NCBI GenBank assembly: GCA_947169265.1
Contig: CAMVPC010000021.1
Location: forward strand, 1 to 62,611
Direction: 5' to 3'
Length of the DNA stretch: 62,611 nt
Source: an uncultured Prevotellaceae bacterium
GTDB lineage: Bacteria > Bacteroidota > Bacteroidia > Bacteroidales > Muribaculaceae
The position numbers and the translations under genes are program-made. Position 1 is the stretch's first letter; each line of letters starts with the position of its first letter. Positions 1 to 62,611 of this stretch are shown here, one piece after another. Under the pieces are notes generated by a model, which saw only the letters and a program-made list of their open reading frames with translations, was not told where the DNA came from and made no database searches.

Positions 1-46
1 GCTCTACTTTTTTATATCGACTGGCTTATATATCCCGATTTTTATC

Positions 47-54
47 TAAATTTG
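47..54 (+). promoter_or_regulatory. typA promoter, -7 element
   Basis: TAAATTTG followed by C matches the Bacteroidetes -7 consensus TAnnTTTG and lies 45 bases before the typA ATG, giving a leader of roughly 40 bases. No exact TTTG is seen at the -33 spacing (CTGG at 21-24), so the upstream half is weak. Confidence 0.6.
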
Positions 55-99
55 CAGGTTAATTAGCTAACGTAAAAGAAATAAACACTTAATATAGAT

Positions 100-1902
100 A
101 TGCAGAACATAAGGAATGTGGCCATTATAGCCCACGTGGATCACGGAAAGACCACGCTCGTCGACAAAATGCTGGCAGCCGGAAACCTCTTTAGGGACAA
201 CCAGGCCATGGGGACCCAAATCCTCGACAGCAACGACTTGGAGCGCGAACGCGGCATCACCATCTTGTCGAAGAACGTGTCAATCAACTACAAAGGTGTA
301 AAAATCAACATCATCGACACTCCGGGGCACAGCGACTTCGGCGGCGAGGTGGAACGCGTGCTCAACATGGCCGACGGTTGCCTGTTGCTCGTCGACGCCT
401 TTGAGGGTCCTATGCCACAAACGCGCTTCGTGCTGCAAAAGGCCATCCAAATAGGCCTCAAGCCCATTGTGGTCATCAACAAGGTAGACAAGCCCAACTG
501 CCGCCCCGACGAAGTGCAGGAGGCGGTGTTCGAGCTCATGTGCAACCTCGACGCCACCGAAGACCAGCTCGACTTTCCCACCGTGTTCGGCTCGGCTAAG
601 GAAGGGTGGATGAGCAACGACTGGCACACGCCCACGAGCGACATCACCGCGGCACTCGACGCCATCGTTGAGCACATCCCGGCACCCGAAGCCATCGAGG
701 GCGACGCGCAAATGCTCATCACCTCGCTCGACTACAACACCTACGTGGGACGTATCGCCGTGGGGCGCGTGCACCGCGGCGTGCTGCGCGACGGCATGGA
801 CGTGGGGCTGTGCAAGAAAGACGGCACCGTCGTCAAGCAACGCGTCAAGGAGTTGCGCACCTTCGAGGGCATGGGACAAACCCATGTCGAGAGTGTGGCC
901 AGCGGCGACATTTGCGCCATCGTGGGCCTCGACGGCTTTGAGATTGGCGACACCATCACCACGCTCGACAACCCCGAGGCGTTGCCCCGCATCGCTATCG
1001 ACGAGCCCACCATGTCGATGCGCTTCACCATCAACGACTCGCCTTTCTTCGGCAAGGACGGCAAGTACGTCACCTCGCGCCACATCCACGACCGCCTCAT
1101 GCACGAGCTCGATAAGAACCTGGCGCTGCGCGTCGAGCGCACCGACAGCGATGACGCCTGGAACGTCTTTGGGCGCGGTGTGCTCCACCTGAGTGTCCTC
1201 ATCGAGGAAATGAGGCGCGAAGGCTACGAGTTGCAAGTGGGCCAACCGCAGGTCATCATCAAGGAGATTGACGGTGTCAAGTGCGAGCCTTTCGAAACGC
1301 TTACCATCAACGTGCCCGAGGAATATTCCAGCAAGATGATTGACATGGTCACGCGACGCAAGGGCGAAATGGTGACGATGGAAACACAAAACGACCGCAT
1401 CTACCTCGAGTTCAAGATACCCTCACGAGGCATCATAGGCTTGCGCACCAACGTGCTCACCGCCAGTGCCGGAGAAGCCATCATGGCCCACCGCTTCCTC
1501 GACTATGAGCCGTGGAAGGGCGACATCACGCGGCGCATCAACGGCTCAATTATCGCCATGGAGGCCGGCACGGCGTTCGCTTATGCAATCGACAAGTTGC
1601 AAGACCGCGGCAAGTTCTTCATTTTCCCGCAAGAGGAAGTGTATGCCGGCCAGGTCGTGGGCGAGCACACCAAGGAAAAAGACCTCGTGGTCAACGTCAC
1701 CAAGAACAAGAAACTCACCAACATGCGCGCCAGCGGCGCCGATGACAAGGTGAGAATCGTCCCGCCCATCGTGTTCTCGCTCGAGGAGGCGCTGGAATAT
1801 ATCAAGGCCGACGAATATGTCGAAATCACACCCAACCACCTGCGCATGCGCAAGATTATCCTTGACGAGAACGAGCGCAAGCACGCCGGCAAGGAAAGCT
1901 AA
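100..1902 (+). CDS. typA: ribosome-associated GTPase TypA/BipA
   Basis: A translational GTPase of the EF-G/LepA class that binds the 70S ribosome and assists subunit assembly and stress or cold adaptation. All G motifs are visible: AHVDHGKTT (residues 11-19), RGIT (51-54), DTPGH (73-77) and NKVD (127-130). After the G domain come the beta-barrel and the EF-G-like domains, then the BipA-specific C-terminus, with the expected total of 600 residues. The ATG at 100 directly precedes the conserved N-terminus and follows an A-rich leader. It is the first gene of a plus-strand run with an 18-base gap to the glycosyltransferase. Identification is firm from motif content and full length. Confidence 0.97.
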
Positions 1903-1920
1903 TTCACCCCACCCCATCCC

Positions 1921-2895
1921 ATGGCCGAAAAAGAGCACAATCTTCCCATCCTCGCCATTGTGGTACCATGCTACAACGAGCAAGAGGTCTTGCCATCGAC
2001 CAACGAGCGCCTCGCCGCGTTATTGGCACGCATGGTCGACGACGGCACGGTATCGCCCTTGAGCCGACTCGTCTATGTCGACGACGGATCGCGCGACACC
2101 ACTTGGCGGCTTATCGAAAGCTATTGCCGCGACAACAGCCTCGTGAGCGGCCTGAAAATGGCCGGAAACCGCGGCCACCAAAATGCGCTCATGGCCGGTA
2201 TCGACACCGCGCGCGACAAGCTCAAGGCGAGTGCTATCGTCACCATCGACGCCGACCTCCAGGACGACCCCGAGGCCATCGTCGAGATGACCACGCTCTT
2301 CAACGATGGCGCCGACATCGTGATGGGCGTGAGGCGCGACCGCTCGAAGGACTCGTGGTTCAAGCGCACCACGGCGCAAGGCTTCTACCGCCTAATGCAG
2401 CGCATGGGCGTCGACGTGACCTACAACCATGCCGACTATCGCCTGATTAGCCGCCGCGTGGCCTTCGCCATGAAACGCTATCCCGAGCGCAACTTGTTCT
2501 TGCGCGGCGTCATCAAGTCGATAGGCTTCAACCAAAAAAGCGTGTTCTACGACCGCACCGAGCGACTCGCCGGCGAGAGCAAATACCCGCTGGGCAAGAT
2601 GATTAACTTCGCCATCGACGGCATCACCTCGTTCAGTGTCAAGCCCGTGAGACTCGTGTTCACCATGGGCGTCATCTTCATGATTATCGCCCTGGGTATC
2701 CTGGCCTATGTGTTGCACGCCAAGTTTACCGGCCACGCCGTGAGCGGTTGGGCCTCGATGATGCTCTCGCTGTGGTTTGTGGGCGGTTGCGTGCTGCTGG
2801 CCCTGGGCGTGGTGGGCGAATACATCGCCAAGATTTACATCGAAGTAAAGGGACGCCCACGCTACCACATCGACCAGTGGATTCATAACCCATAA
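1921..2895 (+). CDS. membrane-anchored family 2 glycosyltransferase (GtrB/DPM1-like)
   Basis: Predicted to transfer a sugar from a nucleotide donor to polyprenyl phosphate at the cytoplasmic face of the inner membrane. The GT-A core shows VDDGS (residues 53-57) and the metal-binding DAD (110-112) within IDADLQDDP. Two hydrophobic segments near residues 243-265 and 278-300 form the C-terminal anchor typical of GtrB/ArnC/DPM1 proteins. At 324 residues it has normal length. It sits 18 bases after typA and 16 before the propeller lipoprotein, so co-transcription is likely. The exact sugar cannot be read from sequence; glucosyl, mannosyl or aminoarabinosyl transfer are all possible. Confidence 0.85.
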   Translation: MAEKEHNLPILAIVVPCYNEQEVLPSTNERLAALLARMVDDGTVSPLSRLVYVDDGSRDTTWRLIESYCRDNSLVSGLKMAGNRGHQNALMAGIDTARDKLKASAIVTIDADLQDDPEAIVEMTTLFNDGADIVMGVRRDRSKDSWFKRTTAQGFYRLMQRMGVDVTYNHADYRLISRRVAFAMKRYPERNLFLRGVIKSIGFNQKSVFYDRTERLAGESKYPLGKMINFAIDGITSFSVKPVRLVFTMGVIFMIIALGILAYVLHAKFTGHAVSGWASMMLSLWFVGGCVLLALGVVGEYIAKIYIEVKGRPRYHIDQWIHNP

Positions 2896-2911
2896 CCATA
2901 CCCCCACTACG

Positions 2912-4483
2912 ATGAAAAAACTACACTCCCTCTCACTCGCGTTACTGGCTCTCGCGGCCTGCACAGGAAGTGGCAACGGCGACAGCAATGGCGACAATAG
3001 CGCCAACGACTCGACTGCCATCATGCGCGAAGACCACGAGCTGTTGCCCGACACGGCCTTTGCCTCGGCCGCCACGGTGAGCTACAACGTGGAACTGTGC
3101 GACAGCACCGACGGCACAATCGTCGACGTGCAGAACCCTTACGACACCGTCCCGGGCTGGTTCACCTTCAGGGGCAGCTCGCGTCGCGACGTGCCACAGG
3201 CCGGCAAGGTGAGCGGCACTCCCACCACGATTGTCGAGGACTGGAAGTTTGTCACCCATTTCGACAACACCGAGACGAAACTCGGTGTGTGGGGCGGCGG
3301 CACCGGTTGGACCGGCCAACCGCTCTACGTCAATTGGGGTGACGACGGCGCAGCGCGCGTCATAGCACACGCCCAAGGGCTCACGGCCGACTTCGGCAAG
3401 GAGGAAATCATGGTGGGCTCGTTGTGCGGAAAGGTTTATTTCCTCAACTTCGAAAACGGAAAAATCTCACGCGAACCCATCGACGTGGGGAACCCCATCA
3501 AGGGCACCATCTCGCTCGACCCCGACCGCACCAGCCTCTACGTGGGACAAGGCGTACCGGCACGGGAACCGTTTGGCCACATGGCTATCGACCTCGACGA
3601 GCACAAGGTGAATTTCTTCTTCGGGCGCGACCCCAAGGCGAAACGCAACTGGGGAGCTTACGACTCGTCGCCGGCGGTGGCAGGCGATTTCCTGTTCTGG
3701 CCCGGCGAGAACGGCACCTTGTATAAATATCGCCGCCTGAGACACGGCAACCTCAAGTTGCACTCAGCCATGCGCTACACCATAGGCGGCGTGGCCCCGG
3801 GTGCCGAGAGTAGCCTGTGTATCTACAAGAACTATGGCTACTTTGGCGACAATCATGGCCATGTGCTGTGCGTGAACTTGTGCACGATGAAACCCGTGTG
3901 GCACTACGACAACCACGACGACATCGACGCCACCGTGGTGCTGCAGGTTGAGAACGGCACTCCCTTTATCTACGCCGGCTGCGAAGTGGACCGTCAGGGC
4001 GACTGCGGCTCCTGCCACCTCGTGAAACTCAACGGACTCAACGGCGAGCTTGCCTGGGAAAGGACCTTCGACTGCAAGAAACTCAACCTGGGCGGCAAGC
4101 ACTTCGATGGAGGACTTTATTGCACGCCGCTACTCGGCCACGGCGACTGCGAAGGCATGCTCTTCGCCAACATCTGCCAGCGCGGCGAGAGTACGCGTGG
4201 CGAGTTCACGGCGTTGAGCACGGCCACGGGCGAAATCCTGTATGCCACGCCGCTCAAGTATTTCTCGTGGACCTCGCCCGTGCCTTACTACAACGAGAAT
4301 AAAGAACTGTTTGTGCTCACCGGTGACACGAGCGGCAACTTGTACCTCATCAAGGGCAAGACGGGCGAAATCATCACCACCATCCACGGCGGCAACAACT
4401 TCGAGTCGTCGCCCGTCGCCGTGGGCAACCACGCCGTGGTGGGCTCGCGCGGACAAGAGATTTACCGTTTCACCATCAAGTAG
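2912..4483 (+). CDS. PQQ-like beta-propeller lipoprotein
   Basis: An exported lipoprotein: an N-terminal hydrophobic segment ends in the lipobox LAAC with Cys17 as the lipid site, followed by an Asp/Ser/Asn-rich linker that often marks outer-membrane or surface lipoproteins in Bacteroidetes. The rest is rich in repeated blades with GxLY/GxVYxL turns (for example GTLYKYR, GKVYFLNFENGK, GNLYLIKGKTGE), characteristic of PQQ-type propellers. No tungsten- or methanol-dehydrogenase active-site motifs are evident, so it is more likely a scaffold or binding propeller (BamB- or YncE-like) than an enzyme. It lies between the glycosyltransferase and the SUI1 gene in a tight plus-strand run. Its specific role is unknown. 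Confidence 0.75.
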   Translation: MKKLHSLSLALLALAACTGSGNGDSNGDNSANDSTAIMREDHELLPDTAFASAATVSYNVELCDSTDGTIVDVQNPYDTVPGWFTFRGSSRRDVPQAGKVSGTPTTIVEDWKFVTHFDNTETKLGVWGGGTGWTGQPLYVNWGDDGAARVIAHAQGLTADFGKEEIMVGSLCGKVYFLNFENGKISREPIDVGNPIKGTISLDPDRTSLYVGQGVPAREPFGHMAIDLDEHKVNFFFGRDPKAKRNWGAYDSSPAVAGDFLFWPGENGTLYKYRRLRHGNLKLHSAMRYTIGGVAPGAESSLCIYKNYGYFGDNHGHVLCVNLCTMKPVWHYDNHDDIDATVVLQVENGTPFIYAGCEVDRQGDCGSCHLVKLNGLNGELAWERTFDCKKLNLGGKHFDGGLYCTPLLGHGDCEGMLFANICQRGESTRGEFTALSTATGEILYATPLKYFSWTSPVPYYNENKELFVLTGDTSGNLYLIKGKTGEIITTIHGGNNFESSPVAVGNHAVVGSRGQEIYRFTIK

Positions 4484-4495
4484 CAACCGTCAATC

Positions 4496-4840
4496 ATGGC
4501 ACAAGACTGGAAACAACTATTAGGCGAAGCTTTTAATGTGGATAAGCCGGCCGATGACACCCCGACGGCCGACCCCACGCCCACCACACCCCTCGAGCAA
4601 CAAGGCAAGCAACGCCTTGATATCGTGCTTGACCGCAAGGGACGCAAGGGAAAAACAGCCACAATAATCGTCGGGTGGGCTCTCGACGACGAAAACCTCG
4701 CCACGGTGGCCGCCCAGCTGAAACGGCACTGCGGCGTGGGCGGCAGCTGCCGCGATGGCGAAATTCTGCTTCAGGGCGACCAACGCGAGCGCGTCCTCGC
4801 GTGGCTCACCGCGCAAGGCTACAAAGCGCGCGTCATTTAA
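4496..4840 (+). CDS. SUI1/eIF1-like translation factor (YciH family)
   Basis: A 114-residue protein with a low-complexity Pro/Thr/Asp N-terminal arm (about residues 18-36) and a C-terminal SUI1 fold. The hallmark stretch LDRKGRKGKTATII is followed by the later GVGGSCRDGEILLQGDQ motif, matching the eIF1/YciH core. In E. coli YciH acts as a stress-linked initiation fidelity factor; the same role here is inferred from family only. It starts 12 bases after the propeller gene and is followed by the DJ-1 gene 41 bases later. Confidence 0.88.
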   Translation: MAQDWKQLLGEAFNVDKPADDTPTADPTPTTPLEQQGKQRLDIVLDRKGRKGKTATIIVGWALDDENLATVAAQLKRHCGVGGSCRDGEILLQGDQRERVLAWLTAQGYKARVI

Positions 4841-4881
4841 GCTATCTTCACACTTTAACCACAATAAACCAACGAATCGCA

Positions 4882-5433
4882 ATGAAAACAAGCTACCTTT
4901 TCCTCGCCGACGGATTTGAAGAAATCGAGGCTCTCGCCACCGTAGACGTGCTGCGGCGCGCCGGCATGGCGGTGAGAACCATGTCAATCAACGCTAACAA
5001 CAGGCTGGCCACAGGTGCGCACGGAGTAACCGTCACCGCCGACCTCGCGCTCGACACGGCGCTGCTCGACGACGCTCAATGGCTCATACTGCCCGGCGGC
5101 ATGCCCGGCGCCTCAAACCTCGCCGCCTGCCAGCCACTCACCACGGCCCTGCTCGCCCACCATGAGAAGGAGGCTCCCATCGCCGCCATCTGCGCCTCGC
5201 CATCGATAGTGCTCGCGCCGCTGGGAATGCTTGACGGACGCGACGCTGTGTGCTACCCCGGCATGGAGAATCACAATTGCGGCGCACGTTGGGCCGATGC
5301 CATGGTAGCCCACGACGGCCACATCATCACCGGTCGCGGACCGGCCGCCGCCACCCACTTCGCGCTGGCCATCGTAACGGCCACGCTGGGCGACGACACA
5401 GCCCACGAAGTGGCAGCCGGCATGCTCCTGTGA
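4882..5433 (+). CDS. DJ-1/PfpI family protein
   Basis: I chose the ATG at 4882 (protein MKTSYLFLADGFEE) because an upstream in-frame extension would overlap the SUI1 gene and is not DJ-1-like. The 183-residue product has the DJ-1 signature: Glu14 in GFEEIEA and the reactive Cys104 in the nucleophile elbow AAICASPS, plus the PGGMPGA turn. Members act as glyoxalases/deglycases or redox-sensing chaperones; which activity applies here is not visible. It is the last gene of the plus-strand run, facing the LtaS-like gene with 27 bases between stops. Confidence 0.9.
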   Translation: MKTSYLFLADGFEEIEALATVDVLRRAGMAVRTMSINANNRLATGAHGVTVTADLALDTALLDDAQWLILPGGMPGASNLAACQPLTTALLAHHEKEAPIAAICASPSIVLAPLGMLDGRDAVCYPGMENHNCGARWADAMVAHDGHIITGRGPAAATHFALAIVTATLGDDTAHEVAAGMLL

Positions 5434-5460
5434 CCCGGCTTCCCCTCGCACCTACCGCGG

Positions 5461-7269
5461 CTACTTTGATTCATTGAAATGGCGCGAGGTGATGAGCAGT
5501 TCGCTCACGCGCCATGCTTGTTGTTGCCGCCCGCTCAGCGACGACGCTCCGGCCATTTCGCCCGGCGCCGTGGCCGCCGAGGTGATATTGTAACGCAGCA
5601 AACTGTAGCCCAAGCCTTTCCACGGTTGGCTATTACCGCCCATGATGTCAAGCAAGGTGGGATAGATGTCGATTTGTCCCACAGGGCCTTCGATGCGCCG
5701 TCCATTGCCTGTTGCCACGGCAAGGAACACGCAGTTGTCACCCTCAGCATCGAGCGACGGCCGTCCGCGCGGGTCGTCATCGACGAGTTCGTTATGGTCG
5801 CTGGCGATGATCAGCACACTATTTTCCAGGATGCCCTCGCGATCGAGGCGGTCGAGCAGAATCCCCAACTCGCAGTCGAAGATGACCACGCGGTCGAGGT
5901 AGTTGCGCACCGCCTCGGTATATTCATGCGACTTTGTCACCCATGTGGGCGACGTGGTGGGCGCGGCGTAAGGCTGGTGCATGCCGGCGGTGGCGATGAA
6001 CATCGCAAATGGTTGCCGCTCGCGCGACATCAGGTCGCCGGCCTCTTCGAGCAGGGCTTTGTCGAGCACATATCCGTTATTTTCCAGACGCTCCGTGAGG
6101 TCATCCTTGCCGTGGAAGGCCTTGTAGCCGTAGCCTTGCGACATGGCGGTCACGTTCCACAGTCCCGGCTCGTCGCAGCACACATATTGCGTGCTGTATT
6201 CCCCGGGCAACGACTTCACGAATGAGGGGAAACTATCTTCGCCGTAGCGCATGGCCACCGTGGTGGTGGTGAGCGGGAGCAACCCTGTGTGATACATGAA
6301 AATACCGTCACTGGAGCGTCCGTTCTTGACCTGCGATTTCATGCGCAGGGTCACGAGCGAGGCATCGTCGGCACACAACCGGTTGAGCGTGGGAGTCACT
6401 TCACGCCCATCGACACGCAGGTCGATAACCCATGAGTTGAGCGATTCCACCACAATGAAAATCAAGTTTTTTCCCGTTCCTTGAGCATAGCTGTTGTCGC
6501 TATATATGGGTTGCTGCGCCAAAAATTGCTCTACTTCCACGCATTCGGCCTCACTCAAATGGTGGGTGCTGAAGATAGACGTGGTGGCGCAGTAGGCCGC
6601 ATAAGGCACGAAGCCGTTGAGCTTGTAGTAATTGCTCGTGCGCGTCCACACCACGCAATAGCTGTCGTGAAGGTGCGACGTGTAACTGCTCGCCTCGTCG
6701 TCGGTGCTATAATAGTAAATGTCAACGCCGGTGCGCAACATCACAAACGACAAGAGCATGGCCAATCCCCACCACAGGCGCCGCTTGCCTTTCGTAGCCG
6801 CCTGTGCCACACCCCGTTTCAATTTCCACTGGTAAAGCGCCCACAGGGCCACCGGAGGAATGATAACCTTGAGAAATCCCCAGCGCCACGAGCCCTTGAC
6901 ACTCTCCCACAGCACGTCGCCCACGTTTTGTACGAGCAGAAACGAGGAAAACGGCATGAGGTCGCGATAAGTGGGATGATACAACAATTGTGCCAAGCAC
7001 CACACGGTGAGCAACCAAATCACTATCCATTGCGTCCAACGCCAGCGCGCAGGCAATAACGCCAGCGGCAAAAGCAGCACGGTGGCATCGGCCAGGTGGT
7101 TGACAAGGTGGAGCACGACCTGTGTGGCCGTGAGCTGCTCCATGTAGTGAGGATTGAGGTTACGACCTATGTAGTTGTCCACGACGAGAAGCTGCACAAT
7201 GATGCACAGGGCGGCCAAAACGAAAAACGTGGCCAGCGGCGACAATTTCTTTAACGCGGGCAACTTCAT
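5461..7269 (-). CDS. LtaS-like sulfatase-fold membrane transferase
   Basis: An inner-membrane protein with about five hydrophobic helices in the first ~210 residues and a large extracytoplasmic alkaline-phosphatase/sulfatase domain. Seen in the domain are the metal-binding VVESLNSW block, the NGRSSDG block placed where LtaS-type enzymes carry their Ser/Thr nucleophile, and a C-terminal ASDHNE metal site. Gram-positive homologues polymerise lipoteichoic acid; Gram-negative relatives such as OpgB and EptA transfer phosphoglycerol or phosphoethanolamine. For this host, periplasmic modification of glycans or lipids is the likely job, but the substrate is unknown. It begins 3 bases after the dnaB stop, so the two are probably co-transcribed. 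Confidence 0.82.
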   Translation of the reverse strand: MKLPALKKLSPLATFFVLAALCIIVQLLVVDNYIGRNLNPHYMEQLTATQVVLHLVNHLADATVLLLPLALLPARWRWTQWIVIWLLTVWCLAQLLYHPTYRDLMPFSSFLLVQNVGDVLWESVKGSWRWGFLKVIIPPVALWALYQWKLKRGVAQAATKGKRRLWWGLAMLLSFVMLRTGVDIYYYSTDDEASSYTSHLHDSYCVVWTRTSNYYKLNGFVPYAAYCATTSIFSTHHLSEAECVEVEQFLAQQPIYSDNSYAQGTGKNLIFIVVESLNSWVIDLRVDGREVTPTLNRLCADDASLVTLRMKSQVKNGRSSDGIFMYHTGLLPLTTTTVAMRYGEDSFPSFVKSLPGEYSTQYVCCDEPGLWNVTAMSQGYGYKAFHGKDDLTERLENNGYVLDKALLEEAGDLMSRERQPFAMFIATAGMHQPYAAPTTSPTWVTKSHEYTEAVRNYLDRVVIFDCELGILLDRLDREGILENSVLIIASDHNELVDDDPRGRPSLDAEGDNCVFLAVATGNGRRIEGPVGQIDIYPTLLDIMGGNSQPWKGLGYSLLRYNITSAATAPGEMAGASSLSGRQQQAWRVSELLITSRHFNESK

Positions 7270-7272
7270 GGT

Positions 7273-8838
7273 TTAGAATGGAGGTGCATCTTCGTTGCTG
7301 TCGCGCATGAAATTGACATTAACCACCTCGGGCGGGGGCGCCATGGGTTGCGCAGCTGTGTCAGCGCTGTTCATACGCGATTCCACGGTACTTTCCTGCA
7401 CAGTGAAGTCGGTGTCCCAGTTGTCGAAACGGGCATATTTCGAGATAAAACGCATCTTCACGTCGCCCACGCTACCGCTACGGTGCTTGGCGATGATAAA
7501 CTCGGCCAAGCCGCGGATGTCGTTACCCTCGGCATCCTCGGTCGACTTGGTGTAATACTCGGGACGGTGGATAAAGCACACGATATCGGCATCCTGCTCA
7601 ATGGCGCCGCTCTCGCGAAGGTCGCTCAACTGCGGGCGCTTGCCGCGCTTGTCGTCGCTGCCACGCTGCTCCACACTACGGTTGAGCTGCGACAAAGCTA
7701 TGATGGGGATATTCAGTTCCTTGGCCAGTTGCTTGAGCGAGCGCGAGATGGTGCTCACCTCCTGCTCGCGGCTGCCAAACTTCATGCCGGTGGCATTCAT
7801 CAACTGCAGGTAGTCGATGATGATGATTTTCACTTCGCGCTCGCGCACGAGTCGGCGCGCCTTGGTGCGAAGCTCGAAGATGGAGAGCGAAGGCGTGTCG
7901 TCGACATAGATGGGCGACGAATACAGGTTGCGCACACGCGTCATGAGCTTGTCCCACTCCATTTGCGACAACTGGCCGCTCTTGATAGCCTCACCGGGCA
8001 GCTCACACACGTTGCTTATCAAGCGGTTCACCAGCTGCAGGTTCGACATCTCGAGCGAGAACACGGCCACCGGCGTGTTGTAGTCAACAGCCATATTCTT
8101 GGCCATCGACAGCACGAAGGCCGTCTTACCCATGGCAGGACGGGCCGCGATAATTATCAGGTCGCTATTTTGCCACCCGCTCGTGATTTTGTCAAGCTCC
8201 TTATAGCCAGACGGTAAGCCGCTCAAGCCGCTATCGCGTTTCGACGCGTCCTCAATCTTTTGGATAGCCTCGGCGATAACGCTGTCGATTTGCACCACAT
8301 CGCGTTTCATCGTGTTTTTCGACAACTCGAAGAGCTTGGCCTCGGCCTCCTGCATGAGGTCGTACACATCGATGCCATCGTCGAAGGCCAGCGTGGAGAT
8401 TCCGCTCGAGAAGCTAATCAATTCACGCGCGAGATATTTTTGGGCCACAATGCGCGCGTGGTACTCAATATTGGCGGCGCTCGCCACGCGGCCCGTGAGC
8501 TCGCTGATGCGCACGGCACCGCCCGCCATCTCGAGGTCACCATTGTTGCGCAGCTGCTCGGTGACGGTGAGCATGTCGATGGGACGCTGCATCGAACCCA
8601 ACTCAACGATGGCCTCATAGATTTTTTGGTTGGCAGGCTCGTAGAAACACTCGGGCTTGAGCAGATCGCTCACCACGCTGTAAGCGTCTTTCTCAAGCAT
8701 GAGGGCACCAAGCACGGCGTCCTCTATCTCGGGCACATGGGGTTGCAGCTTGCCAAATTCATTGACCACCTGCGGCTCGTGCTGCGGAGCGCGCCGCTGC
8801 TGCCTGTTAGGGCTATTTTTTCCGGTTTCAAATTCCAT
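7273..8838 (-). CDS. dnaB: replicative DNA helicase DnaB
   Basis: The ring-shaped 5'-3' helicase that unwinds the replication fork and recruits primase. The N-terminal helical DnaB_N domain is recognisable (PEIEDAVLGALMLEKDA), followed by the linker and RecA-like motor with Walker A ARPAMGKTAF and the motif IIIIDYLQLM, then EQEVSTISRSLKQLAKEL and AEFIIAKHRSGSVG. The length of 521 residues fits chromosomal bacterial DnaB, with an extra acidic/Pro-rich tail ending in APPF. The ATG at 8838 is preceded by an 87-base leader from a TAATTTTG element. No intein interrupts the motor motifs. Confidence 0.97.
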   Translation of the reverse strand: MEFETGKNSPNRQQRRAPQHEPQVVNEFGKLQPHVPEIEDAVLGALMLEKDAYSVVSDLLKPECFYEPANQKIYEAIVELGSMQRPIDMLTVTEQLRNNGDLEMAGGAVRISELTGRVASAANIEYHARIVAQKYLARELISFSSGISTLAFDDGIDVYDLMQEAEAKLFELSKNTMKRDVVQIDSVIAEAIQKIEDASKRDSGLSGLPSGYKELDKITSGWQNSDLIIIAARPAMGKTAFVLSMAKNMAVDYNTPVAVFSLEMSNLQLVNRLISNVCELPGEAIKSGQLSQMEWDKLMTRVRNLYSSPIYVDDTPSLSIFELRTKARRLVREREVKIIIIDYLQLMNATGMKFGSREQEVSTISRSLKQLAKELNIPIIALSQLNRSVEQRGSDDKRGKRPQLSDLRESGAIEQDADIVCFIHRPEYYTKSTEDAEGNDIRGLAEFIIAKHRSGSVGDVKMRFISKYARFDNWDTDFTVQESTVESRMNSADTAAQPMAPPPEVVNVNFMRDSNEDAPPF

Positions 8839-8849
8839 ATATATTTATT

Positions 8850-8877
8850 GAGTAAACGAGTCGACGAGTAAACGAGT
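8850..8877. repeat. 12-bp direct repeat in the dnaB leader
   Basis: GAGTAAACGAGT occurs at 8850-8861 and 8866-8877, four bases apart. It lies between the dnaB -7 element and start codon, hence within the untranslated leader. Function unknown. Confidence 0.6.
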
Positions 8878-8924
8878 TGGCGTCGACTGGTGCCTAACAC
8901 CTCGCATCGTCATTTTTGCGAGCA

Positions 8925-8932
8925 CAAAATTA
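8925..8932 (-). promoter_or_regulatory. dnaB promoter, -7 element
   Basis: On the minus strand TAATTTTG reads from 8932 to 8925, an exact TAnnTTTG match about 87 bases before the dnaB ATG. An ATTG near 8953-8956 sits at the expected -33 distance. The rest of the 8839-9053 gap is AT-rich with no gene visible. Confidence 0.55.
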
Positions 8933-9053
8933 CGCATACCTTATCATATATGCAATTATCCACCACCCTAACTTTTCACCATTTTATTCACACCTTTTTC
9001 ACACCAGAGTAACCAGTAGTTGCAGAATAATGCGCAAAAATCGCCACAAAATC

Positions 9054-10253
9054 TTAATAAAGGAAACCAACCAGCCAGATGGGCAGCTTGTTGCCTACGG
9101 GCATCTCAATATCATCGGCCAAGATGTAGGAATCAGGCATATTAGCTATCTGGGCGAAGCTCTTGCTGCGGCCTCCCACTTCAAAACGATATTTGTCATC
9201 GACATGGAAATCGCCATTACTCAACGGATATTCCACCTTATGCTGATAGCCTAATTGGTTGGCAACAAATGTTTCTCGTTCAGTGCCAACGACCACATCG
9301 CCCAACGAGAGGACATGAAGCAAATTAGTGTTTCCCAAATAAATTTTATCGGGCTTTTGCATTCGTTTCATATTGACAAGGTCGCTGTACATGAGATTGA
9401 GTAATCGGGCATGTTGCAAATGAATCAGATAATTAATGACCGTGTTGCGCTGCAAGCCTGTGGTTGCCGAAAGATTAGAAATGTTTACCTCAAATGGTTG
9501 GGAACTGGCAATTACCGAGAGCAGCGATTTTATCTTGCGCAGATTTTCCACATTCACGCCACACAGTTGAGTGAGTTCAATCTCAATAATATAATTGACC
9601 ACATTTTCGACGACCACGTCATAATCTTGGTCGTTGCGCATATAAAATGGATAATAGCCATGCTTGAGATATTCACGAAAATACTGCAAAGGGCGGCACA
9701 TTTGATTTATAGTGACGCATATATCATCGGCATTGGCCAACAGTTCATCAATTTTGCCAGGAGCGACCTTGATGTCATAATATAACATCAGAAACTCACG
9801 GAACGACAAGCCCTGCATTGTATAAGGCACACAACGCCGCGACAGGTCGGCATCACCATTAAGCAACTGCAACAAAGACGAACCACTGAAGACCACACGC
9901 ATGTCGGGATAGGAATCATATATCTCCTTTATTTCGATGCTCCACGTGGGATACTTATGAACTTCATCCAAAAACAGATGTTTCCCTCCATTCTTGTAGA
10001 ATGCATCGGCAAGTTCCAACAGATTATGGGTAGTGAAATATAATCCACCCAAGTCACAATAAAGTGCTTCATTGGTGTTCATTCCGTAATGTTTTTTTAT
10101 ATACTGGAGCATCAGCGTGGTTTTTCCCACGCCCCTTGCGCCTCTAATGGCGAGCAAGGGGGCATCCCAGTTTATGTCATTCATCAACGAGCGCACCAAC
10201 TTGAGCGAAGTAAATCTCAATAACCTGTTTTGCTTTTCAAAAAGACGTTCCAT
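9054..10253 (-). CDS. accessory AAA ATPase, AAA_14/DUF4143 type
   Basis: A 399-residue ATPase of the large Bacteroidetes family annotated as ATP-binding protein. Walker A is GARGVGKTT (residues 38-46) and Walker B LFLDEVH (93-99), followed by a sensor-like VVFSGSS. The C-terminal half matches the DUF4143 winged-helix/nuclease-like region and ends in the family-typical YRFEVGGRSKSF ... NKLPIWLVGFLY. These proteins are highly paralogous and their biological role is unsettled; defence, toxin or DNA-mobility roles are guesses. The gene is noticeably richer in A+T than dnaB and rpmH around it, suggesting acquisition. Three 33-bp direct repeats lie just upstream of its promoter. Confidence 0.85.
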   Translation of the reverse strand: MERLFEKQNRLLRFTSLKLVRSLMNDINWDAPLLAIRGARGVGKTTLMLQYIKKHYGMNTNEALYCDLGGLYFTTHNLLELADAFYKNGGKHLFLDEVHKYPTWSIEIKEIYDSYPDMRVVFSGSSLLQLLNGDADLSRRCVPYTMQGLSFREFLMLYYDIKVAPGKIDELLANADDICVTINQMCRPLQYFREYLKHGYYPFYMRNDQDYDVVVENVVNYIIEIELTQLCGVNVENLRKIKSLLSVIASSQPFEVNISNLSATTGLQRNTVINYLIHLQHARLLNLMYSDLVNMKRMQKPDKIYLGNTNLLHVLSLGDVVVGTERETFVANQLGYQHKVEYPLSNGDFHVDDKYRFEVGGRSKSFAQIANMPDSYILADDIEMPVGNKLPIWLVGFLY

Positions 10254-10279
10254 GATAACCTCATTTGTTTATTCGCCGA

Positions 10280-10287
10280 CAAAGATA
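10280..10287 (-). promoter_or_regulatory. -7 element of the ATPase gene
   Basis: TATCTTTG on the minus strand (10287 to 10280) fits TAnnTTTG exactly, 27 bases before the ATPase ATG. No clear -33 TTTG is seen; the first 33-bp repeat unit occupies that position instead, so repeat-bound factors could control this promoter. Confidence 0.55.
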
Positions 10288-10291
10288 CAAC

Positions 10292-10390
10292 AAATTGCTC
10301 AATGGAAAAAGCATTTTTTGGGAAATTTTGCTCAATCGGGAAAGCAATTTTGGCGCTATTTTGCTCAATCGGGAAAGCAGAACAGGATAA
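10292..10390. repeat. three tandem 33-bp direct repeats upstream of the ATPase
   Basis: Units start at 10292, 10325 and 10358, exactly 33 bases apart. Units 2 and 3 share an identical 22-base block that includes GCTCAATCGGGAAAGCA; unit 1 carries a diverged version (GCTCAATGGAAAAAGCA). The array begins five bases upstream of the ATPase -7 element, so it resembles an operator or iteron array rather than coding sequence. Confidence 0.85.
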
Positions 10391-10417
10391 TCGCCATGTA
10401 TTCAGGTCATTTTGTGT

Positions 10418-10951
10418 TTAGCTGCATGAGGTGTTTTTCTTGTAGTTCTTATACACCTTATTTAATTGCTTGTCGATTTCATGCTGTGGGCGGTCGAACT
10501 CGGCGAGCTTATATTCCACTTTCTCGGTCTTCTGTGGGTCATTGCGGTGGTGATATCGGATAATGAGTGTGAGCGTGGGTGGCATTCCGCGATAATGGTA
10601 GTTGGTCTTAAAGCGCACTTGCTCGCAATCTTCAAATGGTATCCTTTGGGCCAAACCACGCCGGTCGTAGGTGATGAAATGGTCAGTTTCCACGCCAAAT
10701 GCCGGAATACCGCGAAAGGCCATCATCGTTTTGCCAAGCGCCTCAAACGCCGAGAGAATCATCCCAAGGGTTAACAGGCCGTAAACGATAATGATTACAT
10801 AGCCTTTCCAGTCAGTAAACAAGAACGAGAGTTCCCAGTGGACGTAGCTATACACCCCGAAAGCTACCGCCAAGGCCGAAAACAGCGCGTAGAGCACCGC
10901 CTTGGTCGCTATTTTACCCTTGCTGTAATAGTATTGTCGCATTGCTTCCAT
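10418..10951 (-). CDS. small membrane protein of unknown function (possibly STM3941-like)
   Basis: Encodes 177 residues from the ATG at 10951 (MEAMRQYYYSKGK). An earlier in-frame TTG at 10975 is rejected because it falls inside a perfect promoter -7 element. Two hydrophobic segments lie in the first ~85 residues (around AVLYALFSALAVAFGVYSYV and VIIIVYGLLTLGMILSAF), followed by a soluble part with IPFEDCEQVRFKTNY and a basic C-terminus. The order of two helices then a PH-like beta domain resembles the STM3941 family, but I am not certain. It is followed by the ATPase gene after 164 bases. Confidence 0.7.
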   Translation of the reverse strand: MEAMRQYYYSKGKIATKAVLYALFSALAVAFGVYSYVHWELSFLFTDWKGYVIIIVYGLLTLGMILSAFEALGKTMMAFRGIPAFGVETDHFITYDRRGLAQRIPFEDCEQVRFKTNYHYRGMPPTLTLIIRYHHRNDPQKTEKVEYKLAEFDRPQHEIDKQLNKVYKNYKKNTSCS

Positions 10952-10972
10952 TGGAGAACGTTTTTTACCGCG

Positions 10973-11004
10973 CAAAGTTAAGCAATGCGCGGCACATACA
11001 CAAA
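10973..11004 (-). promoter_or_regulatory. complete Bacteroidetes promoter for the small membrane protein
   Basis: On the minus strand TTTG (11004-11001), a 20-base spacer and TAACTTTG (10980-10973) match the consensus exactly. The expected start of transcription lies about 15-18 bases before the ATG at 10951, which decides the translation start. Confidence 0.7.
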
Positions 11005-11010
11005 CACATC

Positions 11011-11052
11011 AAAGGCCGTCGCTTGCGGGACGAGCCCCATCGCAACGGCTTT
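11011..11052 (-). terminator. possible rpmH terminator hairpin
   Basis: AAAGGCCGTCGC (11011-11022) pairs with GCAACGGCTTT (11042-11052) across a GC-rich loop. It lies about 70 bases past the rpmH stop. The T-tract after it on the minus strand is short, so termination is only suggested. Confidence 0.35.
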
Positions 11053-11121
11053 GTGTGACTGTCGCCCTCATGGCGGCGCAATGAGCCACCGGGCGAGCTG
11101 AAAGTTGTGAGGCGCAACGGC

Positions 11122-11277
11122 TTACTTGCGGTAAACCGAGTCGCTCACCGAGAGGCTATAGCGGCCCTTGGCGCGGCGACGTGCGAGGACCTTGCGGCCA
11201 TCGGCGGTGCGCATACGGCGGCGGAAACCATGCTTGTTAGCTCTCTTTCTGTTCGACGGTTGATAAGTACGTTTCAT
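11122..11277 (-). CDS. rpmH: 50S ribosomal protein L34
   Basis: A 51-residue gene read directly from the sequence: [20 protein letters not shown] at the start and [13 protein letters not shown] at the end. The N-terminal [12 protein letters not shown] and the central Arg/Lys-rich helix are the L34 hallmark; the protein lies at the base of the large subunit near 23S rRNA. The ATG at 11277 is preceded by an AT-rich leader and a perfect promoter shared back to back with efp. Confidence 0.97.
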
Positions 11278-11319
11278 CTTTTATTTCTATGTTTTATATT
11301 ATTTTTCCAAAACGGCGTG

Positions 11320-11351
11320 CAAAATTAGTCACTTTTTTCAAAATAACCAAA
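11320..11351 (-). promoter_or_regulatory. rpmH promoter
   Basis: TTTG (11351-11348 on the minus strand), 20-base spacer, TAATTTTG (11327-11320): an exact match to the Bacteroidetes vegetative consensus, about 43 bases before the rpmH ATG. Confidence 0.75.
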
Positions 11352-11376
11352 CAAAGTGCGTTTTTTAGTGCAGAAT

Positions 11377-11408
11377 TTTGCAAATTTTCTCCTTTTACCT
11401 TAATTTTG
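11377..11408 (+). promoter_or_regulatory. efp promoter
   Basis: TTTG (11377-11380), 20-base spacer, TAATTTTG (11401-11408): exact consensus, leaving a leader of about 45 bases before the efp ATG at 11456. It is divergent from the rpmH promoter. Confidence 0.75.
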
Positions 11409-11455
11409 CGGTCGCAAAGAAATACATTATTAATTTAAATATACCGCAAAGACTT

Positions 11456-12019
11456 ATGATTAATGCCCAAGACATTAAGAACGGAACCTGCATCCGCCTC
11501 GACGGCAGACTCTATTTCTGCATCGAATTCCTCCATGTGAAGCCCGGTAAAGGCAACACCTTCATGCGCACCAAGCTCAAAGACGTCGTCGACGGACGCG
11601 TGCTCGAGCGCCGCTTCAACATCGGCGAGAAACTCGAGGACGTACGCGTGGAACGTCGTCCTTACCAGTTCCTCTACATGGACGGTGACGACGCCATCTT
11701 CATGAACAACGAGACCTACGAGCAAATTCCCATCCTCAAGGAGGTCATCACCGGTGCCGACTTTATGAAGGAAGGCGATGTGGTGGAAGTCGTGAGCGAC
11801 GCTTCGACCGAGACCGTGCTTTATGCCGAAATGCCCGTCAAGACCGTGCTCGAAATCACTTACACCGAGCCCGGCATCAAGGGCGATACCGCCACCAACA
11901 CCCTCAAGCCCGCCACCGTCGAGACCGGCGCCACCGTGCGTGTGCCCCTGTTTATCGACAACGGCGAGAAGATTGAGGTCGACACCCGCGACGGCAGCTA
12001 CGTGGGCCGCGTGCGCTAA
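11456..12019 (+). CDS. efp: elongation factor P
   Basis: EF-P relieves ribosome stalling at polyproline stretches. The 187-residue protein starts at the ATG at 11456 ([10 protein letters not shown]); the longer upstream reading frame would include the promoter -7 element and is rejected. The KOW-like N-terminal domain carries the tip loop HVKPGKGN with Lys32 at the modification position, followed by two OB domains ([26 protein letters not shown] is the conserved C-terminal region). No epmA/epmB or deoxyhypusine-type modification gene lies in the window, so the modification state is unknown. Confidence 0.96.
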
Positions 12020-12048
12020 TCGTGCCCCACTCCGCGAGCAACGCATTA

Positions 12049-12082
12049 AGGGCGGCATGGTTGAGTAGCCGTGCCGCCCTCA
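12049..12082. terminator. bidirectional terminator between efp and the TonB-C gene
   Basis: GGGCGGCATGG (12050-12060) pairs with CCGTGCCGCCC (12069-12079) over an 8-base loop, with one mismatch. It lies in the short gap between converging genes with AT-rich flanks, so it can serve both strands. Confidence 0.7.
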
Positions 12083-12102
12083 TTATATCGTTATTCCCCC
12101 TT

Positions 12103-12699
12103 TCAGTACTGGAGCTTGAACGTGACCGGCACCACATAGTTGTAAGCCACCGGACGGCCATCGAGCATGGCGGGCTTGAAACGGGGTAGCTCGCCACACA
12201 CGCGCTGCGCCTCGTTATCAAGCGAGGGATGCACGCCATGGACCACCTCCACATCGGTCACCGAGCCGTCGCTGCGCACGAGAAACCGCACCATCACCTT
12301 GCCCGAAATGTTGTTTTGCGCGGCCTTGGCCGGATATTTCACGTGCTGTGAGAGCCACCGCAAGAGGCCCACGTCACCACCATCGGCAAACTCGGGCATC
12401 TGGTCGACGGCCTGCACTGCCGCCTCGGCGGTTATCGACACCGGCTCATCGTAATAGTTCCCTTGGGCTTGCGCCTCGCCGGCAGTCACAAACTCGTCGA
12501 CTACCGCCGTGTTCTCGACACGCTCGCGCTCACGCTCCTGTTCTTGCCGGCGTTGCGCGGCCTGTTGCTCGGGCGTGACCACTTTTTTGCGCACATGCCG
12601 TCGACTGGTTTGCGCGGTAACATCGGCCGCCGTGAGCATCATGACCACAGCCAGCGACAGCAGCCACAATCGTTTGAGGAAAGTATTCGATAGTCTCAT
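12103..12699 (-). CDS. TonB C-terminal domain protein
   Basis: A 198-residue exported protein with an N-terminal hydrophobic segment ending at a signal-peptidase-like site (ADVTAQ), a charged Gln/Arg/Glu linker (about residues 40-62) and a C-terminal TonB domain. The TonB fold shows YPAKAAQNNISGKVMVRF, SDGSVTDVEVVHGVHPSLDNEA and FKPAMLDGRPV. Classic TonB keeps its N-terminal helix as an anchor; here the helix looks cleavable, so the protein may be periplasmic rather than coupled to ExbB/ExbD. It is monocistronic, with TAACTTTG at 12768-12761 as its -7 element. Confidence 0.8.
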   Translation of the reverse strand: MRLSNTFLKRLWLLSLAVVMMLTAADVTAQTSRRHVRKKVVTPEQQAAQRRQEQERERERVENTAVVDEFVTAGEAQAQGNYYDEPVSITAEAAVQAVDQMPEFADGGDVGLLRWLSQHVKYPAKAAQNNISGKVMVRFLVRSDGSVTDVEVVHGVHPSLDNEAQRVCGELPRFKPAMLDGRPVAYNYVVPVTFKLQY

Positions 12700-12760
12700 A
12701 TTACGTCAATGTTTAAGTCAATGGAACCGGACGCATCACGCGCCACGGCGTTACTGCACG

Positions 12761-12768
12761 CAAAGTTA
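12761..12768 (-). promoter_or_regulatory. -7 element of the TonB-C gene
   Basis: TAACTTTG on the minus strand (12768-12761), exact TAnnTTTG, about 60 bases before the ATG at 12699. A GTTG is present at the -33 spacing. Confidence 0.55.
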
Positions 12769-12851
12769 CATCAAATATTCCAAAACCGCAACACTACCAT
12801 CAAAAAAAGGTAACACTCAAGGGGGTAAAATTATTCTCGGTGACATTGCCA

Positions 12852-12894
12852 ATAAAAAAGCGGTCGAGATACACACAAAGGCGACTCGACCGCT
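12852..12894 (-). terminator. rho-independent terminator of the TPR-retropepsin gene
   Basis: On the minus strand AGCGGTCGAG, a 16-base loop and CTCGACCGCT form a perfect 10-bp stem (12894-12859) followed by TTTTTTATT. It lies about 47 bases beyond the stop at 12941, the clearest intrinsic terminator in the window. Confidence 0.88.
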
Positions 12895-12940
12895 TGGGCA
12901 CACTAAAGATTCAGGCAATGGATATGAACCTGAATCATAA

Positions 12941-15001
12941 TTATTCGGAGTGGGTGACCTTAATTACCTGGCGGGCATTGTCGATTTCGATTTTTCCCAG
13001 GCGGCTCAGCACACTCTGGCCCAGCAGCAAGGGTGCCCGCTGGTTGCTCACAACCGAGGCCCTAACGTCTTTCAGCTCCAGCCCGCCAAAGTCGACTTTG
13101 CGCAATATTATCACCGTACCCACACTCACGTTGCCGTTGGCGTCGGTATACCGCGCGCTACCCACCACATCTTTGCGGCTGAGATATCCGTTTTTTGCCA
13201 GGAAACTGGCCTCGACTTGCGACATGGTCACATCGGCCGCACCAGTATCGAAAATAAAATGAAGGGGCAAGCCGTTGATGCTGCACTTGACCTTGCACAC
13301 GCCATTCGCCCGCGTGAAAGGCACTTCGGTCGTGACCTCCTCCTTGCGCTCATCCTGCGAGACAACTTCACTCATGCGATCCTCCACAATGTTGAGTTCC
13401 ACGACCTTGACGGGTTTATGCTTCTCGATGAGCGCCTTGAATTGCGGCTTGTCGCGCACAAAATCCAGGTCGGCATCTTCTTCCATACCTTTGAAGTCAT
13501 CGTAGCCCAGGTCCAAGGCCTTTTCAAGATAGACAAGGGCATTCCCTATGTCGCGCATACCCGAATAAAGACAAGCCGCATTGTAATAAGCTCCGCAATC
13601 TTGGGAATCGCGACTGATGATGCCGTTCATAATCGAGATGGCTTTCGCATTGTCACCAAGTTCCTTGTAGGCAAACGGGAGTGCGTAGTACTTGTCGGGC
13701 GTGTTCTCGAGTTCAATAACTTTCAGGAAATCGGTCACGGCTTGAGCCTGGTTCATCTGCTCGGAGTAGCAGCGACCACGATAGAGGTAAGCGAAGCTAC
13801 TGGCTGGCGAAAGCGCAATTCCCACAGAGTAATCATCGATAGCGGCGTCAATGTCACCTTCCTTCTCATTCATCTTAGCCCGCGTGAAATAGAGGCTGGC
13901 ATCCTCAGGCGAAAGCGCGATCAGTTCTTCCAGTCCCCTATAGGCCTCGATGGTTTCACCCATCGCCAGCAAGATTTCCACCTTGAGGCGTTTAGCGTCC
14001 ACATCGTCGGCATCCATCGTGAGCGACTTGTTCACATTTTCAAGCGCTTGCTTATAGTCTTCCATATCGTTGTAGCACGCAGCGATGCGTTCATAGGTCG
14101 CGGCCGACGGCTCAATCTTATTGCTGAGCATATAACAATCTAAAGCCTTGCCGTACTGCTTGTTTCCTTCATATATCATAGCAGCCAAATGAGGCCAATA
14201 GGCCATAGCCGGAGCTTTGGCCATCTCCACTTTTATTTTTGCCAAAAGCATGGTCAACGCCGGCTCTTGGAGATCAAGGGCTTGATTAAACGCATATTCG
14301 TCATAATCAATCGAGAGAGCATGCACAATGTCGGTGGTGGCCTCATCCCACTTTTTCAACTCACTATAAGCTTGGGCACGGTAAGCGTAAACTCTCGAGA
14401 AATCTTTATTTATCATGATGGCTTTATTGCAATAGTTGACAGCCTCATCAAAGTGTTGCTGAGCCATGGCATTGCGCCAAAATCCCATTAAGAGCACCGG
14501 ATTGTTGGGGTCCAATTTGAGCGCACTCTTGTAATCTTCATCGGCAAGCTTATATTTGCCTTGTAAATAATAGATGTGCGCCCGACCCACATAATTATCC
14601 ACAGTGCGTTGATTGTCGATGGCTTTATCCATGTCGCTGAGCGCCTTGACGGTATCGGCCAGCACCAAGTGATAGCCAGCTCGCAGCCTATAAGCTTTGC
14701 TTATATATTCGTGGTCTCTCCACGGAATCAGTTTGATGGATTTATCGGCCGAAATCAGCCCTCTCGCATAGTCTTCCTGATGGTATCGAATTGTCGAAAT
14801 CCAATAGTAGGAGTAACCGTTTTTAGAATTCTCCTTGATATCCTTATTGAAATATTCAAGCGCAAGCTCGAAGTTGTTTTCCCGGAACGCTTCGGTTCCG
14901 CGAATATAGTTATAAGACTCGGGGCGCTTGACGCTTTTGGCCATCATGGTCGTGCCGCACAAGAGGCATAATAGGACGATTAGGAGTAGTTTTTGTTTCA
15001 T
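12941..15001 (-). CDS. TPR-repeat protein with C-terminal retropepsin-like aspartic protease domain
   Basis: A 686-residue exported protein: signal peptide (residues 1-21), then about a dozen tetratricopeptide repeats up to ~510, a charged linker with VVSQDERKEEV, and a final ~110-residue clan AA domain. The latter has the catalytic FIFDTGAADV (Asp585-Thr-Gly) and the later hydrophobic-Gly motif LLLGQSVLSRL, as in single-lobe retropepsins that act as homodimers. The TPR part probably recruits a partner or organises a complex in the periplasm. It is preceded by no close gene and ends at a strong terminator, so it is monocistronic. Substrate unknown. Confidence 0.85.
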   Translation of the reverse strand: MKQKLLLIVLLCLLCGTTMMAKSVKRPESYNYIRGTEAFRENNFELALEYFNKDIKENSKNGYSYYWISTIRYHQEDYARGLISADKSIKLIPWRDHEYISKAYRLRAGYHLVLADTVKALSDMDKAIDNQRTVDNYVGRAHIYYLQGKYKLADEDYKSALKLDPNNPVLLMGFWRNAMAQQHFDEAVNYCNKAIMINKDFSRVYAYRAQAYSELKKWDEATTDIVHALSIDYDEYAFNQALDLQEPALTMLLAKIKVEMAKAPAMAYWPHLAAMIYEGNKQYGKALDCYMLSNKIEPSAATYERIAACYNDMEDYKQALENVNKSLTMDADDVDAKRLKVEILLAMGETIEAYRGLEELIALSPEDASLYFTRAKMNEKEGDIDAAIDDYSVGIALSPASSFAYLYRGRCYSEQMNQAQAVTDFLKVIELENTPDKYYALPFAYKELGDNAKAISIMNGIISRDSQDCGAYYNAACLYSGMRDIGNALVYLEKALDLGYDDFKGMEEDADLDFVRDKPQFKALIEKHKPVKVVELNIVEDRMSEVVSQDERKEEVTTEVPFTRANGVCKVKCSINGLPLHFIFDTGAADVTMSQVEASFLAKNGYLSRKDVVGSARYTDANGNVSVGTVIILRKVDFGGLELKDVRASVVSNQRAPLLLGQSVLSRLGKIEIDNARQVIKVTHSE

Positions 15002-15122
15002 TGTCTTACGATTTTTTTGATAAAAGGTAGATATTTTTGTGTAAAATTACAACATAAAATAAATGTCCCCGAAGAACTGCAAGGTTGTTGTTTTTAGGTT
15101 TTGCCGAAAACTACCCAAATGT

Positions 15123-15298
15123 GCTCGAAGTTACGCGGCACCTCGGCAATAAAAATGAAAAACTTCGTGTTTCATTTTGTATTGCGCTCGGTTTGCAGTA
15201 ACGTTGAGGCGGGGGCTCGAAGTTACGCGGCACCTCGGCAATAAAAATGAAAAACTTCGTGTTTCATTTTGTATTGCGCTCGGTTTGCAGTAACTTTG
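15123..15298 (+). repeat. palindromic promoter repeat, array A (two copies)
   Basis: Two 71-base imperfect palindromes at 15131-15201 and 15223-15293, period 92, each beginning TTACGCGG and ending TTTGCAGTAA, with GCTCGAAG before each. The arms pair CGGCAAT with ATTGCGCTCGG around ATGAAA...TTTCAT. Copy 2 ends in a full promoter, TTTG (15268-15271), 19 bases, TAACTTTG (15291-15298); copy 1 has the defective TAACGTTG. The array fills most of the 304-base gap 15002-15305; the remainder is AT-rich leader of the minus-strand TPR gene with no coding signal. Confidence 0.9.
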
Positions 15299-15305
15299 TG
15301 GCAGG

Positions 15306-15866
15306 ATGCGTTACTTGGTAAGCGAAGAGATATGGAATTTCGGGCTCGATGAGGCACTGGCGGCAATGCCGGCATGGCGCCGCGACGAGGTGTCACACTA
15401 TCGCCGCGAGGTGGACCGGCGCGTGCGCGTCGTGGCCCACGGCTTGTTGCGCAGGCTACTCAACGAGGAATATAACTTGGAACTTGACACACTGCGGGTG
15501 GCACGTGGCGAGCACGGGAAACCGTTTTTCCCCGACTTTCCCCACGTCCACTTCAACGTGAGCCACTGCGACCTGGCTGTGGCATGCGTCGTGGCCTCAA
15601 CTCCCGTGGGCATTGACGTGGAAACGGTTGCGCCCCTTGACATGGAGGTGGCGCGGCGCGTGCTCAGCGATAACGAACTGCGTGACGTGCTCGCCGCGCC
15701 GCGCCCCGATGTGGCTTTCACCCGCTTGTGGACACTCAAAGAGAGCTATCTCAAACTGCTGGGCACCGGCCTGATCGACGATATCAAAGCCCTTATTGTA
15801 CCGGCCGGCCGCACCCGGTCGGTAGTCCTCACTACTACGCGTTACGCTCTCGCTATCAGCCAATAG
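15306..15866 (+). CDS. Sfp-type 4'-phosphopantetheinyl transferase
   Basis: Moves the phosphopantetheine arm from CoA to a carrier-protein serine. The pseudo-dimeric Sfp motifs are present: FNVSH (residues 83-87), GIDVE (102-106, metal-binding Asp) and WTLKESYLK (142-150). The 186-residue length is short for Sfp but fits the compact Bacteroidetes type. The ATG at 15306 lies only 7 bases after the -7 element of repeat array A, so its mRNA should have almost no leader. It converges on the S41 protease gene with 6 bases between stops. The target could be the fatty-acid ACP, since no NRPS or PKS is nearby. Confidence 0.88.
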   Translation: MRYLVSEEIWNFGLDEALAAMPAWRRDEVSHYRREVDRRVRVVAHGLLRRLLNEEYNLELDTLRVARGEHGKPFFPDFPHVHFNVSHCDLAVACVVASTPVGIDVETVAPLDMEVARRVLSDNELRDVLAAPRPDVAFTRLWTLKESYLKLLGTGLIDDIKALIVPAGRTRSVVLTTTRYALAISQ

Positions 15867-15872
15867 GCGCTA

Positions 15873-17525
15873 TCACTTATCTTTTTTCGGTTGCTCGCGG
15901 TGGCGGGCGGCGAGACGCTCATACTCTGGGTTTCCCTTGAGTAGGAGCTCGTTGTAGCGGCGATCGTCGTTGATAATTTCCAGGGCGGCCTTGAGGTCTT
16001 TGTTGCGGTGGCGCAGGATGTAGGTGTAAGCGCCGGGATCGCTGAAGACGTCACGCGCGATAAGCCCTTTGAGCACTTGCTTGAAAAGTTGCTCACTCGT
16101 GCGGTATTTCTTTTCGTCAAATTTGATACTGTCCTTCTCGCCACGCCCGATGAATTCACGCATGTCGGCCTCGGTGAGCGAGAAACCGCGGTCGAAGTCG
16201 GCAAGCGTCGCATACCGTTTCTTGAGGTCCTTGCGATGACGATCCACATAGTCGATGGCATACTGGTTGATGATGCCCTTGGCCATCATGTTGCGGTAGT
16301 AGGTGGTGTTCTCGGTGGTGTCGAGCGGCACAAACACATCGGGCAAGATGCCGCCACCTCCGTAGATGGGACGCGCGTTTTGCAACGTGGTGTAGCACAA
16401 CGAATCGTTCACATGAATGCTGTCGAGCGTGAAATATTCACCCTCATGGGCACGATTGATGATATCTTCATCGTAGGCCTTGCGGTCGCCGCGCTTGTAG
16501 GGCTTTTGGATACAGCGCCCGGCCGGCGTGTAATAGCGGGCCACAGTGAGGCGCATCATCGAGCCGTCATCGAAGTGGAGAGGCCGTTGCACGAGCCCCT
16601 TGCCAAAGGTGCGGCGCCCCACGACCACGGCGCGGTCCCAGTCTTGCATGGCACCGGTGAAGATTTCGCTGGCACTGGCACTGTACTGGTCCACCATGAC
16701 CACAATCTTGAGGTCTTTGTAACGTCCGGTGCCATCGGCCCTGGCGTCGCTTCGCGGCACGCTGCGGCCCTGGGTGTAAACAATCATCTTGCCGCGGTCG
16801 AGGAACTCGTTGCTCATGTCGATGGCGGCATTGAGGTAACCGCCGCCATTGTCGCCCAAGTCGATGATGAGTTGGCGCATGCCTTGTTTTTGCAGCTTGG
16901 CGATGGCTTCGAGCATCTCATCGTGGGTTTTGACTCCGAAACGCGAAATTTGCACATAACCCGTCTTGTCATCGAGCATGAAACTGGCGTCGACGCTGTA
17001 GAGGGGAATCTTGTCGCGCGTGATGCGGAACGTGATTAGTTCAGGCGTGTTGCGGCGTTTCACCTGTACCACGACTTTGGTGCCCTTGGGGCCGCGCAAC
17101 CGTTTCATGATGTCGTTGCGCGACATTTTCACGCCGGCGATAGCCGTATCGTTGACCGTGACAATGCGGTCGCCGGCCAGGATGCCCACTCGCTCGCTGG
17201 GGCCGCCGGCAATGGTTTGGATGACATAGAGGGTGTCGTCCTTCATATTAAACTGGACGCCGATGCCGCTGAACTCGCCCTGAAGGGGCTCCTCAAGCTC
17301 CTTGGTCTCCTTTGCGTCGGTATAGCTCGAATGGGGGTCGAGTTGCTCGAGCATGCCGCGGATGGCATCTTCCACGAGCTTATTGTCATCGACGCTGTCG
17401 ACATAGAAAGTGTTGATGGCGAACTGGGCGTTCATCAACTTTTGCATGGGCGATTGCTTGCCGTGCTGCGCCACTGCCATGCCGGCGGCGGCGACCAAGA
17501 TAAAGGTGAAAATAAATTTCCTCAT
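15873..17525 (-). CDS. S41 family C-terminal processing protease
   Basis: A periplasmic Ser/Lys-dyad protease (CtpA/Prc family). Starting at ATG 17525 gives 550 residues with a clean signal peptide (MRKFIFTFILVAAAGMAVAQ). A PDZ domain (GIGVQFNMKDDTLYVIQTIAGGPSERVG region) binds the C-terminus of substrates; the protease domain shows LIIDLGDNGGGYL, the nucleophile Ser in QYSASASEIF and the Lys in FGKGLVQRPL. A C-terminal helical extension follows. Upstream, TACTTTTG (17564-17557) is a -7 element. Typical targets are lipoproteins, murein-hydrolase regulators or photosystem-like substrates in other phyla; the target here is unknown. Confidence 0.93.
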   Translation of the reverse strand: MRKFIFTFILVAAAGMAVAQHGKQSPMQKLMNAQFAINTFYVDSVDDNKLVEDAIRGMLEQLDPHSSYTDAKETKELEEPLQGEFSGIGVQFNMKDDTLYVIQTIAGGPSERVGILAGDRIVTVNDTAIAGVKMSRNDIMKRLRGPKGTKVVVQVKRRNTPELITFRITRDKIPLYSVDASFMLDDKTGYVQISRFGVKTHDEMLEAIAKLQKQGMRQLIIDLGDNGGGYLNAAIDMSNEFLDRGKMIVYTQGRSVPRSDARADGTGRYKDLKIVVMVDQYSASASEIFTGAMQDWDRAVVVGRRTFGKGLVQRPLHFDDGSMMRLTVARYYTPAGRCIQKPYKRGDRKAYDEDIINRAHEGEYFTLDSIHVNDSLCYTTLQNARPIYGGGGILPDVFVPLDTTENTTYYRNMMAKGIINQYAIDYVDRHRKDLKKRYATLADFDRGFSLTEADMREFIGRGEKDSIKFDEKKYRTSEQLFKQVLKGLIARDVFSDPGAYTYILRHRNKDLKAALEIINDDRRYNELLLKGNPEYERLAARHREQPKKDK

Positions 17526-17556
17526 TGCGACGTGTGAATTGCGTAATATTTTTGTG

Positions 17557-17564
17557 CAAAAGTA
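17557..17564 (-). promoter_or_regulatory. -7 element of the S41 protease gene
   Basis: TACTTTTG on the minus strand matches TAnnTTTG, about 31 bases before the ATG at 17525. No good -33 partner is seen. Confidence 0.45.
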
Positions 17565-17689
17565 CGAAAAAAGCCCCAACAGACACATGTGCGGGGCCGT
17601 TTTTAGCGTTTTTTATACCTTTCGCGTAATCGATGGGGTGTTTTTTTAGAAAAAATGTGTAAATTAGCGTGCTCAATTCAACACGACTT

Positions 17690-18754
17690 ATGGAAAATAA
17701 CAATAAAAAGGTGGCCCTAATTACGGGCATCACAGGGCAAGACGGCTCTTATTTGGCCGAGTTTCTCTTGTCGAAAGGCTACGAGGTGCACGGCGTGATT
17801 CGCCGCAGCAGCTCGTTCAACACGGGCCGCATCGAGCACCTATATCTCGACGAGTGGGTGCGCGACATGAAGCGAAAGCGCCTGGTAAACCTGCATTACG
17901 GCGACATGACCGACAGCAGTTCGCTCATTAGGCTCATCGCCGAGGTTCAACCCACCGAGATTTACAACCTGGCGGCGCAAAGTCACGTGAAGGTGTCGTT
18001 CGATGTGCCCGAATACACGGCCGAGACCGACGCCGTGGGCACGCTACGGCTGCTCGAGGCGGTGCGCATCAACCACCGCGAGCGCCTCACGCGCATCTAC
18101 CAGGCGAGCACGAGCGAGCTCTACGGTCTCGTGCAGGAAGTGCCCCAGCGCGAGACCACGCCGTTCTATCCGCGCAGCCCGTACGCGGTGGCCAAGCTTT
18201 ATGCTTACTGGATTATGCGCAACTACCGCGAGAGTTACGGCATGTATTGCGCCAACGGCATCCTGTTCAACCATGAGAGCGAGCGACGCGGCGAGAATTT
18301 CGTGACGCGCAAAATCACCATGGCGGCGGCACGCATCGCCGCCGGTAAGCAAAACAAGCTCTATCTGGGCAACCTCAACGCCCGCCGCGACTGGGGCTAT
18401 GCCCGCGACTACGTGGAATGTATGTGGCTCATCCTGCAGCAACCGCAACCCGACGACTTTGTCGTGGCCACCGGCGAATACCACACGGTGCGCGAGTTCT
18501 GCACGCTGGCCTTCCACCATGCCGGCATGGAGCTGGAATGGCGTGGCGAGGGTATTGACGAGCAGGGGGTTGACCGGGCCACGGGACGCGTGCTCGTCGA
18601 GGTGGACCCGCGTTTCTTCCGTCCCGCCGAGGTGGAACAGCTGCTGGGCGACCCGTCGAAGGCCCGCGAGCAGCTGGGCTGGAATCCGCGCAAAACCTCG
18701 TTCGAGCAACTGGTGAAACTGATGGTGGAACACGACATGAGTTGCGAGCAGTGA
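17690..18754 (+). CDS. gmd: GDP-mannose 4,6-dehydratase
   Basis: Converts GDP-D-mannose to GDP-4-keto-6-deoxy-D-mannose, the first step to GDP-L-fucose. The start at ATG 17690 gives 354 residues. The Rossmann motif [16 protein letters not shown] is at the N-terminus, the catalytic Ser/Thr in [10 protein letters not shown], and the YxxxK pair in [12 protein letters not shown]. The family-specific [17 protein letters not shown] is intact. It is followed 31 bases later by fcl, the next enzyme of the pathway. TAAATTAG at 17660-17667 is only a weak -7 candidate. Confidence 0.97.
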
Positions 18755-18785
18755 GCTTATTTTCACGTTAATTGTTTTCTTCACA

Positions 18786-19859
18786 ATGGACAAAAACAGC
18801 AAAATATATGTGGCCGGGCACCGCGGACTCGTGGGTAGCGCCATTTGGAACAACCTCAAGGGAAAAGGATATGAAAACCTTGTGGGGCGCACTCACAGCG
18901 AACTCGACCTGATGGACGCCGTGGCGGTGCGCGACTTCTTCGAGCGCGAGCGGCCCGACGTGGTGGTGCTGGCCGCAGCCCATGTGGGCGGCATCATGGC
19001 TAACCTCAAATACCGCGCCGACTTCATCTACCAAAATCTGCAAATTCAACAAAACGTCATCGGCGAAAGTTGGCGCCACGGCGTCAAGAAACTGCTTTTC
19101 CTGGGAAGCACCTGCATCTACCCGCGCGAAGCCGAGCAACCCATTCGCGAGGACGCCCTGCTCACGTCGCCGCTCGAATATACCAACGAGCCTTACGCCA
19201 TCGCCAAAATCGCCGGCATGAAAATGTGTGAGAGCTTCAACCTGCAGTATGGAACCAACTATATCGCCGTGATGCCCACCAACCTCTACGGCCCCAACGA
19301 CAACTTCAACCTCGAGACCAGCCATGTGCTACCCGCCATGGTGCGCAAGATGCACTTGGCGAAGCTGCTGCGCGACGGCGACTACGAAGGCCTGCGCGCT
19401 GACCTGCGGCGCCGGCCCGTCGAAGGCGTGGGCGGCAACGCCACGCGGGAACAAATCGAGGCCGTCCTCGCCAAGTATGGCATCGACCACGAGCGTCTCA
19501 TGTTGTGGGGAACAGGCAGCCCAATCCGCGAGTTCCTGTGGAGCGAAGACATGGCCGATGCCAGCGTATATTGTCTTGAGCACATCGACTTTGATGACGT
19601 GCGCGGCGACGGCCCCGAGGTGCGCAACTGCCACATCAACATCGGGAGCGGACGCGAAGTCACCATCCGCGAGCTGGCACGCCTCGTGCGGCTCACCGTG
19701 GGCTATCACGGCACCGTAGAGTGGGACGAAAGCAAGCCCGACGGCACCCTGCGCAAGCTCACCGACGTGAGCCGCCTGCACAGCCTGGGATGGCGCCACA
19801 AGGTGGAACTTGAGCAAGGCGTTCCCGCCCTCTACCGCTGGTACCTCAACAATCTGTAA
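18786..19859 (+). CDS. fcl: GDP-L-fucose synthase
   Basis: Epimerase-reductase that finishes GDP-L-fucose synthesis using NADPH. The 357-residue protein shows the GHRGLVGSAIW nucleotide-binding loop, STCIYP with the catalytic Ser, and YAIAKIAGMKM with the YxxxK pair. Compared with E. coli WcaG it carries an insertion of about 40 residues (roughly 195-235, GLRADLRRRPVEGVGG), which is usual in Bacteroidales. Together with gmd it supplies fucose for capsule and for surface glycoprotein O-glycans in this phylum. Confidence 0.96.
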   Translation: MDKNSKIYVAGHRGLVGSAIWNNLKGKGYENLVGRTHSELDLMDAVAVRDFFERERPDVVVLAAAHVGGIMANLKYRADFIYQNLQIQQNVIGESWRHGVKKLLFLGSTCIYPREAEQPIREDALLTSPLEYTNEPYAIAKIAGMKMCESFNLQYGTNYIAVMPTNLYGPNDNFNLETSHVLPAMVRKMHLAKLLRDGDYEGLRADLRRRPVEGVGGNATREQIEAVLAKYGIDHERLMLWGTGSPIREFLWSEDMADASVYCLEHIDFDDVRGDGPEVRNCHINIGSGREVTIRELARLVRLTVGYHGTVEWDESKPDGTLRKLTDVSRLHSLGWRHKVELEQGVPALYRWYLNNL

Positions 19860-19907
19860 CACTTACACATCATTCCCACTTTTTTATCACATCAGGGACA
19901 CGGGATT

Positions 19908-21503
19908 TTGAGAAAGATACTTTTGACAACCATCATCGTCACGTGCACATTGTTTTGCGCCACGGCGCGTCAAACAATCATCGTCACAGGCCCGATGATT
20001 GACAACAACACCTTCGGCACGGCCGGCGCCCGCTATGTCATCACACAAGACATAACGCTCAACGGCCGCACAATAACCCTTCCGGCCGATTGCTTGCTTG
20101 ACTTTCAGGGAGGGAGCATCTCAAGCGGCACGCTAAATGGCAACAACACCCTGATAGCGAGTCCTCCACAACAAATATTCATGTCTTCTTGCCGCTTGGG
20201 CGGGACATTCGCCTGCTCAGCTATGCCTGTCGAGTGGTTCGGCGCGACCGGCGACGGCGTTACCGACGACGCCGCGGCCATCAATAGGGCGCTCAAGACC
20301 TCTAAAGGCGCCACAGTAGAACTGGCTAACAGGAACTATAAAATCAACTCAACGCTAAAGATTCACACAGGTGGCACCAAACTCCGTTGCACCGGCACTC
20401 TTTTAGTGAATTGTGACGTGGGAATTGAGGTGAACACTTCGAACATCGACCTGGACATTTTCGCGATGCGCAGGATGAATGTTGAATTAAATGACCCCGC
20501 CACTTTTGCCGGCGAGGCGTTGAAGTTAGTGGGATATTGCGAGAACGGACGATACCGCTTCAACACCATCAGCGGGTTTGACAAAGCCATCCTGCTGGCT
20601 CCGCGCTATCGCACTGTAAACGGCGCGACCACAGGGGGCGGAATTCAATACTGCAAGTTTGATTTCAACCACATCATCAGTGCCCATGGCATCTATTTCG
20701 ACTTGTGCGATGAAAATAACGGTCACAACCTTTGGGTTAACGAGAATCAATTTACCGGCGGGCGGCTCGAAGGGAAATACGGCATTTTTGTCAAGCATCC
20801 CGAATCGGGCGCCGCGCGGTGGGACCGACTAAATGGCAACGTCTTCAACTGCATCGGCTTTGAAGGTATTGACGTGCCGGTCAAGTTTTATCATGCGGCT
20901 TTCTGCCACTTTAACGATATCAGGATGAGCGAAAGTATTCATCAAGAATACCTCAATCTGGAAGATTGCCGCTTCATGGATTTTAAAATCAAATCACACG
21001 TGCCCTATAGCAAAATTGTGTCATCGTCATGTGTACAGGTACATTTATACGGCAGCTTTACCGATGACGGATGCGACTACTTGAGAAGATACACTCGCAT
21101 GATTATCGACAGCCCGCTCAACAACGGCACTCAAAGCGATGATGTAAAGCTCCTGGGGCGTGACAACTTCCAAATCGACGTGACTAAGTTTCTTTATTAT
21201 GATAACACCACGGCGATTTCCTCACCCTTGACTCTCGATGATTTATTCGTGACGACCCACGACGGTGAAAAACTTTGGTCCACTAATTGTGAGCTAATGT
21301 GCTATCGAACAAGCCTGCCAATTGACATAACCAATGGTCTCGCGAAACACCTTGCGACTTCGCTGACCCTCAAATGCGAACTTGGAAACAATTGTGTGAT
21401 TTCATTTGTTGATGGTGGCACCGAAGCGGCAAGCATCACCCACTCGGGGGTGTACCGTTTAATATACAACCGCGACAATGAGTTAAAAGTAATTGAACTA
21501 TGA
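19908..21503 (+). CDS. secreted right-handed beta-helix (pectate-lyase-superfamily) protein
   Basis: A 531-residue exported protein beginning at TTG 19908, chosen because it gives a standard signal peptide (MRKILLTTIIVTCTLFCATA); no ATG lies close by. After the signal there is a first short beta-helical part (TLNGRTITLPADCLLDFQGG) and then VEWFGATGDGVTDDAAAINR, the signature of the Pectate_lyase_3/GH28-like N-terminal domain. Long parallel beta-helix coils follow. No clear polysaccharide-lyase catalytic triad is recognised, so it may bind or depolymerise a surface glycan. Its stop overlaps the start of the acetyltransferase by 4 bases, indicating translational coupling. Confidence 0.78.
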   Translation: MRKILLTTIIVTCTLFCATARQTIIVTGPMIDNNTFGTAGARYVITQDITLNGRTITLPADCLLDFQGGSISSGTLNGNNTLIASPPQQIFMSSCRLGGTFACSAMPVEWFGATGDGVTDDAAAINRALKTSKGATVELANRNYKINSTLKIHTGGTKLRCTGTLLVNCDVGIEVNTSNIDLDIFAMRRMNVELNDPATFAGEALKLVGYCENGRYRFNTISGFDKAILLAPRYRTVNGATTGGGIQYCKFDFNHIISAHGIYFDLCDENNGHNLWVNENQFTGGRLEGKYGIFVKHPESGAARWDRLNGNVFNCIGFEGIDVPVKFYHAAFCHFNDIRMSESIHQEYLNLEDCRFMDFKIKSHVPYSKIVSSSCVQVHLYGSFTDDGCDYLRRYTRMIIDSPLNNGTQSDDVKLLGRDNFQIDVTKFLYYDNTTAISSPLTLDDLFVTTHDGEKLWSTNCELMCYRTSLPIDITNGLAKHLATSLTLKCELGNNCVISFVDGGTEAASITHSGVYRLIYNRDNELKVIEL

Positions 21504-22105
21504 AAATTGAGCGCTATCCCATCGACAATGGAGAAGAACTTCTCATTCCCGTAGCCGAGAGTTACCGCGACTGCATGAAACTCATCAAGAGCGATCACTA
21601 CCGCTCGACCGGTAAGGTGCCCACCACATGGAAAGTGCTTGCCAAAAACCTGAAACCGTTCAGCAAATCGGTACTGTTTTGGCTGCGACTGGCACAATAT
21701 CGCGGGTGGTTGCGCCCATTGTGCCATTTCATGTGGGCGAGAAAGGGCGAAAAGATGCAGGTCAGTATTCCCGAAACCGTCAAGATAGGCTACGGGCTCT
21801 ATTTGGGTCATGCCACATGCATGGTAGTCAATGAGCAAACCATTATCGGCAATAATGTGAACTTGTCACAGTTTCTTAACATAGGCTCCAATAAGGGTAT
21901 GACTCCCATCATAGGCGACCGTGTTTACATTGCGCCCCACGCATGTCTTGTGGAGGGAGTAAAAATCGGGAACGACGCGGTTGTGGGCGCAGGCGCTGTA
22001 GTGACAAAGGATGTAGCAGCGGGCACAACCGTCGCCGGTGTTCCCGCCAAGCCCATTAGCGGCCGCGACAGTTCGCCGTTCATTCAGCACCCGTTCCCCA
22101 TATAA
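21500..22105 (+). CDS. serine O-acetyltransferase-like hexapeptide transferase
   Basis: A 201-residue left-handed beta-helix acyltransferase. The C-terminal half shows hexapeptide coils (TIIGNNVNLSQFLNIG, IIGDRVYIAPHACLVEGVKIGNDAVVGAGAVVTKDV) and the closing VAGVPAKPI. The N-terminal helical arm and WLRPLCHFMW recall CysE-like SatA proteins often found in polysaccharide loci. The ATGA overlap with the preceding gene and position after gmd-fcl favour O-acetylation of a surface glycan over cysteine synthesis; this is inference. No cysK lies nearby. Confidence 0.82.
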   Translation: MKIERYPIDNGEELLIPVAESYRDCMKLIKSDHYRSTGKVPTTWKVLAKNLKPFSKSVLFWLRLAQYRGWLRPLCHFMWARKGEKMQVSIPETVKIGYGLYLGHATCMVVNEQTIIGNNVNLSQFLNIGSNKGMTPIIGDRVYIAPHACLVEGVKIGNDAVVGAGAVVTKDVAAGTTVAGVPAKPISGRDSSPFIQHPFPI

Positions 22106-22178
22106 CAACCTCACACTCTAAACGTCTGATTTTTTTAAATAACAATCAATTAACTATTCACCATCAAAATTAAACCAA

Positions 22179-22559
22179 ATGAAGACTGCTTTAAACACTG
22201 TCAATGCTCCCGCGGCAATAGGCCCTTACAGCCAAGGTATCGCCGCAAGTGGAACCACTTATTTTCTTTCGGGACAACTGCCCATCGACCCTGCCACGGG
22301 CGCTTTCCCCGAAGGGGGTATCAAGGAACAAACGCGCCAGTCGCTCCTCAACGCGCAAGCCATTCTCAAAAGTGCCGGCCTCGACCTGAACAATGTGGTG
22401 AAAACCACTGTGTTACTGAGCGACATTGCCAACTTTGGCCCCATGAACGAGGTGTATGCCGAGTTCTTTGCCCAGCCGTTCCCGGCCCGCTCGGCATTCG
22501 CCGTGCGCGACCTGCCCAAGGGCGCCCTCGTCGAAATTGAGATGATTGCCGTGGGCTAA
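22179..22559 (+). CDS. ridA: RidA family reactive-intermediate deaminase
   Basis: A 126-residue trimeric enzyme that hydrolyses reactive enamine/imine intermediates such as 2-aminoacrylate. The family landmarks are present: IGPYSQG near the N-terminus, FLSGQLPIDP, and the substrate-binding Arg in FPARSAFAV, ending in VEIEMIAVG. Full length and unambiguous. It ends before a strong hairpin shared with the converging CapA-like gene. Confidence 0.94.
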   Translation: MKTALNTVNAPAAIGPYSQGIAASGTTYFLSGQLPIDPATGAFPEGGIKEQTRQSLLNAQAILKSAGLDLNNVVKTTVLLSDIANFGPMNEVYAEFFAQPFPARSAFAVRDLPKGALVEIEMIAVG

Positions 22560-22582
22560 GTCCCTCTCGCCTTGCGAATTAA

Positions 22583-22635
22583 AGTAAACCAAAGGTGCTT
22601 TTGCGTGACGTCATGCGCAAAAGCACCTTAGTTTA
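22583..22635. terminator. bidirectional terminator between ridA and the CapA-like gene
   Basis: AAGGTGCTTTTGCG (22592-22605) and its exact complement (22616-22629) form a perfect 14-bp stem with a 10-base loop; TAAAC/GTTTA flanks extend it. It is symmetric and lies between converging stops, so it can end both transcripts. Confidence 0.85.
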
Positions 22636-22674
22636 TCTTGATTCGGGTTAACCACCGGCACGCGCTGAGCGCGC

Positions 22675-23754
22675 TCACTTCTTAGGGGCGGCGGTGTCCT
22701 GCGGCACGTTCACGTTGTGGCTCATGACGAGCTCGTGGGTGCGTTTCATGAACGTGTCAAAGGCGGCGCGCTGGTCGGCACGCACCTCGCCGGGCATCTC
22801 TTCGGGAATCACCTTGTAGTTGTCGCCGCGTCCGCTGGGGTGCTGCACAAAGAAGAGTTTGTAGCGGGGATCGGCGACGACAACCTTGCCGTTGACCGTT
22901 TTGAGCTTCACTTTCACAAGGGCGCCACCGCGGCAGTCGGGCTTACTCATGTTAGATATAAAGTTTCCCAAGCTATAGACGAGCAGCACGTCTTTGTTCC
23001 ACTTGTCGCTGTGCCGCATCTCGAAAGGCTCCACCACATGGGGGTGACCGCCGATGATAAGGTCCACACCCTCGTCGATGAGGAACTGGGCGAGCTGTTT
23101 TTGCTCGGCCACCGGCGTGAGGGTGTACTCGATACCCCAGTGCATATTGACGCATATCGCCTGAGCGCCGGCCTTGCGGGCAGCGGCGATATCGGCCTTT
23201 ATCACCCTGCGGTCGATATAGTCGACAACCACATCGCCCTGGATATTAATGCCGTTGGTGCCATAGGTGTAGTCGAGCATAGCCACCTTGATTCCATTGA
23301 TGGTGGCGATGAACGGCAACTGGGCATTGCGGGCCGCGCGGTTGACATAGGTGCCGATGTGGGGAATACCCATCGCGTCGAGCGTTTCGATGGTGCGGCG
23401 CACGCCCTTGTCGCGACGGTCGAGGCAATGGTTATTGGCCGTGAGCAATAGGTCGAAACCGTCGTCCTTGAGCTGACGGGCATATTCGTCGGGGGCGCTG
23501 AAGCACGGGTAGCCGCTATAGGGTTTTCCGCCCAGCGTCACCTCAAGGTTGACCACAGCATAGTCGGCCGCCTCGATGTCGGGCTTGAGGAGCGCGAAAC
23601 ACTCACTGTAATCGTAGGTGCCATCGGCGCGCTGCGCCGTTTGGAATTGCTTGCTGTGCTGCATGGCGTCGCCAATAAACAGCAGTTCGGCCTCGCTATT
23701 GCCGCTCAAGAGCGACACCAGCGAGAGCAGCATGACTGAAAGTAAATTGCCCAT
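22675..23754 (-). CDS. CapA/PGA_cap-type metallophosphatase-fold protein
   Basis: Start chosen at ATG 23754, giving 359 residues with a signal peptide (LSVMLLSLVSLLSG); a far longer open frame upstream runs through promoter sequence and is rejected. The calcineurin-like PGA_cap fold shows LLFIGDAMQH, VNLEVTLGG, LLLTANNHCLD, VNMHWGIE and IIGGHPHVVEP, the ordered metal-ligand motifs of this family. CapA proteins take part in poly-gamma-glutamate export in Bacillus, but in Bacteroidetes the partners CapB/C are missing, as here, and the role is open. The -7 element TAACTTTG is at 23824-23817. Confidence 0.88.
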   Translation of the reverse strand: MGNLLSVMLLSLVSLLSGNSEAELLFIGDAMQHSKQFQTAQRADGTYDYSECFALLKPDIEAADYAVVNLEVTLGGKPYSGYPCFSAPDEYARQLKDDGFDLLLTANNHCLDRRDKGVRRTIETLDAMGIPHIGTYVNRAARNAQLPFIATINGIKVAMLDYTYGTNGINIQGDVVVDYIDRRVIKADIAAARKAGAQAICVNMHWGIEYTLTPVAEQKQLAQFLIDEGVDLIIGGHPHVVEPFEMRHSDKWNKDVLLVYSLGNFISNMSKPDCRGGALVKVKLKTVNGKVVVADPRYKLFFVQHPSGRGDNYKVIPEEMPGEVRADQRAAFDTFMKRTHELVMSHNVNVPQDTAAPKK

Positions 23755-24055
23755 ATCTATCAATAAGTTAAATGGTGAAAATCGTGAATCGCATGACGCT
23801 ATTCGCTTTGAGTTTGCAAAGTTACTCAAAAGTTTGCCGTTACACACCCTCACGCCCCTCTTTTTTTCAACACAAGTGAATTTTGTGTCATGAAATTTCC
23901 AGCGCCGCCACCTCGCGAGGAGGCAAAAAAATGATAAATGGCAGGCACGAAATGTCAAAAGATATGAAAAAAGCGGTTTGGCGACCCGATTTCGCATTTT
24001 TTTCGCAATTATTTCGTAATTTTGCAGTTTGAAATAATGTATATGACCAAAAGAA
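23755..24055. other. divergent intergenic region, two promoters
   Basis: This gap of about 300 bases separates the CapA-like gene (-) from the DUF6242 lipoprotein gene (+). It holds TAACTTTG at 23824-23817 on the minus strand and TAATTTTG at 24017-24024 on the plus strand, the latter 31 bases before the lipoprotein ATG. Between them is AT-rich DNA without coding signal or clear hairpins. Confidence 0.6.
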
Positions 24056-25498
24056 ATGAAGTTAAAGACAAGATATATCGTAATGTGGTTCGCGCTGGCT
24101 ACCGGAATCCTGGCCGCCTGCAATAGCGAAACGTCAAGCTACGAGACCACCGACACTTATACTACCACCTCAACCCTCATCGAGGATTTCTCGTTGAAAG
24201 CCAACACGGCCATCGCCAAGAGCCTCGACTCCATCCACTTCACCATCGACCAGGACCGGGCTCTTATCTATAACGCCGACTCGTTGCCCGTGGGCACCGA
24301 TGTGACCCGCTTGTGCATCGACCTGTCGATAGAATCGAGCGTGCGCTCGGTGCAGATTCATGTCAAGAATGGCAAGGTGATGAAAGACAGTACGTTTGTC
24401 TTCACCAGCACCACCAACGACAGTATCGACTTCACCGGCGACGTGACCATCACTACCACGAGCCGCGACAACATGTTTACCCGCGACTACACCGTGAAGG
24501 TGAACGTGCACAAGACCGAGCCCGACACCCTGTACTGGCCCATGAACGCGCGGCGCGACCTGCCCGGAGCCACCATGGCACCCGACGCGCAACGTGTCGT
24601 GCGCCAGGGCGACCGCTATTTCTCGCTCGTGGAACAAGCCGGCAGCTACCGCTTCGCTGTGGCCGACACTCCCGATGGCACCTGGCAAATGGCACCCATC
24701 ACACTGACTTTCACGCCCCGAGTCGAGAGTTTCACGGCCAGCGACAACGCCCTTTATATCCTCTCGACCGAAGGTACACTTTACACATCGACCAACGAAG
24801 GAGCTACCTGGACCGAATGCGGCGTGGTGTGGCACCACATCGTGGGAAGCTACCAAGACAAGGTGCTCGGCGTCTTTGCCGACGGCGACACCTATCGTCA
24901 CGACGAGTATCCGCGGCCCGACGGCTTCGTTCCCGCCCAGGTCGAGGACGCCTTCCCCATCGCCGAGGCCTCACCGCTGGCCCTGGCCACCTACCGCTGG
25001 AGCGAGCGCCCGCAAGCCATGATGGTGGGCGGCATCACCGCCAAGGGCAACGTGACCAACGCCGTTTGGGGCTACGATGGCACCTCATGGGCACAAATCA
25101 GCCTGTCGAAGAACGTGCTACCCGCCCTGCGCGGCGCCGTGCTCATTCCTTATTACACTTACGCCACCGTCTCCTCGAGCTATATACCCAAACGCTTCGA
25201 CGCGTGGCTTGTGATGGGCGGCAGGCTTGCCAATGGCGCGATGAACACCACTGTCTATTCGTCGCTCGACCAAGGACTGCGCTGGGCCAAAGGCGCTACC
25301 TGCCTGCAGTTGCCCGACTACTTCACGCCCACCGCCGGCGCCCAGGCTCTAGTGAGCGAGCGTGACGTCACCGACGGGGCGACCACGTGGCAGTGCCCGT
25401 TCATTTACTACTACGGCGGTCGCGATGCCGGCGGCTATGTAGTCAACAACGCATGGCAAGGCGTATATAACCGTCTCTTTTTCAAGCCCATCTATTAA
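24056..25498 (+). CDS. DUF6242-type lipoprotein
   Basis: A 480-residue lipoprotein with lipobox ILAAC and Cys22 as the lipidated residue, followed by a Ser/Thr-rich stretch (SSYETTDTYTTTS). The N-terminal part (to ~155) resembles the DUF6242 beta-sandwich (LIYNADSLPVGTDVTRL, TITTTSRDNMFTRDYTVKV); the remainder forms repeated beta strands with propeller-like blades (LYILSTEGTLYTSTNEGATW). It precedes the DUF6089-uppS-bamA block by 30 bases and may share its transcript. Surface or outer-membrane location is inferred. No enzymatic motif is visible. Confidence 0.75.
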   Translation: MKLKTRYIVMWFALATGILAACNSETSSYETTDTYTTTSTLIEDFSLKANTAIAKSLDSIHFTIDQDRALIYNADSLPVGTDVTRLCIDLSIESSVRSVQIHVKNGKVMKDSTFVFTSTTNDSIDFTGDVTITTTSRDNMFTRDYTVKVNVHKTEPDTLYWPMNARRDLPGATMAPDAQRVVRQGDRYFSLVEQAGSYRFAVADTPDGTWQMAPITLTFTPRVESFTASDNALYILSTEGTLYTSTNEGATWTECGVVWHHIVGSYQDKVLGVFADGDTYRHDEYPRPDGFVPAQVEDAFPIAEASPLALATYRWSERPQAMMVGGITAKGNVTNAVWGYDGTSWAQISLSKNVLPALRGAVLIPYYTYATVSSSYIPKRFDAWLVMGGRLANGAMNTTVYSSLDQGLRWAKGATCLQLPDYFTPTAGAQALVSERDVTDGATTWQCPFIYYYGGRDAGGYVVNNAWQGVYNRLFFKPIY

Positions 25499-25528
25499 CA
25501 AAACATTATCCGCCACCACTCAAGCGCA

Positions 25529-26197
25529 ATGAAACGATTCATTCTCACGTTACTGCTCACAGCATCGCTCGCCACCATGCTCACGGCACAGGACTACCGC
25601 TACGAGGTGGGGCCCGCGATGGGCATCAGCGGCAACCTGAGTGATGTGAACAACAGCAACCTGTTCAAGCATCCGGGTGTGGCCGGCGGCGGCATTTTCC
25701 GTTACAACATCAACACAAGGTGGGCCCTCAAGGCCAACCTCGCCTATGCCGGCATCAGCGGCAACAACAAGGGCCACGAGAACGAGTATCCGGGCGGCCA
25801 AGAATATAAATTCAAAGCCCATCTCATCGACGCCTCGGCCACCATGGAGTTCAACTTCATGCACTTTGGGCAAGGCCCAAAATATAAGAACCTCAAGCGC
25901 ATTGTCCCCTACATGACAGCCGGGCTGGGCATGGTGGCCTCGTTTACCGACGGGCACATGCACGCCAGCCCCGTCATCCCCCTGGGCGCCGGTGTCAAGT
26001 TCCGCGTCAAGGACCGCCTCAACTTGGGCTTCGAGTTCACCATGCGCAAGGAGTTCAGCGACAAAATTGACGGCTTGAGCAACCTCTACGGCATCAAGCA
26101 TGGCCTGGCCAAGAACACCGAATGGTATTCGATGGCCGTGTTCACCGTCACCTATGAGTTCAGCAAACGATGCACCAAATGCCACTATGTGGAATAA
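25529..26197 (+). CDS. DUF6089 outer-membrane beta-barrel protein
   Basis: A 222-residue protein with a signal peptide (MKRFILTLLLTASLATMLTA) and alternating beta strands rich in aromatic ends (YRYEVGPAMGISGNL, ALKANLAYAGISG, MYTV-like strand at the C-terminus), suggesting a small 8-stranded barrel. DUF6089 genes commonly lie directly before uppS and bamA in Bacteroidetes, as seen here. It ends in FSKRCTKCHYVE rather than a terminal aromatic, which is unusual for a BamA substrate. Function unknown. Confidence 0.8.
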   Translation: MKRFILTLLLTASLATMLTAQDYRYEVGPAMGISGNLSDVNNSNLFKHPGVAGGGIFRYNINTRWALKANLAYAGISGNNKGHENEYPGGQEYKFKAHLIDASATMEFNFMHFGQGPKYKNLKRIVPYMTAGLGMVASFTDGHMHASPVIPLGAGVKFRVKDRLNLGFEFTMRKEFSDKIDGLSNLYGIKHGLAKNTEWYSMAVFTVTYEFSKRCTKCHYVE

Positions 26198-26224
26198 TCG
26201 GCACAACCTATCACGACAACAGCA

Positions 26225-26998
26225 ATGAGCACCCCGCAACAAATTGACCTCAACCGCATCCCGGCACACATTGCCATCATCATGGACGGCAACGGACGAT
26301 GGGCACGCGAACAAGGGCACGAACGCAGTTTCGGGCACGAGAACGGAGTGGCCACCGTGAGAAGAATCACCGAAGCAGCCAGCGAGCTGGGCGTGAAATA
26401 CCTCACCCTCTACACCTTCTCGACCGAGAACTGGAACCGTCCCCAAGCCGAAGTCGACATCCTCATGCACCTCATCGTCACCTCCATCGAGCAGCAAACG
26501 CCCGACTTGATAAAGAACAACGTGAGGCTCACCGCCATTGGCGACATGGACCGGCTTCCCGCCTTTGCGCGCGAGCGGTTATTCAAATGTTTCGACGACA
26601 CAGCGGCCTGCACAGGACTTGTATTGTGCCTGGCGCTGAGCTACTCGGCACGATGGGAAATCACCCGCGCTTGCCGCGAGCTTGCCGCCGAGGCCGCACG
26701 CGGAACGCTCAACCCCGCCGACATCGACGACGCTGCCGTGACGGCGCGCCTGGCCACTGCCGACATGCCCGACCCCGACCTGCTCATCCGCACGGCCGGC
26801 GACCTGCGCATCAGCAATTTCCTGCTGTGGCAAATCGCTTACAGCGAGCTCTATTTCACCCCAAAATACTGGCCCGAGTTTACCGCCGACGACCTGCGTG
26901 AGGCCATCATCAGCTATCAGCGGCGCGAGCGACGCTTCGGCAAAACCGGCGACCAAATCAAAAACGAGAACCGCACAAAACTCGACGACAATGCTTAA
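26225..26998 (+). CDS. uppS: isoprenyl transferase (undecaprenyl diphosphate synthase)
   Basis: Cis-prenyltransferase making the C55 lipid carrier for peptidoglycan and glycans. The catalytic Asp is D21 in IIMDGNGRWA, with the later conserved regions YLTLYTFSTENW, RLTAIGDM, LSYSARWEI and PDLLIRTAGDLRISNFLLWQ (the last two carrying diphosphate- and isopentenyl-binding residues). Length 257 is normal. Its last 8 bases overlap the bamA start, so the two are translationally linked. Confidence 0.96.
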   Translation: MSTPQQIDLNRIPAHIAIIMDGNGRWAREQGHERSFGHENGVATVRRITEAASELGVKYLTLYTFSTENWNRPQAEVDILMHLIVTSIEQQTPDLIKNNVRLTAIGDMDRLPAFARERLFKCFDDTAACTGLVLCLALSYSARWEITRACRELAAEAARGTLNPADIDDAAVTARLATADMPDPDLLIRTAGDLRISNFLLWQIAYSELYFTPKYWPEFTADDLREAIISYQRRERRFGKTGDQIKNENRTKLDDNA

Positions 26999-29648
26999 AT
27001 TCAGTTATAAGAAACTCCTGCCCATCATGGCAGCCATCGTCGGCCTCGCCCTCGGGGCCGCCGCCCAAGAGACTTATCACGTGGGCGACACCATCTACAA
27101 CCCCAAGATCTCGTTCAACGGGCACCCCACAAAATATGAAATCGCGGGCATCACCGTGAGCGGTATCGACAACTACGACGAAAACATTGTCAAGAACTAC
27201 TCGGGCCTTGCCGTGGGGCAACGCATCGACATTCCCGGCAGCGACATCAAGAACGCCGCCAAGCGATTGTGGCACCAATCACTGTTCTCGAAAGTGCAGA
27301 TTCGCGTCACCAAGGTAGTGGGCGACAAGGCCTGGCTCGACTTGAACCTGCAACAACAACCGCGCATCAGCAAGGTGAACTTCGTGGGCGTCAAGAAAGG
27401 CGAGCAAAAGGATATTGAGGAACGACTGGGCACCCTCGTGGGCAACCAAATCACACCCAACATCGCCAACCGCATCCAGCAAATCATCACCAAATACTAT
27501 GCCGCAAAGGGTTTTGAGAAGGCAACCTGCGAGGTGCGCCAGCAAGAAGACCTGAGCAAGAAAAACGAAAAGATAGTCGATATCATTGTCGACAAGCACG
27601 AGAAAATCAAGGTGCACAAGATTTATATCGAGGGCAACCAAGTGATGAGCGACCGCAAAATCAAGCGCACCATGAAAAAGACCAACGAAAAAAAGGACCT
27701 CCTCAAGCTCTTCAGCCAAAAGAAGTTTGTGCGCAGCGACTACGAGGAAGACAAGCAACGAATCATCGACAAGTATAACGAGCTGGGCTACCGCGACGCC
27801 CGCATCGTGAGCGACAGCGTGGTGAGCTACGACGAGAAAAACGTCGACGTCTACATCACCGTCGAGGAAGGCAAGAAATACTACATCAACAACATCACCT
27901 GGGTGGGTAACACCATCTACCCGTCGGCCGTGCTGAGCAACGTGCTCGGCTTTGAGAAAGGCGACGTGTATAACCAAAAACTGCTCAACAAGCGCACCCA
28001 GGAAGACGACGACGCCGTGGCCAACCTCTATCTCGACAACGGATACCTCTTCTTCCAAATCATCCCCACCGAGGCTAAAATCACCGGCGACAGCATCGAC
28101 CTGGAAATGCGGCTCTACGAAGGTAAGCAAGCGCGCATCAACAAGGTGGTCATCAATGGTAACGACCGCCTCTACGAGCGCGTCGTGCGACGCGAGTTGC
28201 GCGTGAGGCCCGGCGAACTCTTCAGCAAGAGCGACCTGGTGCGCTCGGCGCGCGAGATTGCTCAAACGGGCCACTTCGACCCCGAGAAGATGGACATCCG
28301 CCCCGAGCCTAACGAGGAGAACGGCACCGTCGACATCATCCTCAACCTTGAGTCGAAAGCCAACGACCAAATCGAGTTCAGCGCGGGATGGGGACAAACG
28401 GGTATCATCGGTAAGCTATCGCTCAAGTTCACCAACTTCTCGATACAGAACCTGTTGCACCCCAGCAGCTACAAGGGCATCATCCCGCAGGGCGAAGGAC
28501 AAACCTTCACCATCAGCGCCCAGACCAACGCCAAATACTATCAGGCCTACAGTCTATCGTTCCTCGACCCGTGGTTTGGCGGCAAGCGACCCAATTCGCT
28601 CAGCGTCTCGGCATTCTATAGCCGGCAAACCGGTATCAACTCGTCGTTCTACAACCGCCAGTATGCCAACTTTATCAACAACTATTACGCTAACAGCCTC
28701 ATTGGCGGCTACGGCTACGGCTACGGCAACGGCTACTATGGCAACTACAACAGTAGCTACGAGAACGCCTACGACCCGAACAAATACCTGCAGATGGCCG
28801 GTATCACCGTGGGCTTCGGCAAGCGCCTCAAGTGGCCCGACGACTTCTTCACCCTCACCGCCGACCTGAGTTACCAGTGGTATAGCCTCAAGAACTGGGA
28901 ATACCTCTATTACATGAACAACGGTGTGAGCAATTCCATCGTGTTCGGCCTCACACTGGCCCGCAACAGTATCGACAACCCGCTCTATACCCGCAAAGGC
29001 TCGTCGTTCTCTCTCTCGTTCCACGCCACGCCGCCGGCATCGCTCTTTGGCCACAAGAACTGGAAAGCGCTGAGCGAAGCGGGTACCGAGGCGTCGAAAC
29101 GCGAGCTCTACCGCTGGATTGAATACTGGAAACTCAAATTCCAGAGCCGCACTTACACCCCGCTCACCGACCCCGACGGACGCTGGACGCTCGTGCTGAT
29201 GACGCGCGCCGACTTCGGCTTGCTCGGCAGCTGGAACAAGCACATCAAGTCGCCCTTCGAGACCTTCTATGTGGGTGGCGACGGCATGAGCGGCTCCTAC
29301 ACCTACGCTACCGAAACGATTGCCTTGCGCGGATATGAGAACGGTGCCTTCACGCCCTGGGGACAGGAAGGATATGCCTACGACCGCTTCGTTGTCGAGC
29401 TTCACTTCCCGCTCATGCTCTCGCAAAGCGCCACCATCTATCCGCTGGTATTCCTCGAGGCGGGTAACGCGTGGACCAGCGTGAAAGACTTCAACCCCTT
29501 CGACTTGAAACGCTCGGCCGGCGCCGGTGTGCGCGTCTTCCTGCCCATGCTCGGTATGCTGGGTATCGACTGGGGCTACGGTTTCGACACGGTCTACGGA
29601 AAGAAAGGCGGCAGCAACTTCCACTTCGTGCTCGGCCAGGAATTCTAA
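26991..29648 (+). CDS. bamA: outer-membrane protein assembly factor BamA
   Basis: Start set at ATG 26991 (MLKFSYKKLLP), which leaves a good signal peptide; 885 residues. Five POTRA repeats (for example YEIAGITVSGIDNYDE, RISKVNFVGVKKGE, KVHKIYIEGNQVMSD, YYINNITWVGNTIYP, RINKVVINGNDRLYE) precede the 16-stranded Omp85 barrel. The insertase inserts outer-membrane barrels. A Gly/Tyr-rich stretch near residues 570-595 is a species-type extension in the barrel region. The C-terminal strand ends in Phe as expected. It is followed by two ompH genes, the usual Bacteroidetes order. Confidence 0.96.
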   Translation: MLKFSYKKLLPIMAAIVGLALGAAAQETYHVGDTIYNPKISFNGHPTKYEIAGITVSGIDNYDENIVKNYSGLAVGQRIDIPGSDIKNAAKRLWHQSLFSKVQIRVTKVVGDKAWLDLNLQQQPRISKVNFVGVKKGEQKDIEERLGTLVGNQITPNIANRIQQIITKYYAAKGFEKATCEVRQQEDLSKKNEKIVDIIVDKHEKIKVHKIYIEGNQVMSDRKIKRTMKKTNEKKDLLKLFSQKKFVRSDYEEDKQRIIDKYNELGYRDARIVSDSVVSYDEKNVDVYITVEEGKKYYINNITWVGNTIYPSAVLSNVLGFEKGDVYNQKLLNKRTQEDDDAVANLYLDNGYLFFQIIPTEAKITGDSIDLEMRLYEGKQARINKVVINGNDRLYERVVRRELRVRPGELFSKSDLVRSAREIAQTGHFDPEKMDIRPEPNEENGTVDIILNLESKANDQIEFSAGWGQTGIIGKLSLKFTNFSIQNLLHPSSYKGIIPQGEGQTFTISAQTNAKYYQAYSLSFLDPWFGGKRPNSLSVSAFYSRQTGINSSFYNRQYANFINNYYANSLIGGYGYGYGNGYYGNYNSSYENAYDPNKYLQMAGITVGFGKRLKWPDDFFTLTADLSYQWYSLKNWEYLYYMNNGVSNSIVFGLTLARNSIDNPLYTRKGSSFSLSFHATPPASLFGHKNWKALSEAGTEASKRELYRWIEYWKLKFQSRTYTPLTDPDGRWTLVLMTRADFGLLGSWNKHIKSPFETFYVGGDGMSGSYTYATETIALRGYENGAFTPWGQEGYAYDRFVVELHFPLMLSQSATIYPLVFLEAGNAWTSVKDFNPFDLKRSAGAGVRVFLPMLGMLGIDWGYGFDTVYGKKGGSNFHFVLGQEF

Positions 29649-29722
29649 CAACAGGTTAAACCTAACAGTGATTTAACAGTCAAAGTGTGAAATTAACAAA
29701 AAACCATTAAAGAAATACTGCA

Positions 29723-30238
29723 ATGAAAAAATTAGCTATCACCCTCATCGCGCTGCTCGCTTGCGTGGGCACCGCTTCGGCACAAAAATTCGCACTCATC
29801 GACATGGAATATATCCTCAAGAATATTCCGGCTTACGAGATGGCCAACGAACAACTCAACCAAGTGTCGCAACGCTGGCAACGCGAAGTCGACAACCTCA
29901 AGAAGGAGGCCGACACAATGTATAAGAACTACCAAAGCGACCAAGTGTTCCTCACCGACGCCCAAAAGAAAAAGAAAGAAGAAGAAATCATGGCTAAGGA
30001 AAAAGAGGCCACGCAACTCAACTATAAATACTTCGGGCCGCAAGGCGAGCTTTTCAAGAAGCGTCAAAGCCTCATGAAGCCCATCCAGGACGATGTGTAT
30101 AACGCCGTCAAGAAGGTGAGCGACGAGCGGGGCCTGCAAGTGGTCTTCGACCGGGCCTCGTCGCAAAGCATCATCTTCGCCTCGCCCCGCATCGATGTGA
30201 GCAACGAAGTGCTCGACAAGCTGGGCTACGGCAAGTAA
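29723..30238 (+). CDS. OmpH/Skp family periplasmic chaperone (first copy)
   Basis: A 171-residue exported protein (signal peptide MKKLAITLIALLACVGTASA) with FALIDMEYILKNIPAYE at the start of the mature part and a long Lys/Glu/Gln coiled coil, the tentacle of Skp. It escorts outer-membrane proteins to BamA. The C-terminal strand region LQVVFDRASSQSIIFASP is conserved. It follows bamA by 74 bases and precedes a second, diverged copy. Confidence 0.92.
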   Translation: MKKLAITLIALLACVGTASAQKFALIDMEYILKNIPAYEMANEQLNQVSQRWQREVDNLKKEADTMYKNYQSDQVFLTDAQKKKKEEEIMAKEKEATQLNYKYFGPQGELFKKRQSLMKPIQDDVYNAVKKVSDERGLQVVFDRASSQSIIFASPRIDVSNEVLDKLGYGK

Positions 30239-30307
30239 CAGCCTCACACTCAAGAGATAATTACAATCACATTTTAATACATTATTTATTATCAGTACAG
30301 TACTATT

Positions 30308-30811
30308 ATGTTCAAGAAACTCTTTCTCGCGGCTCTCATCGCCGCTCCCATGTGCCTGCAGGCACAAGCACTCAAGATTGGTGCCATCAACCCCCAGGAA
30401 ATTTTCGAGGTAATGCCCGAATCGGCAACCGCTAAGAGCACGCTCCAAACGGCTCAGGAAAAATATGCCGCACAGGCCAAGCCCCTGCAAGAGGAATATG
30501 AGAAAAAGGTGAAGGAATTCCAAACCTTGAGCGAGAGTAAGGCCGCCGACGCCACCCTCCAAGCCAAGATGAAGGAAATTCAAGACCTTGAAACCCGCAT
30601 CCAAAACTTCCAGCAAACCGCCCAGCAGGACCTGCAAAAGCAACAGGAAACGCTCATGGCCCCCATCCAAACCAAGCTGCAGAACGCCATCCAGCAGGTG
30701 GGTGCCGAAGGTGGTTATGCCGCCATCCTCTATAGCGACATGCTACTCTACCGCGGCGCACAGGTCGAAGACCTCACCGCCAAGGTGAAAGCCAAATTAG
30801 GCATCAAATAA
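30308..30811 (+). CDS. OmpH/Skp family periplasmic chaperone (second copy)
   Basis: A 167-residue paralogue of the previous gene with signal peptide (MFKKLFLAALIAAPMCLQA), the mature start KIGAINPQEIFEVMPE, and a Gln/Lys-rich coiled coil (about residues 45-125). The tandem Skp pair after bamA is typical of the phylum; the two copies may form mixed trimers or handle different clients. It ends just before a strong hairpin. Confidence 0.92.
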   Translation: MFKKLFLAALIAAPMCLQAQALKIGAINPQEIFEVMPESATAKSTLQTAQEKYAAQAKPLQEEYEKKVKEFQTLSESKAADATLQAKMKEIQDLETRIQNFQQTAQQDLQKQQETLMAPIQTKLQNAIQQVGAEGGYAAILYSDMLLYRGAQVEDLTAKVKAKLGIK

Positions 30812-30829
30812 TAAAGCAACCAACCCATC

Positions 30830-30866
30830 GTGGGCGGAAAGGCGCGCTGTCGCGCTATCCGCCCAC
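30830..30866 (+). terminator. terminator after the bamA-ompH block
   Basis: GTGGGCGGA (30830-30838) pairs with TCCGCCCAC (30858-30866) with further GGCGCG/CGCGCT pairing inside, followed by ATATTTTAT. It lies 19 bases after the ompH stop. Confidence 0.75.
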
Positions 30867-30900
30867 ATATTTTATCATCATTAACAAAAACCTCGAAACA

Positions 30901-32562
30901 ATGACGAAACACGGCCTCTCCATTGCCCTCACCATCGCGGCAATAGCCATGGCAGGCTCACGCGCCGACGCCTGCACCAACCTCATCGCCGGCAAGAACG
31001 CCACCGTCGACGGCTCCACACTCATCACCTATGCCGCCGACAGCCACACGCTCTACGGCGACCTGCAAATCCTTCCCGCCGCCGACCACAAGCCGGGCGA
31101 CATGCGCAAAGTCTATGACTGGGATACCGGCAAGTATCACGGCGAGATCCCCGAAGTGGCCCACACCTACCATGTGGTGGGCAACGTGAATGAACACCAG
31201 CTCACGATTTGCGAAACCACTTTCGGGGGACGTGAGGAACTGGCCGACACTACGGCCGACGCCATCATCGACTACGGCAGCCTCATCTATATCACCCTGC
31301 AACGCGCCCGCACGGCACGCGAGGCCATCGACGTGATGACCGACCTGGTGGCACGCTACGGCTACAACAGCGAGGGCGAATCGTTCTCGATTGGCGACCC
31401 CAACGAGGTGTGGATTCTTGAAATGATGGGAAAAGGCGGACGTGAGAAAGGCGCCGTGTGGGTTGCCATGCGTGTCCCCGACGACTGCATCAGCGGCCAC
31501 GCCAACCAGTCGCGCATCTACAAGTTCCCGCTCAAGGACAAGGAAAACTGCCGCTACAGCAAGGATGTCATCTCGTTCGCGCGCAAGATGGGGCTCTATA
31601 GCGGCAAGGACGAGGACTTCGAGTTCTCGCGCGTATACGCTCCAAGCGATTTCGGAACCAAGCGCGGCTGCGATGCCCGCGTGTGGAGCTATTTCAACCG
31701 CTTTGCCGACGGCATGGACACCTACCTGCCCTTTGTGAGCGGACATGAGGACGGACCCGTGCTGCCGCTATGGGTGAAGCCTAACCGCAAAGTGAGCTGC
31801 CGCGACCTGCAAACGATGATGCGCGACCACTTCGAGGGCACCCCGTTCGACATGACGCAAGACCCGGGCGCCAAGAACTACTACGACGTGCCTTACCGCT
31901 GGCGTCCCATGGAGTTTAAGGTTGACGGCAAAACTTACAGCCAGGAACGCGCTATCGCTACCCAACAAACCGGATGGGTAATGGTGTCGCAAATGCGCGG
32001 CTGGATGCCCAACGAGGTGGGATGCATCAACTGGTTTGGTGTCGACGACGCCAATACCGCGCTCTTCGTGCCCATGTATTGCTGCATCACCGAGGCTCCT
32101 GAAAGCTACCGCCCGGGAAAAGCCGACCTCTACACGTTCGACTTCGACGCCGCGTTCTGGGTCAACAACCTCATCGCCAACCAGTGCTACAGTCGCTACT
32201 CGCAGATGATTCCCGATGTGAGACGCGTGCAAAACGCACTCGAGGACAAGTTTGAGGCCGATATCGCACTTGTCGACAACAAGGCGACCGCCATTCTCAA
32301 GAGCAACCGCCGCGATGCCATCGAGTTCCTCACCAACTTCAGCATCAACACTGCCCAGCACGCCACCGAGGCCTACCAAGACCTGGCTAAATACCTCTTC
32401 GTGAAATACCTCGACGGCAACATCAAGAAGGAAAAGGACGGAAAATTTGAGCGCAACGAAGCCGGCAACCCCGTGCAACCGGTATTCGGCGGCTACACCC
32501 AAGACTATTACAACACTATCGTCGAGGGTAGCGGCGATCGCCTGCGCGTCACCGATAAATAA
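30901..32562 (+). CDS. C69 family dipeptidase
   Basis: An exported Ntn-hydrolase (PepD/dipeptidase A family). After the signal peptide the mature chain should begin at Cys25 in RADACTNLIAGKNATVDGS, the N-terminal nucleophile that cleaves the preceding segment autocatalytically. Other family blocks include YGYNSEGESFSIGDPNEVWILEMMGKG and CDARVWSYFNRF. At 553 residues it has the usual length for the Bacteroidetes forms. It has no close upstream gene and is followed 21 bases later by the SGNH hydrolase. Role: trimming of peptides in the periplasm or outside the cell. Confidence 0.93.
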   Translation: MTKHGLSIALTIAAIAMAGSRADACTNLIAGKNATVDGSTLITYAADSHTLYGDLQILPAADHKPGDMRKVYDWDTGKYHGEIPEVAHTYHVVGNVNEHQLTICETTFGGREELADTTADAIIDYGSLIYITLQRARTAREAIDVMTDLVARYGYNSEGESFSIGDPNEVWILEMMGKGGREKGAVWVAMRVPDDCISGHANQSRIYKFPLKDKENCRYSKDVISFARKMGLYSGKDEDFEFSRVYAPSDFGTKRGCDARVWSYFNRFADGMDTYLPFVSGHEDGPVLPLWVKPNRKVSCRDLQTMMRDHFEGTPFDMTQDPGAKNYYDVPYRWRPMEFKVDGKTYSQERAIATQQTGWVMVSQMRGWMPNEVGCINWFGVDDANTALFVPMYCCITEAPESYRPGKADLYTFDFDAAFWVNNLIANQCYSRYSQMIPDVRRVQNALEDKFEADIALVDNKATAILKSNRRDAIEFLTNFSINTAQHATEAYQDLAKYLFVKYLDGNIKKEKDGKFERNEAGNPVQPVFGGYTQDYYNTIVEGSGDRLRVTDK

Positions 32563-32583
32563 CACTCTCCCATCCCACTCCGC

Positions 32584-33729
32584 ATGAATATTTTCAAGCT
32601 CATCATTGCCATTCTCCTGATGACCGCCGGCACCATTGTCGCCGGCGGTCAGGAGATTGACTTCATTCAACTGGGCGAAAACCACATCCAGCTGAATGGT
32701 GATGACTGGAGTGGCTTGAGAAGCAAAATACACAACCTGGCAAGCTGCCCGGGTGGAAAATTCAATATCGTGCAAATCGGCGATAGCCACATCCAGCCCG
32801 GCATACTCACCGACCAGGTAAGAACCGCACTGCAACGTGCCTACGGCAACGGCGGACGCGGCCTCATCGCGCCACTGGCCCTGGCCGGCACCAATGAGCC
32901 TCGCGACTACGTCATCCGCTCGACGGCTTCGGTTACATCCAAGTCACGGCTCATGAGCCGCACGTGGCCTGTTGAGAACGGACTCACGGGCGTGAGCGTG
33001 CAGTTTGGAGGTGAACGTACCGACCTCACCCTTGTGGCAAAGCACAACGAGGACGCCTTTAGCAACGTCACCCTATTCCACGCGCCACGCGAAGGCTACG
33101 AAAGCGCGCGCGTGGGCGATGACGTGGTGTTTGCGCGGCAATCGTCGCCCTACACCTCGCAGTTCACCCTTCAGTCAGCCACCGGCGAGGTGACGCTCGC
33201 GGGACTGCCGTGTGCCGCGCCTTTCTATGGCGCTTACCTGCTCAACAATCGGCGCGGCGTCGTCGTGAGCGAAATAGGCAACAACGGCGCCACCTGCGCC
33301 TTATATAATAAGGTGGACAACTGGGCGGCCCAGCTCAAGCTGTTGCAACCGCAACTCGTCATCATCTCGCTGGGCACCAACGAGGCTTATGGAAACCCGT
33401 CGGCAATGGCCACGTCACTCGACAGGCTCGTGCGCAACATCAAGCAGCAAATGCCCGCGGTGAAAATTCTCCTTGTCACGCCTGTCGAGACTCAAAAAGG
33501 CAACGGACGCACCGGCACGGCGCGCGTGCGGGAAATCATCCTCGATTATGGCCGTCGCAACCACATCGCCGTGTGGGACATGTATCAGGTGTGCGGCGGA
33601 CAAGGCTCGTCAAGCCAATGGCTCAACATGGGGCTGATGAACAATGCCGACAAGCTACATCAGCTCGAACCCGGTTACACCCTGCAAGGCATGCTCCTGG
33701 GCGACGCCCTGCTCGAGGCTTTCAAGTAG
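32584..33729 (+). CDS. SGNH/GDSL hydrolase
   Basis: A 381-residue exported esterase-fold protein. Block I is QIGDSHIQPG with the nucleophile Ser68, block III is SLGTNEAYG, and block V is DKLHQLEPGY, giving Asp and His of the triad. A Gly-rich insert near residues 85-115 and a beta-rich region between blocks I and III resemble the two-domain SGNH proteins that deacetylate cell-wall or dietary polysaccharides. Signal peptide MNIFKLIIAILLMTAGTIVA. The substrate is unknown. A hairpin with a T-tract follows the stop. Confidence 0.85.
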   Translation: MNIFKLIIAILLMTAGTIVAGGQEIDFIQLGENHIQLNGDDWSGLRSKIHNLASCPGGKFNIVQIGDSHIQPGILTDQVRTALQRAYGNGGRGLIAPLALAGTNEPRDYVIRSTASVTSKSRLMSRTWPVENGLTGVSVQFGGERTDLTLVAKHNEDAFSNVTLFHAPREGYESARVGDDVVFARQSSPYTSQFTLQSATGEVTLAGLPCAAPFYGAYLLNNRRGVVVSEIGNNGATCALYNKVDNWAAQLKLLQPQLVIISLGTNEAYGNPSAMATSLDRLVRNIKQQMPAVKILLVTPVETQKGNGRTGTARVREIILDYGRRNHIAVWDMYQVCGGQGSSSQWLNMGLMNNADKLHQLEPGYTLQGMLLGDALLEAFK

Positions 33730-33769
33730 CGACATCATCCCGTCCATTTATTCCTTCTCGACAACGCTC

Positions 33770-33798
33770 GCGGTGGCTCAAGCCATCGCTTTTTATTT
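33770..33798 (+). terminator. rho-independent terminator of the SGNH hydrolase gene
   Basis: GCGGTGGC, loop TCAA, GCCATCGC (33770-33789) then TTTTTTATTT. A second hairpin (33809-33837) follows at once: AATCCCGGTGGC / GGCCATCGGGATT. Confidence 0.8.
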
Positions 33799-34334
33799 CA
33801 CACACAACAATCCCGGTGGCTTGCGGCCATCGGGATTATATGATGAAAGTCCTGGGGTGCTTTCGGCAGCATGTGGACTAACGTCTTAATTGTTTTATGA
33901 AAAAGTTAGTACTACTATGTGTTTGAAGCTATTCTTTACTTAATACACCTTTTTGACTGCCATCCCCCATAAAGGTTTAAACGCCCCCTATATTTTAACA
34001 TTTATTTGGATTTTACTATCACTCACTGCGATCATCGATAAAAAAAGTGGCTACTGCCCGGTGAGGGCGGCGGCCACAGTCGCTATTGAAAAGGAGTGCC
34101 TCGGCTTGTTGTCGTCACAACGACGCTTTGTGTCGTTCGGTGTTCCTCCTTCGGCTTTGACTTGCGAACGGATAAAGCTCAAAAGAAAAAACAAGCTTGT
34201 GGTAAAAGTGAATAATCTCTAAGAGCCGCACCACTCACGCATCGCGGCTTGGGGAGTCGCACTTCCCTTCACTCGGCGCCTATACCGGTAGAAGAGTCGA
34301 GGCGTTCTCCTTCTCGTTAGCTTTTTCGTTACAA
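33799..34334. other. long intergenic region, probably a 3' UTR on the minus strand
   Basis: Between the SGNH terminator and the starch-binding gene stop there is no gene I can support. A 90-codon plus-strand frame (33953-34222) has poor codon use and no family match. The clear signal is a minus-strand terminator at 34040-34077, so about 260 bases beyond the starch-binding stop may be transcribed as structured 3' UTR. A weak AGCCGC/GCGGCT hairpin occurs near 34222-34252. Confidence 0.5.
34040..34077 (-). terminator. rho-independent terminator of the starch unit
   Basis: On the minus strand GTGGC-CGCC-GCCC-TCACC-GGGC-AGTA-GCCAC forms a two-part stem (34077-34047) with a 4x4 internal loop, followed directly by TTTTTTTATC. 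It lies about 260 bases past the stop at 34335. Confidence 0.6.
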
Positions 34335-35219
34335 TTATTTTACAAGAACTTTCTTACCACCCACGATGTAAAGACCCTTTGCGAGGCCATTGACATCGGC
34401 GTTGCGGTTGACGAGACGACCGTCGATGGTGTAAACGTTGGTGTCGGTAACACCCTCGTTCACCTTAATGTTGTTCACGCCCGTCTCCTTGATGGTGGTG
34501 AGCAGACCGGTCGAGCCATAATAGCCGGCGTTGACAAACGCAAAGTCGGCCGTCTGGTGGCTACCGTCGTTGAAGATAATGTGAGTGGGCACGCGGCCGG
34601 CGAACTTCGTCTGGTCGAGTTTCCACAGATACACATCGAGGCCGTCCTTGTCGGTACCAATCTTAGCACCGATGTTGAAGCCGGGCCAAGCGGTGGCGCC
34701 TGAGAGTTGCTCGTCGGCATTCTCATGATCCCAAGCCCACACGTTAAGAGCCGAAGCCCAAGCGGCGGGTTTCACAAAGTAAGCGAAAGTCTCGCCCTTG
34801 AGGAACTTGACCTCGGCGGGAATCTTAGTCACGTCATAGTCGGGACGCTCATAGTAAGTCGAAGTCACGTCTTCGCACTCGCCGAGCTCATCGTTGAATA
34901 CATAGTAACCGCACACGGTCACGCCCTCATAGTTCGAACTCTGGATGGCGAGTTCGAGGTCATTACCCAGGAAAAGGAAGCTGAGCATTTCAGTGTCAAA
35001 GCTCTTGTAGTACCATTCCTTACCGTCGTCGGTTTTCTTTTTCTCGGTCACAGGAACAGCGTCGGTGGGCCAAGTCTCACCGCTTTTGAATTCCTGGTCG
35101 CCGCCCCAAGTCCACATGTAGGGGGCTTTTCCCGACGCGGTTTGCACGTAAACTTCCACTGCGGCACTTGCGCTGAAGGCCACAACCGAAGCAAGAATTA
35201 ATGTGTAAAGTTTCTTCAT
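34335..35219 (-). CDS. secreted stand-alone starch-binding (CBM26-like) protein
   Basis: A 294-residue exported protein (signal MKKLYTLILASVVAFSASA). Its central part (about 150-235) matches the two modules in the neighbouring amylase: VWAWD...WPG...DGLDVYLWKL...PTHIIFND...QTADFAFVNAGYY, a starch-binding module 26-like pattern. An N-terminal half with PYMWTWGGDQEF and WYYKSF appears to be a diverged copy. The C-terminus (VYTIDGRLVNRNADVNGLAKGLYIV...) resembles the type-A sorting-like tail found on Bacteroidetes secreted proteins. No catalytic domain is present. It lies 93 bases after the amylase gene, with a GC-rich hairpin between them. Confidence 0.75.
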   Translation of the reverse strand: MKKLYTLILASVVAFSASAAVEVYVQTASGKAPYMWTWGGDQEFKSGETWPTDAVPVTEKKKTDDGKEWYYKSFDTEMLSFLFLGNDLELAIQSSNYEGVTVCGYYVFNDELGECEDVTSTYYERPDYDVTKIPAEVKFLKGETFAYFVKPAAWASALNVWAWDHENADEQLSGATAWPGFNIGAKIGTDKDGLDVYLWKLDQTKFAGRVPTHIIFNDGSHQTADFAFVNAGYYGSTGLLTTIKETGVNNIKVNEGVTDTNVYTIDGRLVNRNADVNGLAKGLYIVGGKKVLVK

Positions 35220-35281
35220 ACAAAAAACGTTTTTTTAGTTGTTGAAAAAATTATAAGGTTTACTATAAATCATTGTAGGGG

Positions 35282-35305
35282 GCCCGGCGGCGCGAACCGC
35301 CGGGC
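35282..35305 (-). terminator. GC hairpin between amylase and starch-binding genes
   Basis: GCCCGGCGG (35282-35290) and CCGCCGGGC (35297-35305) form a perfect 9-bp stem with a 6-base loop. The minus-strand downstream sequence is C-rich, not a T-tract, so it may be an attenuator or mRNA stabiliser rather than a full terminator. Confidence 0.6.
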
Positions 35306-35312
35306 GCGAGGG

Positions 35313-38300
35313 TCATTGCATTAATAATAACGAATAAAGGCCTGTCACGTCGGCGCCGCTCACCACACCGTCGCCGTTAACATCGGCGTTGCCCTTGGGT
35401 GTAACGCCGTTGAGCAAAACGTTATAAAGCGTGGTCACGTCGGCACCGCTCACAATACCGTCACCATTGACATCACCCTTAACCTCGGGATTGGGGTTAG
35501 TGGTGATACCGTTGAGGTTATACCAGCCCTTGTTCACAAACTCGAAGTTGGCAGTTTGGTTACTACCGTTACCACCATTGTTGTTAAAGATAATGTGGGT
35601 GGGGATATCGTCGCCCACTTGGCCGCCGTCCCACATCCACATGGCGAGACCGTCGCTCGTGGTACCGATATTGGTACACTTGGCGCCGGGCCACGAGCCG
35701 GCGTAGGTCTTGTTGCCGAGGTCACTGTTCCAAGCATAGCAGTAGATGGGACCGCCCCACTGCTGCGGCGCGATGAAATAAGCGCACAGCTGCTCCACTT
35801 GGCTCGACTTGATTTTATATTCACGACTGAGGGTGTTCACCACTTGGCCGTTCGAGACGACACCGGCACGCACCGTGGTGGTAGTGGTGAGCGACAGCGA
35901 CTTGCTGCCGATAGCCTGCGCGCTGGCCGTGGTAGGCTTCGATCCGTCGGTGGTATAGACGATGACGGCATCGCTCTTCGAGGCCGTGATGGTCACTGTC
36001 ACGCGGTCGGTATAGGTGCCGGCGTCGGGCGTGATGGTGAGCGTGGCGGCATCGGGGTCGGCTTGCACGGTATTGGTCACGGTGTGGTTATACACTCCGT
36101 CGACATAGTAACCGTGGTTGACATAGGTTAGGTCGGCGGTTTGGTCGCCGCCATTATTACTGAAGATGAGTCCCGTGGGCATACCGGCTTCGGTGCCGTC
36201 GTAGGTCCACTTGTAAATCTTGCGCGTGCCGTCGGCGGTCTTGCCCATGAGCGTGGCGTTCACGCCGGGCCACTTGCCGCCGGTATAGTTGGTGGAGCTG
36301 TTCCAGGCCCACACGGTGACGTCGCCGCGCGTGGCGTTGCTCTCGTAGAACACCGAGAGTTCATTCTCGTCCACAATAGGCTCATACACCTCGAGGTCAT
36401 CGATATCGGTATCGTCGCCACCGGTGCCACCACCGGTAATATACTTGGTGTTGGGGTCGCCGGCCTCCTCGTTGCCGTCGTAGGCAAGTTGGGTGGGCGT
36501 GACAGCGCTCGCGCCATAGAGGAACGGTCCGTCCTCGCCTATCTTGCCGGGACCGTTGAGCACATAGATGCGCATATTACCCTTGCCGCTGAACGACTCG
36601 GTGGTGAGCGTGCCGTTAGTCACGGTTATGGTATTGCCGGTAACGCAGTCGGTATAGGTGCCGTTGAGCACGTTATTAAAGGTGGCGCCGGCATTGAGAG
36701 CCACAAGCACATAGCTGTCGACCGAGCCTTCGGTGTAGCGACGCTTGAAAGCGTAGCCGCCGTTGCTCGAGCAGTCGCTCTTGGTGTACTGGCCTTTACG
36801 CAACGCGGGCACCGCGGCGCGAATCTTGTTGAGTCGCTGCAGGTGCTTCACCAGGGGACGGCTCAAGGTAGCCGCCACGTTACCGCTGGCATTGGCCACC
36901 TCGCCAAAGTCGGCGGCGGTTACATCGCCGGTGAGATAACCGCCATAGTAGGCGCGACCGGTGTCGAAGAGCGCCATGTTGGTGCCGTCGTCCATCTTCT
37001 TTCCTTTGCGGAACTCGATTTCACCGCCCTGGAACAGGCAGGGAATACCGCGCATGGTGAACATGATGGAGAGGTTCTCGGCCCACTGGCTGGTGCCACC
37101 TTCAAAGCGGTTGAAGCTGTCGGGGCCGTAGTCGTGGCTCTCGACGTACATCACGTTGTAAGTGGCGTCGTTATACATCTCGTCCTTGTCGAGGACACCC
37201 CACAGGCGGCCGGCGTTCTGGAAGTTCCAGTGGGCAGTGAAATCAATCACGCTCATGCCGCTGGCTTGTGTGTGGTCGGGCGCATGATAGGTATTACCGT
37301 TGAGCTTGGCGTTGTTACTGCGCGGTTGCGCGCTCTCGCTCAAGTTGTTATTGTGCTCGGTGAGGCACAGCTTTTGGTTGTCGAGGGTGGCGGGGTCGGT
37401 CGATTCAAACACGCTCACGCCCTGCCAATAGGCTGCGTTGGTGTTCCACTGGTTGAGCAACGAGGCGTCGCTCTGCCATGTGTAGAAGTAAGGCGAGAGC
37501 GAAGGCTGATTGCGATAAGTGACGTCGCTGAAACGCGCGCACACCTCGGCATACATGAAGAACGGGCACTGGTTCAGTCGCTTGCTCTTGTAGCGTTCGC
37601 CCAGTTCCTTGAAAGCCGGAATGAAGACCTTATTGAAGGTGAGGCGCGAAATATGGCCGCCGGTGTCGATGCGGAAACCGTCCACACCCATCTCGATAAA
37701 CTTGCCGTAGCACTGGATAAGGTAGTCGGTGGTCTCGGGATTCTCTGTGTTGAGGTCCACACAGTCGCCGGCGATTTGCGCCCACCAGCGGTTGGGCTCG
37801 TCCCAGTTGAAGTTGCCGTAGTGGTGCCACAAGTTGTGGGTGTCGTGGTTCACACCGTCGGTATTCTTCATCTTAGTGAGACGGTCGGCATATTGCTCGG
37901 CGCCGGGAAGCTTGAGGTAGTTATCCTTGAGCTTGCCGCCGTCCTTGATGGTGAAAGGAACCATGCACTGGTCGATGTCGCTTTGGGGCTTGGAGTAGTC
38001 GCGCGTGAAAAGTTTGCACAGGTGCTCCTCGCCGAAGTTGCCGGTGTGGTTGATAACAATATCCACGATAATCTTCATGCCATGGGCGTGAACCGCGTCG
38101 ATGAGGTCCTGGAACTTGCAGTCGCCGCTCTCGAAGCGCTGGTCCACTTTGCTGAAGTCATTAGCGTGGTAGCCGTGATAGTCAAAACCCGAGGCGTTTT
38201 GCACAACGGGCGTAATCCAAATAGCTGTAAATCCCAGCGCCTTGATATAGTCGAGGCGCTCGATAAGTCCCTTAAAGTCACCACGCCACTCGGGGTCCTG

Positions 38301-38501
38301 CTTGGCGGCGTCTTTCGCGCCGTCCCAACAATAAGTGTTGTTGCTGCTGTCACCGTCGTAGAAACGCGTGGGCATCACAAAATAGATGGTCTCGTCGCGG
38401 AAATCGGTGCGACCTCCGTTCCAAGTGGTGGCAGCCATAGCAGTCACAGCCATGAACGCCATCACCAATGTGAGGATAAGATAGTTAGCGCATTTTCTCA
38501 T
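35313..38501 (-). CDS. secreted alpha-amylase (GH13) with starch-binding modules and dockerin-like tail
   Basis: Start at ATG 38501, giving 1062 residues with signal peptide MRKCANYLILTLVMAFMAVTA. The GH13 barrel shows DIVINHTG (region I), GFRIDTGG with the nucleophile Asp (region II), FMYAEVCARF with the acid/base Glu (region III) and YVESHDYG (region IV). Downstream come two CBM26-like modules (VWAWNSST...YVNHGYY and CYAWNSD...FVNKGWY) with a chitobiase/Fn3-associated domain between them (VIVYTTDGSKPT). The last ~54 residues hold two calcium-loop repeats, DVNGDGIVSGADV and DVNGDGVVSGADV, a dockerin-like pair. It hydrolyses starch or glycogen outside the cell. It is not in a Sus locus: no SusC/D nearby. 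Confidence 0.92.
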   Translation of the reverse strand: MRKCANYLILTLVMAFMAVTAMAATTWNGGRTDFRDETIYFVMPTRFYDGDSSNNTYCWDGAKDAAKQDPEWRGDFKGLIERLDYIKALGFTAIWITPVVQNASGFDYHGYHANDFSKVDQRFESGDCKFQDLIDAVHAHGMKIIVDIVINHTGNFGEEHLCKLFTRDYSKPQSDIDQCMVPFTIKDGGKLKDNYLKLPGAEQYADRLTKMKNTDGVNHDTHNLWHHYGNFNWDEPNRWWAQIAGDCVDLNTENPETTDYLIQCYGKFIEMGVDGFRIDTGGHISRLTFNKVFIPAFKELGERYKSKRLNQCPFFMYAEVCARFSDVTYRNQPSLSPYFYTWQSDASLLNQWNTNAAYWQGVSVFESTDPATLDNQKLCLTEHNNNLSESAQPRSNNAKLNGNTYHAPDHTQASGMSVIDFTAHWNFQNAGRLWGVLDKDEMYNDATYNVMYVESHDYGPDSFNRFEGGTSQWAENLSIMFTMRGIPCLFQGGEIEFRKGKKMDDGTNMALFDTGRAYYGGYLTGDVTAADFGEVANASGNVAATLSRPLVKHLQRLNKIRAAVPALRKGQYTKSDCSSNGGYAFKRRYTEGSVDSYVLVALNAGATFNNVLNGTYTDCVTGNTITVTNGTLTTESFSGKGNMRIYVLNGPGKIGEDGPFLYGASAVTPTQLAYDGNEEAGDPNTKYITGGGTGGDDTDIDDLEVYEPIVDENELSVFYESNATRGDVTVWAWNSSTNYTGGKWPGVNATLMGKTADGTRKIYKWTYDGTEAGMPTGLIFSNNGGDQTADLTYVNHGYYVDGVYNHTVTNTVQADPDAATLTITPDAGTYTDRVTVTITASKSDAVIVYTTDGSKPTTASAQAIGSKSLSLTTTTTVRAGVVSNGQVVNTLSREYKIKSSQVEQLCAYFIAPQQWGGPIYCYAWNSDLGNKTYAGSWPGAKCTNIGTTSDGLAMWMWDGGQVGDDIPTHIIFNNNGGNGSNQTANFEFVNKGWYNLNGITTNPNPEVKGDVNGDGIVSGADVTTLYNVLLNGVTPKGNADVNGDGVVSGADVTGLYSLLLMQ

Positions 38502-38522
38502 ATCGTAATCACAATTAATTAG

Positions 38523-38530
38523 CAAATTTA
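38523..38530 (-). promoter_or_regulatory. -7 element of the amylase gene
   Basis: TAAATTTG on the minus strand (38530-38523), exact TAnnTTTG, about 21 bases before the ATG at 38501. No consensus -33 element is seen, suggesting activator dependence or a weak promoter. Confidence 0.6.
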
Positions 38531-38646
38531 GTGTTTTTTCGTTACACAATAGCATTTTTAAGCAAAAAGTTGATAAAAAAATCAAGCGCAAACGATTGCA
38601 GGTCTGTAGCGAAAAAGCGGAACCGCGCCAAAGCGTAACGCCACAG

Positions 38647-38678
38647 TTTGGCACTTGCGCGCAAAATGCTTAAATTTG
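38647..38678 (+). promoter_or_regulatory. aroK promoter
   Basis: TTTG (38647-38650), 20-base spacer, TAAATTTG (38671-38678): exact consensus, leaving about 20 bases before the aroK ATG at 38703. Confidence 0.75.
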
Positions 38679-38702
38679 CCCGAAAATAATTAGGTTAAAG
38701 AC

Positions 38703-39257
38703 ATGCGAACCGTATTTTTAGTAGGATTTATGGGCTGTGGAAAGACTACGCTCGGCACCGAGCTGGCACGACAGCTGCAACGCCCTTTCATCGACCTTGA
38801 CGAGATGATTGAGCGCGAACAGGGACGCACAGTGAGGCAGCTCGTGGAGCAACGCGGCGAGGCCGCCTTCCGCGCGCTCGAACAGGAAGCGTTGCGGCGG
38901 GCCGCCACGGCCGGACGTGCCATTGTGGCCTGTGGCGGGGGCACACCATGCGCGGCAGGTGCCATGGAACTGATGAACAGCGCGGGCGTGACTGTGTGGC
39001 TCGACGCCACGGTGGAGCGCATGGCCGAGCGACTCTGCCTGCCCGAACAAAAAGCGAAACGGCCGCTTGTGGCCCATGTGGCCACCGACGCGATGCCGGC
39101 ACTGGTGGCGCGCGGTCTCGCCGAGCGCGAGCCTTTTTACCGACGCGCCGCGTTGCGATTCGACTCGACCCACCTCGAGTCGGCCGAACAAATCGAGGCC
39201 TCGGCACGCTCGCTCGCGGCCCTGCTCGAAGCTTACCGGCTCGACACGGCCAAGTGA
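38703..39257 (+). CDS. aroK: shikimate kinase
   Basis: Phosphorylates shikimate at the 3-hydroxyl in aromatic amino-acid synthesis. The P-loop is GFMGCGKTT (near residue 8-16), the shikimate-binding FIDLDEMIE and RGEAAFRALEQEAL follow, and CGGGTPC supplies the second binding loop. The LID region has PLVAHV. At 184 residues it is full length. Its last 25 bases overlap the 3' end of the convergent NUDIX gene. Confidence 0.95.
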   Translation: MRTVFLVGFMGCGKTTLGTELARQLQRPFIDLDEMIEREQGRTVRQLVEQRGEAAFRALEQEALRRAATAGRAIVACGGGTPCAAGAMELMNSAGVTVWLDATVERMAERLCLPEQKAKRPLVAHVATDAMPALVARGLAEREPFYRRAALRFDSTHLESAEQIEASARSLAALLEAYRLDTAK

Positions 39258-39775
39258 CGCCACAGTGGCGCCGCCATGAGCGCCTGTTTCATCTCGTCGC
39301 GCTCGAGCAACGCGCGCACCTCGTCACGCGAGAGCAACATCACTTCAATATCCTCGCTCGCGTCGAGATTTTGAGCCGCCACGCGTTCCACTCCCAGCGC
39401 AGTAAAGCAATAAGTGAGGTTGTCGCAGATGCTCGGGTTCTGCCCTATCGTCATGACCAGCGACCACTCGCCGCCACCATAGCCCGTTTCCTCGAGCAAC
39501 TCGCGACGGGCCGCCTCGAGCGGCGTCTCGCCCCGCTCCACCACGCCGGCACACAGCTCGGTGAGCACCTCGTCGAAGGCATGACGATACTGGCGGATAA
39601 AGACATACTCGCCGGCGGCAGTGATGGCCAGCACATTAACCCACGCGGGGTACTCCAGCACATAGTGCTCGGGATTGATGCGTCCGTCGGGCAGTTGCAC
39701 CTTGTCGACGCGCGCCGTGAGCCAGGGGCGCTCAATAATGTAGCGGCTCTCGAGAGTGGTCCATTTCTTTATCAT
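39233..39775 (-). CDS. NUDIX hydrolase (ADP-ribose pyrophosphatase-like)
   Basis: A 180-residue NUDIX protein. The NUDIX box is intact: GVVERGETPLEAARRELLEETGY (GX5EX7REUXEEXGU). The upstream VFIRQYRHAFDEVLTELCAG region is typical of ADP-ribose/ADP-sugar pyrophosphatases. It removes or recycles nucleoside-diphosphate compounds; the exact substrate is not fixed by the sequence. The gene overlaps the aroK end by 25 bases and is divergent from dut. Confidence 0.9.
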   Translation of the reverse strand: MIKKWTTLESRYIIERPWLTARVDKVQLPDGRINPEHYVLEYPAWVNVLAITAAGEYVFIRQYRHAFDEVLTELCAGVVERGETPLEAARRELLEETGYGGGEWSLVMTIGQNPSICDNLTYCFTALGVERVAAQNLDASEDIEVMLLSRDEVRALLERDEMKQALMAAPLWRHLAVSSR

Positions 39776-39851
39776 GATAAAAATAAACGGCTTTGTGCTC
39801 CGTTTTATTATAAAGTGCCGCCACGGTTGCGGCCAAATGACGAAAATTTGC

Positions 39852-39859
39852 TAATTTTG
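39852..39859 (+). promoter_or_regulatory. dut promoter, -7 element
   Basis: TAATTTTG, exact TAnnTTTG, about 28 bases before the dut ATG. A GTTG at 39826-39829 is near the -33 position with a slightly long spacer. Confidence 0.6.
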
Positions 39860-39887
39860 CACTTTTGGAACAAAAAAACTGATTTTT

Positions 39888-40331
39888 ATGGAACACGTTC
39901 AAGTTAAAATAGTGAACCGCAGCCACAACGACCTGCCGGCCTACTCCACGCCGCTGAGCGCCGGGATGGACCTGCGCGCCGACCTCGACGCGTCCGTCAC
40001 GCTGCAGCCCCTCGAGCGGAGGCTCATCCCCACCGGCATCTTTATCGAGTTGCCGCCGGGCCACGAATGTCAGGTGAGGCCCCGCAGCGGCCTGGCCCTC
40101 AAGCGCGGGCTCACCGTGCTCAACACGCCGGGCACCATCGACGCCGACTACCGCGGTGAGGTGGGCGTGATAATAATCAACATGGGTAACGAGCCCCAGA
40201 CCATCAATCCCGGCGAGCGCATCGCGCAAATGGTGGTGGCCCGGCACGCCACCGTCGAGTGGGAACTTGTCGAAGCCCTCGACGAGAGCGAGCGCGGCGC
40301 CGGCGGCTTCGGCCACACCGGGGTGAAGTGA
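39888..40331 (+). CDS. dut: dUTP diphosphatase
   Basis: Trimeric dUTPase that keeps uracil out of DNA and supplies dUMP. All five motifs are present: AGMDLRADL (1), RSGLALKRG (2), [15 protein letters not shown] (3), ERIAQMVV (4) and GAGGFGHTG (5). 147 residues, full length. It is followed 22 bases later by the TPR gene and may head a long operon to the flippase. Confidence 0.97.
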
Positions 40332-40353
40332 GATTATCATTTATAGGTTAAAC

Positions 40354-42096
40354 ATGAGGAATTTACTTTATATAGTGCTTTTTGTGGCGGCATTGCTCTC
40401 GAGTGCCGCGCCACCGCCCCATGCGGCTGCGGGGACCACAAGCGTGAGCGAGGGCGATCGCCGCAAGGCCCAGTATATCTATCTCGAAGCGCAATCGCTC
40501 AAGCAGCGGGGTGAAGCCGACGCTTTCTACGACTTGCTGCGCCACGCCCACTTCCTCGACCCGTCGAACACGGCCATTTCCTATTACTACGGCTACTGCC
40601 TGGCCACGATGGAAAACACGAGCCGAGCGGCCATCGAGCGCGGCCTGGCCCTGATGAAAGAGTATGTCGACGAAAACCCGGGAAGCCAGTATGAGGTCAC
40701 CTTCTACAGCGACGCCAACATGGTGCTCGGGCGCCACGACGAGGCCACCGGCGTGCTCCGCCGCTTGGCTACCCTTAACAACAGCCGCACCGAGACCCTG
40801 GCACGCCTGGCAAGGGCCTACTCGCAAAGCAAGCAGCACGAGCGCGCCATCGCCATCCTCGACACCATCGAGATGCGCCAGGGCAAATCCACCGAAATCA
40901 CTTCGCAAAAAGCCGGCGAATATTTCGAGCTTAACGACACCATAGGAGCCCTCCACGAGGTGCGATCGCTGCTGATGACGGCCCCGCGCAACGTGGCTTA
41001 CAACCTGATGATGAGCTCGGCCTTCGACGCTTTCGGCATGAACGACAGCACTTTCCACTACCTGCAACGTGCCCAGCAACTCGAGCCGGACAACGGCATC
41101 ACCTATCTGTCGATGGCACGTTACTACCACGAGCGGGGCGACACAGCGCGCTTCGACGAGCAAGTGTACCACGCGCTCACCAACCCCAACCTCGACGTGG
41201 ACGATAAAATCGACGTGCTGGCCACCTACACCGGCACACTACTGCGGCAGGGCGACAGCACGCAACGCGTCGACAATCTTTTCAAGGTACTGCTCTCGCA
41301 ACATCCCCACGAGGTGAAAATTCATGGGCTCTACAGCGAATACCTCGCCGCGCGCAAGGACTACCGCGGTGCCGCCGAGCAGTTGCAGTATGCCCTCGAC
41401 ATCGAGCCGTCGAACATCGAAAGCTGGAAACGCATCGTCGTGGCCTACATACTCAACGATGACTACGACAAAGCCATCGAAATGGGGCAACGCGCCCTGG
41501 AATACAACCCCGACGACATGGAGCTATACTCCTACCTGGGACCGTCCTACTACCAAATCAAGGAATATGACAAGTCGATAGAAGTGTACCGCAAAGCGCT
41601 GGCCGTGGCGCCCGCCGACGACCGCGAGACACGCAGCTCGCTCACCGGCGGGCTGGGCGACGTGTATCAGGCCCGCGGCGACAGCGCCCGCGCCGTGGCG
41701 TGCTACGAGGAAGCCCTCACGCTCGACCCGAGCAACACCAGCGTAATGAACAACTATGCCTATTATCTCTCGAACTCGGGCGGCGACCTGGCACGTGCCG
41801 AGCGCATGGCGGCCATCGCCGTCAAGGAAAACCCCGAAAACGGCACGTTCCTCGACACCTACGCGTGGGTATTTTTCCGCAAAGGAGAATATGTGATGGC
41901 GCTGCTCTACATGAAAAAAGCCATTGAATGTACCGACGAGGTCAACTGGGAAGAACTGGGACACTACGGCGACATCTTGTGGTTCAACGACGAGCATGAG
42001 GCCGCGGTGCAGCAGTGGCAGCTCGCGCTCGACATGAAACCCGACGACGAGTTGCTGCAACGCAAAGTGAACAACAAACAGTATTACGAAAAATAA
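40354..42096 (+). CDS. exported tetratricopeptide-repeat protein
   Basis: A 580-residue protein with an N-terminal signal (MRNLLYIVLFVAALLSSA) and at least ten TPR units through its length (for example AIAILDTIEMRQGKS, AAEQLQYALDIEPSNIESW, AIEMGQRALEYNPDD, AVACYEEALTLDPSNTSV). No catalytic domain is visible. In Bacteroidetes this gene commonly lies between dut and the DUF4292 lipoprotein, as here, and a role in envelope assembly is likely. The DUF4292 gene starts 3 bases after its stop. Confidence 0.85.
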   Translation: MRNLLYIVLFVAALLSSAAPPPHAAAGTTSVSEGDRRKAQYIYLEAQSLKQRGEADAFYDLLRHAHFLDPSNTAISYYYGYCLATMENTSRAAIERGLALMKEYVDENPGSQYEVTFYSDANMVLGRHDEATGVLRRLATLNNSRTETLARLARAYSQSKQHERAIAILDTIEMRQGKSTEITSQKAGEYFELNDTIGALHEVRSLLMTAPRNVAYNLMMSSAFDAFGMNDSTFHYLQRAQQLEPDNGITYLSMARYYHERGDTARFDEQVYHALTNPNLDVDDKIDVLATYTGTLLRQGDSTQRVDNLFKVLLSQHPHEVKIHGLYSEYLAARKDYRGAAEQLQYALDIEPSNIESWKRIVVAYILNDDYDKAIEMGQRALEYNPDDMELYSYLGPSYYQIKEYDKSIEVYRKALAVAPADDRETRSSLTGGLGDVYQARGDSARAVACYEEALTLDPSNTSVMNNYAYYLSNSGGDLARAERMAAIAVKENPENGTFLDTYAWVFFRKGEYVMALLYMKKAIECTDEVNWEELGHYGDILWFNDEHEAAVQQWQLALDMKPDDELLQRKVNNKQYYEK

Positions 42097-42099
42097 CCG

Positions 42100-42930
42100 A
42101 TGAAGAAACTTATTTTTTTGGCGATAATAGCGCTTGCGGCCACCGGCTGCAAGACACAAAAAAAAGTCGTCCCCACGGGCAACGCCACGGGTAGCACAGT
42201 AACCACCGCGCAACTCACTCCCACACAGCTGGCCTCACGCCAGTCCACATGGAGCACGCTCCAGTGTGGCGGGCACATCGACTTCACGGGTGGCGGCAAG
42301 TCGCTGGGGTCAAATATGCAAATGCGCATGGAATGCGGCAAGTCCATCTACATCTCCATGCGTCCGGCACTGGGCATCGAGGTGGCCCGCATGGTGATTA
42401 CCGACAGCACCGTGCTCGTCGTTGACAAAATCCATCGGCGCTACATCAAAGAAAATGTGTCGTTGCTCACCGCCGGCATACCTATCACCGTAGCCGCCCT
42501 GCAGGACATCTTCCTGGGACGTGTCCATGTGCTGGGTAGCGGCACTCTCAACGGCTCAAACCTGAGCCACATCACCATCAGCCCGCGCGATGGCGGCAGT
42601 GTAGCCCTGCCGCGCGAGCAATTCAAAGGCTTCGACTACCAGTACCTCCTCGACGAACAGAACCGCGTGACGGCCCTCCAGGTGAGGCCCACCGGCGCGG
42701 CGCGCAACGCCACTTATGCCGTCAATTACCTCGACCAAGCCCTCACCAAGGCCGGTCCCGTGGCCGTGAGCCTCGACATCTCCACCCAAATCAAGGGCAA
42801 CTCGCTCACACTCTCGCTCGACTACGAGAACCTCAAGTGGAACGAGAAGGTGGAAATAAGCAACGAGGACCCCGGCAACTATAAGCGCTACGACGGCAAG
42901 GAACTGCTAAAGCTACTCGGCAATGATTAA
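42100..42930 (+). CDS. DUF4292 lipoprotein
   Basis: A 276-residue lipoprotein: signal MKKLIFLAIIALAATGC with Cys17 as lipid site, then the DUF4292 LolA/LolB-like half-barrel (VDKIHRRYIKENVSLL, ITVAALQDIFLGRV, LEYxLDEQNRVTALQV-type strands). The fold suggests lipid or lipoprotein handling at the outer membrane. It follows the TPR gene by 3 bases and overlaps the next gene by 8 bases, so it is co-translated with both. Confidence 0.85.
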   Translation: MKKLIFLAIIALAATGCKTQKKVVPTGNATGSTVTTAQLTPTQLASRQSTWSTLQCGGHIDFTGGGKSLGSNMQMRMECGKSIYISMRPALGIEVARMVITDSTVLVVDKIHRRYIKENVSLLTAGIPITVAALQDIFLGRVHVLGSGTLNGSNLSHITISPRDGGSVALPREQFKGFDYQYLLDEQNRVTALQVRPTGAARNATYAVNYLDQALTKAGPVAVSLDISTQIKGNSLTLSLDYENLKWNEKVEISNEDPGNYKRYDGKELLKLLGND

Positions 42931-43864
42931 GGTGGAACGATACACGCCTCGGCAGGCCGCGACGTGGGACGACTTCCTCGAGCTCACGGCCACGGCCACG
43001 TTCCTGCACAAGCGTGCCTACATGGACTACCACGCCCACCGCTTCGTGGACTGTTCGTTGCTCGCCCGCGACAACGACCGCCTCGTGGCCGTGCTGCCGG
43101 CGTGCTGCGACGGCACCACGGTGACGAGCCATGCCGGACTTTCTTACGGCGGTTTGCACTGCGACCTGCGCCACACCCACGCCGATACCGTGTTGCACGT
43201 TTTCCGGGCCATGACCGCCTTTCTTGCCGCCGAAGGTTTTGACACACTCGTCTACAAACCGGTGCCCCACATTTACCACCGCTATGTGGCCGACGATGAC
43301 CTTTACGCCATGTACCGCCTGGACGCCACGCTCACGTCAAGTGCCCTCTCGCAAGCCATCGCGCTGAGCGAGCCACTGCCCTTCGACCGCGGCAACAAGT
43401 CGGGGGTGAATCACGCCCTCAAGCAGGGAGTGACGGTGGAACGCGGCGGCGACTTCGGCATCTTTTGGCCCGTGCTCGAGCAAGTGCTCATGGAGCGGCA
43501 CGGCCTCCATCCGGTGCACAGCGTCGACGAGATACGCCTGTTGCACTCCCGCTTTCCCGACCAGATAGAATTGTGGACGGCGCGGCACGAGGGCAACGTG
43601 GTGGCTGGCGTGGTGATGTATTATGCCGCGCGTGTGGCCCACGCGCAGTATATCGCCGCCTCGCCACGCGGCCGCGAACTCAAGGCTTTGCCGTTGCTGT
43701 TCTCACGCCTCATCGCGCAAGCCCGCGAGCGCGGCTTCAGCCACTTCGACTTCGGCGTGTCGACCGAAGACGGCGGGCGTTTCCTCAACGAGGGTCTCAT
43801 GGCGCAAAAAAGCCGCATGGGCGGCCGCGGCGTGCTTTACAACACTTATACCGTGCATTTTTGA
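42923..43864 (+). CDS. GNAT/FemAB-like acetyltransferase
   Basis: A 313-residue cytoplasmic protein. The second half contains a GNAT-like core (LWTARHEGNVVAGVVMYYAARVAHAQYIAASPRGRELKALPLLFSRLIAQARERGFSHFDFG), which resembles FemAB/BioF2 family acyltransferases that modify cell-envelope precursors. The first half (THADTVLHVFRAMTAFLAAEGFDTLVYKPVPHIYH) fits a second GNAT-like domain. It overlaps the DUF4292 gene by 8 bases and abuts the flippase start, suggesting a common role in glycan building. The acceptor is unknown. Confidence 0.75.
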   Translation: MIKVERYTPRQAATWDDFLELTATATFLHKRAYMDYHAHRFVDCSLLARDNDRLVAVLPACCDGTTVTSHAGLSYGGLHCDLRHTHADTVLHVFRAMTAFLAAEGFDTLVYKPVPHIYHRYVADDDLYAMYRLDATLTSSALSQAIALSEPLPFDRGNKSGVNHALKQGVTVERGGDFGIFWPVLEQVLMERHGLHPVHSVDEIRLLHSRFPDQIELWTARHEGNVVAGVVMYYAARVAHAQYIAASPRGRELKALPLLFSRLIAQARERGFSHFDFGVSTEDGGRFLNEGLMAQKSRMGGRGVLYNTYTVHF

Positions 43865-45301
43865 GTGGAACAACCCCGAGCACATAGCAACCTCTCGCGC
43901 CTCGTGATGAAGGCGATGGGCGTCTTTGGCGGCGTGAAAGTTGTCGAAGTGTTGTGCTCCATCGTGCGCAACAAGCTTGTGGCCATGTGGATGGGACAGG
44001 CGGGATTTGCCATCTTCGGGCTCTTCAACCAAGCCCTGGAAATGATAAGCACGGCCACCACGCTCGACACCCGCCGCAGTAGCGTGCGCGAAATCTCGCA
44101 GGCCCAAAAAGAAGGAAACGAGACGTTGGTGGCGCGCATCGTGGCCGTGGTGAGACGATGGACATTGTGGCTGGGACTTGGCGGCGCCTTGCTCACGCTC
44201 GCGCTCGCACCCGTGCTCAGTGAGCTCACCTTTGGCAACGACCGCCACATTTGGGGCTTCGTGGGTCTGTCGACAGCCGTGCTCCTGCTGGCATTGAGCA
44301 ATGGAGAGCAGGCGGTGTTACAGGGCCTCTCGCGCCTCAACCGACTCGCGCGCGTGGGACTGTGGAGCTCACTGGGCGGCCTGGCCATCTCGGTGCCCCT
44401 GTTCTACTGGTTGCGCGAACACAGTATCGTGCCCTCGATTGTAGCCTACGCCGCCTGCGGGGCGCTCGCCGCCGCCCTGCTGCGGGAACGGGGCCTGCCG
44501 TCGCCGCGACTCACCGCACGCGAGACAGCCGTGGCCGGCAGCGGCTTTGTGAGACTGGGTATCTTCATGACGGTGGGCAGTTTCGTGGGCATTGTGGCCG
44601 ACTACGCTTTCAGCGCCTGGCTTGCGCGCGAGAATCTCCTTGAGCTGGGTTCCTACAAAGCCGGTTACACCCTCTTCACCAAATATACCGGCCTCGTTTT
44701 CACGGCCCTGGGGATGGAATTCTATCCACGTCTGTCGGCCGTTGTCCACAGCCGGTTGCGTGTGCGGGCCTATGTAGGTCAAGAAATCAGCATCGCGCTT
44801 GCCGTGCTGGTGCCCATCCTGTCAATATTCATCGTGCTGCGGGAACCCATCATCAGGTTGCTCTACACGACCGACTTTGTGCACATCGCCACCTTTGTCT
44901 CTTGGGGACTTGTGGGCATCATTTTCAAGGCCGTGTCGTGGTGTGTCGCCTTTGTCATTCTCGCGCGGGGCGACGGCAAGGTGTATCTTCTTGTCGAAAG
45001 CCTCGACGCACTCGTGGGCATCACGCTCAACATCACCTTTTATAAAATGTGGGGACTTAACGGCCTGGGCGCCTCGTTTGTGGCTTGGTACCTCATCTAC
45101 ACCCTCATCGTGACCACGGTCTACCTTTTCCGTTACCGCCTGCGCCTCGCGCCCGGCATGCTTGTCACCGTGGCGGGTGCCACCGCCGGTGTAGCCGGCG
45201 TGATGTGCCTCATGGAGGCGGGCTTGTGGCCGTGGGCCCTGGGCCTCACCGTTGCGCTGGCCGCCGTTTCGTTCAGGATAGTGCGTCGGCTGTGGCGCTG
45301 A
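43865..45301 (+). CDS. polysaccharide flippase (Wzx/MATE-type)
   Basis: A 478-residue membrane protein with about 12 hydrophobic helices and the O-antigen/polysaccharide-translocase pattern (VKVVEVLCSIVRNKLVAMWMG, GFAIFGLFNQALEMIS). The GTG at 43865 follows the previous stop with no gap; an in-frame ATG at 43907 is an alternative start. It should move a lipid-linked sugar across the inner membrane. It is the last gene of the TPR-DUF4292-GNAT unit. Confidence 0.85.
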   Translation: MEQPRAHSNLSRLVMKAMGVFGGVKVVEVLCSIVRNKLVAMWMGQAGFAIFGLFNQALEMISTATTLDTRRSSVREISQAQKEGNETLVARIVAVVRRWTLWLGLGGALLTLALAPVLSELTFGNDRHIWGFVGLSTAVLLLALSNGEQAVLQGLSRLNRLARVGLWSSLGGLAISVPLFYWLREHSIVPSIVAYAACGALAAALLRERGLPSPRLTARETAVAGSGFVRLGIFMTVGSFVGIVADYAFSAWLARENLLELGSYKAGYTLFTKYTGLVFTALGMEFYPRLSAVVHSRLRVRAYVGQEISIALAVLVPILSIFIVLREPIIRLLYTTDFVHIATFVSWGLVGIIFKAVSWCVAFVILARGDGKVYLLVESLDALVGITLNITFYKMWGLNGLGASFVAWYLIYTLIVTTVYLFRYRLRLAPGMLVTVAGATAGVAGVMCLMEAGLWPWALGLTVALAAVSFRIVRRLWR

Positions 45302-45345
45302 CGGTTAAGATTGCCCGATAGATTGCGAGGCTCAATTTTTTTCGT

Positions 45346-45353
45346 TAAATTTG
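45346..45353 (+). promoter_or_regulatory. promoter abutting the TonB-dependent receptor start
   Basis: TAAATTTG (exact) with ATTG 20 bases upstream (45322-45325). Only 4 bases separate it from the GTG start at 45358, so transcription should begin at or beside the start codon (leaderless mRNA). Confidence 0.65.
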
Positions 45354-45357
45354 CGGC

Positions 45358-47568
45358 GTGAAAAAATGGATTTTATATCTGGCGATGGCTACCATGACAT
45401 GGCAGGCTACCGCGCAAAATACCGCCGACACGCGTCGCGACACGATACTACTTCACAACGTGGTAGTAACAGGCTTCAAGAGCGAGCGGGCGACGGCCTC
45501 GTCGTCGACGGTGCTCGAGCAAGCCACGATTGAGCGCGACCGCGTGGTGAGCGAGCGCGACGCCAGTGGCATGGTGCCCAATTTCTTTATCCCGGAGTAT
45601 GGCTCGCGCATGACGAGCACCATCTATGTGCGCGGCTTGGGCGCGCGCATCGACCAGCCAAGCATGGGCCTGTGTATCGACAACGTGCCCGTGCTGTGCA
45701 AGGAAAACTATGACTTCGATGTGCCCGACATATCACGCCTCGAGATGCTGCGGGGACCGCAAAGCTCGCTTTATGGACGCAACACCATGGGCGGACAAAT
45801 GAACATCACCACACTGTCGCCACTCGACTGGCAAGGCACGCGCACCCTCGTCGAGGCCGCCAACCACGGACGATGGCGACTGGGAGTGAGCCAATACTCG
45901 AAGCTGGGCGACAAATGGGGCATCATGGCCGGCGGATACATGTCGCGCGGCACAGGCGAATATGTAAACGCCTTCAACGGCAAGCGTACCGACTGGGAAC
46001 GGCTGAGCGGAGGACGCTTGAAAGTGGTGTGGCGCCCCACGGCCTCGCTCACCATCAGCAATTTGTTCATTTACACCAACTCCCGCCAGGGCGGATACCC
46101 CTATGAATGGGTCGAGACGGGAACCATCGCTTATAACGACACGTGCTTTTACCGGCGTTCGAGTATCATCGACGGACTCAACGTGGAGTGGCGGCTGCCA
46201 CGATTCACACTCACCGGCGTCACCAGTTTCCAGCACATCCACGACAACATGACACTCGACCAGGACTTCACGCCACTGCCCTACTTCACACTCACGCAGG
46301 CGCGGCGCGAGAACGCTCTCACACAGGAAGTGTTGGCGCGCGGCAACGGCACGGGTGACTACGGTTGGCTCGCGGGCGTCTTCGGCTTTTATCGCCGTTA
46401 CCACATGAACGCGCCGGTGACGTTCAAGGACGTAGGTATTGCGCGCCTCATCGAAGAGCATGCCAACGAGGCCTACGCCGACTATCCCATCCGATGGGCC
46501 TCACGCGAGTTTGTGCTGGGAAGCGACTTCATCAGCCCCAGTTGGGGAGTGGCCATCTATCACCAGTCGAGCTACACGTGGAAGCGCCTCACGGCCACCG
46601 CCGCGCTGCGCCTCGACTACGAACACGCACGCCTCAATTACCGCAGTTCGACCCACACGGGCTATGACATCATCGAGCGGGCTACCGGCGAACTCTTCCG
46701 CCACGACAACATTGACATCGACGACAGCGGCACCCTCAACAAGCATTTCCTGCAACTATTGCCCAAATTCACCCTCACTTACACGTTCAACAAGCACAGC
46801 GCGTGGCTCTCGGTGGCCAAAGGCTACAAGGCCGGCGGCTTCAACACGCAGATGTTCAGCGACGTGCTCCAGCAACGCCTCATGGGCATGATGGGTATCG
46901 GCGCCAGTTACGACGTCGACCGTGTGGTGGGCTACAAACCCGAGAAAGCGTGGAACTACGAGGTGGGCGTGAAAGTGGACCTTGCCGACGGACGTTTCAA
47001 GGCACAACTCGACGCTTTCTACATCGACTGTCGCGACCGCCAGCTCACCACCTTCCCCGACGGTACCACCACGGGCCGCGTGATGACCAACGCCGGCAAG
47101 ACACGCTCGGTGGGCGTTGAGGCGCAAATCACCGCCAGTCCCTTAACCCGGCTCACGCTCACAGCCAATTACGGCTATTGCGACGCCCGCTTCATCGACT
47201 ATAACGACGGACGCGCCGACTATCGCGACAAGCGCGTGCCTTACAGCCCCGAGCACACCCTCTACCTGCAGGGCCTCTACACCGTGCCGCTCAACCGCGG
47301 CCCCTGGTTCACCGACCTCACCTTTGACGTGAACGCGCGCGGCGCGGGCGACATCTACTGGAATGAGGCCAACACGCAGCGACAGCCGTTCTATATGCTG
47401 CTGGGTACCGGCGTCACGCTTGCCGGCGACGGATATACCCTGCAGTTGTGGGGCCGCAACCTCACCAACACGCGCTACAACACGTTCTACTTCGTCTCGA
47501 TAGGGCACGAATTCCTGCAACGCGGCCACGACCGCCAGTTCGGCCTCACCCTTTCCCTTCACTTTTGA
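45358..47568 (+). CDS. TonB-dependent outer-membrane receptor
   Basis: A 736-residue receptor starting at GTG 45358, needed for the signal peptide (MKKWILYLAMATMTWQATA). There is no carboxypeptidase-like N-terminal extension; the mature part begins with a TonB-box-like region (DTILLHNVVVTGFKSERA) and the plug (MTSTIYVRGLGARI, DISRLEMLRGPQSSLYGRNTMGGQMNI). A 22-stranded barrel follows, ending LTLSLHF with terminal Phe. No SusD partner lies beside it, so a siderophore, metal or vitamin-type ligand is more likely than a glycan; the ligand is not readable. The next gene is an SH3b protein 53 bases on. Confidence 0.92.
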   Translation: MKKWILYLAMATMTWQATAQNTADTRRDTILLHNVVVTGFKSERATASSSTVLEQATIERDRVVSERDASGMVPNFFIPEYGSRMTSTIYVRGLGARIDQPSMGLCIDNVPVLCKENYDFDVPDISRLEMLRGPQSSLYGRNTMGGQMNITTLSPLDWQGTRTLVEAANHGRWRLGVSQYSKLGDKWGIMAGGYMSRGTGEYVNAFNGKRTDWERLSGGRLKVVWRPTASLTISNLFIYTNSRQGGYPYEWVETGTIAYNDTCFYRRSSIIDGLNVEWRLPRFTLTGVTSFQHIHDNMTLDQDFTPLPYFTLTQARRENALTQEVLARGNGTGDYGWLAGVFGFYRRYHMNAPVTFKDVGIARLIEEHANEAYADYPIRWASREFVLGSDFISPSWGVAIYHQSSYTWKRLTATAALRLDYEHARLNYRSSTHTGYDIIERATGELFRHDNIDIDDSGTLNKHFLQLLPKFTLTYTFNKHSAWLSVAKGYKAGGFNTQMFSDVLQQRLMGMMGIGASYDVDRVVGYKPEKAWNYEVGVKVDLADGRFKAQLDAFYIDCRDRQLTTFPDGTTTGRVMTNAGKTRSVGVEAQITASPLTRLTLTANYGYCDARFIDYNDGRADYRDKRVPYSPEHTLYLQGLYTVPLNRGPWFTDLTFDVNARGAGDIYWNEANTQRQPFYMLLGTGVTLAGDGYTLQLWGRNLTNTRYNTFYFVSIGHEFLQRGHDRQFGLTLSLHF

Positions 47569-47621
47569 TATTTCCCCAAGCGATCACACTACTTGAGCAA
47601 ACTAAATAAATCAGTAAAGCA

Positions 47622-48269
47622 ATGACAACAAAGAGAACTTTCGCGCGCAGTTTGGCCTTAAGCCTGCTTGCGATGCTGGGCATGGCCCTCGCGACGCCGT
47701 GTGTCGCCCAAGATGACGCCGACGAAGAAGGCATCGTCTATTCCATAGCCGCCGACGGCAAGGTGAACATCCGCCAGAGTCCCTCGGCCAATTCGCCCAT
47801 TGTAGGCGAATTGCTCACCGGCGGCGCCGGCGCCCATGTCGACGCGCTCAACAGCAGCGGCATTTGGTATAAAGTGACCTACGGCGACGTCACCGGCTAT
47901 GTCAACGCGCTATATGTGTCGGGCAACCGAAACGATGAGCGCGTGCCCAACGCCAAGTCGAAACGCACCATGTACTATGTGGTGATAGGGAGCTACAGCA
48001 GCCTCGAATCCATCAAGAAGGCGCGCTACAACATGCCCGACGGCATCGACTGCTCGCCCGTGTTCAAAGGCGTGAAAAACGGCAAGATCGTCTACCGCAT
48101 GTGCACCGGCGTGCACGCCAATCTCGCCAACGCCCGAAATGAAGTAAAACAACTCAAAGATGTGTTCATGTTCACACCCTGGATTTGGACCAGTAAAGGG
48201 CAGGCCGAGTGTGTGGAACGTCCCATCGGCTACGACGGCAAGCCGGTGAGCATCACCCCCGACGACTGA
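47622..48269 (+). CDS. exported SH3b/SPOR-like protein
   Basis: A 215-residue exported protein (signal MTTKRTFARSLALSLLAMLGMALA...VAQ). Residues ~38-100 form a bacterial SH3 domain (KVNIRQSPSANSPIVGELLTGG ... WYKVTYGDVTGYVNALYV), which usually binds peptidoglycan or metals. The C-terminal half (TMYYVVIGSYSSLESIKKAR ... GKIVYRMCTGVHANLANARNEV) is SPOR-like. Cell-wall binding at the envelope is likely. Function otherwise unknown. Confidence 0.8.
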   Translation: MTTKRTFARSLALSLLAMLGMALATPCVAQDDADEEGIVYSIAADGKVNIRQSPSANSPIVGELLTGGAGAHVDALNSSGIWYKVTYGDVTGYVNALYVSGNRNDERVPNAKSKRTMYYVVIGSYSSLESIKKARYNMPDGIDCSPVFKGVKNGKIVYRMCTGVHANLANARNEVKQLKDVFMFTPWIWTSKGQAECVERPIGYDGKPVSITPDD

Positions 48270-48370
48270 GCACTTTCATCCTACCGCAAAAAATGGGCAC
48301 GCGTTGTTCCAAAAAAAGTGGAAAGTGTCCGTTTTCGGTACATTTTTATGTGGTTTGCACAAAAATGGAT

Positions 48371-48378
48371 TAACTTTG
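48371..48378 (+). promoter_or_regulatory. HlyD operon promoter, -7 element
   Basis: TAACTTTG, exact TAnnTTTG. The distance favours ATG 48405 over ATG 48390 as the HlyD start, leaving a ~20-base leader. Confidence 0.55.
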
Positions 48379-48404
48379 TGCCGTAATTAATGAAACTGAG
48401 CAAA

Positions 48405-49520
48405 ATGGAGCAAGAAAAAACTTCTCAAAACGAGGCTTTAGAAGCCACCGCCAACCAGGTTCAAGACACCCGAGAGAAGCCGCGAGGCAACGAGAAAAAT
48501 GCCACGGGCGACGACAATAACGTCCACAAGACCATCGTCAAGCGCCGCGAGCGCGGCCTGCTTGCCGCCATCGGCATCTTTGCAGTGGTGATGGCAGCAG
48601 TGGCCGTGTTAGGCATACTGCTATTGCGCGAGCCCGACGACATCACGCAAGGTCAGGCCGACTGCGACGCGGTGAGAGTGAGCGGCAAGCTACCCGGCCG
48701 CATCGTCCACTTCTATGTGCACGAAGGCGACTATGTGTACGCCGGTGACACGCTGGTGAGCATCTATTCGTCGACAGCCGACGCCGCCCTCTACAAGGCG
48801 CGCTCGATGCAAGACGCCGCCCTGTCGCAAAACCAAAAGGTGGAACACGGCACGCGTAGCGAGATTGTCAAGACCGCCGAGAATGCCGTGCAACAGGCCC
48901 AAGCAGCCGAGGAAATCGCCCGTAAGACATACGAGCGCATGGAGAACCTCTACAAGGAGGGCGTGGTGACCGAGCAAAAACGCGATGAGGCTAAAGCCGC
49001 CTACGATGCCGCCTCGGCCGCCGTGCGCACCGCCATGTCGCAGCTCGAGCTGGCCCGCAACGGCGCCCAGCGCGAGGACAAGAACGCGTCGCGCAGCATG
49101 GCCAACGTGGCTCGCGGCAGCGTCATGGAAGTGCAGTCGCTGCTCGAGGATCAGATTCTCGTGGCTCCCTGCGACGGCGAGGTGAGCGAAATATACCTGC
49201 ACGAGGGCGAGTTGGTCAACACGGGCACGCCCATCATGACCATCTCACGCCTTGAGGACATGTGGGTGGCTTTCAGCGTGCGCGAAGACAAACTCACCGG
49301 CTTCACCATGGGCAAAGAAGTGGATGTCACCATTCCGGCGCTGGGCGACAAAGCCGCCAAGATGAAGGTGTTCTATATCCATGACATGGGCAGCTACGCC
49401 GCCTGGAACGCGACCAAGGCCACAGGTCAATACGACCGCAAGACCTTCCAGGTGAAGGCCCGTCCGGTGAGTCCCATCGAGAACTTCCGCCCGGGCATGT
49501 CGGTATTGCTCAAAAAATAA
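48405..49520 (+). CDS. HlyD/EmrA-type membrane fusion protein
   Basis: A periplasmic adaptor linking inner-membrane transporters to an outer-membrane channel. From ATG 48405 it has 371 residues; an earlier in-frame ATG (48390) lies too close to the -7 element. After a charged cytoplasmic tail and one TM helix (LLAAIGIFAVVMAAVAVLGI), the lipoyl halves (VRVSGKLPGRIVHFYVHEGDYVYAGDTLV and LVAPCDGEVSEIYLHEGELVNTG) flank a long coiled coil. Two ABC-2 permeases follow at 17 bases. No TolC gene is in the window. Confidence 0.92.
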   Translation: MEQEKTSQNEALEATANQVQDTREKPRGNEKNATGDDNNVHKTIVKRRERGLLAAIGIFAVVMAAVAVLGILLLREPDDITQGQADCDAVRVSGKLPGRIVHFYVHEGDYVYAGDTLVSIYSSTADAALYKARSMQDAALSQNQKVEHGTRSEIVKTAENAVQQAQAAEEIARKTYERMENLYKEGVVTEQKRDEAKAAYDAASAAVRTAMSQLELARNGAQREDKNASRSMANVARGSVMEVQSLLEDQILVAPCDGEVSEIYLHEGELVNTGTPIMTISRLEDMWVAFSVREDKLTGFTMGKEVDVTIPALGDKAAKMKVFYIHDMGSYAAWNATKATGQYDRKTFQVKARPVSPIENFRPGMSVLLKK

Positions 49521-49536
49521 ACGCTCAAGCAGGACG

Positions 49537-50703
49537 ATGCTACGGGAGTATGTCAAGGAAACGGTAAAACGGGGACTCGTGTCGCTCGTTCGCCGTCGCA
49601 TCTACTTCATCACGATGGTAGTCTTGCCCTTGCTGGGCGCTTTCTTCTTCCTTGACCTTATCAAGAGCGGCAGTGTGGAGCAAGCGCCGGTGGGGCTTGT
49701 CGACCTCGACAACTCTACGTTGTCGCGCAACCTGTCGCGACACTTGGCCGCCATGCAGCAAGTGAGCGTGCAACACCAGTACGCGTCGTTCGACGAGGCG
49801 CGCCAAGCCGTGCAACGGGGCGAAATCCTGGGTTTTTTCTTTATCCCCGAAGACCTGAGTGAGAAAGCGCTCAGCGGCAACCACCCCACGCTCAGCTACT
49901 ACATCAACTACGCTTACTACGCGCCGGCCTCGATGCAGTACAAGGGTTTCAAGACCATCACCGTGCTGGCCAACGGCGGCATTGCCGCTAACGTAATGCA
50001 GTTCATGGGCGCCACCGGTGAGCAAATCAGTGCCACGCTGCAACCCATCGCGGTGCACACCCACCCTGTGGCCAACCCGTGGCTCAACTACAGCTACTAC
50101 CTCAACGCGTCGTTTATCCCCACGTTCTTCGCGCTGCTCATCTTCCTGGTGACGGCCTTTACCATAGGCATTGAGCTCAAGTATGGCACATGCCGCCAGT
50201 GGGTGGAGCGCGCGGGAGGCTCGATGGGCCTCGCCTTGACCGGAAAGTTAGTGCCCCAAACATGTATCTTTATCGTTGTGGGATGGACCATCCAATGGAT
50301 GATGTACCGCCTCTACGGGCTGCCTCTCAACTGCGCGAACTGGATTATGCCGGTCACCATGGTGCTTTATGTGCTGGCCAACCAAGCCTTCGCGCTCACG
50401 GTGATGAGCCTCATTCCAAACTTCCGTTACGGCACCACGGTGTGCTCGCTCATGGCCGTGATAGCTTTCTCGGTGTGCGCCTTCTCACTGCCCCGCGAGA
50501 GCGAATATGCCTGGGTAGGCGGTTTGAGCTATGTGCTACCCGCACGGTACTACTTTCTGATTAGTGTGGACCAGGCTTTGAACGGCATCGACCTGCACTA
50601 CTCGCGATGGTACTATGCCGCCCTTGTGGCTTACACGTTCCTGCCGTGGACGCTAACGTGGAAATTGAAAAAAGAATGTCTCAACCCTGTTTATGTACCC
50701 TAA
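49537..50703 (+). CDS. ABC-2 type transporter permease (first)
   Basis: A 388-residue membrane protein of the ABC2_membrane_3/YhhJ type: one N-terminal helix (IYFITMVVLPLLGAFFFL), a large extracytoplasmic domain (about residues 40-185) with VGLVDLDNSTLSRNL and RGEILGFFFIPEDLS, then about five more helices. It probably pairs with the next gene as a heterodimer. No ATPase is encoded beside it, so the energy-coupling subunit is elsewhere or absent. Confidence 0.88.
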   Translation: MLREYVKETVKRGLVSLVRRRIYFITMVVLPLLGAFFFLDLIKSGSVEQAPVGLVDLDNSTLSRNLSRHLAAMQQVSVQHQYASFDEARQAVQRGEILGFFFIPEDLSEKALSGNHPTLSYYINYAYYAPASMQYKGFKTITVLANGGIAANVMQFMGATGEQISATLQPIAVHTHPVANPWLNYSYYLNASFIPTFFALLIFLVTAFTIGIELKYGTCRQWVERAGGSMGLALTGKLVPQTCIFIVVGWTIQWMMYRLYGLPLNCANWIMPVTMVLYVLANQAFALTVMSLIPNFRYGTTVCSLMAVIAFSVCAFSLPRESEYAWVGGLSYVLPARYYFLISVDQALNGIDLHYSRWYYAALVAYTFLPWTLTWKLKKECLNPVYVP

Positions 50704-51955
50704 GCCCATGAGAAAGAAACTGCGCATAGGAGGCTGGTTTGGCGACATCCTGCGGGTGAGCCGCAAGGAGTTTTACCTCTCGTTCCACGACGTGGGAGTG
50801 ATTGTGTTCTTTGTCTTGCTCGCCTTTGCTTACCCCGTACTTTATGCCCTCATCTATAACCCCGAGGTGGCCAACGACGTGAAAGTCGTGGTTGTGGACG
50901 ATGACCGCAGCGAGTTGTCCCGCGCTTTCACACGCTCGCTCGACGCCACCAGCGAGGCCCACGTGATAGGCTACGCGGCCAACATGGAAGAGGCGCGCGA
51001 GGCCGTCAACGAGAAAGAATGTTTCGGCATTGTCTATTTCCCCGAAGGTTTCTCGGCCAATGCCGAACGCGGTCAGCAGGGCGATGTGGTGCTCTACGCC
51101 GACATGAGCCTGCTCATGCGCTACAAGCAACTACTCACAGCCATGACCGACGTGCAGCAAGCCTACTGCTCCCGCATCATGACGGCGAAACTGCCGGCCG
51201 CGGCCGGCGGAGGCGGCGCCATTATAGAGAGTCGTGAGGTGCCCATCGGCAACACAGGTCGCGGTATCGCCAGCGCCGTGTTGCCCGCCGTGCTCATCCT
51301 CGTGTTGCAACAAAGTTTGCTTCTGGGTATAGGTATGTTGCGTGGCGGCAGCCGCGAGCGTCGTCTCAAGAATGGCGGCATCGATCCCCACGACGTGGGC
51401 GGAGCCGTAGGCGCGACCATCCTGGGCAAGACGGTCACCTACCTCATCATCTACCTGCTGCCATCCATTTACGTGCTGTTTATCGTACCCATCATGTTCT
51501 CTTATCCGCAAAACGGCAACCCGATAGAGATTCTCGTGTTCCTGCTGCCGTTCATGCTGTGCGCCTCGTTCATGGGACAATCACTGCAAGTCTTCGTCAA
51601 CGAGCGCGAGAGCACGTTCCTGGTGCTGGTATTCACCTCGGTCATCTTCATTTTCCTCTCGGGAATTTCGTGGCCACGCTATGCCATGGGAGGATTGTGG
51701 CACTCGATAGGCAACGCGATACCCTCGACATGGGCCGCCAACGGCTACATTCTTATGATGACCGACGGAGCCTCGTTTGCCCAGGTCAAGCACCACTATT
51801 TCATGCTGTGGGGCCTTGCCGTGGCTTACTTCATCATCGCTTACTGTGTGGAACGCTTCATCTGTCGCCCGAGATACAGGCGCATGAGGTATTACGACGC
51901 CAAGAGTCCCGGCTCACTGCTGCGCGAAGAAGCGCGCCGCAACGGCCTGGGCTGA
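50693..51955 (+). CDS. ABC-2 type transporter permease (second)
   Basis: A 420-residue permease paralogous to the preceding one, with the same layout: helix (VGVIVFFVLLAFAYPVLYALIY), extracytoplasmic domain with VVVDDDRSELSRAFTRSLDAT and KECFGIVYFPEGFS, then about five helices and a basic tail. The frame opens at 50693, overlapping the first permease by 11 bases; ATG 50708 is an equally plausible start. Substrate unknown. It ends just before a heptamer repeat tract. Confidence 0.86.
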   Translation: MYPKPMRKKLRIGGWFGDILRVSRKEFYLSFHDVGVIVFFVLLAFAYPVLYALIYNPEVANDVKVVVVDDDRSELSRAFTRSLDATSEAHVIGYAANMEEAREAVNEKECFGIVYFPEGFSANAERGQQGDVVLYADMSLLMRYKQLLTAMTDVQQAYCSRIMTAKLPAAAGGGGAIIESREVPIGNTGRGIASAVLPAVLILVLQQSLLLGIGMLRGGSRERRLKNGGIDPHDVGGAVGATILGKTVTYLIIYLLPSIYVLFIVPIMFSYPQNGNPIEILVFLLPFMLCASFMGQSLQVFVNERESTFLVLVFTSVIFIFLSGISWPRYAMGGLWHSIGNAIPSTWAANGYILMMTDGASFAQVKHHYFMLWGLAVAYFIIAYCVERFICRPRYRRMRYYDAKSPGSLLREEARRNGLG

Positions 51956-51957
51956 CG

Positions 51958-51997
51958 CTCAAAGCTCAAAGCTCAAAACTCAAAACTCAAAGCTCAA
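51958..51997. repeat. tandem heptamer repeat CTCAAAR
   Basis: Five full units (CTCAAAG, CTCAAAG, CTCAAAA, CTCAAAA, CTCAAAG) plus CTCAA fill almost the whole gap between two convergent genes, from 3 bases after one stop to the stop of the other. Confidence 0.9.
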
Positions 51998-52891
51998 TCA
52001 CCTCCGCTTCTTGCGGGGCTGTGATTGCTGGGCTTTCTTGAGACGATTGAGGGCTTGCTGCGACTCGCGGTCGCCCTGGGCTGCCGCCAGGTTGTAGTAA
52101 TGACGTGCCAGCGAAGCATCGGCCTTCACGCCTTCGCCCTGCTCATAGCACTCGCCCAAACAGAACTGCGCGTCGGCATTGCCCTGCTCGGCGCTTTGCT
52201 TCCACAGTTGCACGGCGCGTTGCTCGCTCTTTTTCACGCCACGTCCCTCAAAGTAGCGCAGTGCCAGCGCATGCTGCGCATCGGCGTGCCCGGCGTCGGC
52301 GGCTTGCGTGAGCCACTGCACGGCACGGCCTTGGTCGGGTTTCACGCCCAGTCCTTCGCCGTAACAACGAGCCAACTGATACCAAGCCTCGGGGTTTTCC
52401 TGCCCGGCGGCGAGCATCCACCAGTTGAAGGCGCGCTGCAAGTCGCGCCTCACTCCCCTTCCCTCGCTGTAACACATCGCGAGCCGCATGTAGGCATCGC
52501 TATTGCTTTGCTTGGCTGCTTGGGTAAAGAGTTCCACGGCCTTCGTCTCATTTTTCCTCACACCCAGGCCGTTGAGGTAGCAGTAAGCCAAACCGCACAG
52601 CCCGTCGTCATCTTCCTGGTCGGCGCTCAGGCCATAGCACTGCGCCGCCAGCGACTCGTTCTTATCAATACCCTTGGCGCCGTTGAGATAGAGGTACGCA
52701 AGATGGTTCAGCGCCGGCGCATATCCGTCGTGGGCTGTTCTTTTCAACAGTTTGAGTCCGCGAGAGGTATCGCCTTTTTGCAGCAAGGCGAGCGCCTCGG
52801 CGAGGTCGTCCTCGGCATTGGTCGAACCCTTGGCATAGGCCACGTTACAAGCCATCGCCACGATGGTGAGCAGGAGAAGGATTTTTTTCAT
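51998..52891 (-). CDS. exported Sel1-repeat protein
   Basis: A 297-residue exported protein (signal [20 protein letters not shown]) with seven Sel1-like repeats, each of the ALxxLAxxYxxGxGV form (for example [22 protein letters not shown] and [21 protein letters not shown]), ending in a basic tail. Such repeats form a superhelix for protein binding, often in envelope regulation. Its start overlaps the trmB stop by 4 bases. Confidence 0.9.
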
Positions 52892-53646
52892 GATTGGGTG
52901 GGTATTGCATCGCGGTGGTAGCTGCGATAAGTGTCACGTTCGATTTCGATGTCGGGCTCCACGAGTTTGAGGTCGCGGGGCAAGCCGAACTTAAGGTACT
53001 TGATGGTCAAGCCGCGCTGTAGCCACTGCCGCTCGTAATGAGTTTGAATGTTGAGCAGTCCTTCGGGCAGCGTCAATCTCTCGCTGTGATAGAGGTCGGC
53101 GGTGTCAACGTCCATGGGCAGGCGGTTCAGTGTGGCCATCTCGCGGGTGTAAGTATAAAGGAACGGGCTATCGGTCTTGAGGTGAATCGTGCCGCCGTCC
53201 TTGAGGATGCGTTGGTAATTTGCCATGAACCGCGTGCCGGTGAGGCGCTTGTTGGCGTTTTTCATCTGCGGGTCGGGGAAAGTTATCCAAATCTCGCTCA
53301 CCTCGCCGGGGACGAAAAAGCGGTCAATAAGCTCGATGCTGGTGCGCAGGAAAGCCACGTTGGTGATACCCTGCAGGTGCACCTGCTTAGCTCCGGACCA
53401 CATTCTTGCGCCCTTGATATCGACACCGATGTAGTTCTTTTCCGGGAAACGTTGCCCAAGCCCCACGGCATACTCTCCCTTGCCGCATCCCAGCTCAAGC
53501 ACAAGCGGGTTATCGTTGTGGAAATAGGCTTCGTTCCACTTGCCGCGCATGGGGCACTCGATGCCGTCAATCGCTGCAAAGGGGAACTGGAAGACGCACG
53601 AGAACGTCTCCATTTCGGCAAATTTGCGAAGCTTGTTCTTGCCCAT
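52888..53646 (-). CDS. trmB: tRNA (guanine-N7-)-methyltransferase
   Basis: Methylates G46 of tRNA using S-adenosylmethionine. Class I SAM motifs are present: [15 protein letters not shown] and [13 protein letters not shown], then the family-specific [22 protein letters not shown]. 252 residues, full length. It lies between the LRR gene (11 bases upstream) and the Sel1 gene (4-base overlap), an unusual context for a tRNA enzyme. Confidence 0.95.
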
Positions 53647-53657
53647 TACAATGCCGC

Positions 53658-55154
53658 TTATCGGGCGAGTTTAAACACTTTCTTAAGTCCGCTATCGAGC
53701 ACCACGCTCACCATGTAAACGTTGCCGCCATAGTTGACGGTGTCGATTTGGGCTGTCGTTTCGCCCGACTTGAGCGAGTTGAGGAGCACACCATTGACGG
53801 CATAGACCTCAAGCAGCGCGATAGGCTCGGTAGCTGTCACCACAAGCAGGGTGCCATCGAAGCGGGCTTTCACGGCCACCTCATTGGCTACCGGCTCGTC
53901 GACGGCGGTCTTTATCGTTTCGATGCGGAATTCTTTCCACTGCTCGGCGGCGGCATAGTCATTCGAGACATTTTTCGCCACCTTGAGCGGTATCGACGGC
54001 TGGTCCACGCCGGCCCACACGCTGTCGCCCAGCTCGGGCACCGTCGTGGGCTTGGCGTTGACAACGGTGAGGCCCGTCATGCCGGCCATGGCCTTCGTGC
54101 CGATATAGTTAACGCTCGAGGGCACCATCACCGAGGTGAGTTGGTCCCAGTTATAGAGCGCATAGTCGCCCACTGTCGTGATGCCTTCGGGCAAGAAATT
54201 GTCCTCATCGACGGTCACGGCGTTGTCGCCGGCAAGCAGGTAGTTGCCTATAGTGCTGATACCCTCGGGCAAACTCACCTGCCGCAGTTGCGTGTCGTAG
54301 AAGAAGGCTCCGGTGCCCACTTCCCGCACGCTCTCGGGCAGGACCACGTCGCGCACCGGGGTGTTAGCCAATGCCCACATGCCCACGGTAGCCAGGTTGT
54401 CGCAGTCTTGCAGGTTTATCGTCTCTATCGCGCTGCCCATGAAGGCTTTTTCGCCTATCGCGGTAAGGGCGGTTCCCGCCGGCATTTCGACCGATGTGAG
54501 CGCCACGTCGCCCGCAAAGGCGTCGGCGCCGATGGTCTCGACACTCGGCGCGAGACTCACGCTTGAGAGCGACACGCAGTCTTTGAAAGCGGCTTCGCCC
54601 AACGCGGGCGCGGCCACAGTCGCTGTGGTGAGCGAGGCGCAACGCGCGGCCACTCCCGTGCCCATCGTAGTCACCGTGGCAGGCAAGTCGAGCGAGGTGA
54701 GAGCGGTTGCGCTCAAAGCGTAGTCTCCATAAGCCGTCACGTTCTCGAGGCCATTGAGTGTCGTGAGCGCGCTACAGCCCGCAAAGGCTCCATCGTCAAT
54801 CGAAGTGGCGGTCGGCGGCAACGTCACTTGCGCGAGTGCTGTGTGGCCAAAGAATGCCATGACGGGCACTTCGCCTGCCGCATAGCTTATTTTATTGCCC
54901 AGCACCGGCTCTAAAGTCTCGAGCGCCTCGATGGTGGCACCACTCAAGTCGAGTTGTTGCAAGGCGGTGAGTTGCCGGCCCATAAACTTAAAATCTCGTG
55001 CATCGACAGTGCCAGTGACCGTGAGTTGCGTCACCGCAAGGTCATCAACTCTGTCGGCCAGCGTGCCGGCCACGTTTTCCACTTGCCGGGCGCTTACCGT
55101 GAGCACGCCCACGGCGAGCATCGCCAAAGTCAGTTTTGTCTTGATTCGTATCAT
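53658..55154 (-). CDS. BspA-like leucine-rich repeat surface protein
   Basis: A 498-residue exported protein (signal [22 protein letters not shown]). Most of it is built of BspA-type LRR_5 repeats ([75 protein letters not shown]). The last ~65 residues ([19 protein letters not shown]...[19 protein letters not shown]) resemble a secretion-type sorting domain. Such proteins mediate adhesion in oral and gut Bacteroidales. It heads the operon with trmB and the Sel1 gene, with TATCTTTG at 55190-55183 as its -7 element. Confidence 0.88.
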
Positions 55155-55182
55155 TTGTAGGAATTTATCTCATTAAAACTTA

Positions 55183-55190
55183 CAAAGATA
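55183..55190 (-). promoter_or_regulatory. -7 element of the LRR-trmB-Sel1 operon
   Basis: TATCTTTG on the minus strand, exact TAnnTTTG, 28 bases before the LRR ATG at 55154. Confidence 0.55.
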
Positions 55191-55244
55191 AGCATTTTTC
55201 GCCACATTTCAATCTAAAAGCGAAAAAATGTGGCAAAACACGCT

Positions 55245-55270
55245 TTTGGCGCCCTGGTTTGGCGCCCTGG
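55245..55270. repeat. 13-bp tandem duplication
   Basis: TTTGGCGCCCTGG occurs twice back to back (55245-55257, 55258-55270), next to the stop of the zinc-ribbon gene. A weak AAAAGCG/CGCTTTT hairpin (55216-55247) overlaps it and could end the minus-strand operon. Confidence 0.8.
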
Positions 55271-55288
55271 TGTCAATCAGGGTGTCGC

Positions 55289-55888
55289 TCACGCGCCACA
55301 GTGCATCATGCGCAGCAATGCATAGATCAGCAGCAAAAAGAAAATGGTACTGAAACAGCCGTAACGGCCTATTCGCAGCGTGCAGCCCCGCGGTTGCCCG
55401 TCTTGCTCTTGCTGTGCCTCTCGGGCGGCCCGCAACGCCTCGTCCATCTCTTGGGTGCGTTGCAGCGGGCCGGGCAGCGACGAGTTGTGTGGAATGAGGA
55501 TGCGGCGCGGGCGTCCCGGCACATAGGGTCCCACGATGCCCTGGCTCTCGAGCTGGTTCATCAGCGTCATGGCGCGCTCGGGCACGATATTGAAATAGCT
55601 GGCGAGCATGCCCACGTGGATAGCGTTGCACGTGGCCACATAGCGCACCGCGTCGTCGTAGAGCGGGTCGAGTGTCGCCGTGCCCGTCGGGGGGACATGG
55701 CGCGGTTCCTCATATTTCTCGAACGGCGGTGGCCCGATAGGAGTTTGTTCGGTGGGCATATAAGCATAGTTTCCCACTATCTTGAGCTTGGCGTCACACT
55801 TGGGACACATCGTCTCATATCCGGCAGCCACCAGCTCGTGCGGCTCGATTTCTATCGTGCAATTACATCGCGGACAGGTATATTTCAT
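55289..55888 (-). CDS. zinc-ribbon protein with an FtsK-gamma winged helix and C-terminal membrane helix
   Basis: A 199-residue protein with three parts. An N-terminal zinc ribbon has Cys5, Cys8, Cys28 and Cys31. Residues ~73-134 (DPLYDDAVRYV...MLASYFNIVPERAMTLMNQLESQGIVGP) match the FtsK gamma domain, the winged helix by which FtsK reads chromosomal polarity sequences, but no motor domain is present. A Gln/Glu/Arg linker leads to a single hydrophobic helix (about 178-194), so it appears tail-anchored. Short FtsK-gamma proteins in this phylum are usually annotated as FtsK by default. It is the last gene of the speA operon, 17 bases after a phosphopantetheinyl transferase. Function unknown; DNA-membrane tethering is speculation. 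Confidence 0.82.
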   Translation of the reverse strand: MKYTCPRCNCTIEIEPHELVAAGYETMCPKCDAKLKIVGNYAYMPTEQTPIGPPPFEKYEEPRHVPPTGTATLDPLYDDAVRYVATCNAIHVGMLASYFNIVPERAMTLMNQLESQGIVGPYVPGRPRRILIPHNSSLPGPLQRTQEMDEALRAAREAQQEQDGQPRGCTLRIGRYGCFSTIFFLLLIYALLRMMHCGA

Positions 55889-55904
55889 CGTTCAATTCGT
55901 TTGG

Positions 55905-56609
55905 TTAAATGATTTGACAGTCTGAATCGTCGCAACGAGCGAGCGTGAGGACAGCCACGGGCGAGAGCATGGTAGTGAGGGTGAGGGTGAGCGTGGTGCG
56001 GCACGCGTCGCCGTCACCTCGCTCGATAAAGGCGGCCGTGTGGCTAATGGTGACAACGGGGGCACCGACGGCAGGCGGTAGCCCTTTCGGCAACACGAAC
56101 GGGTCAAGAACGATGTCGTCGCGATAACTCTTCACGCGGTCGCGCCGCGAGATAACCTTGAAGATTGCCTCCTTGGCCGTCCATGCCACGACGTGGGCAC
56201 AAAGGTCGTCGGGAGCGATCCAAGTGCGTTCGTGCCCGTTGAGAAAGCCGTCGCGCACCCGCAACACGCGATCACGATAACTCTCCAGGTCGACACCCAC
56301 CGCATGAACGCTATTGATGGCAAACACCAGTTCTTGCCGCGTGTGGGCGATGCTCAAGTGACGGCCGAGTTCGTCCACTTGCGGCGCGCGGTTTTCGTCG
56401 TGACGCAGCGCCGCGTGCCCCACGATGCGGTTCAGCAGCAAGCGCTCGGCGAGAATTTCGCGACGGCGGCTCTCGGCCTTGGCCTCGACATGGGGGTCGA
56501 GTCCTTGTAGCTCACATTCGCGCGCCAGCTGCCCGCTGTCCTCTTGCGTGAGGTTCCAGCGATAGAGCGTGGTACCGTCGTCGAGCCGTGTGGAGCCGAT
56601 GAAAGCCAT
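55905..56609 (-). CDS. second 4'-phosphopantetheinyl transferase superfamily protein
   Basis: A 234-residue protein with the Sfp-type landmarks: LSIAHT, VGVDLESYRDRVLRV with the metal-binding Asp/Glu, and WTAKEAIFKVI. It is longer than the enzyme at 15306, with an N-terminal extension (RWNLTQEDSGQLAREC) and a C-terminal beta-rich part. It begins 1 base after the transporter stop, in the speA operon. Carrier-protein target unknown. Confidence 0.8.
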   Translation of the reverse strand: MAFIGSTRLDDGTTLYRWNLTQEDSGQLARECELQGLDPHVEAKAESRRREILAERLLLNRIVGHAALRHDENRAPQVDELGRHLSIAHTRQELVFAINSVHAVGVDLESYRDRVLRVRDGFLNGHERTWIAPDDLCAHVVAWTAKEAIFKVISRRDRVKSYRDDIVLDPFVLPKGLPPAVGAPVVTISHTAAFIERGDGDACRTTLTLTLTTMLSPVAVLTLARCDDSDCQII

Positions 56610-56610
56610 T

Positions 56611-58287
56611 TCACAAAAGTGCCAAAATGAGTATTTGCGCCGTAATGACGCGCATGAACATCGTGAGCGGATAGACCGTAGAATAAGCCACGGCGGGGGC
56701 GTCGTTACCGGCCGTCTTGTTGGCGTAAGCCAAGGCCGGCGGATCGGTGGTGGCGCCTGCCAGCAGTCCCATGATGGTGCAGTAATTGAGCTTGTGTCTC
56801 CAGCGTGCGAGGCATCCCACCACGAGCAGGGGTAGGAAGGTGATAAGGAAACCGTAACCCACCCATTGGAGGCCGGTGGCGTTGAACACGGTGGCGGCGA
56901 ATTTGTCGCCGGCGGCTATTCCCACCGAGGCGAGGAACAGGCAGATACCGAGTTCGCGCAACAACAGGTTGGCGCTCGACGAGGTGTAAGTGACGAGTTT
57001 GACTTTATACCCCCACCGGCCCAGCAGGATGGCCACGATGAGCGGTCCACCCGCCAGACCCAGTTTCATGGGCACCGTCATTCCCGGGAACATAATGGGC
57101 AGCGACCCCAAGATAATACCCATGAAAATGCCAATGAACATGGTGAACAAATTGGGCTCGTTGAGGCGACGCATCGAGTTGCCCAGTTTCTCGGCAAGGC
57201 GCTCGATGTCGGGCAGTTGGCCCACCACAGTAATGCGGTCGCCCACCTGCAACGCCAGGTTGGCGCTGGCCAGCAGGTCGACTCCGGCACGGTTCACGCG
57301 GGTGACATTCAGGCCATATCCTCGCGGCAGCCGCAACGAGCCCAGCCGCCTACCCGAATAAGCGCTTTTCGTGACGACAATTCGCCGCGACACCACAGGA
57401 GCCGGGTCGTGTTCCCAGTCCATCTCCTCGTGAGGGCCAATGATGGCGTCGAACACCTCCTCGTCCTGGACGCTGAGCACGATGCGCAGCAGGTCGTCCT
57501 TCCCGATGGTGGTCGATGACATGGGAATTATCACCTCGCCGTCGCTGCGCTTGACGCGCGAAATGACGAAGTTGCGGTCGATGATATTGTGCAGGCGCTC
57601 GATGGTGATATCGTAGATGAGTTTGTTGGTCACGCGATAGGTGACAATGTGAGGCTTGAGCAAGCTGTTGTTCTTTTCGTCCTCGATGTCCTGCGTCTCG
57701 CGATTGACGTCAATTTTGAACAACGACTTGACTATCACCATAGTGAGGATGATGCCGACCACGCCAAGCGGATAGGCCGCGGCATAGCCCATCGACATCA
57801 CCTCGTTCAGGTTCATGGCCACATCGGGGCCTTGCGTCTCGATGAGTGTTTGCTGGGCGGCACCCAAGCCGGGCGTGTTGGTCACGGCACCCTGCAGCAC
57901 GCCCACCAGCTCGTTGCCTCGCGTGCCTCCCACAGCGTAGATGCCCAGCGCCACGGCAATGTTGAGCGCGATGATGAGCAGCGCGAGACCGTTGAGGCGC
58001 AGTCCTCCTTCCTTAAAAGAGGAGAAGAAGCCGGGACCCACCTGCAAGCCGATGGAGAAGATGAAGAGAATGAGGCCGAACTCCTGTGCGAACTTGAGCG
58101 TGCCTTCGTCGACGCCCATGTGGAAATGGCCGGCGACAATACCCATGAACAAGACAAAAGTGGCACCGAGCGAAATGCCGAAAAATTTCACTTTTCCCAG
58201 CATCACGCCCAACGCGATGACAAGGGAATAAATCAAGATGGTGTGAGCGATACCCTCACCGGCAAACAGGTCCAATAACCAATCCAT
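56611..58287 (-). CDS. AspT/YidE-YbjL family transporter with TrkA-C domains
   Basis: A 558-residue membrane protein with two hydrophobic halves (about residues 1-190 and 385-555) separated by two RCK_C/TrkA-C domains (about 205-380; VISRVKRSDGEVIIPMSSTTIGKDD and LNVTRVNRAGVDLLASANLALQVGDRITVVG). This is the aspartate-alanine antiporter/YidE layout; E. coli relatives are uncharacterised or transport dicarboxylates. It lies between gph and the phosphopantetheinyl transferase. Confidence 0.9.
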   Translation of the reverse strand: MDWLLDLFAGEGIAHTILIYSLVIALGVMLGKVKFFGISLGATFVLFMGIVAGHFHMGVDEGTLKFAQEFGLILFIFSIGLQVGPGFFSSFKEGGLRLNGLALLIIALNIAVALGIYAVGGTRGNELVGVLQGAVTNTPGLGAAQQTLIETQGPDVAMNLNEVMSMGYAAAYPLGVVGIILTMVIVKSLFKIDVNRETQDIEDEKNNSLLKPHIVTYRVTNKLIYDITIERLHNIIDRNFVISRVKRSDGEVIIPMSSTTIGKDDLLRIVLSVQDEEVFDAIIGPHEEMDWEHDPAPVVSRRIVVTKSAYSGRRLGSLRLPRGYGLNVTRVNRAGVDLLASANLALQVGDRITVVGQLPDIERLAEKLGNSMRRLNEPNLFTMFIGIFMGIILGSLPIMFPGMTVPMKLGLAGGPLIVAILLGRWGYKVKLVTYTSSSANLLLRELGICLFLASVGIAAGDKFAATVFNATGLQWVGYGFLITFLPLLVVGCLARWRHKLNYCTIMGLLAGATTDPPALAYANKTAGNDAPAVAYSTVYPLTMFMRVITAQILILALL

Positions 58288-58315
58288 GAACTAATTTGAT
58301 TCAGTTAACGACATT

Positions 58316-58987
58316 TCAAATCAATATTCCTTTCTCCACCACCTCGAGAATATCGGCCGGACGGTTCACTATCACGCTCGCGTGATATTCGTTGAGCTCT
58401 TTCTCGGGACGGAAGCCCCACGTCACGCCCACCGAATCGACACAGGCGCGACGCGCCGTTTCCATGTCGACTCCCGAGTCGCCCACATAGAGCACCTCGC
58501 TCTTGGGCATGCGGGCCTCGGCCAGGATTTGGAACACGATAGAGGGGTCGGGCTTAACGGGGATGCCCTCGTTCTGCCCCAGGATGGCCACGAAATCGTG
58601 GTGTCCGAAAAAGTGGCCGATGATGTCGTTCACAGCTCGCTGATATTTGTTGGAGGCCACGGCGAGTTTCACGTCGCGCGCCCGCAGCTCGTCGAGCAGC
58701 TCGGGAATACCGTCGTAAGGGCGCGTATATTCGGTATCGTGCTCGTCGTAGTAGGCCTTGAAATCCTTGAGCAACGCCTCGACGATATCGGGGGTGCGCG
58801 CGTCCTCGGGGAGCACACGCTCGATGAGGCGCTTCACGCCATTACCCACAAAGAACGGGTAGCTCGCCATGCTCAGCGTGGCGTAGCCATGCGCCTCCAG
58901 CGCATAGTTGGCGGCGTGTCCCAGGTCCTCAATCGTGTTGAGCAAAGTACCGTCGAGGTCAAAAATCACCAGTTTTTTCATGCTCAT
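58316..58987 (-). CDS. gph: HAD phosphatase, phosphoglycolate phosphatase-like
   Basis: A 223-residue HAD hydrolase. Motif I is FDLDGTLLNT (nucleophile Asp), motif II is VASNKYQ, motif III the later Lys, motif IV VGDSGVDMETARRA. The cap-domain FVGNGVKRLIERVLPED is the hallmark of phosphoglycolate phosphatase. The start at 58987 overlaps the speA stop by 4 bases. Substrate other than 2-phosphoglycolate is possible. Confidence 0.88.
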   Translation of the reverse strand: MSMKKLVIFDLDGTLLNTIEDLGHAANYALEAHGYATLSMASYPFFVGNGVKRLIERVLPEDARTPDIVEALLKDFKAYYDEHDTEYTRPYDGIPELLDELRARDVKLAVASNKYQRAVNDIIGHFFGHHDFVAILGQNEGIPVKPDPSIVFQILAEARMPKSEVLYVGDSGVDMETARRACVDSVGVTWGFRPEKELNEYHASVIVNRPADILEVVEKGILI

Positions 58988-60936
58988 TGCCTATTGCGTT
59001 CAAGATAGGTGTAACCATAGAGGCCGCTGCGGTAGTTGCGCACGAACTCGTTGCCCTCTTCGGCCGTAATCTTGCCATTACGCACCGAGTCGGCCACCCA
59101 CGACTCGACGTTGCGCACCAGCTCCTTGGGACTGAACTGCACATAGTCGAGCACCTCGGCCACCGTTTCGCCGTCGATGACCTGGTCTATTTCGTAATGA
59201 TCCTTATACACGTCGATGTGCACCGCGTTAGTGTCGCCGAACAGGTTGTGCATATCGCCCAAAATCTCCTGATAGGCACCCACGAGGAACACGCCCAGAT
59301 AGTAGTGCTCGCCGTCTTTGAGCCGATGCACGGGAAGGGCGTGCGACACACCCTGCGTCGAAATGAAACACCCTATCTTGCCGTCGCTGTCGCAAGTGAT
59401 ATCCTGCAACGTCGCCATGCGGTCGGGGCGCTCGGCGAGGCGGTCGATGGGCACCACGGGGAACACCTGGTCGATGGCCCAAAGGTCGGGCAGCGACTGG
59501 AAGAGCGAAAAGTTGCAAAAGTACTTCTCGGGCAACATGCGCGACACACTGCGCAGCTCCTGCGGCGCGTGTTTCATGTCGCTGGCGATGAGATTCACCT
59601 CGCGGGCCACGCTCCAAAAGAGTTTCTCGACGAGAGCGCGTGTGCGCAGGTCAATCAGCCCGAGGCTGAAGCGGTCGAGAGCCTCCTCGCGGATTTGCAG
59701 CGCATCGTGCCAGTCCTCGAGCAAGCGGGCCTGGTTGATCTTATCCCAAATCTCGTAGAGGTCGCGCACCAACTCGTTCTCGTCGTCGCCCAGCGTATCG
59801 CGGTCCTCGTCCCACTCGGGCAGGCACGCCGTCTCGAGCACCTCGACCACGAGCACGCTGTGGTGGGCGGTGAGGGCGCGGCCGCTCTCGGTGATAATAT
59901 TGGGATGCTTGAGTCCGTTTTTCTCGCAGGCGTCGACGAGCTGATAGATGGAGTCGTTGACATATTCCTGGATAGAATAGTTCATGCTGTGTTCGCTCGC
60001 GCTGTTGCGCGTGCCGTCGTAGTCCACGCCCAAGCCGCCGCCAATGTCGATAAACTCCAACTCAAAGCCCATGCGGCTCAGCTGCACATAGAACTGGCAT
60101 GCCTCTCGCAACGCGTTCTTGATGCGACGTATCTTGGTGATTTGGCTGCCGATGTGAAAGTGGATGAGCTTGAGGCAATCGCCCATCTTGTGCTCGTTGA
60201 GGAACTCAAGGGCGCTTTGCAACTCGCTGGTGTTCAAGCCAAACTTGCTGCGGTCGCCGCCGCTCTCCTCCCACTTGCCGCTGCCGCTGCTGGCAATCTT
60301 GATGCGGATGCCCAGGTTGGGCCTGATGCCCAGCCGCATGGCCACGTCGCTGATGAGCTGCAACTCGTTGAGCTTCTCGACCACGAGGAAGACGCGGCGT
60401 CCCATCTTTTGCGCCAGTAGGGCCAGCTCCACATAGTTCTCGTCCTTATAGCCGTTGCAAATAATGAGCGACTTGTCGCTGTAAGAACCCATGTTCATGG
60501 CCAGCACAGCGTGCAACTCGGGCTTGGAGCCGGCCTCAAGGCCAATGTTGAACTTCTTGCCGTGGCCCACGATTTCCTCCACCACCTGCCGCATTTGGTT
60601 CACCTTAATGGGATAGACGATAAAGTTTTGCGCCTTGTAGTCATATTCCTTGGCGGCCCGCTTGAAACAGCTGGCAATCTTCTCGATGCGATTATCGAGA
60701 ATATCGGGGAAACGCAACAAGATGGGCGCCGTGATGTTGCGCGTGCGCAATTCGTTCATCACGTCCACCAGGTCAACACCGGCATAGGTCTGCTTGGGGG
60801 TCACCACAATGTGCCCCTTATCATTGATTGAGAAATATTTGAGGCCCCAACCATGAATGTTATACAATTCGGCGCTGTCCTCCACGCGCCACTTGCTTAT
60901 GCTGCTCGTAGTAGTAATTTTTTGAGGGTTGTACAA
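58984..60936 (-). CDS. speA: biosynthetic arginine decarboxylase
   Basis: PLP enzyme turning arginine into agmatine, the first step of spermidine synthesis in this phylum. The fold-III barrel shows IVYPIKVNQ (PLP lysine), the Gly-rich FIDIGGGLGVDYDGT, and ESGRALTAHHSVLVVEVLE; the long insert and C-terminal WSIAREVN-type region are in place. The start is unusual: the conserved N-terminus SKWRVEDSAELYNIHGWG has no ATG before it. The TTG at 60936 (used here) lies 9 bases after the repeat-borne -7 element; an ATA at 60900 just before SKWRVEDS is a non-standard alternative. It leads the gph/transporter/PPTase/zinc-ribbon operon. Confidence 0.93.
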   Translation of the reverse strand: MYNPQKITTTSSISKWRVEDSAELYNIHGWGLKYFSINDKGHIVVTPKQTYAGVDLVDVMNELRTRNITAPILLRFPDILDNRIEKIASCFKRAAKEYDYKAQNFIVYPIKVNQMRQVVEEIVGHGKKFNIGLEAGSKPELHAVLAMNMGSYSDKSLIICNGYKDENYVELALLAQKMGRRVFLVVEKLNELQLISDVAMRLGIRPNLGIRIKIASSGSGKWEESGGDRSKFGLNTSELQSALEFLNEHKMGDCLKLIHFHIGSQITKIRRIKNALREACQFYVQLSRMGFELEFIDIGGGLGVDYDGTRNSASEHSMNYSIQEYVNDSIYQLVDACEKNGLKHPNIITESGRALTAHHSVLVVEVLETACLPEWDEDRDTLGDDENELVRDLYEIWDKINQARLLEDWHDALQIREEALDRFSLGLIDLRTRALVEKLFWSVAREVNLIASDMKHAPQELRSVSRMLPEKYFCNFSLFQSLPDLWAIDQVFPVVPIDRLAERPDRMATLQDITCDSDGKIGCFISTQGVSHALPVHRLKDGEHYYLGVFLVGAYQEILGDMHNLFGDTNAVHIDVYKDHYEIDQVIDGETVAEVLDYVQFSPKELVRNVESWVADSVRNGKITAEEGNEFVRNYRSGLYGYTYLERNRQ

Positions 60937-60945
60937 TTCAATCTG

Positions 60946-61065
60946 CAAAATTACTGCAAACCGAGCGCAATACAAAATGAAAAATCCTTTTTTTCATTTT
61001 TATTGCCGAGGTGAAGCGTAATTTCGCCCCACAAGGGCAACATTACTGCAAACCGAGCGCAATAG
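60946..61065 (-). repeat. palindromic promoter repeat, array B (one full and one truncated copy)
   Basis: On the minus strand a full 71-base palindrome (61021-60951) starts TTACGCTTCACCTCGG and ends TTTGCAGTAA, with TTTG (60976-60973), 19 bases and TAATTTTG (60953-60946) as a complete promoter for speA. Upstream, 92 bases away, only the right half of another copy remains (61065-61043), ending in the defective TAATGTTG. The truncation point lies at the edge of the AT-rich orphan segment. Confidence 0.9.
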
Positions 61066-61079
61066 AAAAAAGGGGGCAC

Positions 61080-61424
61080 TTAGTTTTGCAACAGCAATCT
61101 TTTAAGGTCCTGTTGGAAGGGGCAATGTCGATAGGGCGGAGTGTTTTTTGGATTCCTGCTATGATTCACGAAGTCGGCTATCTCAATCAGCTCATCAACA
61201 GCAGCAGTGAGGTCCTCTCCTGTTTTCTTATCAATTATTCTCATTCCTTGAACTTTTTTGAATCTACCTTTACTCGCCCGGTAAGCTCCTCTACAATGCA
61301 TAGCATAGCTCATTGCTGCCTCAATGAACATCGCATCATCTCTCCACACCGTGTTGGTATTAACCTCTATCAACATATAGTCGAGCCGTGTGGCTGGCCC
61401 AAACCATCTTTGAAAAAATCCCAT
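61080..61424 (-). CDS. hypothetical protein
   Basis: A 114-residue protein, AT-rich codon use unlike the speA operon. It is basic (GRFKKVQGMRIIDKKTG, RNPKNTPPYRHCPFQQDLKRLL), without a signal peptide or membrane helix. I recognise no family. It lies 25 bases after the next hypothetical gene, in the same direction, and together they look like a small unit acquired from elsewhere. Confidence 0.6.
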   Translation of the reverse strand: MGFFQRWFGPATRLDYMLIEVNTNTVWRDDAMFIEAAMSYAMHCRGAYRASKGRFKKVQGMRIIDKKTGEDLTAAVDELIEIADFVNHSRNPKNTPPYRHCPFQQDLKRLLLQN

Positions 61425-61449
61425 TATACAAACTTTTTTAATTTATTAA

Positions 61450-61761
61450 TTACAATAATGCCATATCTCCCATCTCTTCACGAGCTTCATCTAAAGTGCT
61501 TTTAATTAACAACAAAATGTTACCTAAACACATTTCGCCATTTAAAAATCTAAATTCCGCATACCTTACACTATCATCAACATTCATGAATTTATTCTTT
61601 AGCTGATGAAATAAAGGGGTAATATCTCTGATTACCAAAGCCCTTTCAAAAATAAACCAGGGGTTTGAAAGATAATAATCGTACTGCTTACACAGTGGCT
61701 CCAGTTCTCTTAAAATAGCGTAGATGCTTCTCACGTCTTTCCAATTTTGAATGACTCCCAT
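61450..61761 (-). CDS. hypothetical protein
   Basis: A 103-residue protein (MGVIQNWKDVRSIYAILREL...), AT-rich, largely helical with many aromatic residues and a hydrophobic stretch (CLGNILLLIKSTLDEA). No family recognised and no signal peptide. It precedes the 61080 gene by 25 bases. It could be one half of a two-gene toxin-antitoxin or immunity unit, but nothing in the sequence proves that. Confidence 0.6.
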   Translation of the reverse strand: MGVIQNWKDVRSIYAILRELEPLCKQYDYYLSNPWFIFERALVIRDITPLFHQLKNKFMNVDDSVRYAEFRFLNGEMCLGNILLLIKSTLDEAREEMGDMALL

Positions 61762-61789
61762 TTTATTTCTTTTTTAATCGTTATAAAAG

Positions 61790-61969
61790 TTATTTCTTTT
61801 TTTGTGTAAAGGTAAGGTTTAAAAACTGTGGTTCTAAAAAACCGCAAGGTTGTTTTTTCTCAAGTGACACACCACTCCAATGGATAAAGATCTTATTCGA
61901 CACACTACCAATCCCGACAACACTCTCATAACCAATCAAAAAGAATAGACAATAGACCCGAATAAACAT
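61790..61969 (-). CDS. possible small protein (59 residues)
   Basis: Begins at ATG 61969 (MFIRVYCLFFLIGYESVVGI...) and ends LNLTFTQKKK. A hydrophobic N-terminus could be a signal or anchor. It precedes the two hypothetical genes on the same strand with no obvious promoter in between. A longer in-frame start upstream runs into low-complexity DNA and is not trusted. It could equally be non-coding. Confidence 0.3.
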   Translation of the reverse strand: MFIRVYCLFFLIGYESVVGIGSVSNKIFIHWSGVSLEKKQPCGFLEPQFLNLTFTQKKK

Positions 61970-61990
61970 TTTATTGATAAAAAATGCTCG

Positions 61991-62056
61991 CACCTTTTTG
62001 AGATTTTTTTTCGTCCATAAATACACCTTCTTGAGATTTTTTGAACAAATATTTAG
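61991..62056. repeat. two 33-bp direct repeats upstream of the orphan genes
   Basis: CACCTTTTTGAGATTTTTTT at 61991 recurs as CACCTTCTTGAGATTTTTTG at 62024, a 33-base period, in the leader side of the minus-strand orphan genes. The period equals that of the repeats before the ATPase, though the sequence differs. Confidence 0.65.
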
Positions 62057-62212
62057 GAAGAAATGTTCTTTCGGTTGCAGTCTTGGGCTGCTTTGGGAGG
62101 GCTTTGAGCGGCAAGGTGTTCCTCTCGCGAGGAACGGGCCTGCTCGTTCCTTTCCCCCCCTCCCCACCATTCAGTCGCTTCGCTCCTGTCATGGCGGGGT
62201 TTTCACACTGGT

Positions 62213-62230
62213 AATCGCCTGTCGGCGATT
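62213..62230. terminator. small hairpin beside array C
   Basis: AATCGCC-TGTC-GGCGATT, a 7-bp perfect stem with a 4-base loop, just before array C. The 61970-62552 stretch otherwise holds only low-complexity AT-rich DNA, the repeats listed here and no gene I can support. Confidence 0.4.
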
Positions 62231-62238
62231 TGGCGCAA

Positions 62239-62498
62239 TTACGCGGCAACTTCGGCAACAAAAATGAAAAATATTTATTTTTCATTTTGTGTTGCGCTCG
62301 GTTTGCAGTAATGTTGCCCGAGGGGGCGAAATTACGCGGCACCTCGGCAACAAAAATGAAAAAATGGATTTTTCATTTTGTGTTGCGCTCGGTTTGCAGT
62401 AATGTTGCCCGAGGGGGCGAAATTACGCGGCACCTCGGCAACAAAAATGAAAAAATGGATTTTTCATTTTGTGTTGCGCTCGGTTTGCAGTAATTTTG
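62239..62498 (+). repeat. palindromic promoter repeat, array C (three copies)
   Basis: Three copies at 62239-62311, 62332-62402 and 62423-62493, spaced 93 and 91 bases, in plus orientation. Arms carry CGGCAAC and GTTGCGCTCGG. Copies 1 and 2 end in the defective TAATGTTG and continue GCCCGAGGGGGCGAAA; copy 3 ends with a complete promoter, TTTG (62468-62471), 19 bases, TAATTTTG (62491-62498). Confidence 0.92.
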
Positions 62499-62552
62499 CA
62501 GCATTCTATTCACATCGTCACTTTTCCTGTTTTCCGCAATGAGCCCCACAAA

Positions 62553-62611
62553 TCACTTTTGGGCGATTTCGACAAGTAGTTGCTGTTCGCTTGACATCTT
62601 CAGCACGGTGG
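62553..62611 (-). CDS. 3' end of a gene running off the window
   Basis: The minus strand reads TVLKMSSEQQLLVEIAQK then TGA (stop complement at 62553-62555), with codons of the host's GC-rich style. Only 19 residues are inside the window, so the product cannot be named. The plus strand of this segment also opens at ATG 62540 but uses poor codons. Confidence 0.4.
   Translation of the reverse strand, partial: TVLKMSSEQQLLVEIAQK

Follow-up and report, generated by a model that had tools for sequence, protein, structure and literature searches.

Putative mobile promoters, i.e., similar promoter-bearing intergenic sequences standing before non-homologous genes, were reportedly described by Matus-Garcia et al. 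in 2012 ('Promoter propagation in prokaryotes'). The Correia elements of Neisseria are small, consist of inverted repeats and bear terminal promoters; they are not known to reconstruct the core box of a promoter that was already in place. Insertion sequences of the IS200/IS605 type have hairpin ends, and their guide bases pair with the cleavage or target site. The REPIN/REP-RAYT system comprises short, dispersed, imperfect palindromes that also form tandem units (PMC8049555, PMC6006769, PMC3733652), and in the available part of its description a REP sequence is a palindrome of 20-40 nt, one end of which bears a GTAG/CGTC tag (PMC3733652). The BrickBuilt MITE of Porphyromonas gingivalis is intergenic, has promoter activity and may drive the downstream gene; the accessible sections of that report describe a 23-nt minisatellite inside the MITE, bidirectional promoters and a distance of 49-591 nt from coding sequences (PMC4596501).

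Here we describe a palindromic repeat in a 62,611-nt stretch of DNA (the window), contig C21 in a genome of 2.9 Mb on 74 contigs. The unit is an imperfect palindrome of about 71 nt; it is small, non-coding and dispersed and has inverted symmetry, as MITEs do. As with the putative mobile promoters, similar intergenic copies that bear a promoter lie in front of genes of one genome that are not homologous; the repeat differs from those promoters in its defined palindrome, a left arm that mirrors the promoter box, an insertion site within the core box, arrays with one intact end and its occurrence with two sigma classes. The likeness to Correia elements lies in small inverted repeats with end promoters. 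From REPIN/RAYT the repeat is distinguished by its position at gene starts, its promoter boxes and its locus-dependent arms, and our search found no link to a RAYT; its ends, CGAAnnTA and TAnnTTTG, are not the REP tag, and the palindrome is longer than that of REP. BrickBuilt likewise belongs to the Bacteroidota, is intergenic and bears promoters (here predicted), but the period of the present repeat is 91-92 nt instead of 23 nt, and the available part of the BrickBuilt report contains no core-box insertion (PMC4596501). A literature search outside subscription papers, which included a search for stretches of the repeat itself, returned no recognisable description.

The preliminary description of the window reported three short tandem arrays of a 71-nt palindrome, TTACGC...GCAGTAA, with the last copy of each ending in TTTG-N19-TAnnTTTG. 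The palindrome is real (Table 1), and the ending was matched in all three terminal copies (15268-15298, + strand; 60946-60976, - strand; 62468-62498, + strand). The tandem arrangement holds for arrays 1 and 3 but not for array 2, which has one full unit and a right half. Copies within one array are almost identical, and the interior copies of the window end in TAnnGTTG, i.e., in a broken -7 box. A genome-wide count gave 13 copies of the 18-nt end GCGCTCGGTTTGCAGTAA and none of its reversed control, and four units folded as single-stranded DNA gave z values of -3.4 to -4.4.

Table 1. Repeat units, predicted promoter boxes and neighbouring genes in the window
Feature	Position	Strand	Remark
Array 1, unit 1	15121..15208	+	palindrome 15131-15201
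Array 1, unit 1, right end TAACGTTG	15199-15206	+	-7 box broken
Array 1, unit 2, terminal	15213..15300	+	palindrome 15223-15293
Array 1, terminal promoter, -33 TTTG	15268..15271	+	predicted from sequence and consensus (available part of PMC7366714)
Array 1, -7 box TAACTTTG	15291..15298	+	ATG at 15306, 7 nt further
Array 1, downstream gene, putative phosphopantetheinyl transferase	15306..15866	+	name from the preliminary description
Array 2, terminal unit, sole full unit of the array	60944..61031	-	
Array 2, -7 box TAATTTTG	60946..60953	-	
Array 2, -33 TTTG	60973..60976	-	
Array 2, upstream copy, right half only	61037..61069	-	-7 box broken (TAATGTTG)
Array 2, downstream gene, speA-type	58984..60936	-	name from the preliminary description and by eye; start uncertain
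Array 3, unit 1	62229..62318	+	right end TAATGTTG
Array 3, unit 2	62322..62409	+	right end TAATGTTG
Array 3, unit 3, terminal	62413..62500	+	
Array 3, -33 TTTG	62468..62471	+	
Array 3, -7 box TAATTTTG	62491..62498	+	

Array 3 has no gene downstream within the window. Contig C65 carries array 3 and its next 26 nt, followed by an RluA-like gene, and the final 85 nt of the window are unlike C65 (window 62413-62611, C65 94-332). Since array 3 and these 26 nt are present twice and the DNA beyond them differs, the contig end appears to be either an assembly break or a strain variant. The speA-type gene has no ATG at its expected start (about 60890-60936), where ACG stands instead of the ATG of the close relative G027. 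At several downstream genes an ATG lies 2-5 nt past the terminal unit (15306 in the window; also L137, L081, L129, L138 and L134), so their mRNAs may be leaderless.

The family proved larger than the preliminary description had it. With a covariance model built from 15 units of the genome itself, 93 whole-genome matches on many contigs were obtained, against 49 by BLAST, reverse self-matches included, and 37 arrays were catalogued, not counting a fragment with which contig C39 ends. Mapping of the copies relative to gene starts showed that in 34 of the 37 arrays a frame of 70 aa or more, opened by ATG, GTG or TTG, begins at most 120 nt downstream of the terminal unit; array 3, where the contig ends, is among the three others. 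The genes that follow, whose proteins were named by eye, include eno, pheS, uvrA, panC, panB, obg, glyS and nusB. When arrays with at least 300 nt on the side in question were counted, an ATG-initiated frame of at least 60 aa lay within 60 nt downstream in 27/39 arrays of this genome and 45/60 of the relatives; the divergent side had such a frame in 5/37 and 6/53, respectively.

Among 61 genomes of the relatives set, 35 match, i.e., two of 24 from other families and 33 of 37 from the genus, with the genome of the window counted among the latter. The number of matches per genome within the genus ranges from 0 to 69, and such numbers can count a palindrome on both strands. In a sample of the whole order Bacteroidales, with at most 17 candidates scored per genome, 17 of 247 genomes match, from 11 genera and 11 families; three genomes from other genera of the same family gave no match in this order-wide sample, among those listed. 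Named carriers are Muribaculaceae MAGs, several of them from the rumen, Prevotellamassilia timonensis and Prevotella sp. P5-108, and in the units read from distant families the plan is the same but the core has diverged. Viral or plasmid-borne spread was considered and rejected: IMG/VR holds no exact match to two repeat patterns, the plasmids none, and the sole match in the phage collection, MT839029.1, is filed as Bacteriophage sp. Because its frames read by eye as the end of DnaE followed by thioredoxin, this entry is probably a Bacteroides-like chromosome piece and not a phage.

In the available part of its description, the consensus of the primary sigma factor (sigma-ABfr) has TTTG near -33 and TAnnTTTG at -7 (PMC7366714). 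Judged by its letters, the end of the terminal unit is a match to this consensus. TAnnTTTG ends the terminal unit in 30 of 40 arrays of this genome, a total that exceeds the catalogue since weak hits on contig C35 were added, and in 59 of 60 arrays of the relatives, which is an upper view since these arrays are the best scorers among the matches listed; moreover, the model itself was built from terminal units and favours such ends. The terminal units without it are three incomplete matches and those of eight other arrays of this genome, seven on C35 and one on C6. Of the 89 terminal units with a -7 box, 85 have TTTG 19 or 20 nt ahead of it (shuffle mean 3.5, maximum 9), although their inner hairpins are of several different types. 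Interior units end in TAnnTTTG in 2/27 cases in this genome and 8/36 in the relatives (10/63 together), where the relatives' interior units passed the same filter as their terminal units; the commonest change is GTTG. Units were dropped from these counts if they overlapped a better match, were shorter than 60 nt or were duplicated between overlapping loci. Read outward, the left arm gives TAnnTTCG 79 times, TTAT 20 times and TTGG 15 times, and TAnnTTTG in none of 163 units, of which 19 are without a readable TAnn. As the upstream box is usually broken and the left arm differs at the key base, a single intact promoter sequence is left in most arrays, on the side that faces the gene.

The core of the unit is asymmetric, with GGCKGCACCTCRGC on the left and GCNYTCGGTTKGCAC on the right. 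The palindrome covaries: 28 double-sided changes were counted over 30 named pairs in the 15 units of this genome (shuffle mean 7.4; 0 of 500 shuffles reached it). Among the 93 distinct terminal units of this genome and its relatives, 82 have a left arm complementary to both free letters of the -7 box (shuffle mean 28, maximum 38), and no G-T pair occurs at these columns; interior units pair less well (37/59). At column 7, the base that would turn the left arm into an outward promoter, a mismatch persists, and A stands opposite the right-hand T in 5/93. Complementarity of this kind without G-T pairs points to pairing or copying at the level of DNA. It recalls the guide bases of IS200/IS605, but it could also arise by copying, and we use the likeness as an analogy.

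A structured RNA, or a terminator of the upstream gene, is scarcely credible as an explanation of the repeat. The hairpin is strong, and the available part of one survey lists candidate RNAs that are palindromic, lie close to ruvA and tonB in Bacteroidetes and might include such elements (PMC8040213). The right arm is promoter-like, which would put the hairpin upstream of the expected start site, and the varying free-letter columns of terminal units have no G-U. Rfam gave no match at gathering score in the window, and a miRNA match far below threshold was the sole result in eight loci. No consistent T-run was seen by eye, and the terminator was rejected. Similarly, the known order of the attC boxes served to set aside an integron attC, since the GTTAGGC-like left end reverses it (by eye). 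A separate observation was made on contig C54 (L140, about 2320-2370), where a single copy of a sequence that we take to resemble a Bacteroidota type II-C CRISPR repeat lies near an array, with TATCTTTG inside; it is a hairpin with a built-in -7 box.

Promoters of sigma-54 have the consensus TTGGCAC-N5-TTGC. The common core followed by TTGGCAC-N4-TTTGC, with at most one mismatch, was found in 30/61 same-genus genomes, where many hits are primary-sigma copies one mismatch away. Reading of 15 places located the common core at sigma-54-type promoters, namely at what appears by eye to be one locus in nine genomes (decayed in G032), at panC in three genomes, at an asd-type gene in G033 and at two less clear sites. 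At the main locus and asd, the -12 TTGC is present in 0/11 upstream copies and in 10/10 terminal copies, in which the search itself required it; in G009 the terminal copy itself is broken. A second version of the palindrome, by its match to the consensus, thus appears to sit in sigma-54 promoters.

Orthologous promoters were compared for eno (22 of 24 matching genomes), panC (30 of 33) and speA (30 of 39), for ten genes in up to three relatives (27 of 35 matches) and for three genes in up to ten genomes (16 of 21). In sister species they have related leaders and different upstream DNA. At four loci with filled and empty versions the junctions fall inside the core box, with the native promoter on the left, the native leader on the right and a box on both sides; flanks, cut by hand, were tested against 2000 mononucleotide shuffles. 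The empty sigma-54 locus of G002 and G036 reads ...CCCACnTTGGCACGATAATTGCAG..., while G025 contains a clean 50-bp insert with the 13-bp direct repeat TTGGCACGATAAT on both sides, and G007, G017 and G304 have tandem units. The left flank of G025 scores 77 and 71 against G002 and G036 (shuffle means 12.2 and 11.3; 0/2000), and the right flank 61 and 37 (0/2000). At panC, the sigma-54-like promoter of G024 agrees with those of G032 and G036 on both flanks (0/2000).

The other two loci are speA and an RDD-type gene. For speA, G001 compared with G011 and G010 gave 0/2000 on the left and 1 and 6 of 2000 on the right; in the comparison with G030 the right flank alone was significant (left 160/2000). 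Three species have the native box TATTTTTG; in G001 its place is taken by TATATCTG to the left of the element and by TAATTTTG to the right. For the RDD-type gene, G027 was set against its close relative G000 (the genome of the window), from which the element distinguishes it; the flanks gave 1/2000 on the left and 5/2000 on the right. The rare native box TATTTTTG stands on both sides and is mirrored in the arm; the left flank is significant only with its box, and without its last 8 nt it is not (143/2000). The 13-bp repeat at the sigma-54 locus and the identical -7 box at RDD are possible duplications of the target, whereas the letters differ at speA and panC, and the source of the right-end letters, element or target, varies between loci. 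From the letters it looks as if the target box was duplicated at some loci and the element brought its own box at others. At the aminotransferase locus a loss must be added, since a -33 region is still present in the empty G027 and absent from the filled G000.

Two upstream regions showed features of their own. The panC promoter (L167-L196) is sigma-54-like in some species of the genus and of the TAnnTTTG type in others; its box is TATCTTTG without the element (G030, G001, G010) and TAATTTTG with it (G000, G027, G011). Upstream of eno, CAATCGGTTGCA was found in 8 of the 22 species listed (L152, L155, L158-L161, L163, L165), all of them element-free there, and it is possible that this is a regulator site displaced where the element sits.

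Near-identical inner hairpins occur at unrelated loci of the genome, in clusters of 11, 3, 3, 3, 3, 2 and 2 among 37, two members of the largest being one array on two contigs. In the relatives, whose compared units are top scorers, inner hairpins at least 85% alike make up 28.9% of 97 same-genome pairs versus 8.1% of 1673 between-genome pairs. With G000 included, which adds weaker types, the proportions are 10.2% and 6.8%, and the mean likeness is reversed (0.55 within genomes, 0.62 between them). G000 and G027 carry one inner type at uvrA and different inner types at obg, panB and panC, which indicates quick turnover.

The proposal of the preliminary description that the repeat is a dispersed, promoter-bearing and possibly mobile module is supported by the catalogue, the promoter counts, the filled and empty loci and the shared inner hairpins, all of them sequence comparisons. 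Its further claim that the module captured control of unrelated genes needs refining. At the four filled and empty loci the gene already had a promoter, which element-free relatives also possess; the element lies within its core box, with a mostly disabled native copy upstream and an intact copy towards the gene, and sigma-54 promoters are affected in the same way. A mobile but non-autonomous palindrome of Bacteroidales, aimed at core promoters and able to rebuild them, is in our view a reasonably probable explanation of the repeat. Its site of insertion would lie within the core box of a promoter already in place, i.e., the TTTG of TAnnTTTG or the sigma-54 -12 box. As the right end would supply or duplicate the upstream element and the box, a complete promoter sequence would be rebuilt in an unchanged place relative to the gene. 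The apparent rebuilding of a promoter-like sequence on the gene side, with transcription as a prediction, could explain the spread before essential genes without obvious silencing. Arrays may arise by repeated insertion or by tandem duplication at the gene-proximal box, and movement may proceed through a single-stranded hairpin with an enzyme acting in trans. The left arm, complementary to the target box, could serve as a guide by analogy with IS200/IS605; alternatively, the target may be copied during insertion, or the palindrome corrected later. In a more specific version, which we offer as a tentative possibility, the element is guide-directed: the left arm pairs with the target core box, a change of the arm retargets it between sigma factors, it inserts in single-stranded DNA, e.g., a melted promoter, and it duplicates the box, leaving a promoter that would work towards the gene alone.

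The repeat could instead have grown locally without transposition, right-half promoters becoming palindromes and arrays in place by slippage and quasi-palindrome template switching, with rare spread by gene conversion. Right-half-only promoters without a palindrome do exist (lpxH and lipK in G027; L051); they speak against a mobile palindrome and fit local growth or loss too. The arms match locus-specific letters, copies within an array are near-identical, and the direct repeat and inverted copy at the sigma-54 locus are the expected trace of double template switching. We nevertheless regard local growth as unlikely, since one asymmetric core recurs at unrelated loci, in two sigma classes and, diverged, in other families, inner types are common to unrelated loci of one genome, and inserts are found at RDD and speA promoters whose left flank is without the right half.

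Another reading is a host regulatory architecture, in which a cruciform or a bound protein would tune promoters, the palindrome would be kept for this role and mobility would be incidental. The covariation, in which G-T pairs are rare or absent, suggests that pairing of the DNA is under selection, and the palindrome is found at promoters of eno, glyS, pheS, obg and uvrA. The target genes are functionally unrelated, orthologous promoters of sister species are without the palindrome, matches vary within the one genus as given above, and inner types differ between G000 and G027 at obg, panB and panC; a regulatory role as the explanation seems distinctly unlikely to us.

Mobilisation as REPIN/REP elements by a RAYT (Y1 HUH) transposase is suggested by the imperfect palindrome, its conserved mismatches, the tandem units and the guide-like end complementarity, and we judge it very improbable. 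Y1_Tnp genes do not track the matches: the zero-match genomes G016, G031, G004 and G022 have 9, 8, 5 and 1 of them, and G029 (67 matches) and G013 (37 matches), both incomplete genomes, have none. The loci of 30 Y1 genes yielded one repeat hit at chance level (E 0.49). In addition, the palindrome stands before genes, while REP families lie near gene 3' ends according to the available part of one report (PMC3733652). No enzyme for the palindrome was found with Y1_Tnp, the one transposase family searched, and no autonomous partner with matching ends was seen at the Y1_Tnp loci and in one region of contig C35. On C35, where weak hits cluster, an autonomous element was considered and rejected, as ordinary frames and a Vsr-like protein were recognised by eye and none lay between arms.

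If a mobile palindrome rebuilds promoters as proposed, conserved palindromes upstream of Bacteroidota genes need not be operators or RNAs, and the fast change of upstream regions in these genomes would be explained. The guide-directed version would represent a selfish element that makes its own insertions harmless by design, and promoter targeting could provide a new way of directing DNA to promoters. Many housekeeping core promoters in gut and rumen Bacteroidales would have been rebuilt by a selfish element, repeatedly and differently between sister species, which would make these bacteria a natural experiment on promoter evolution.
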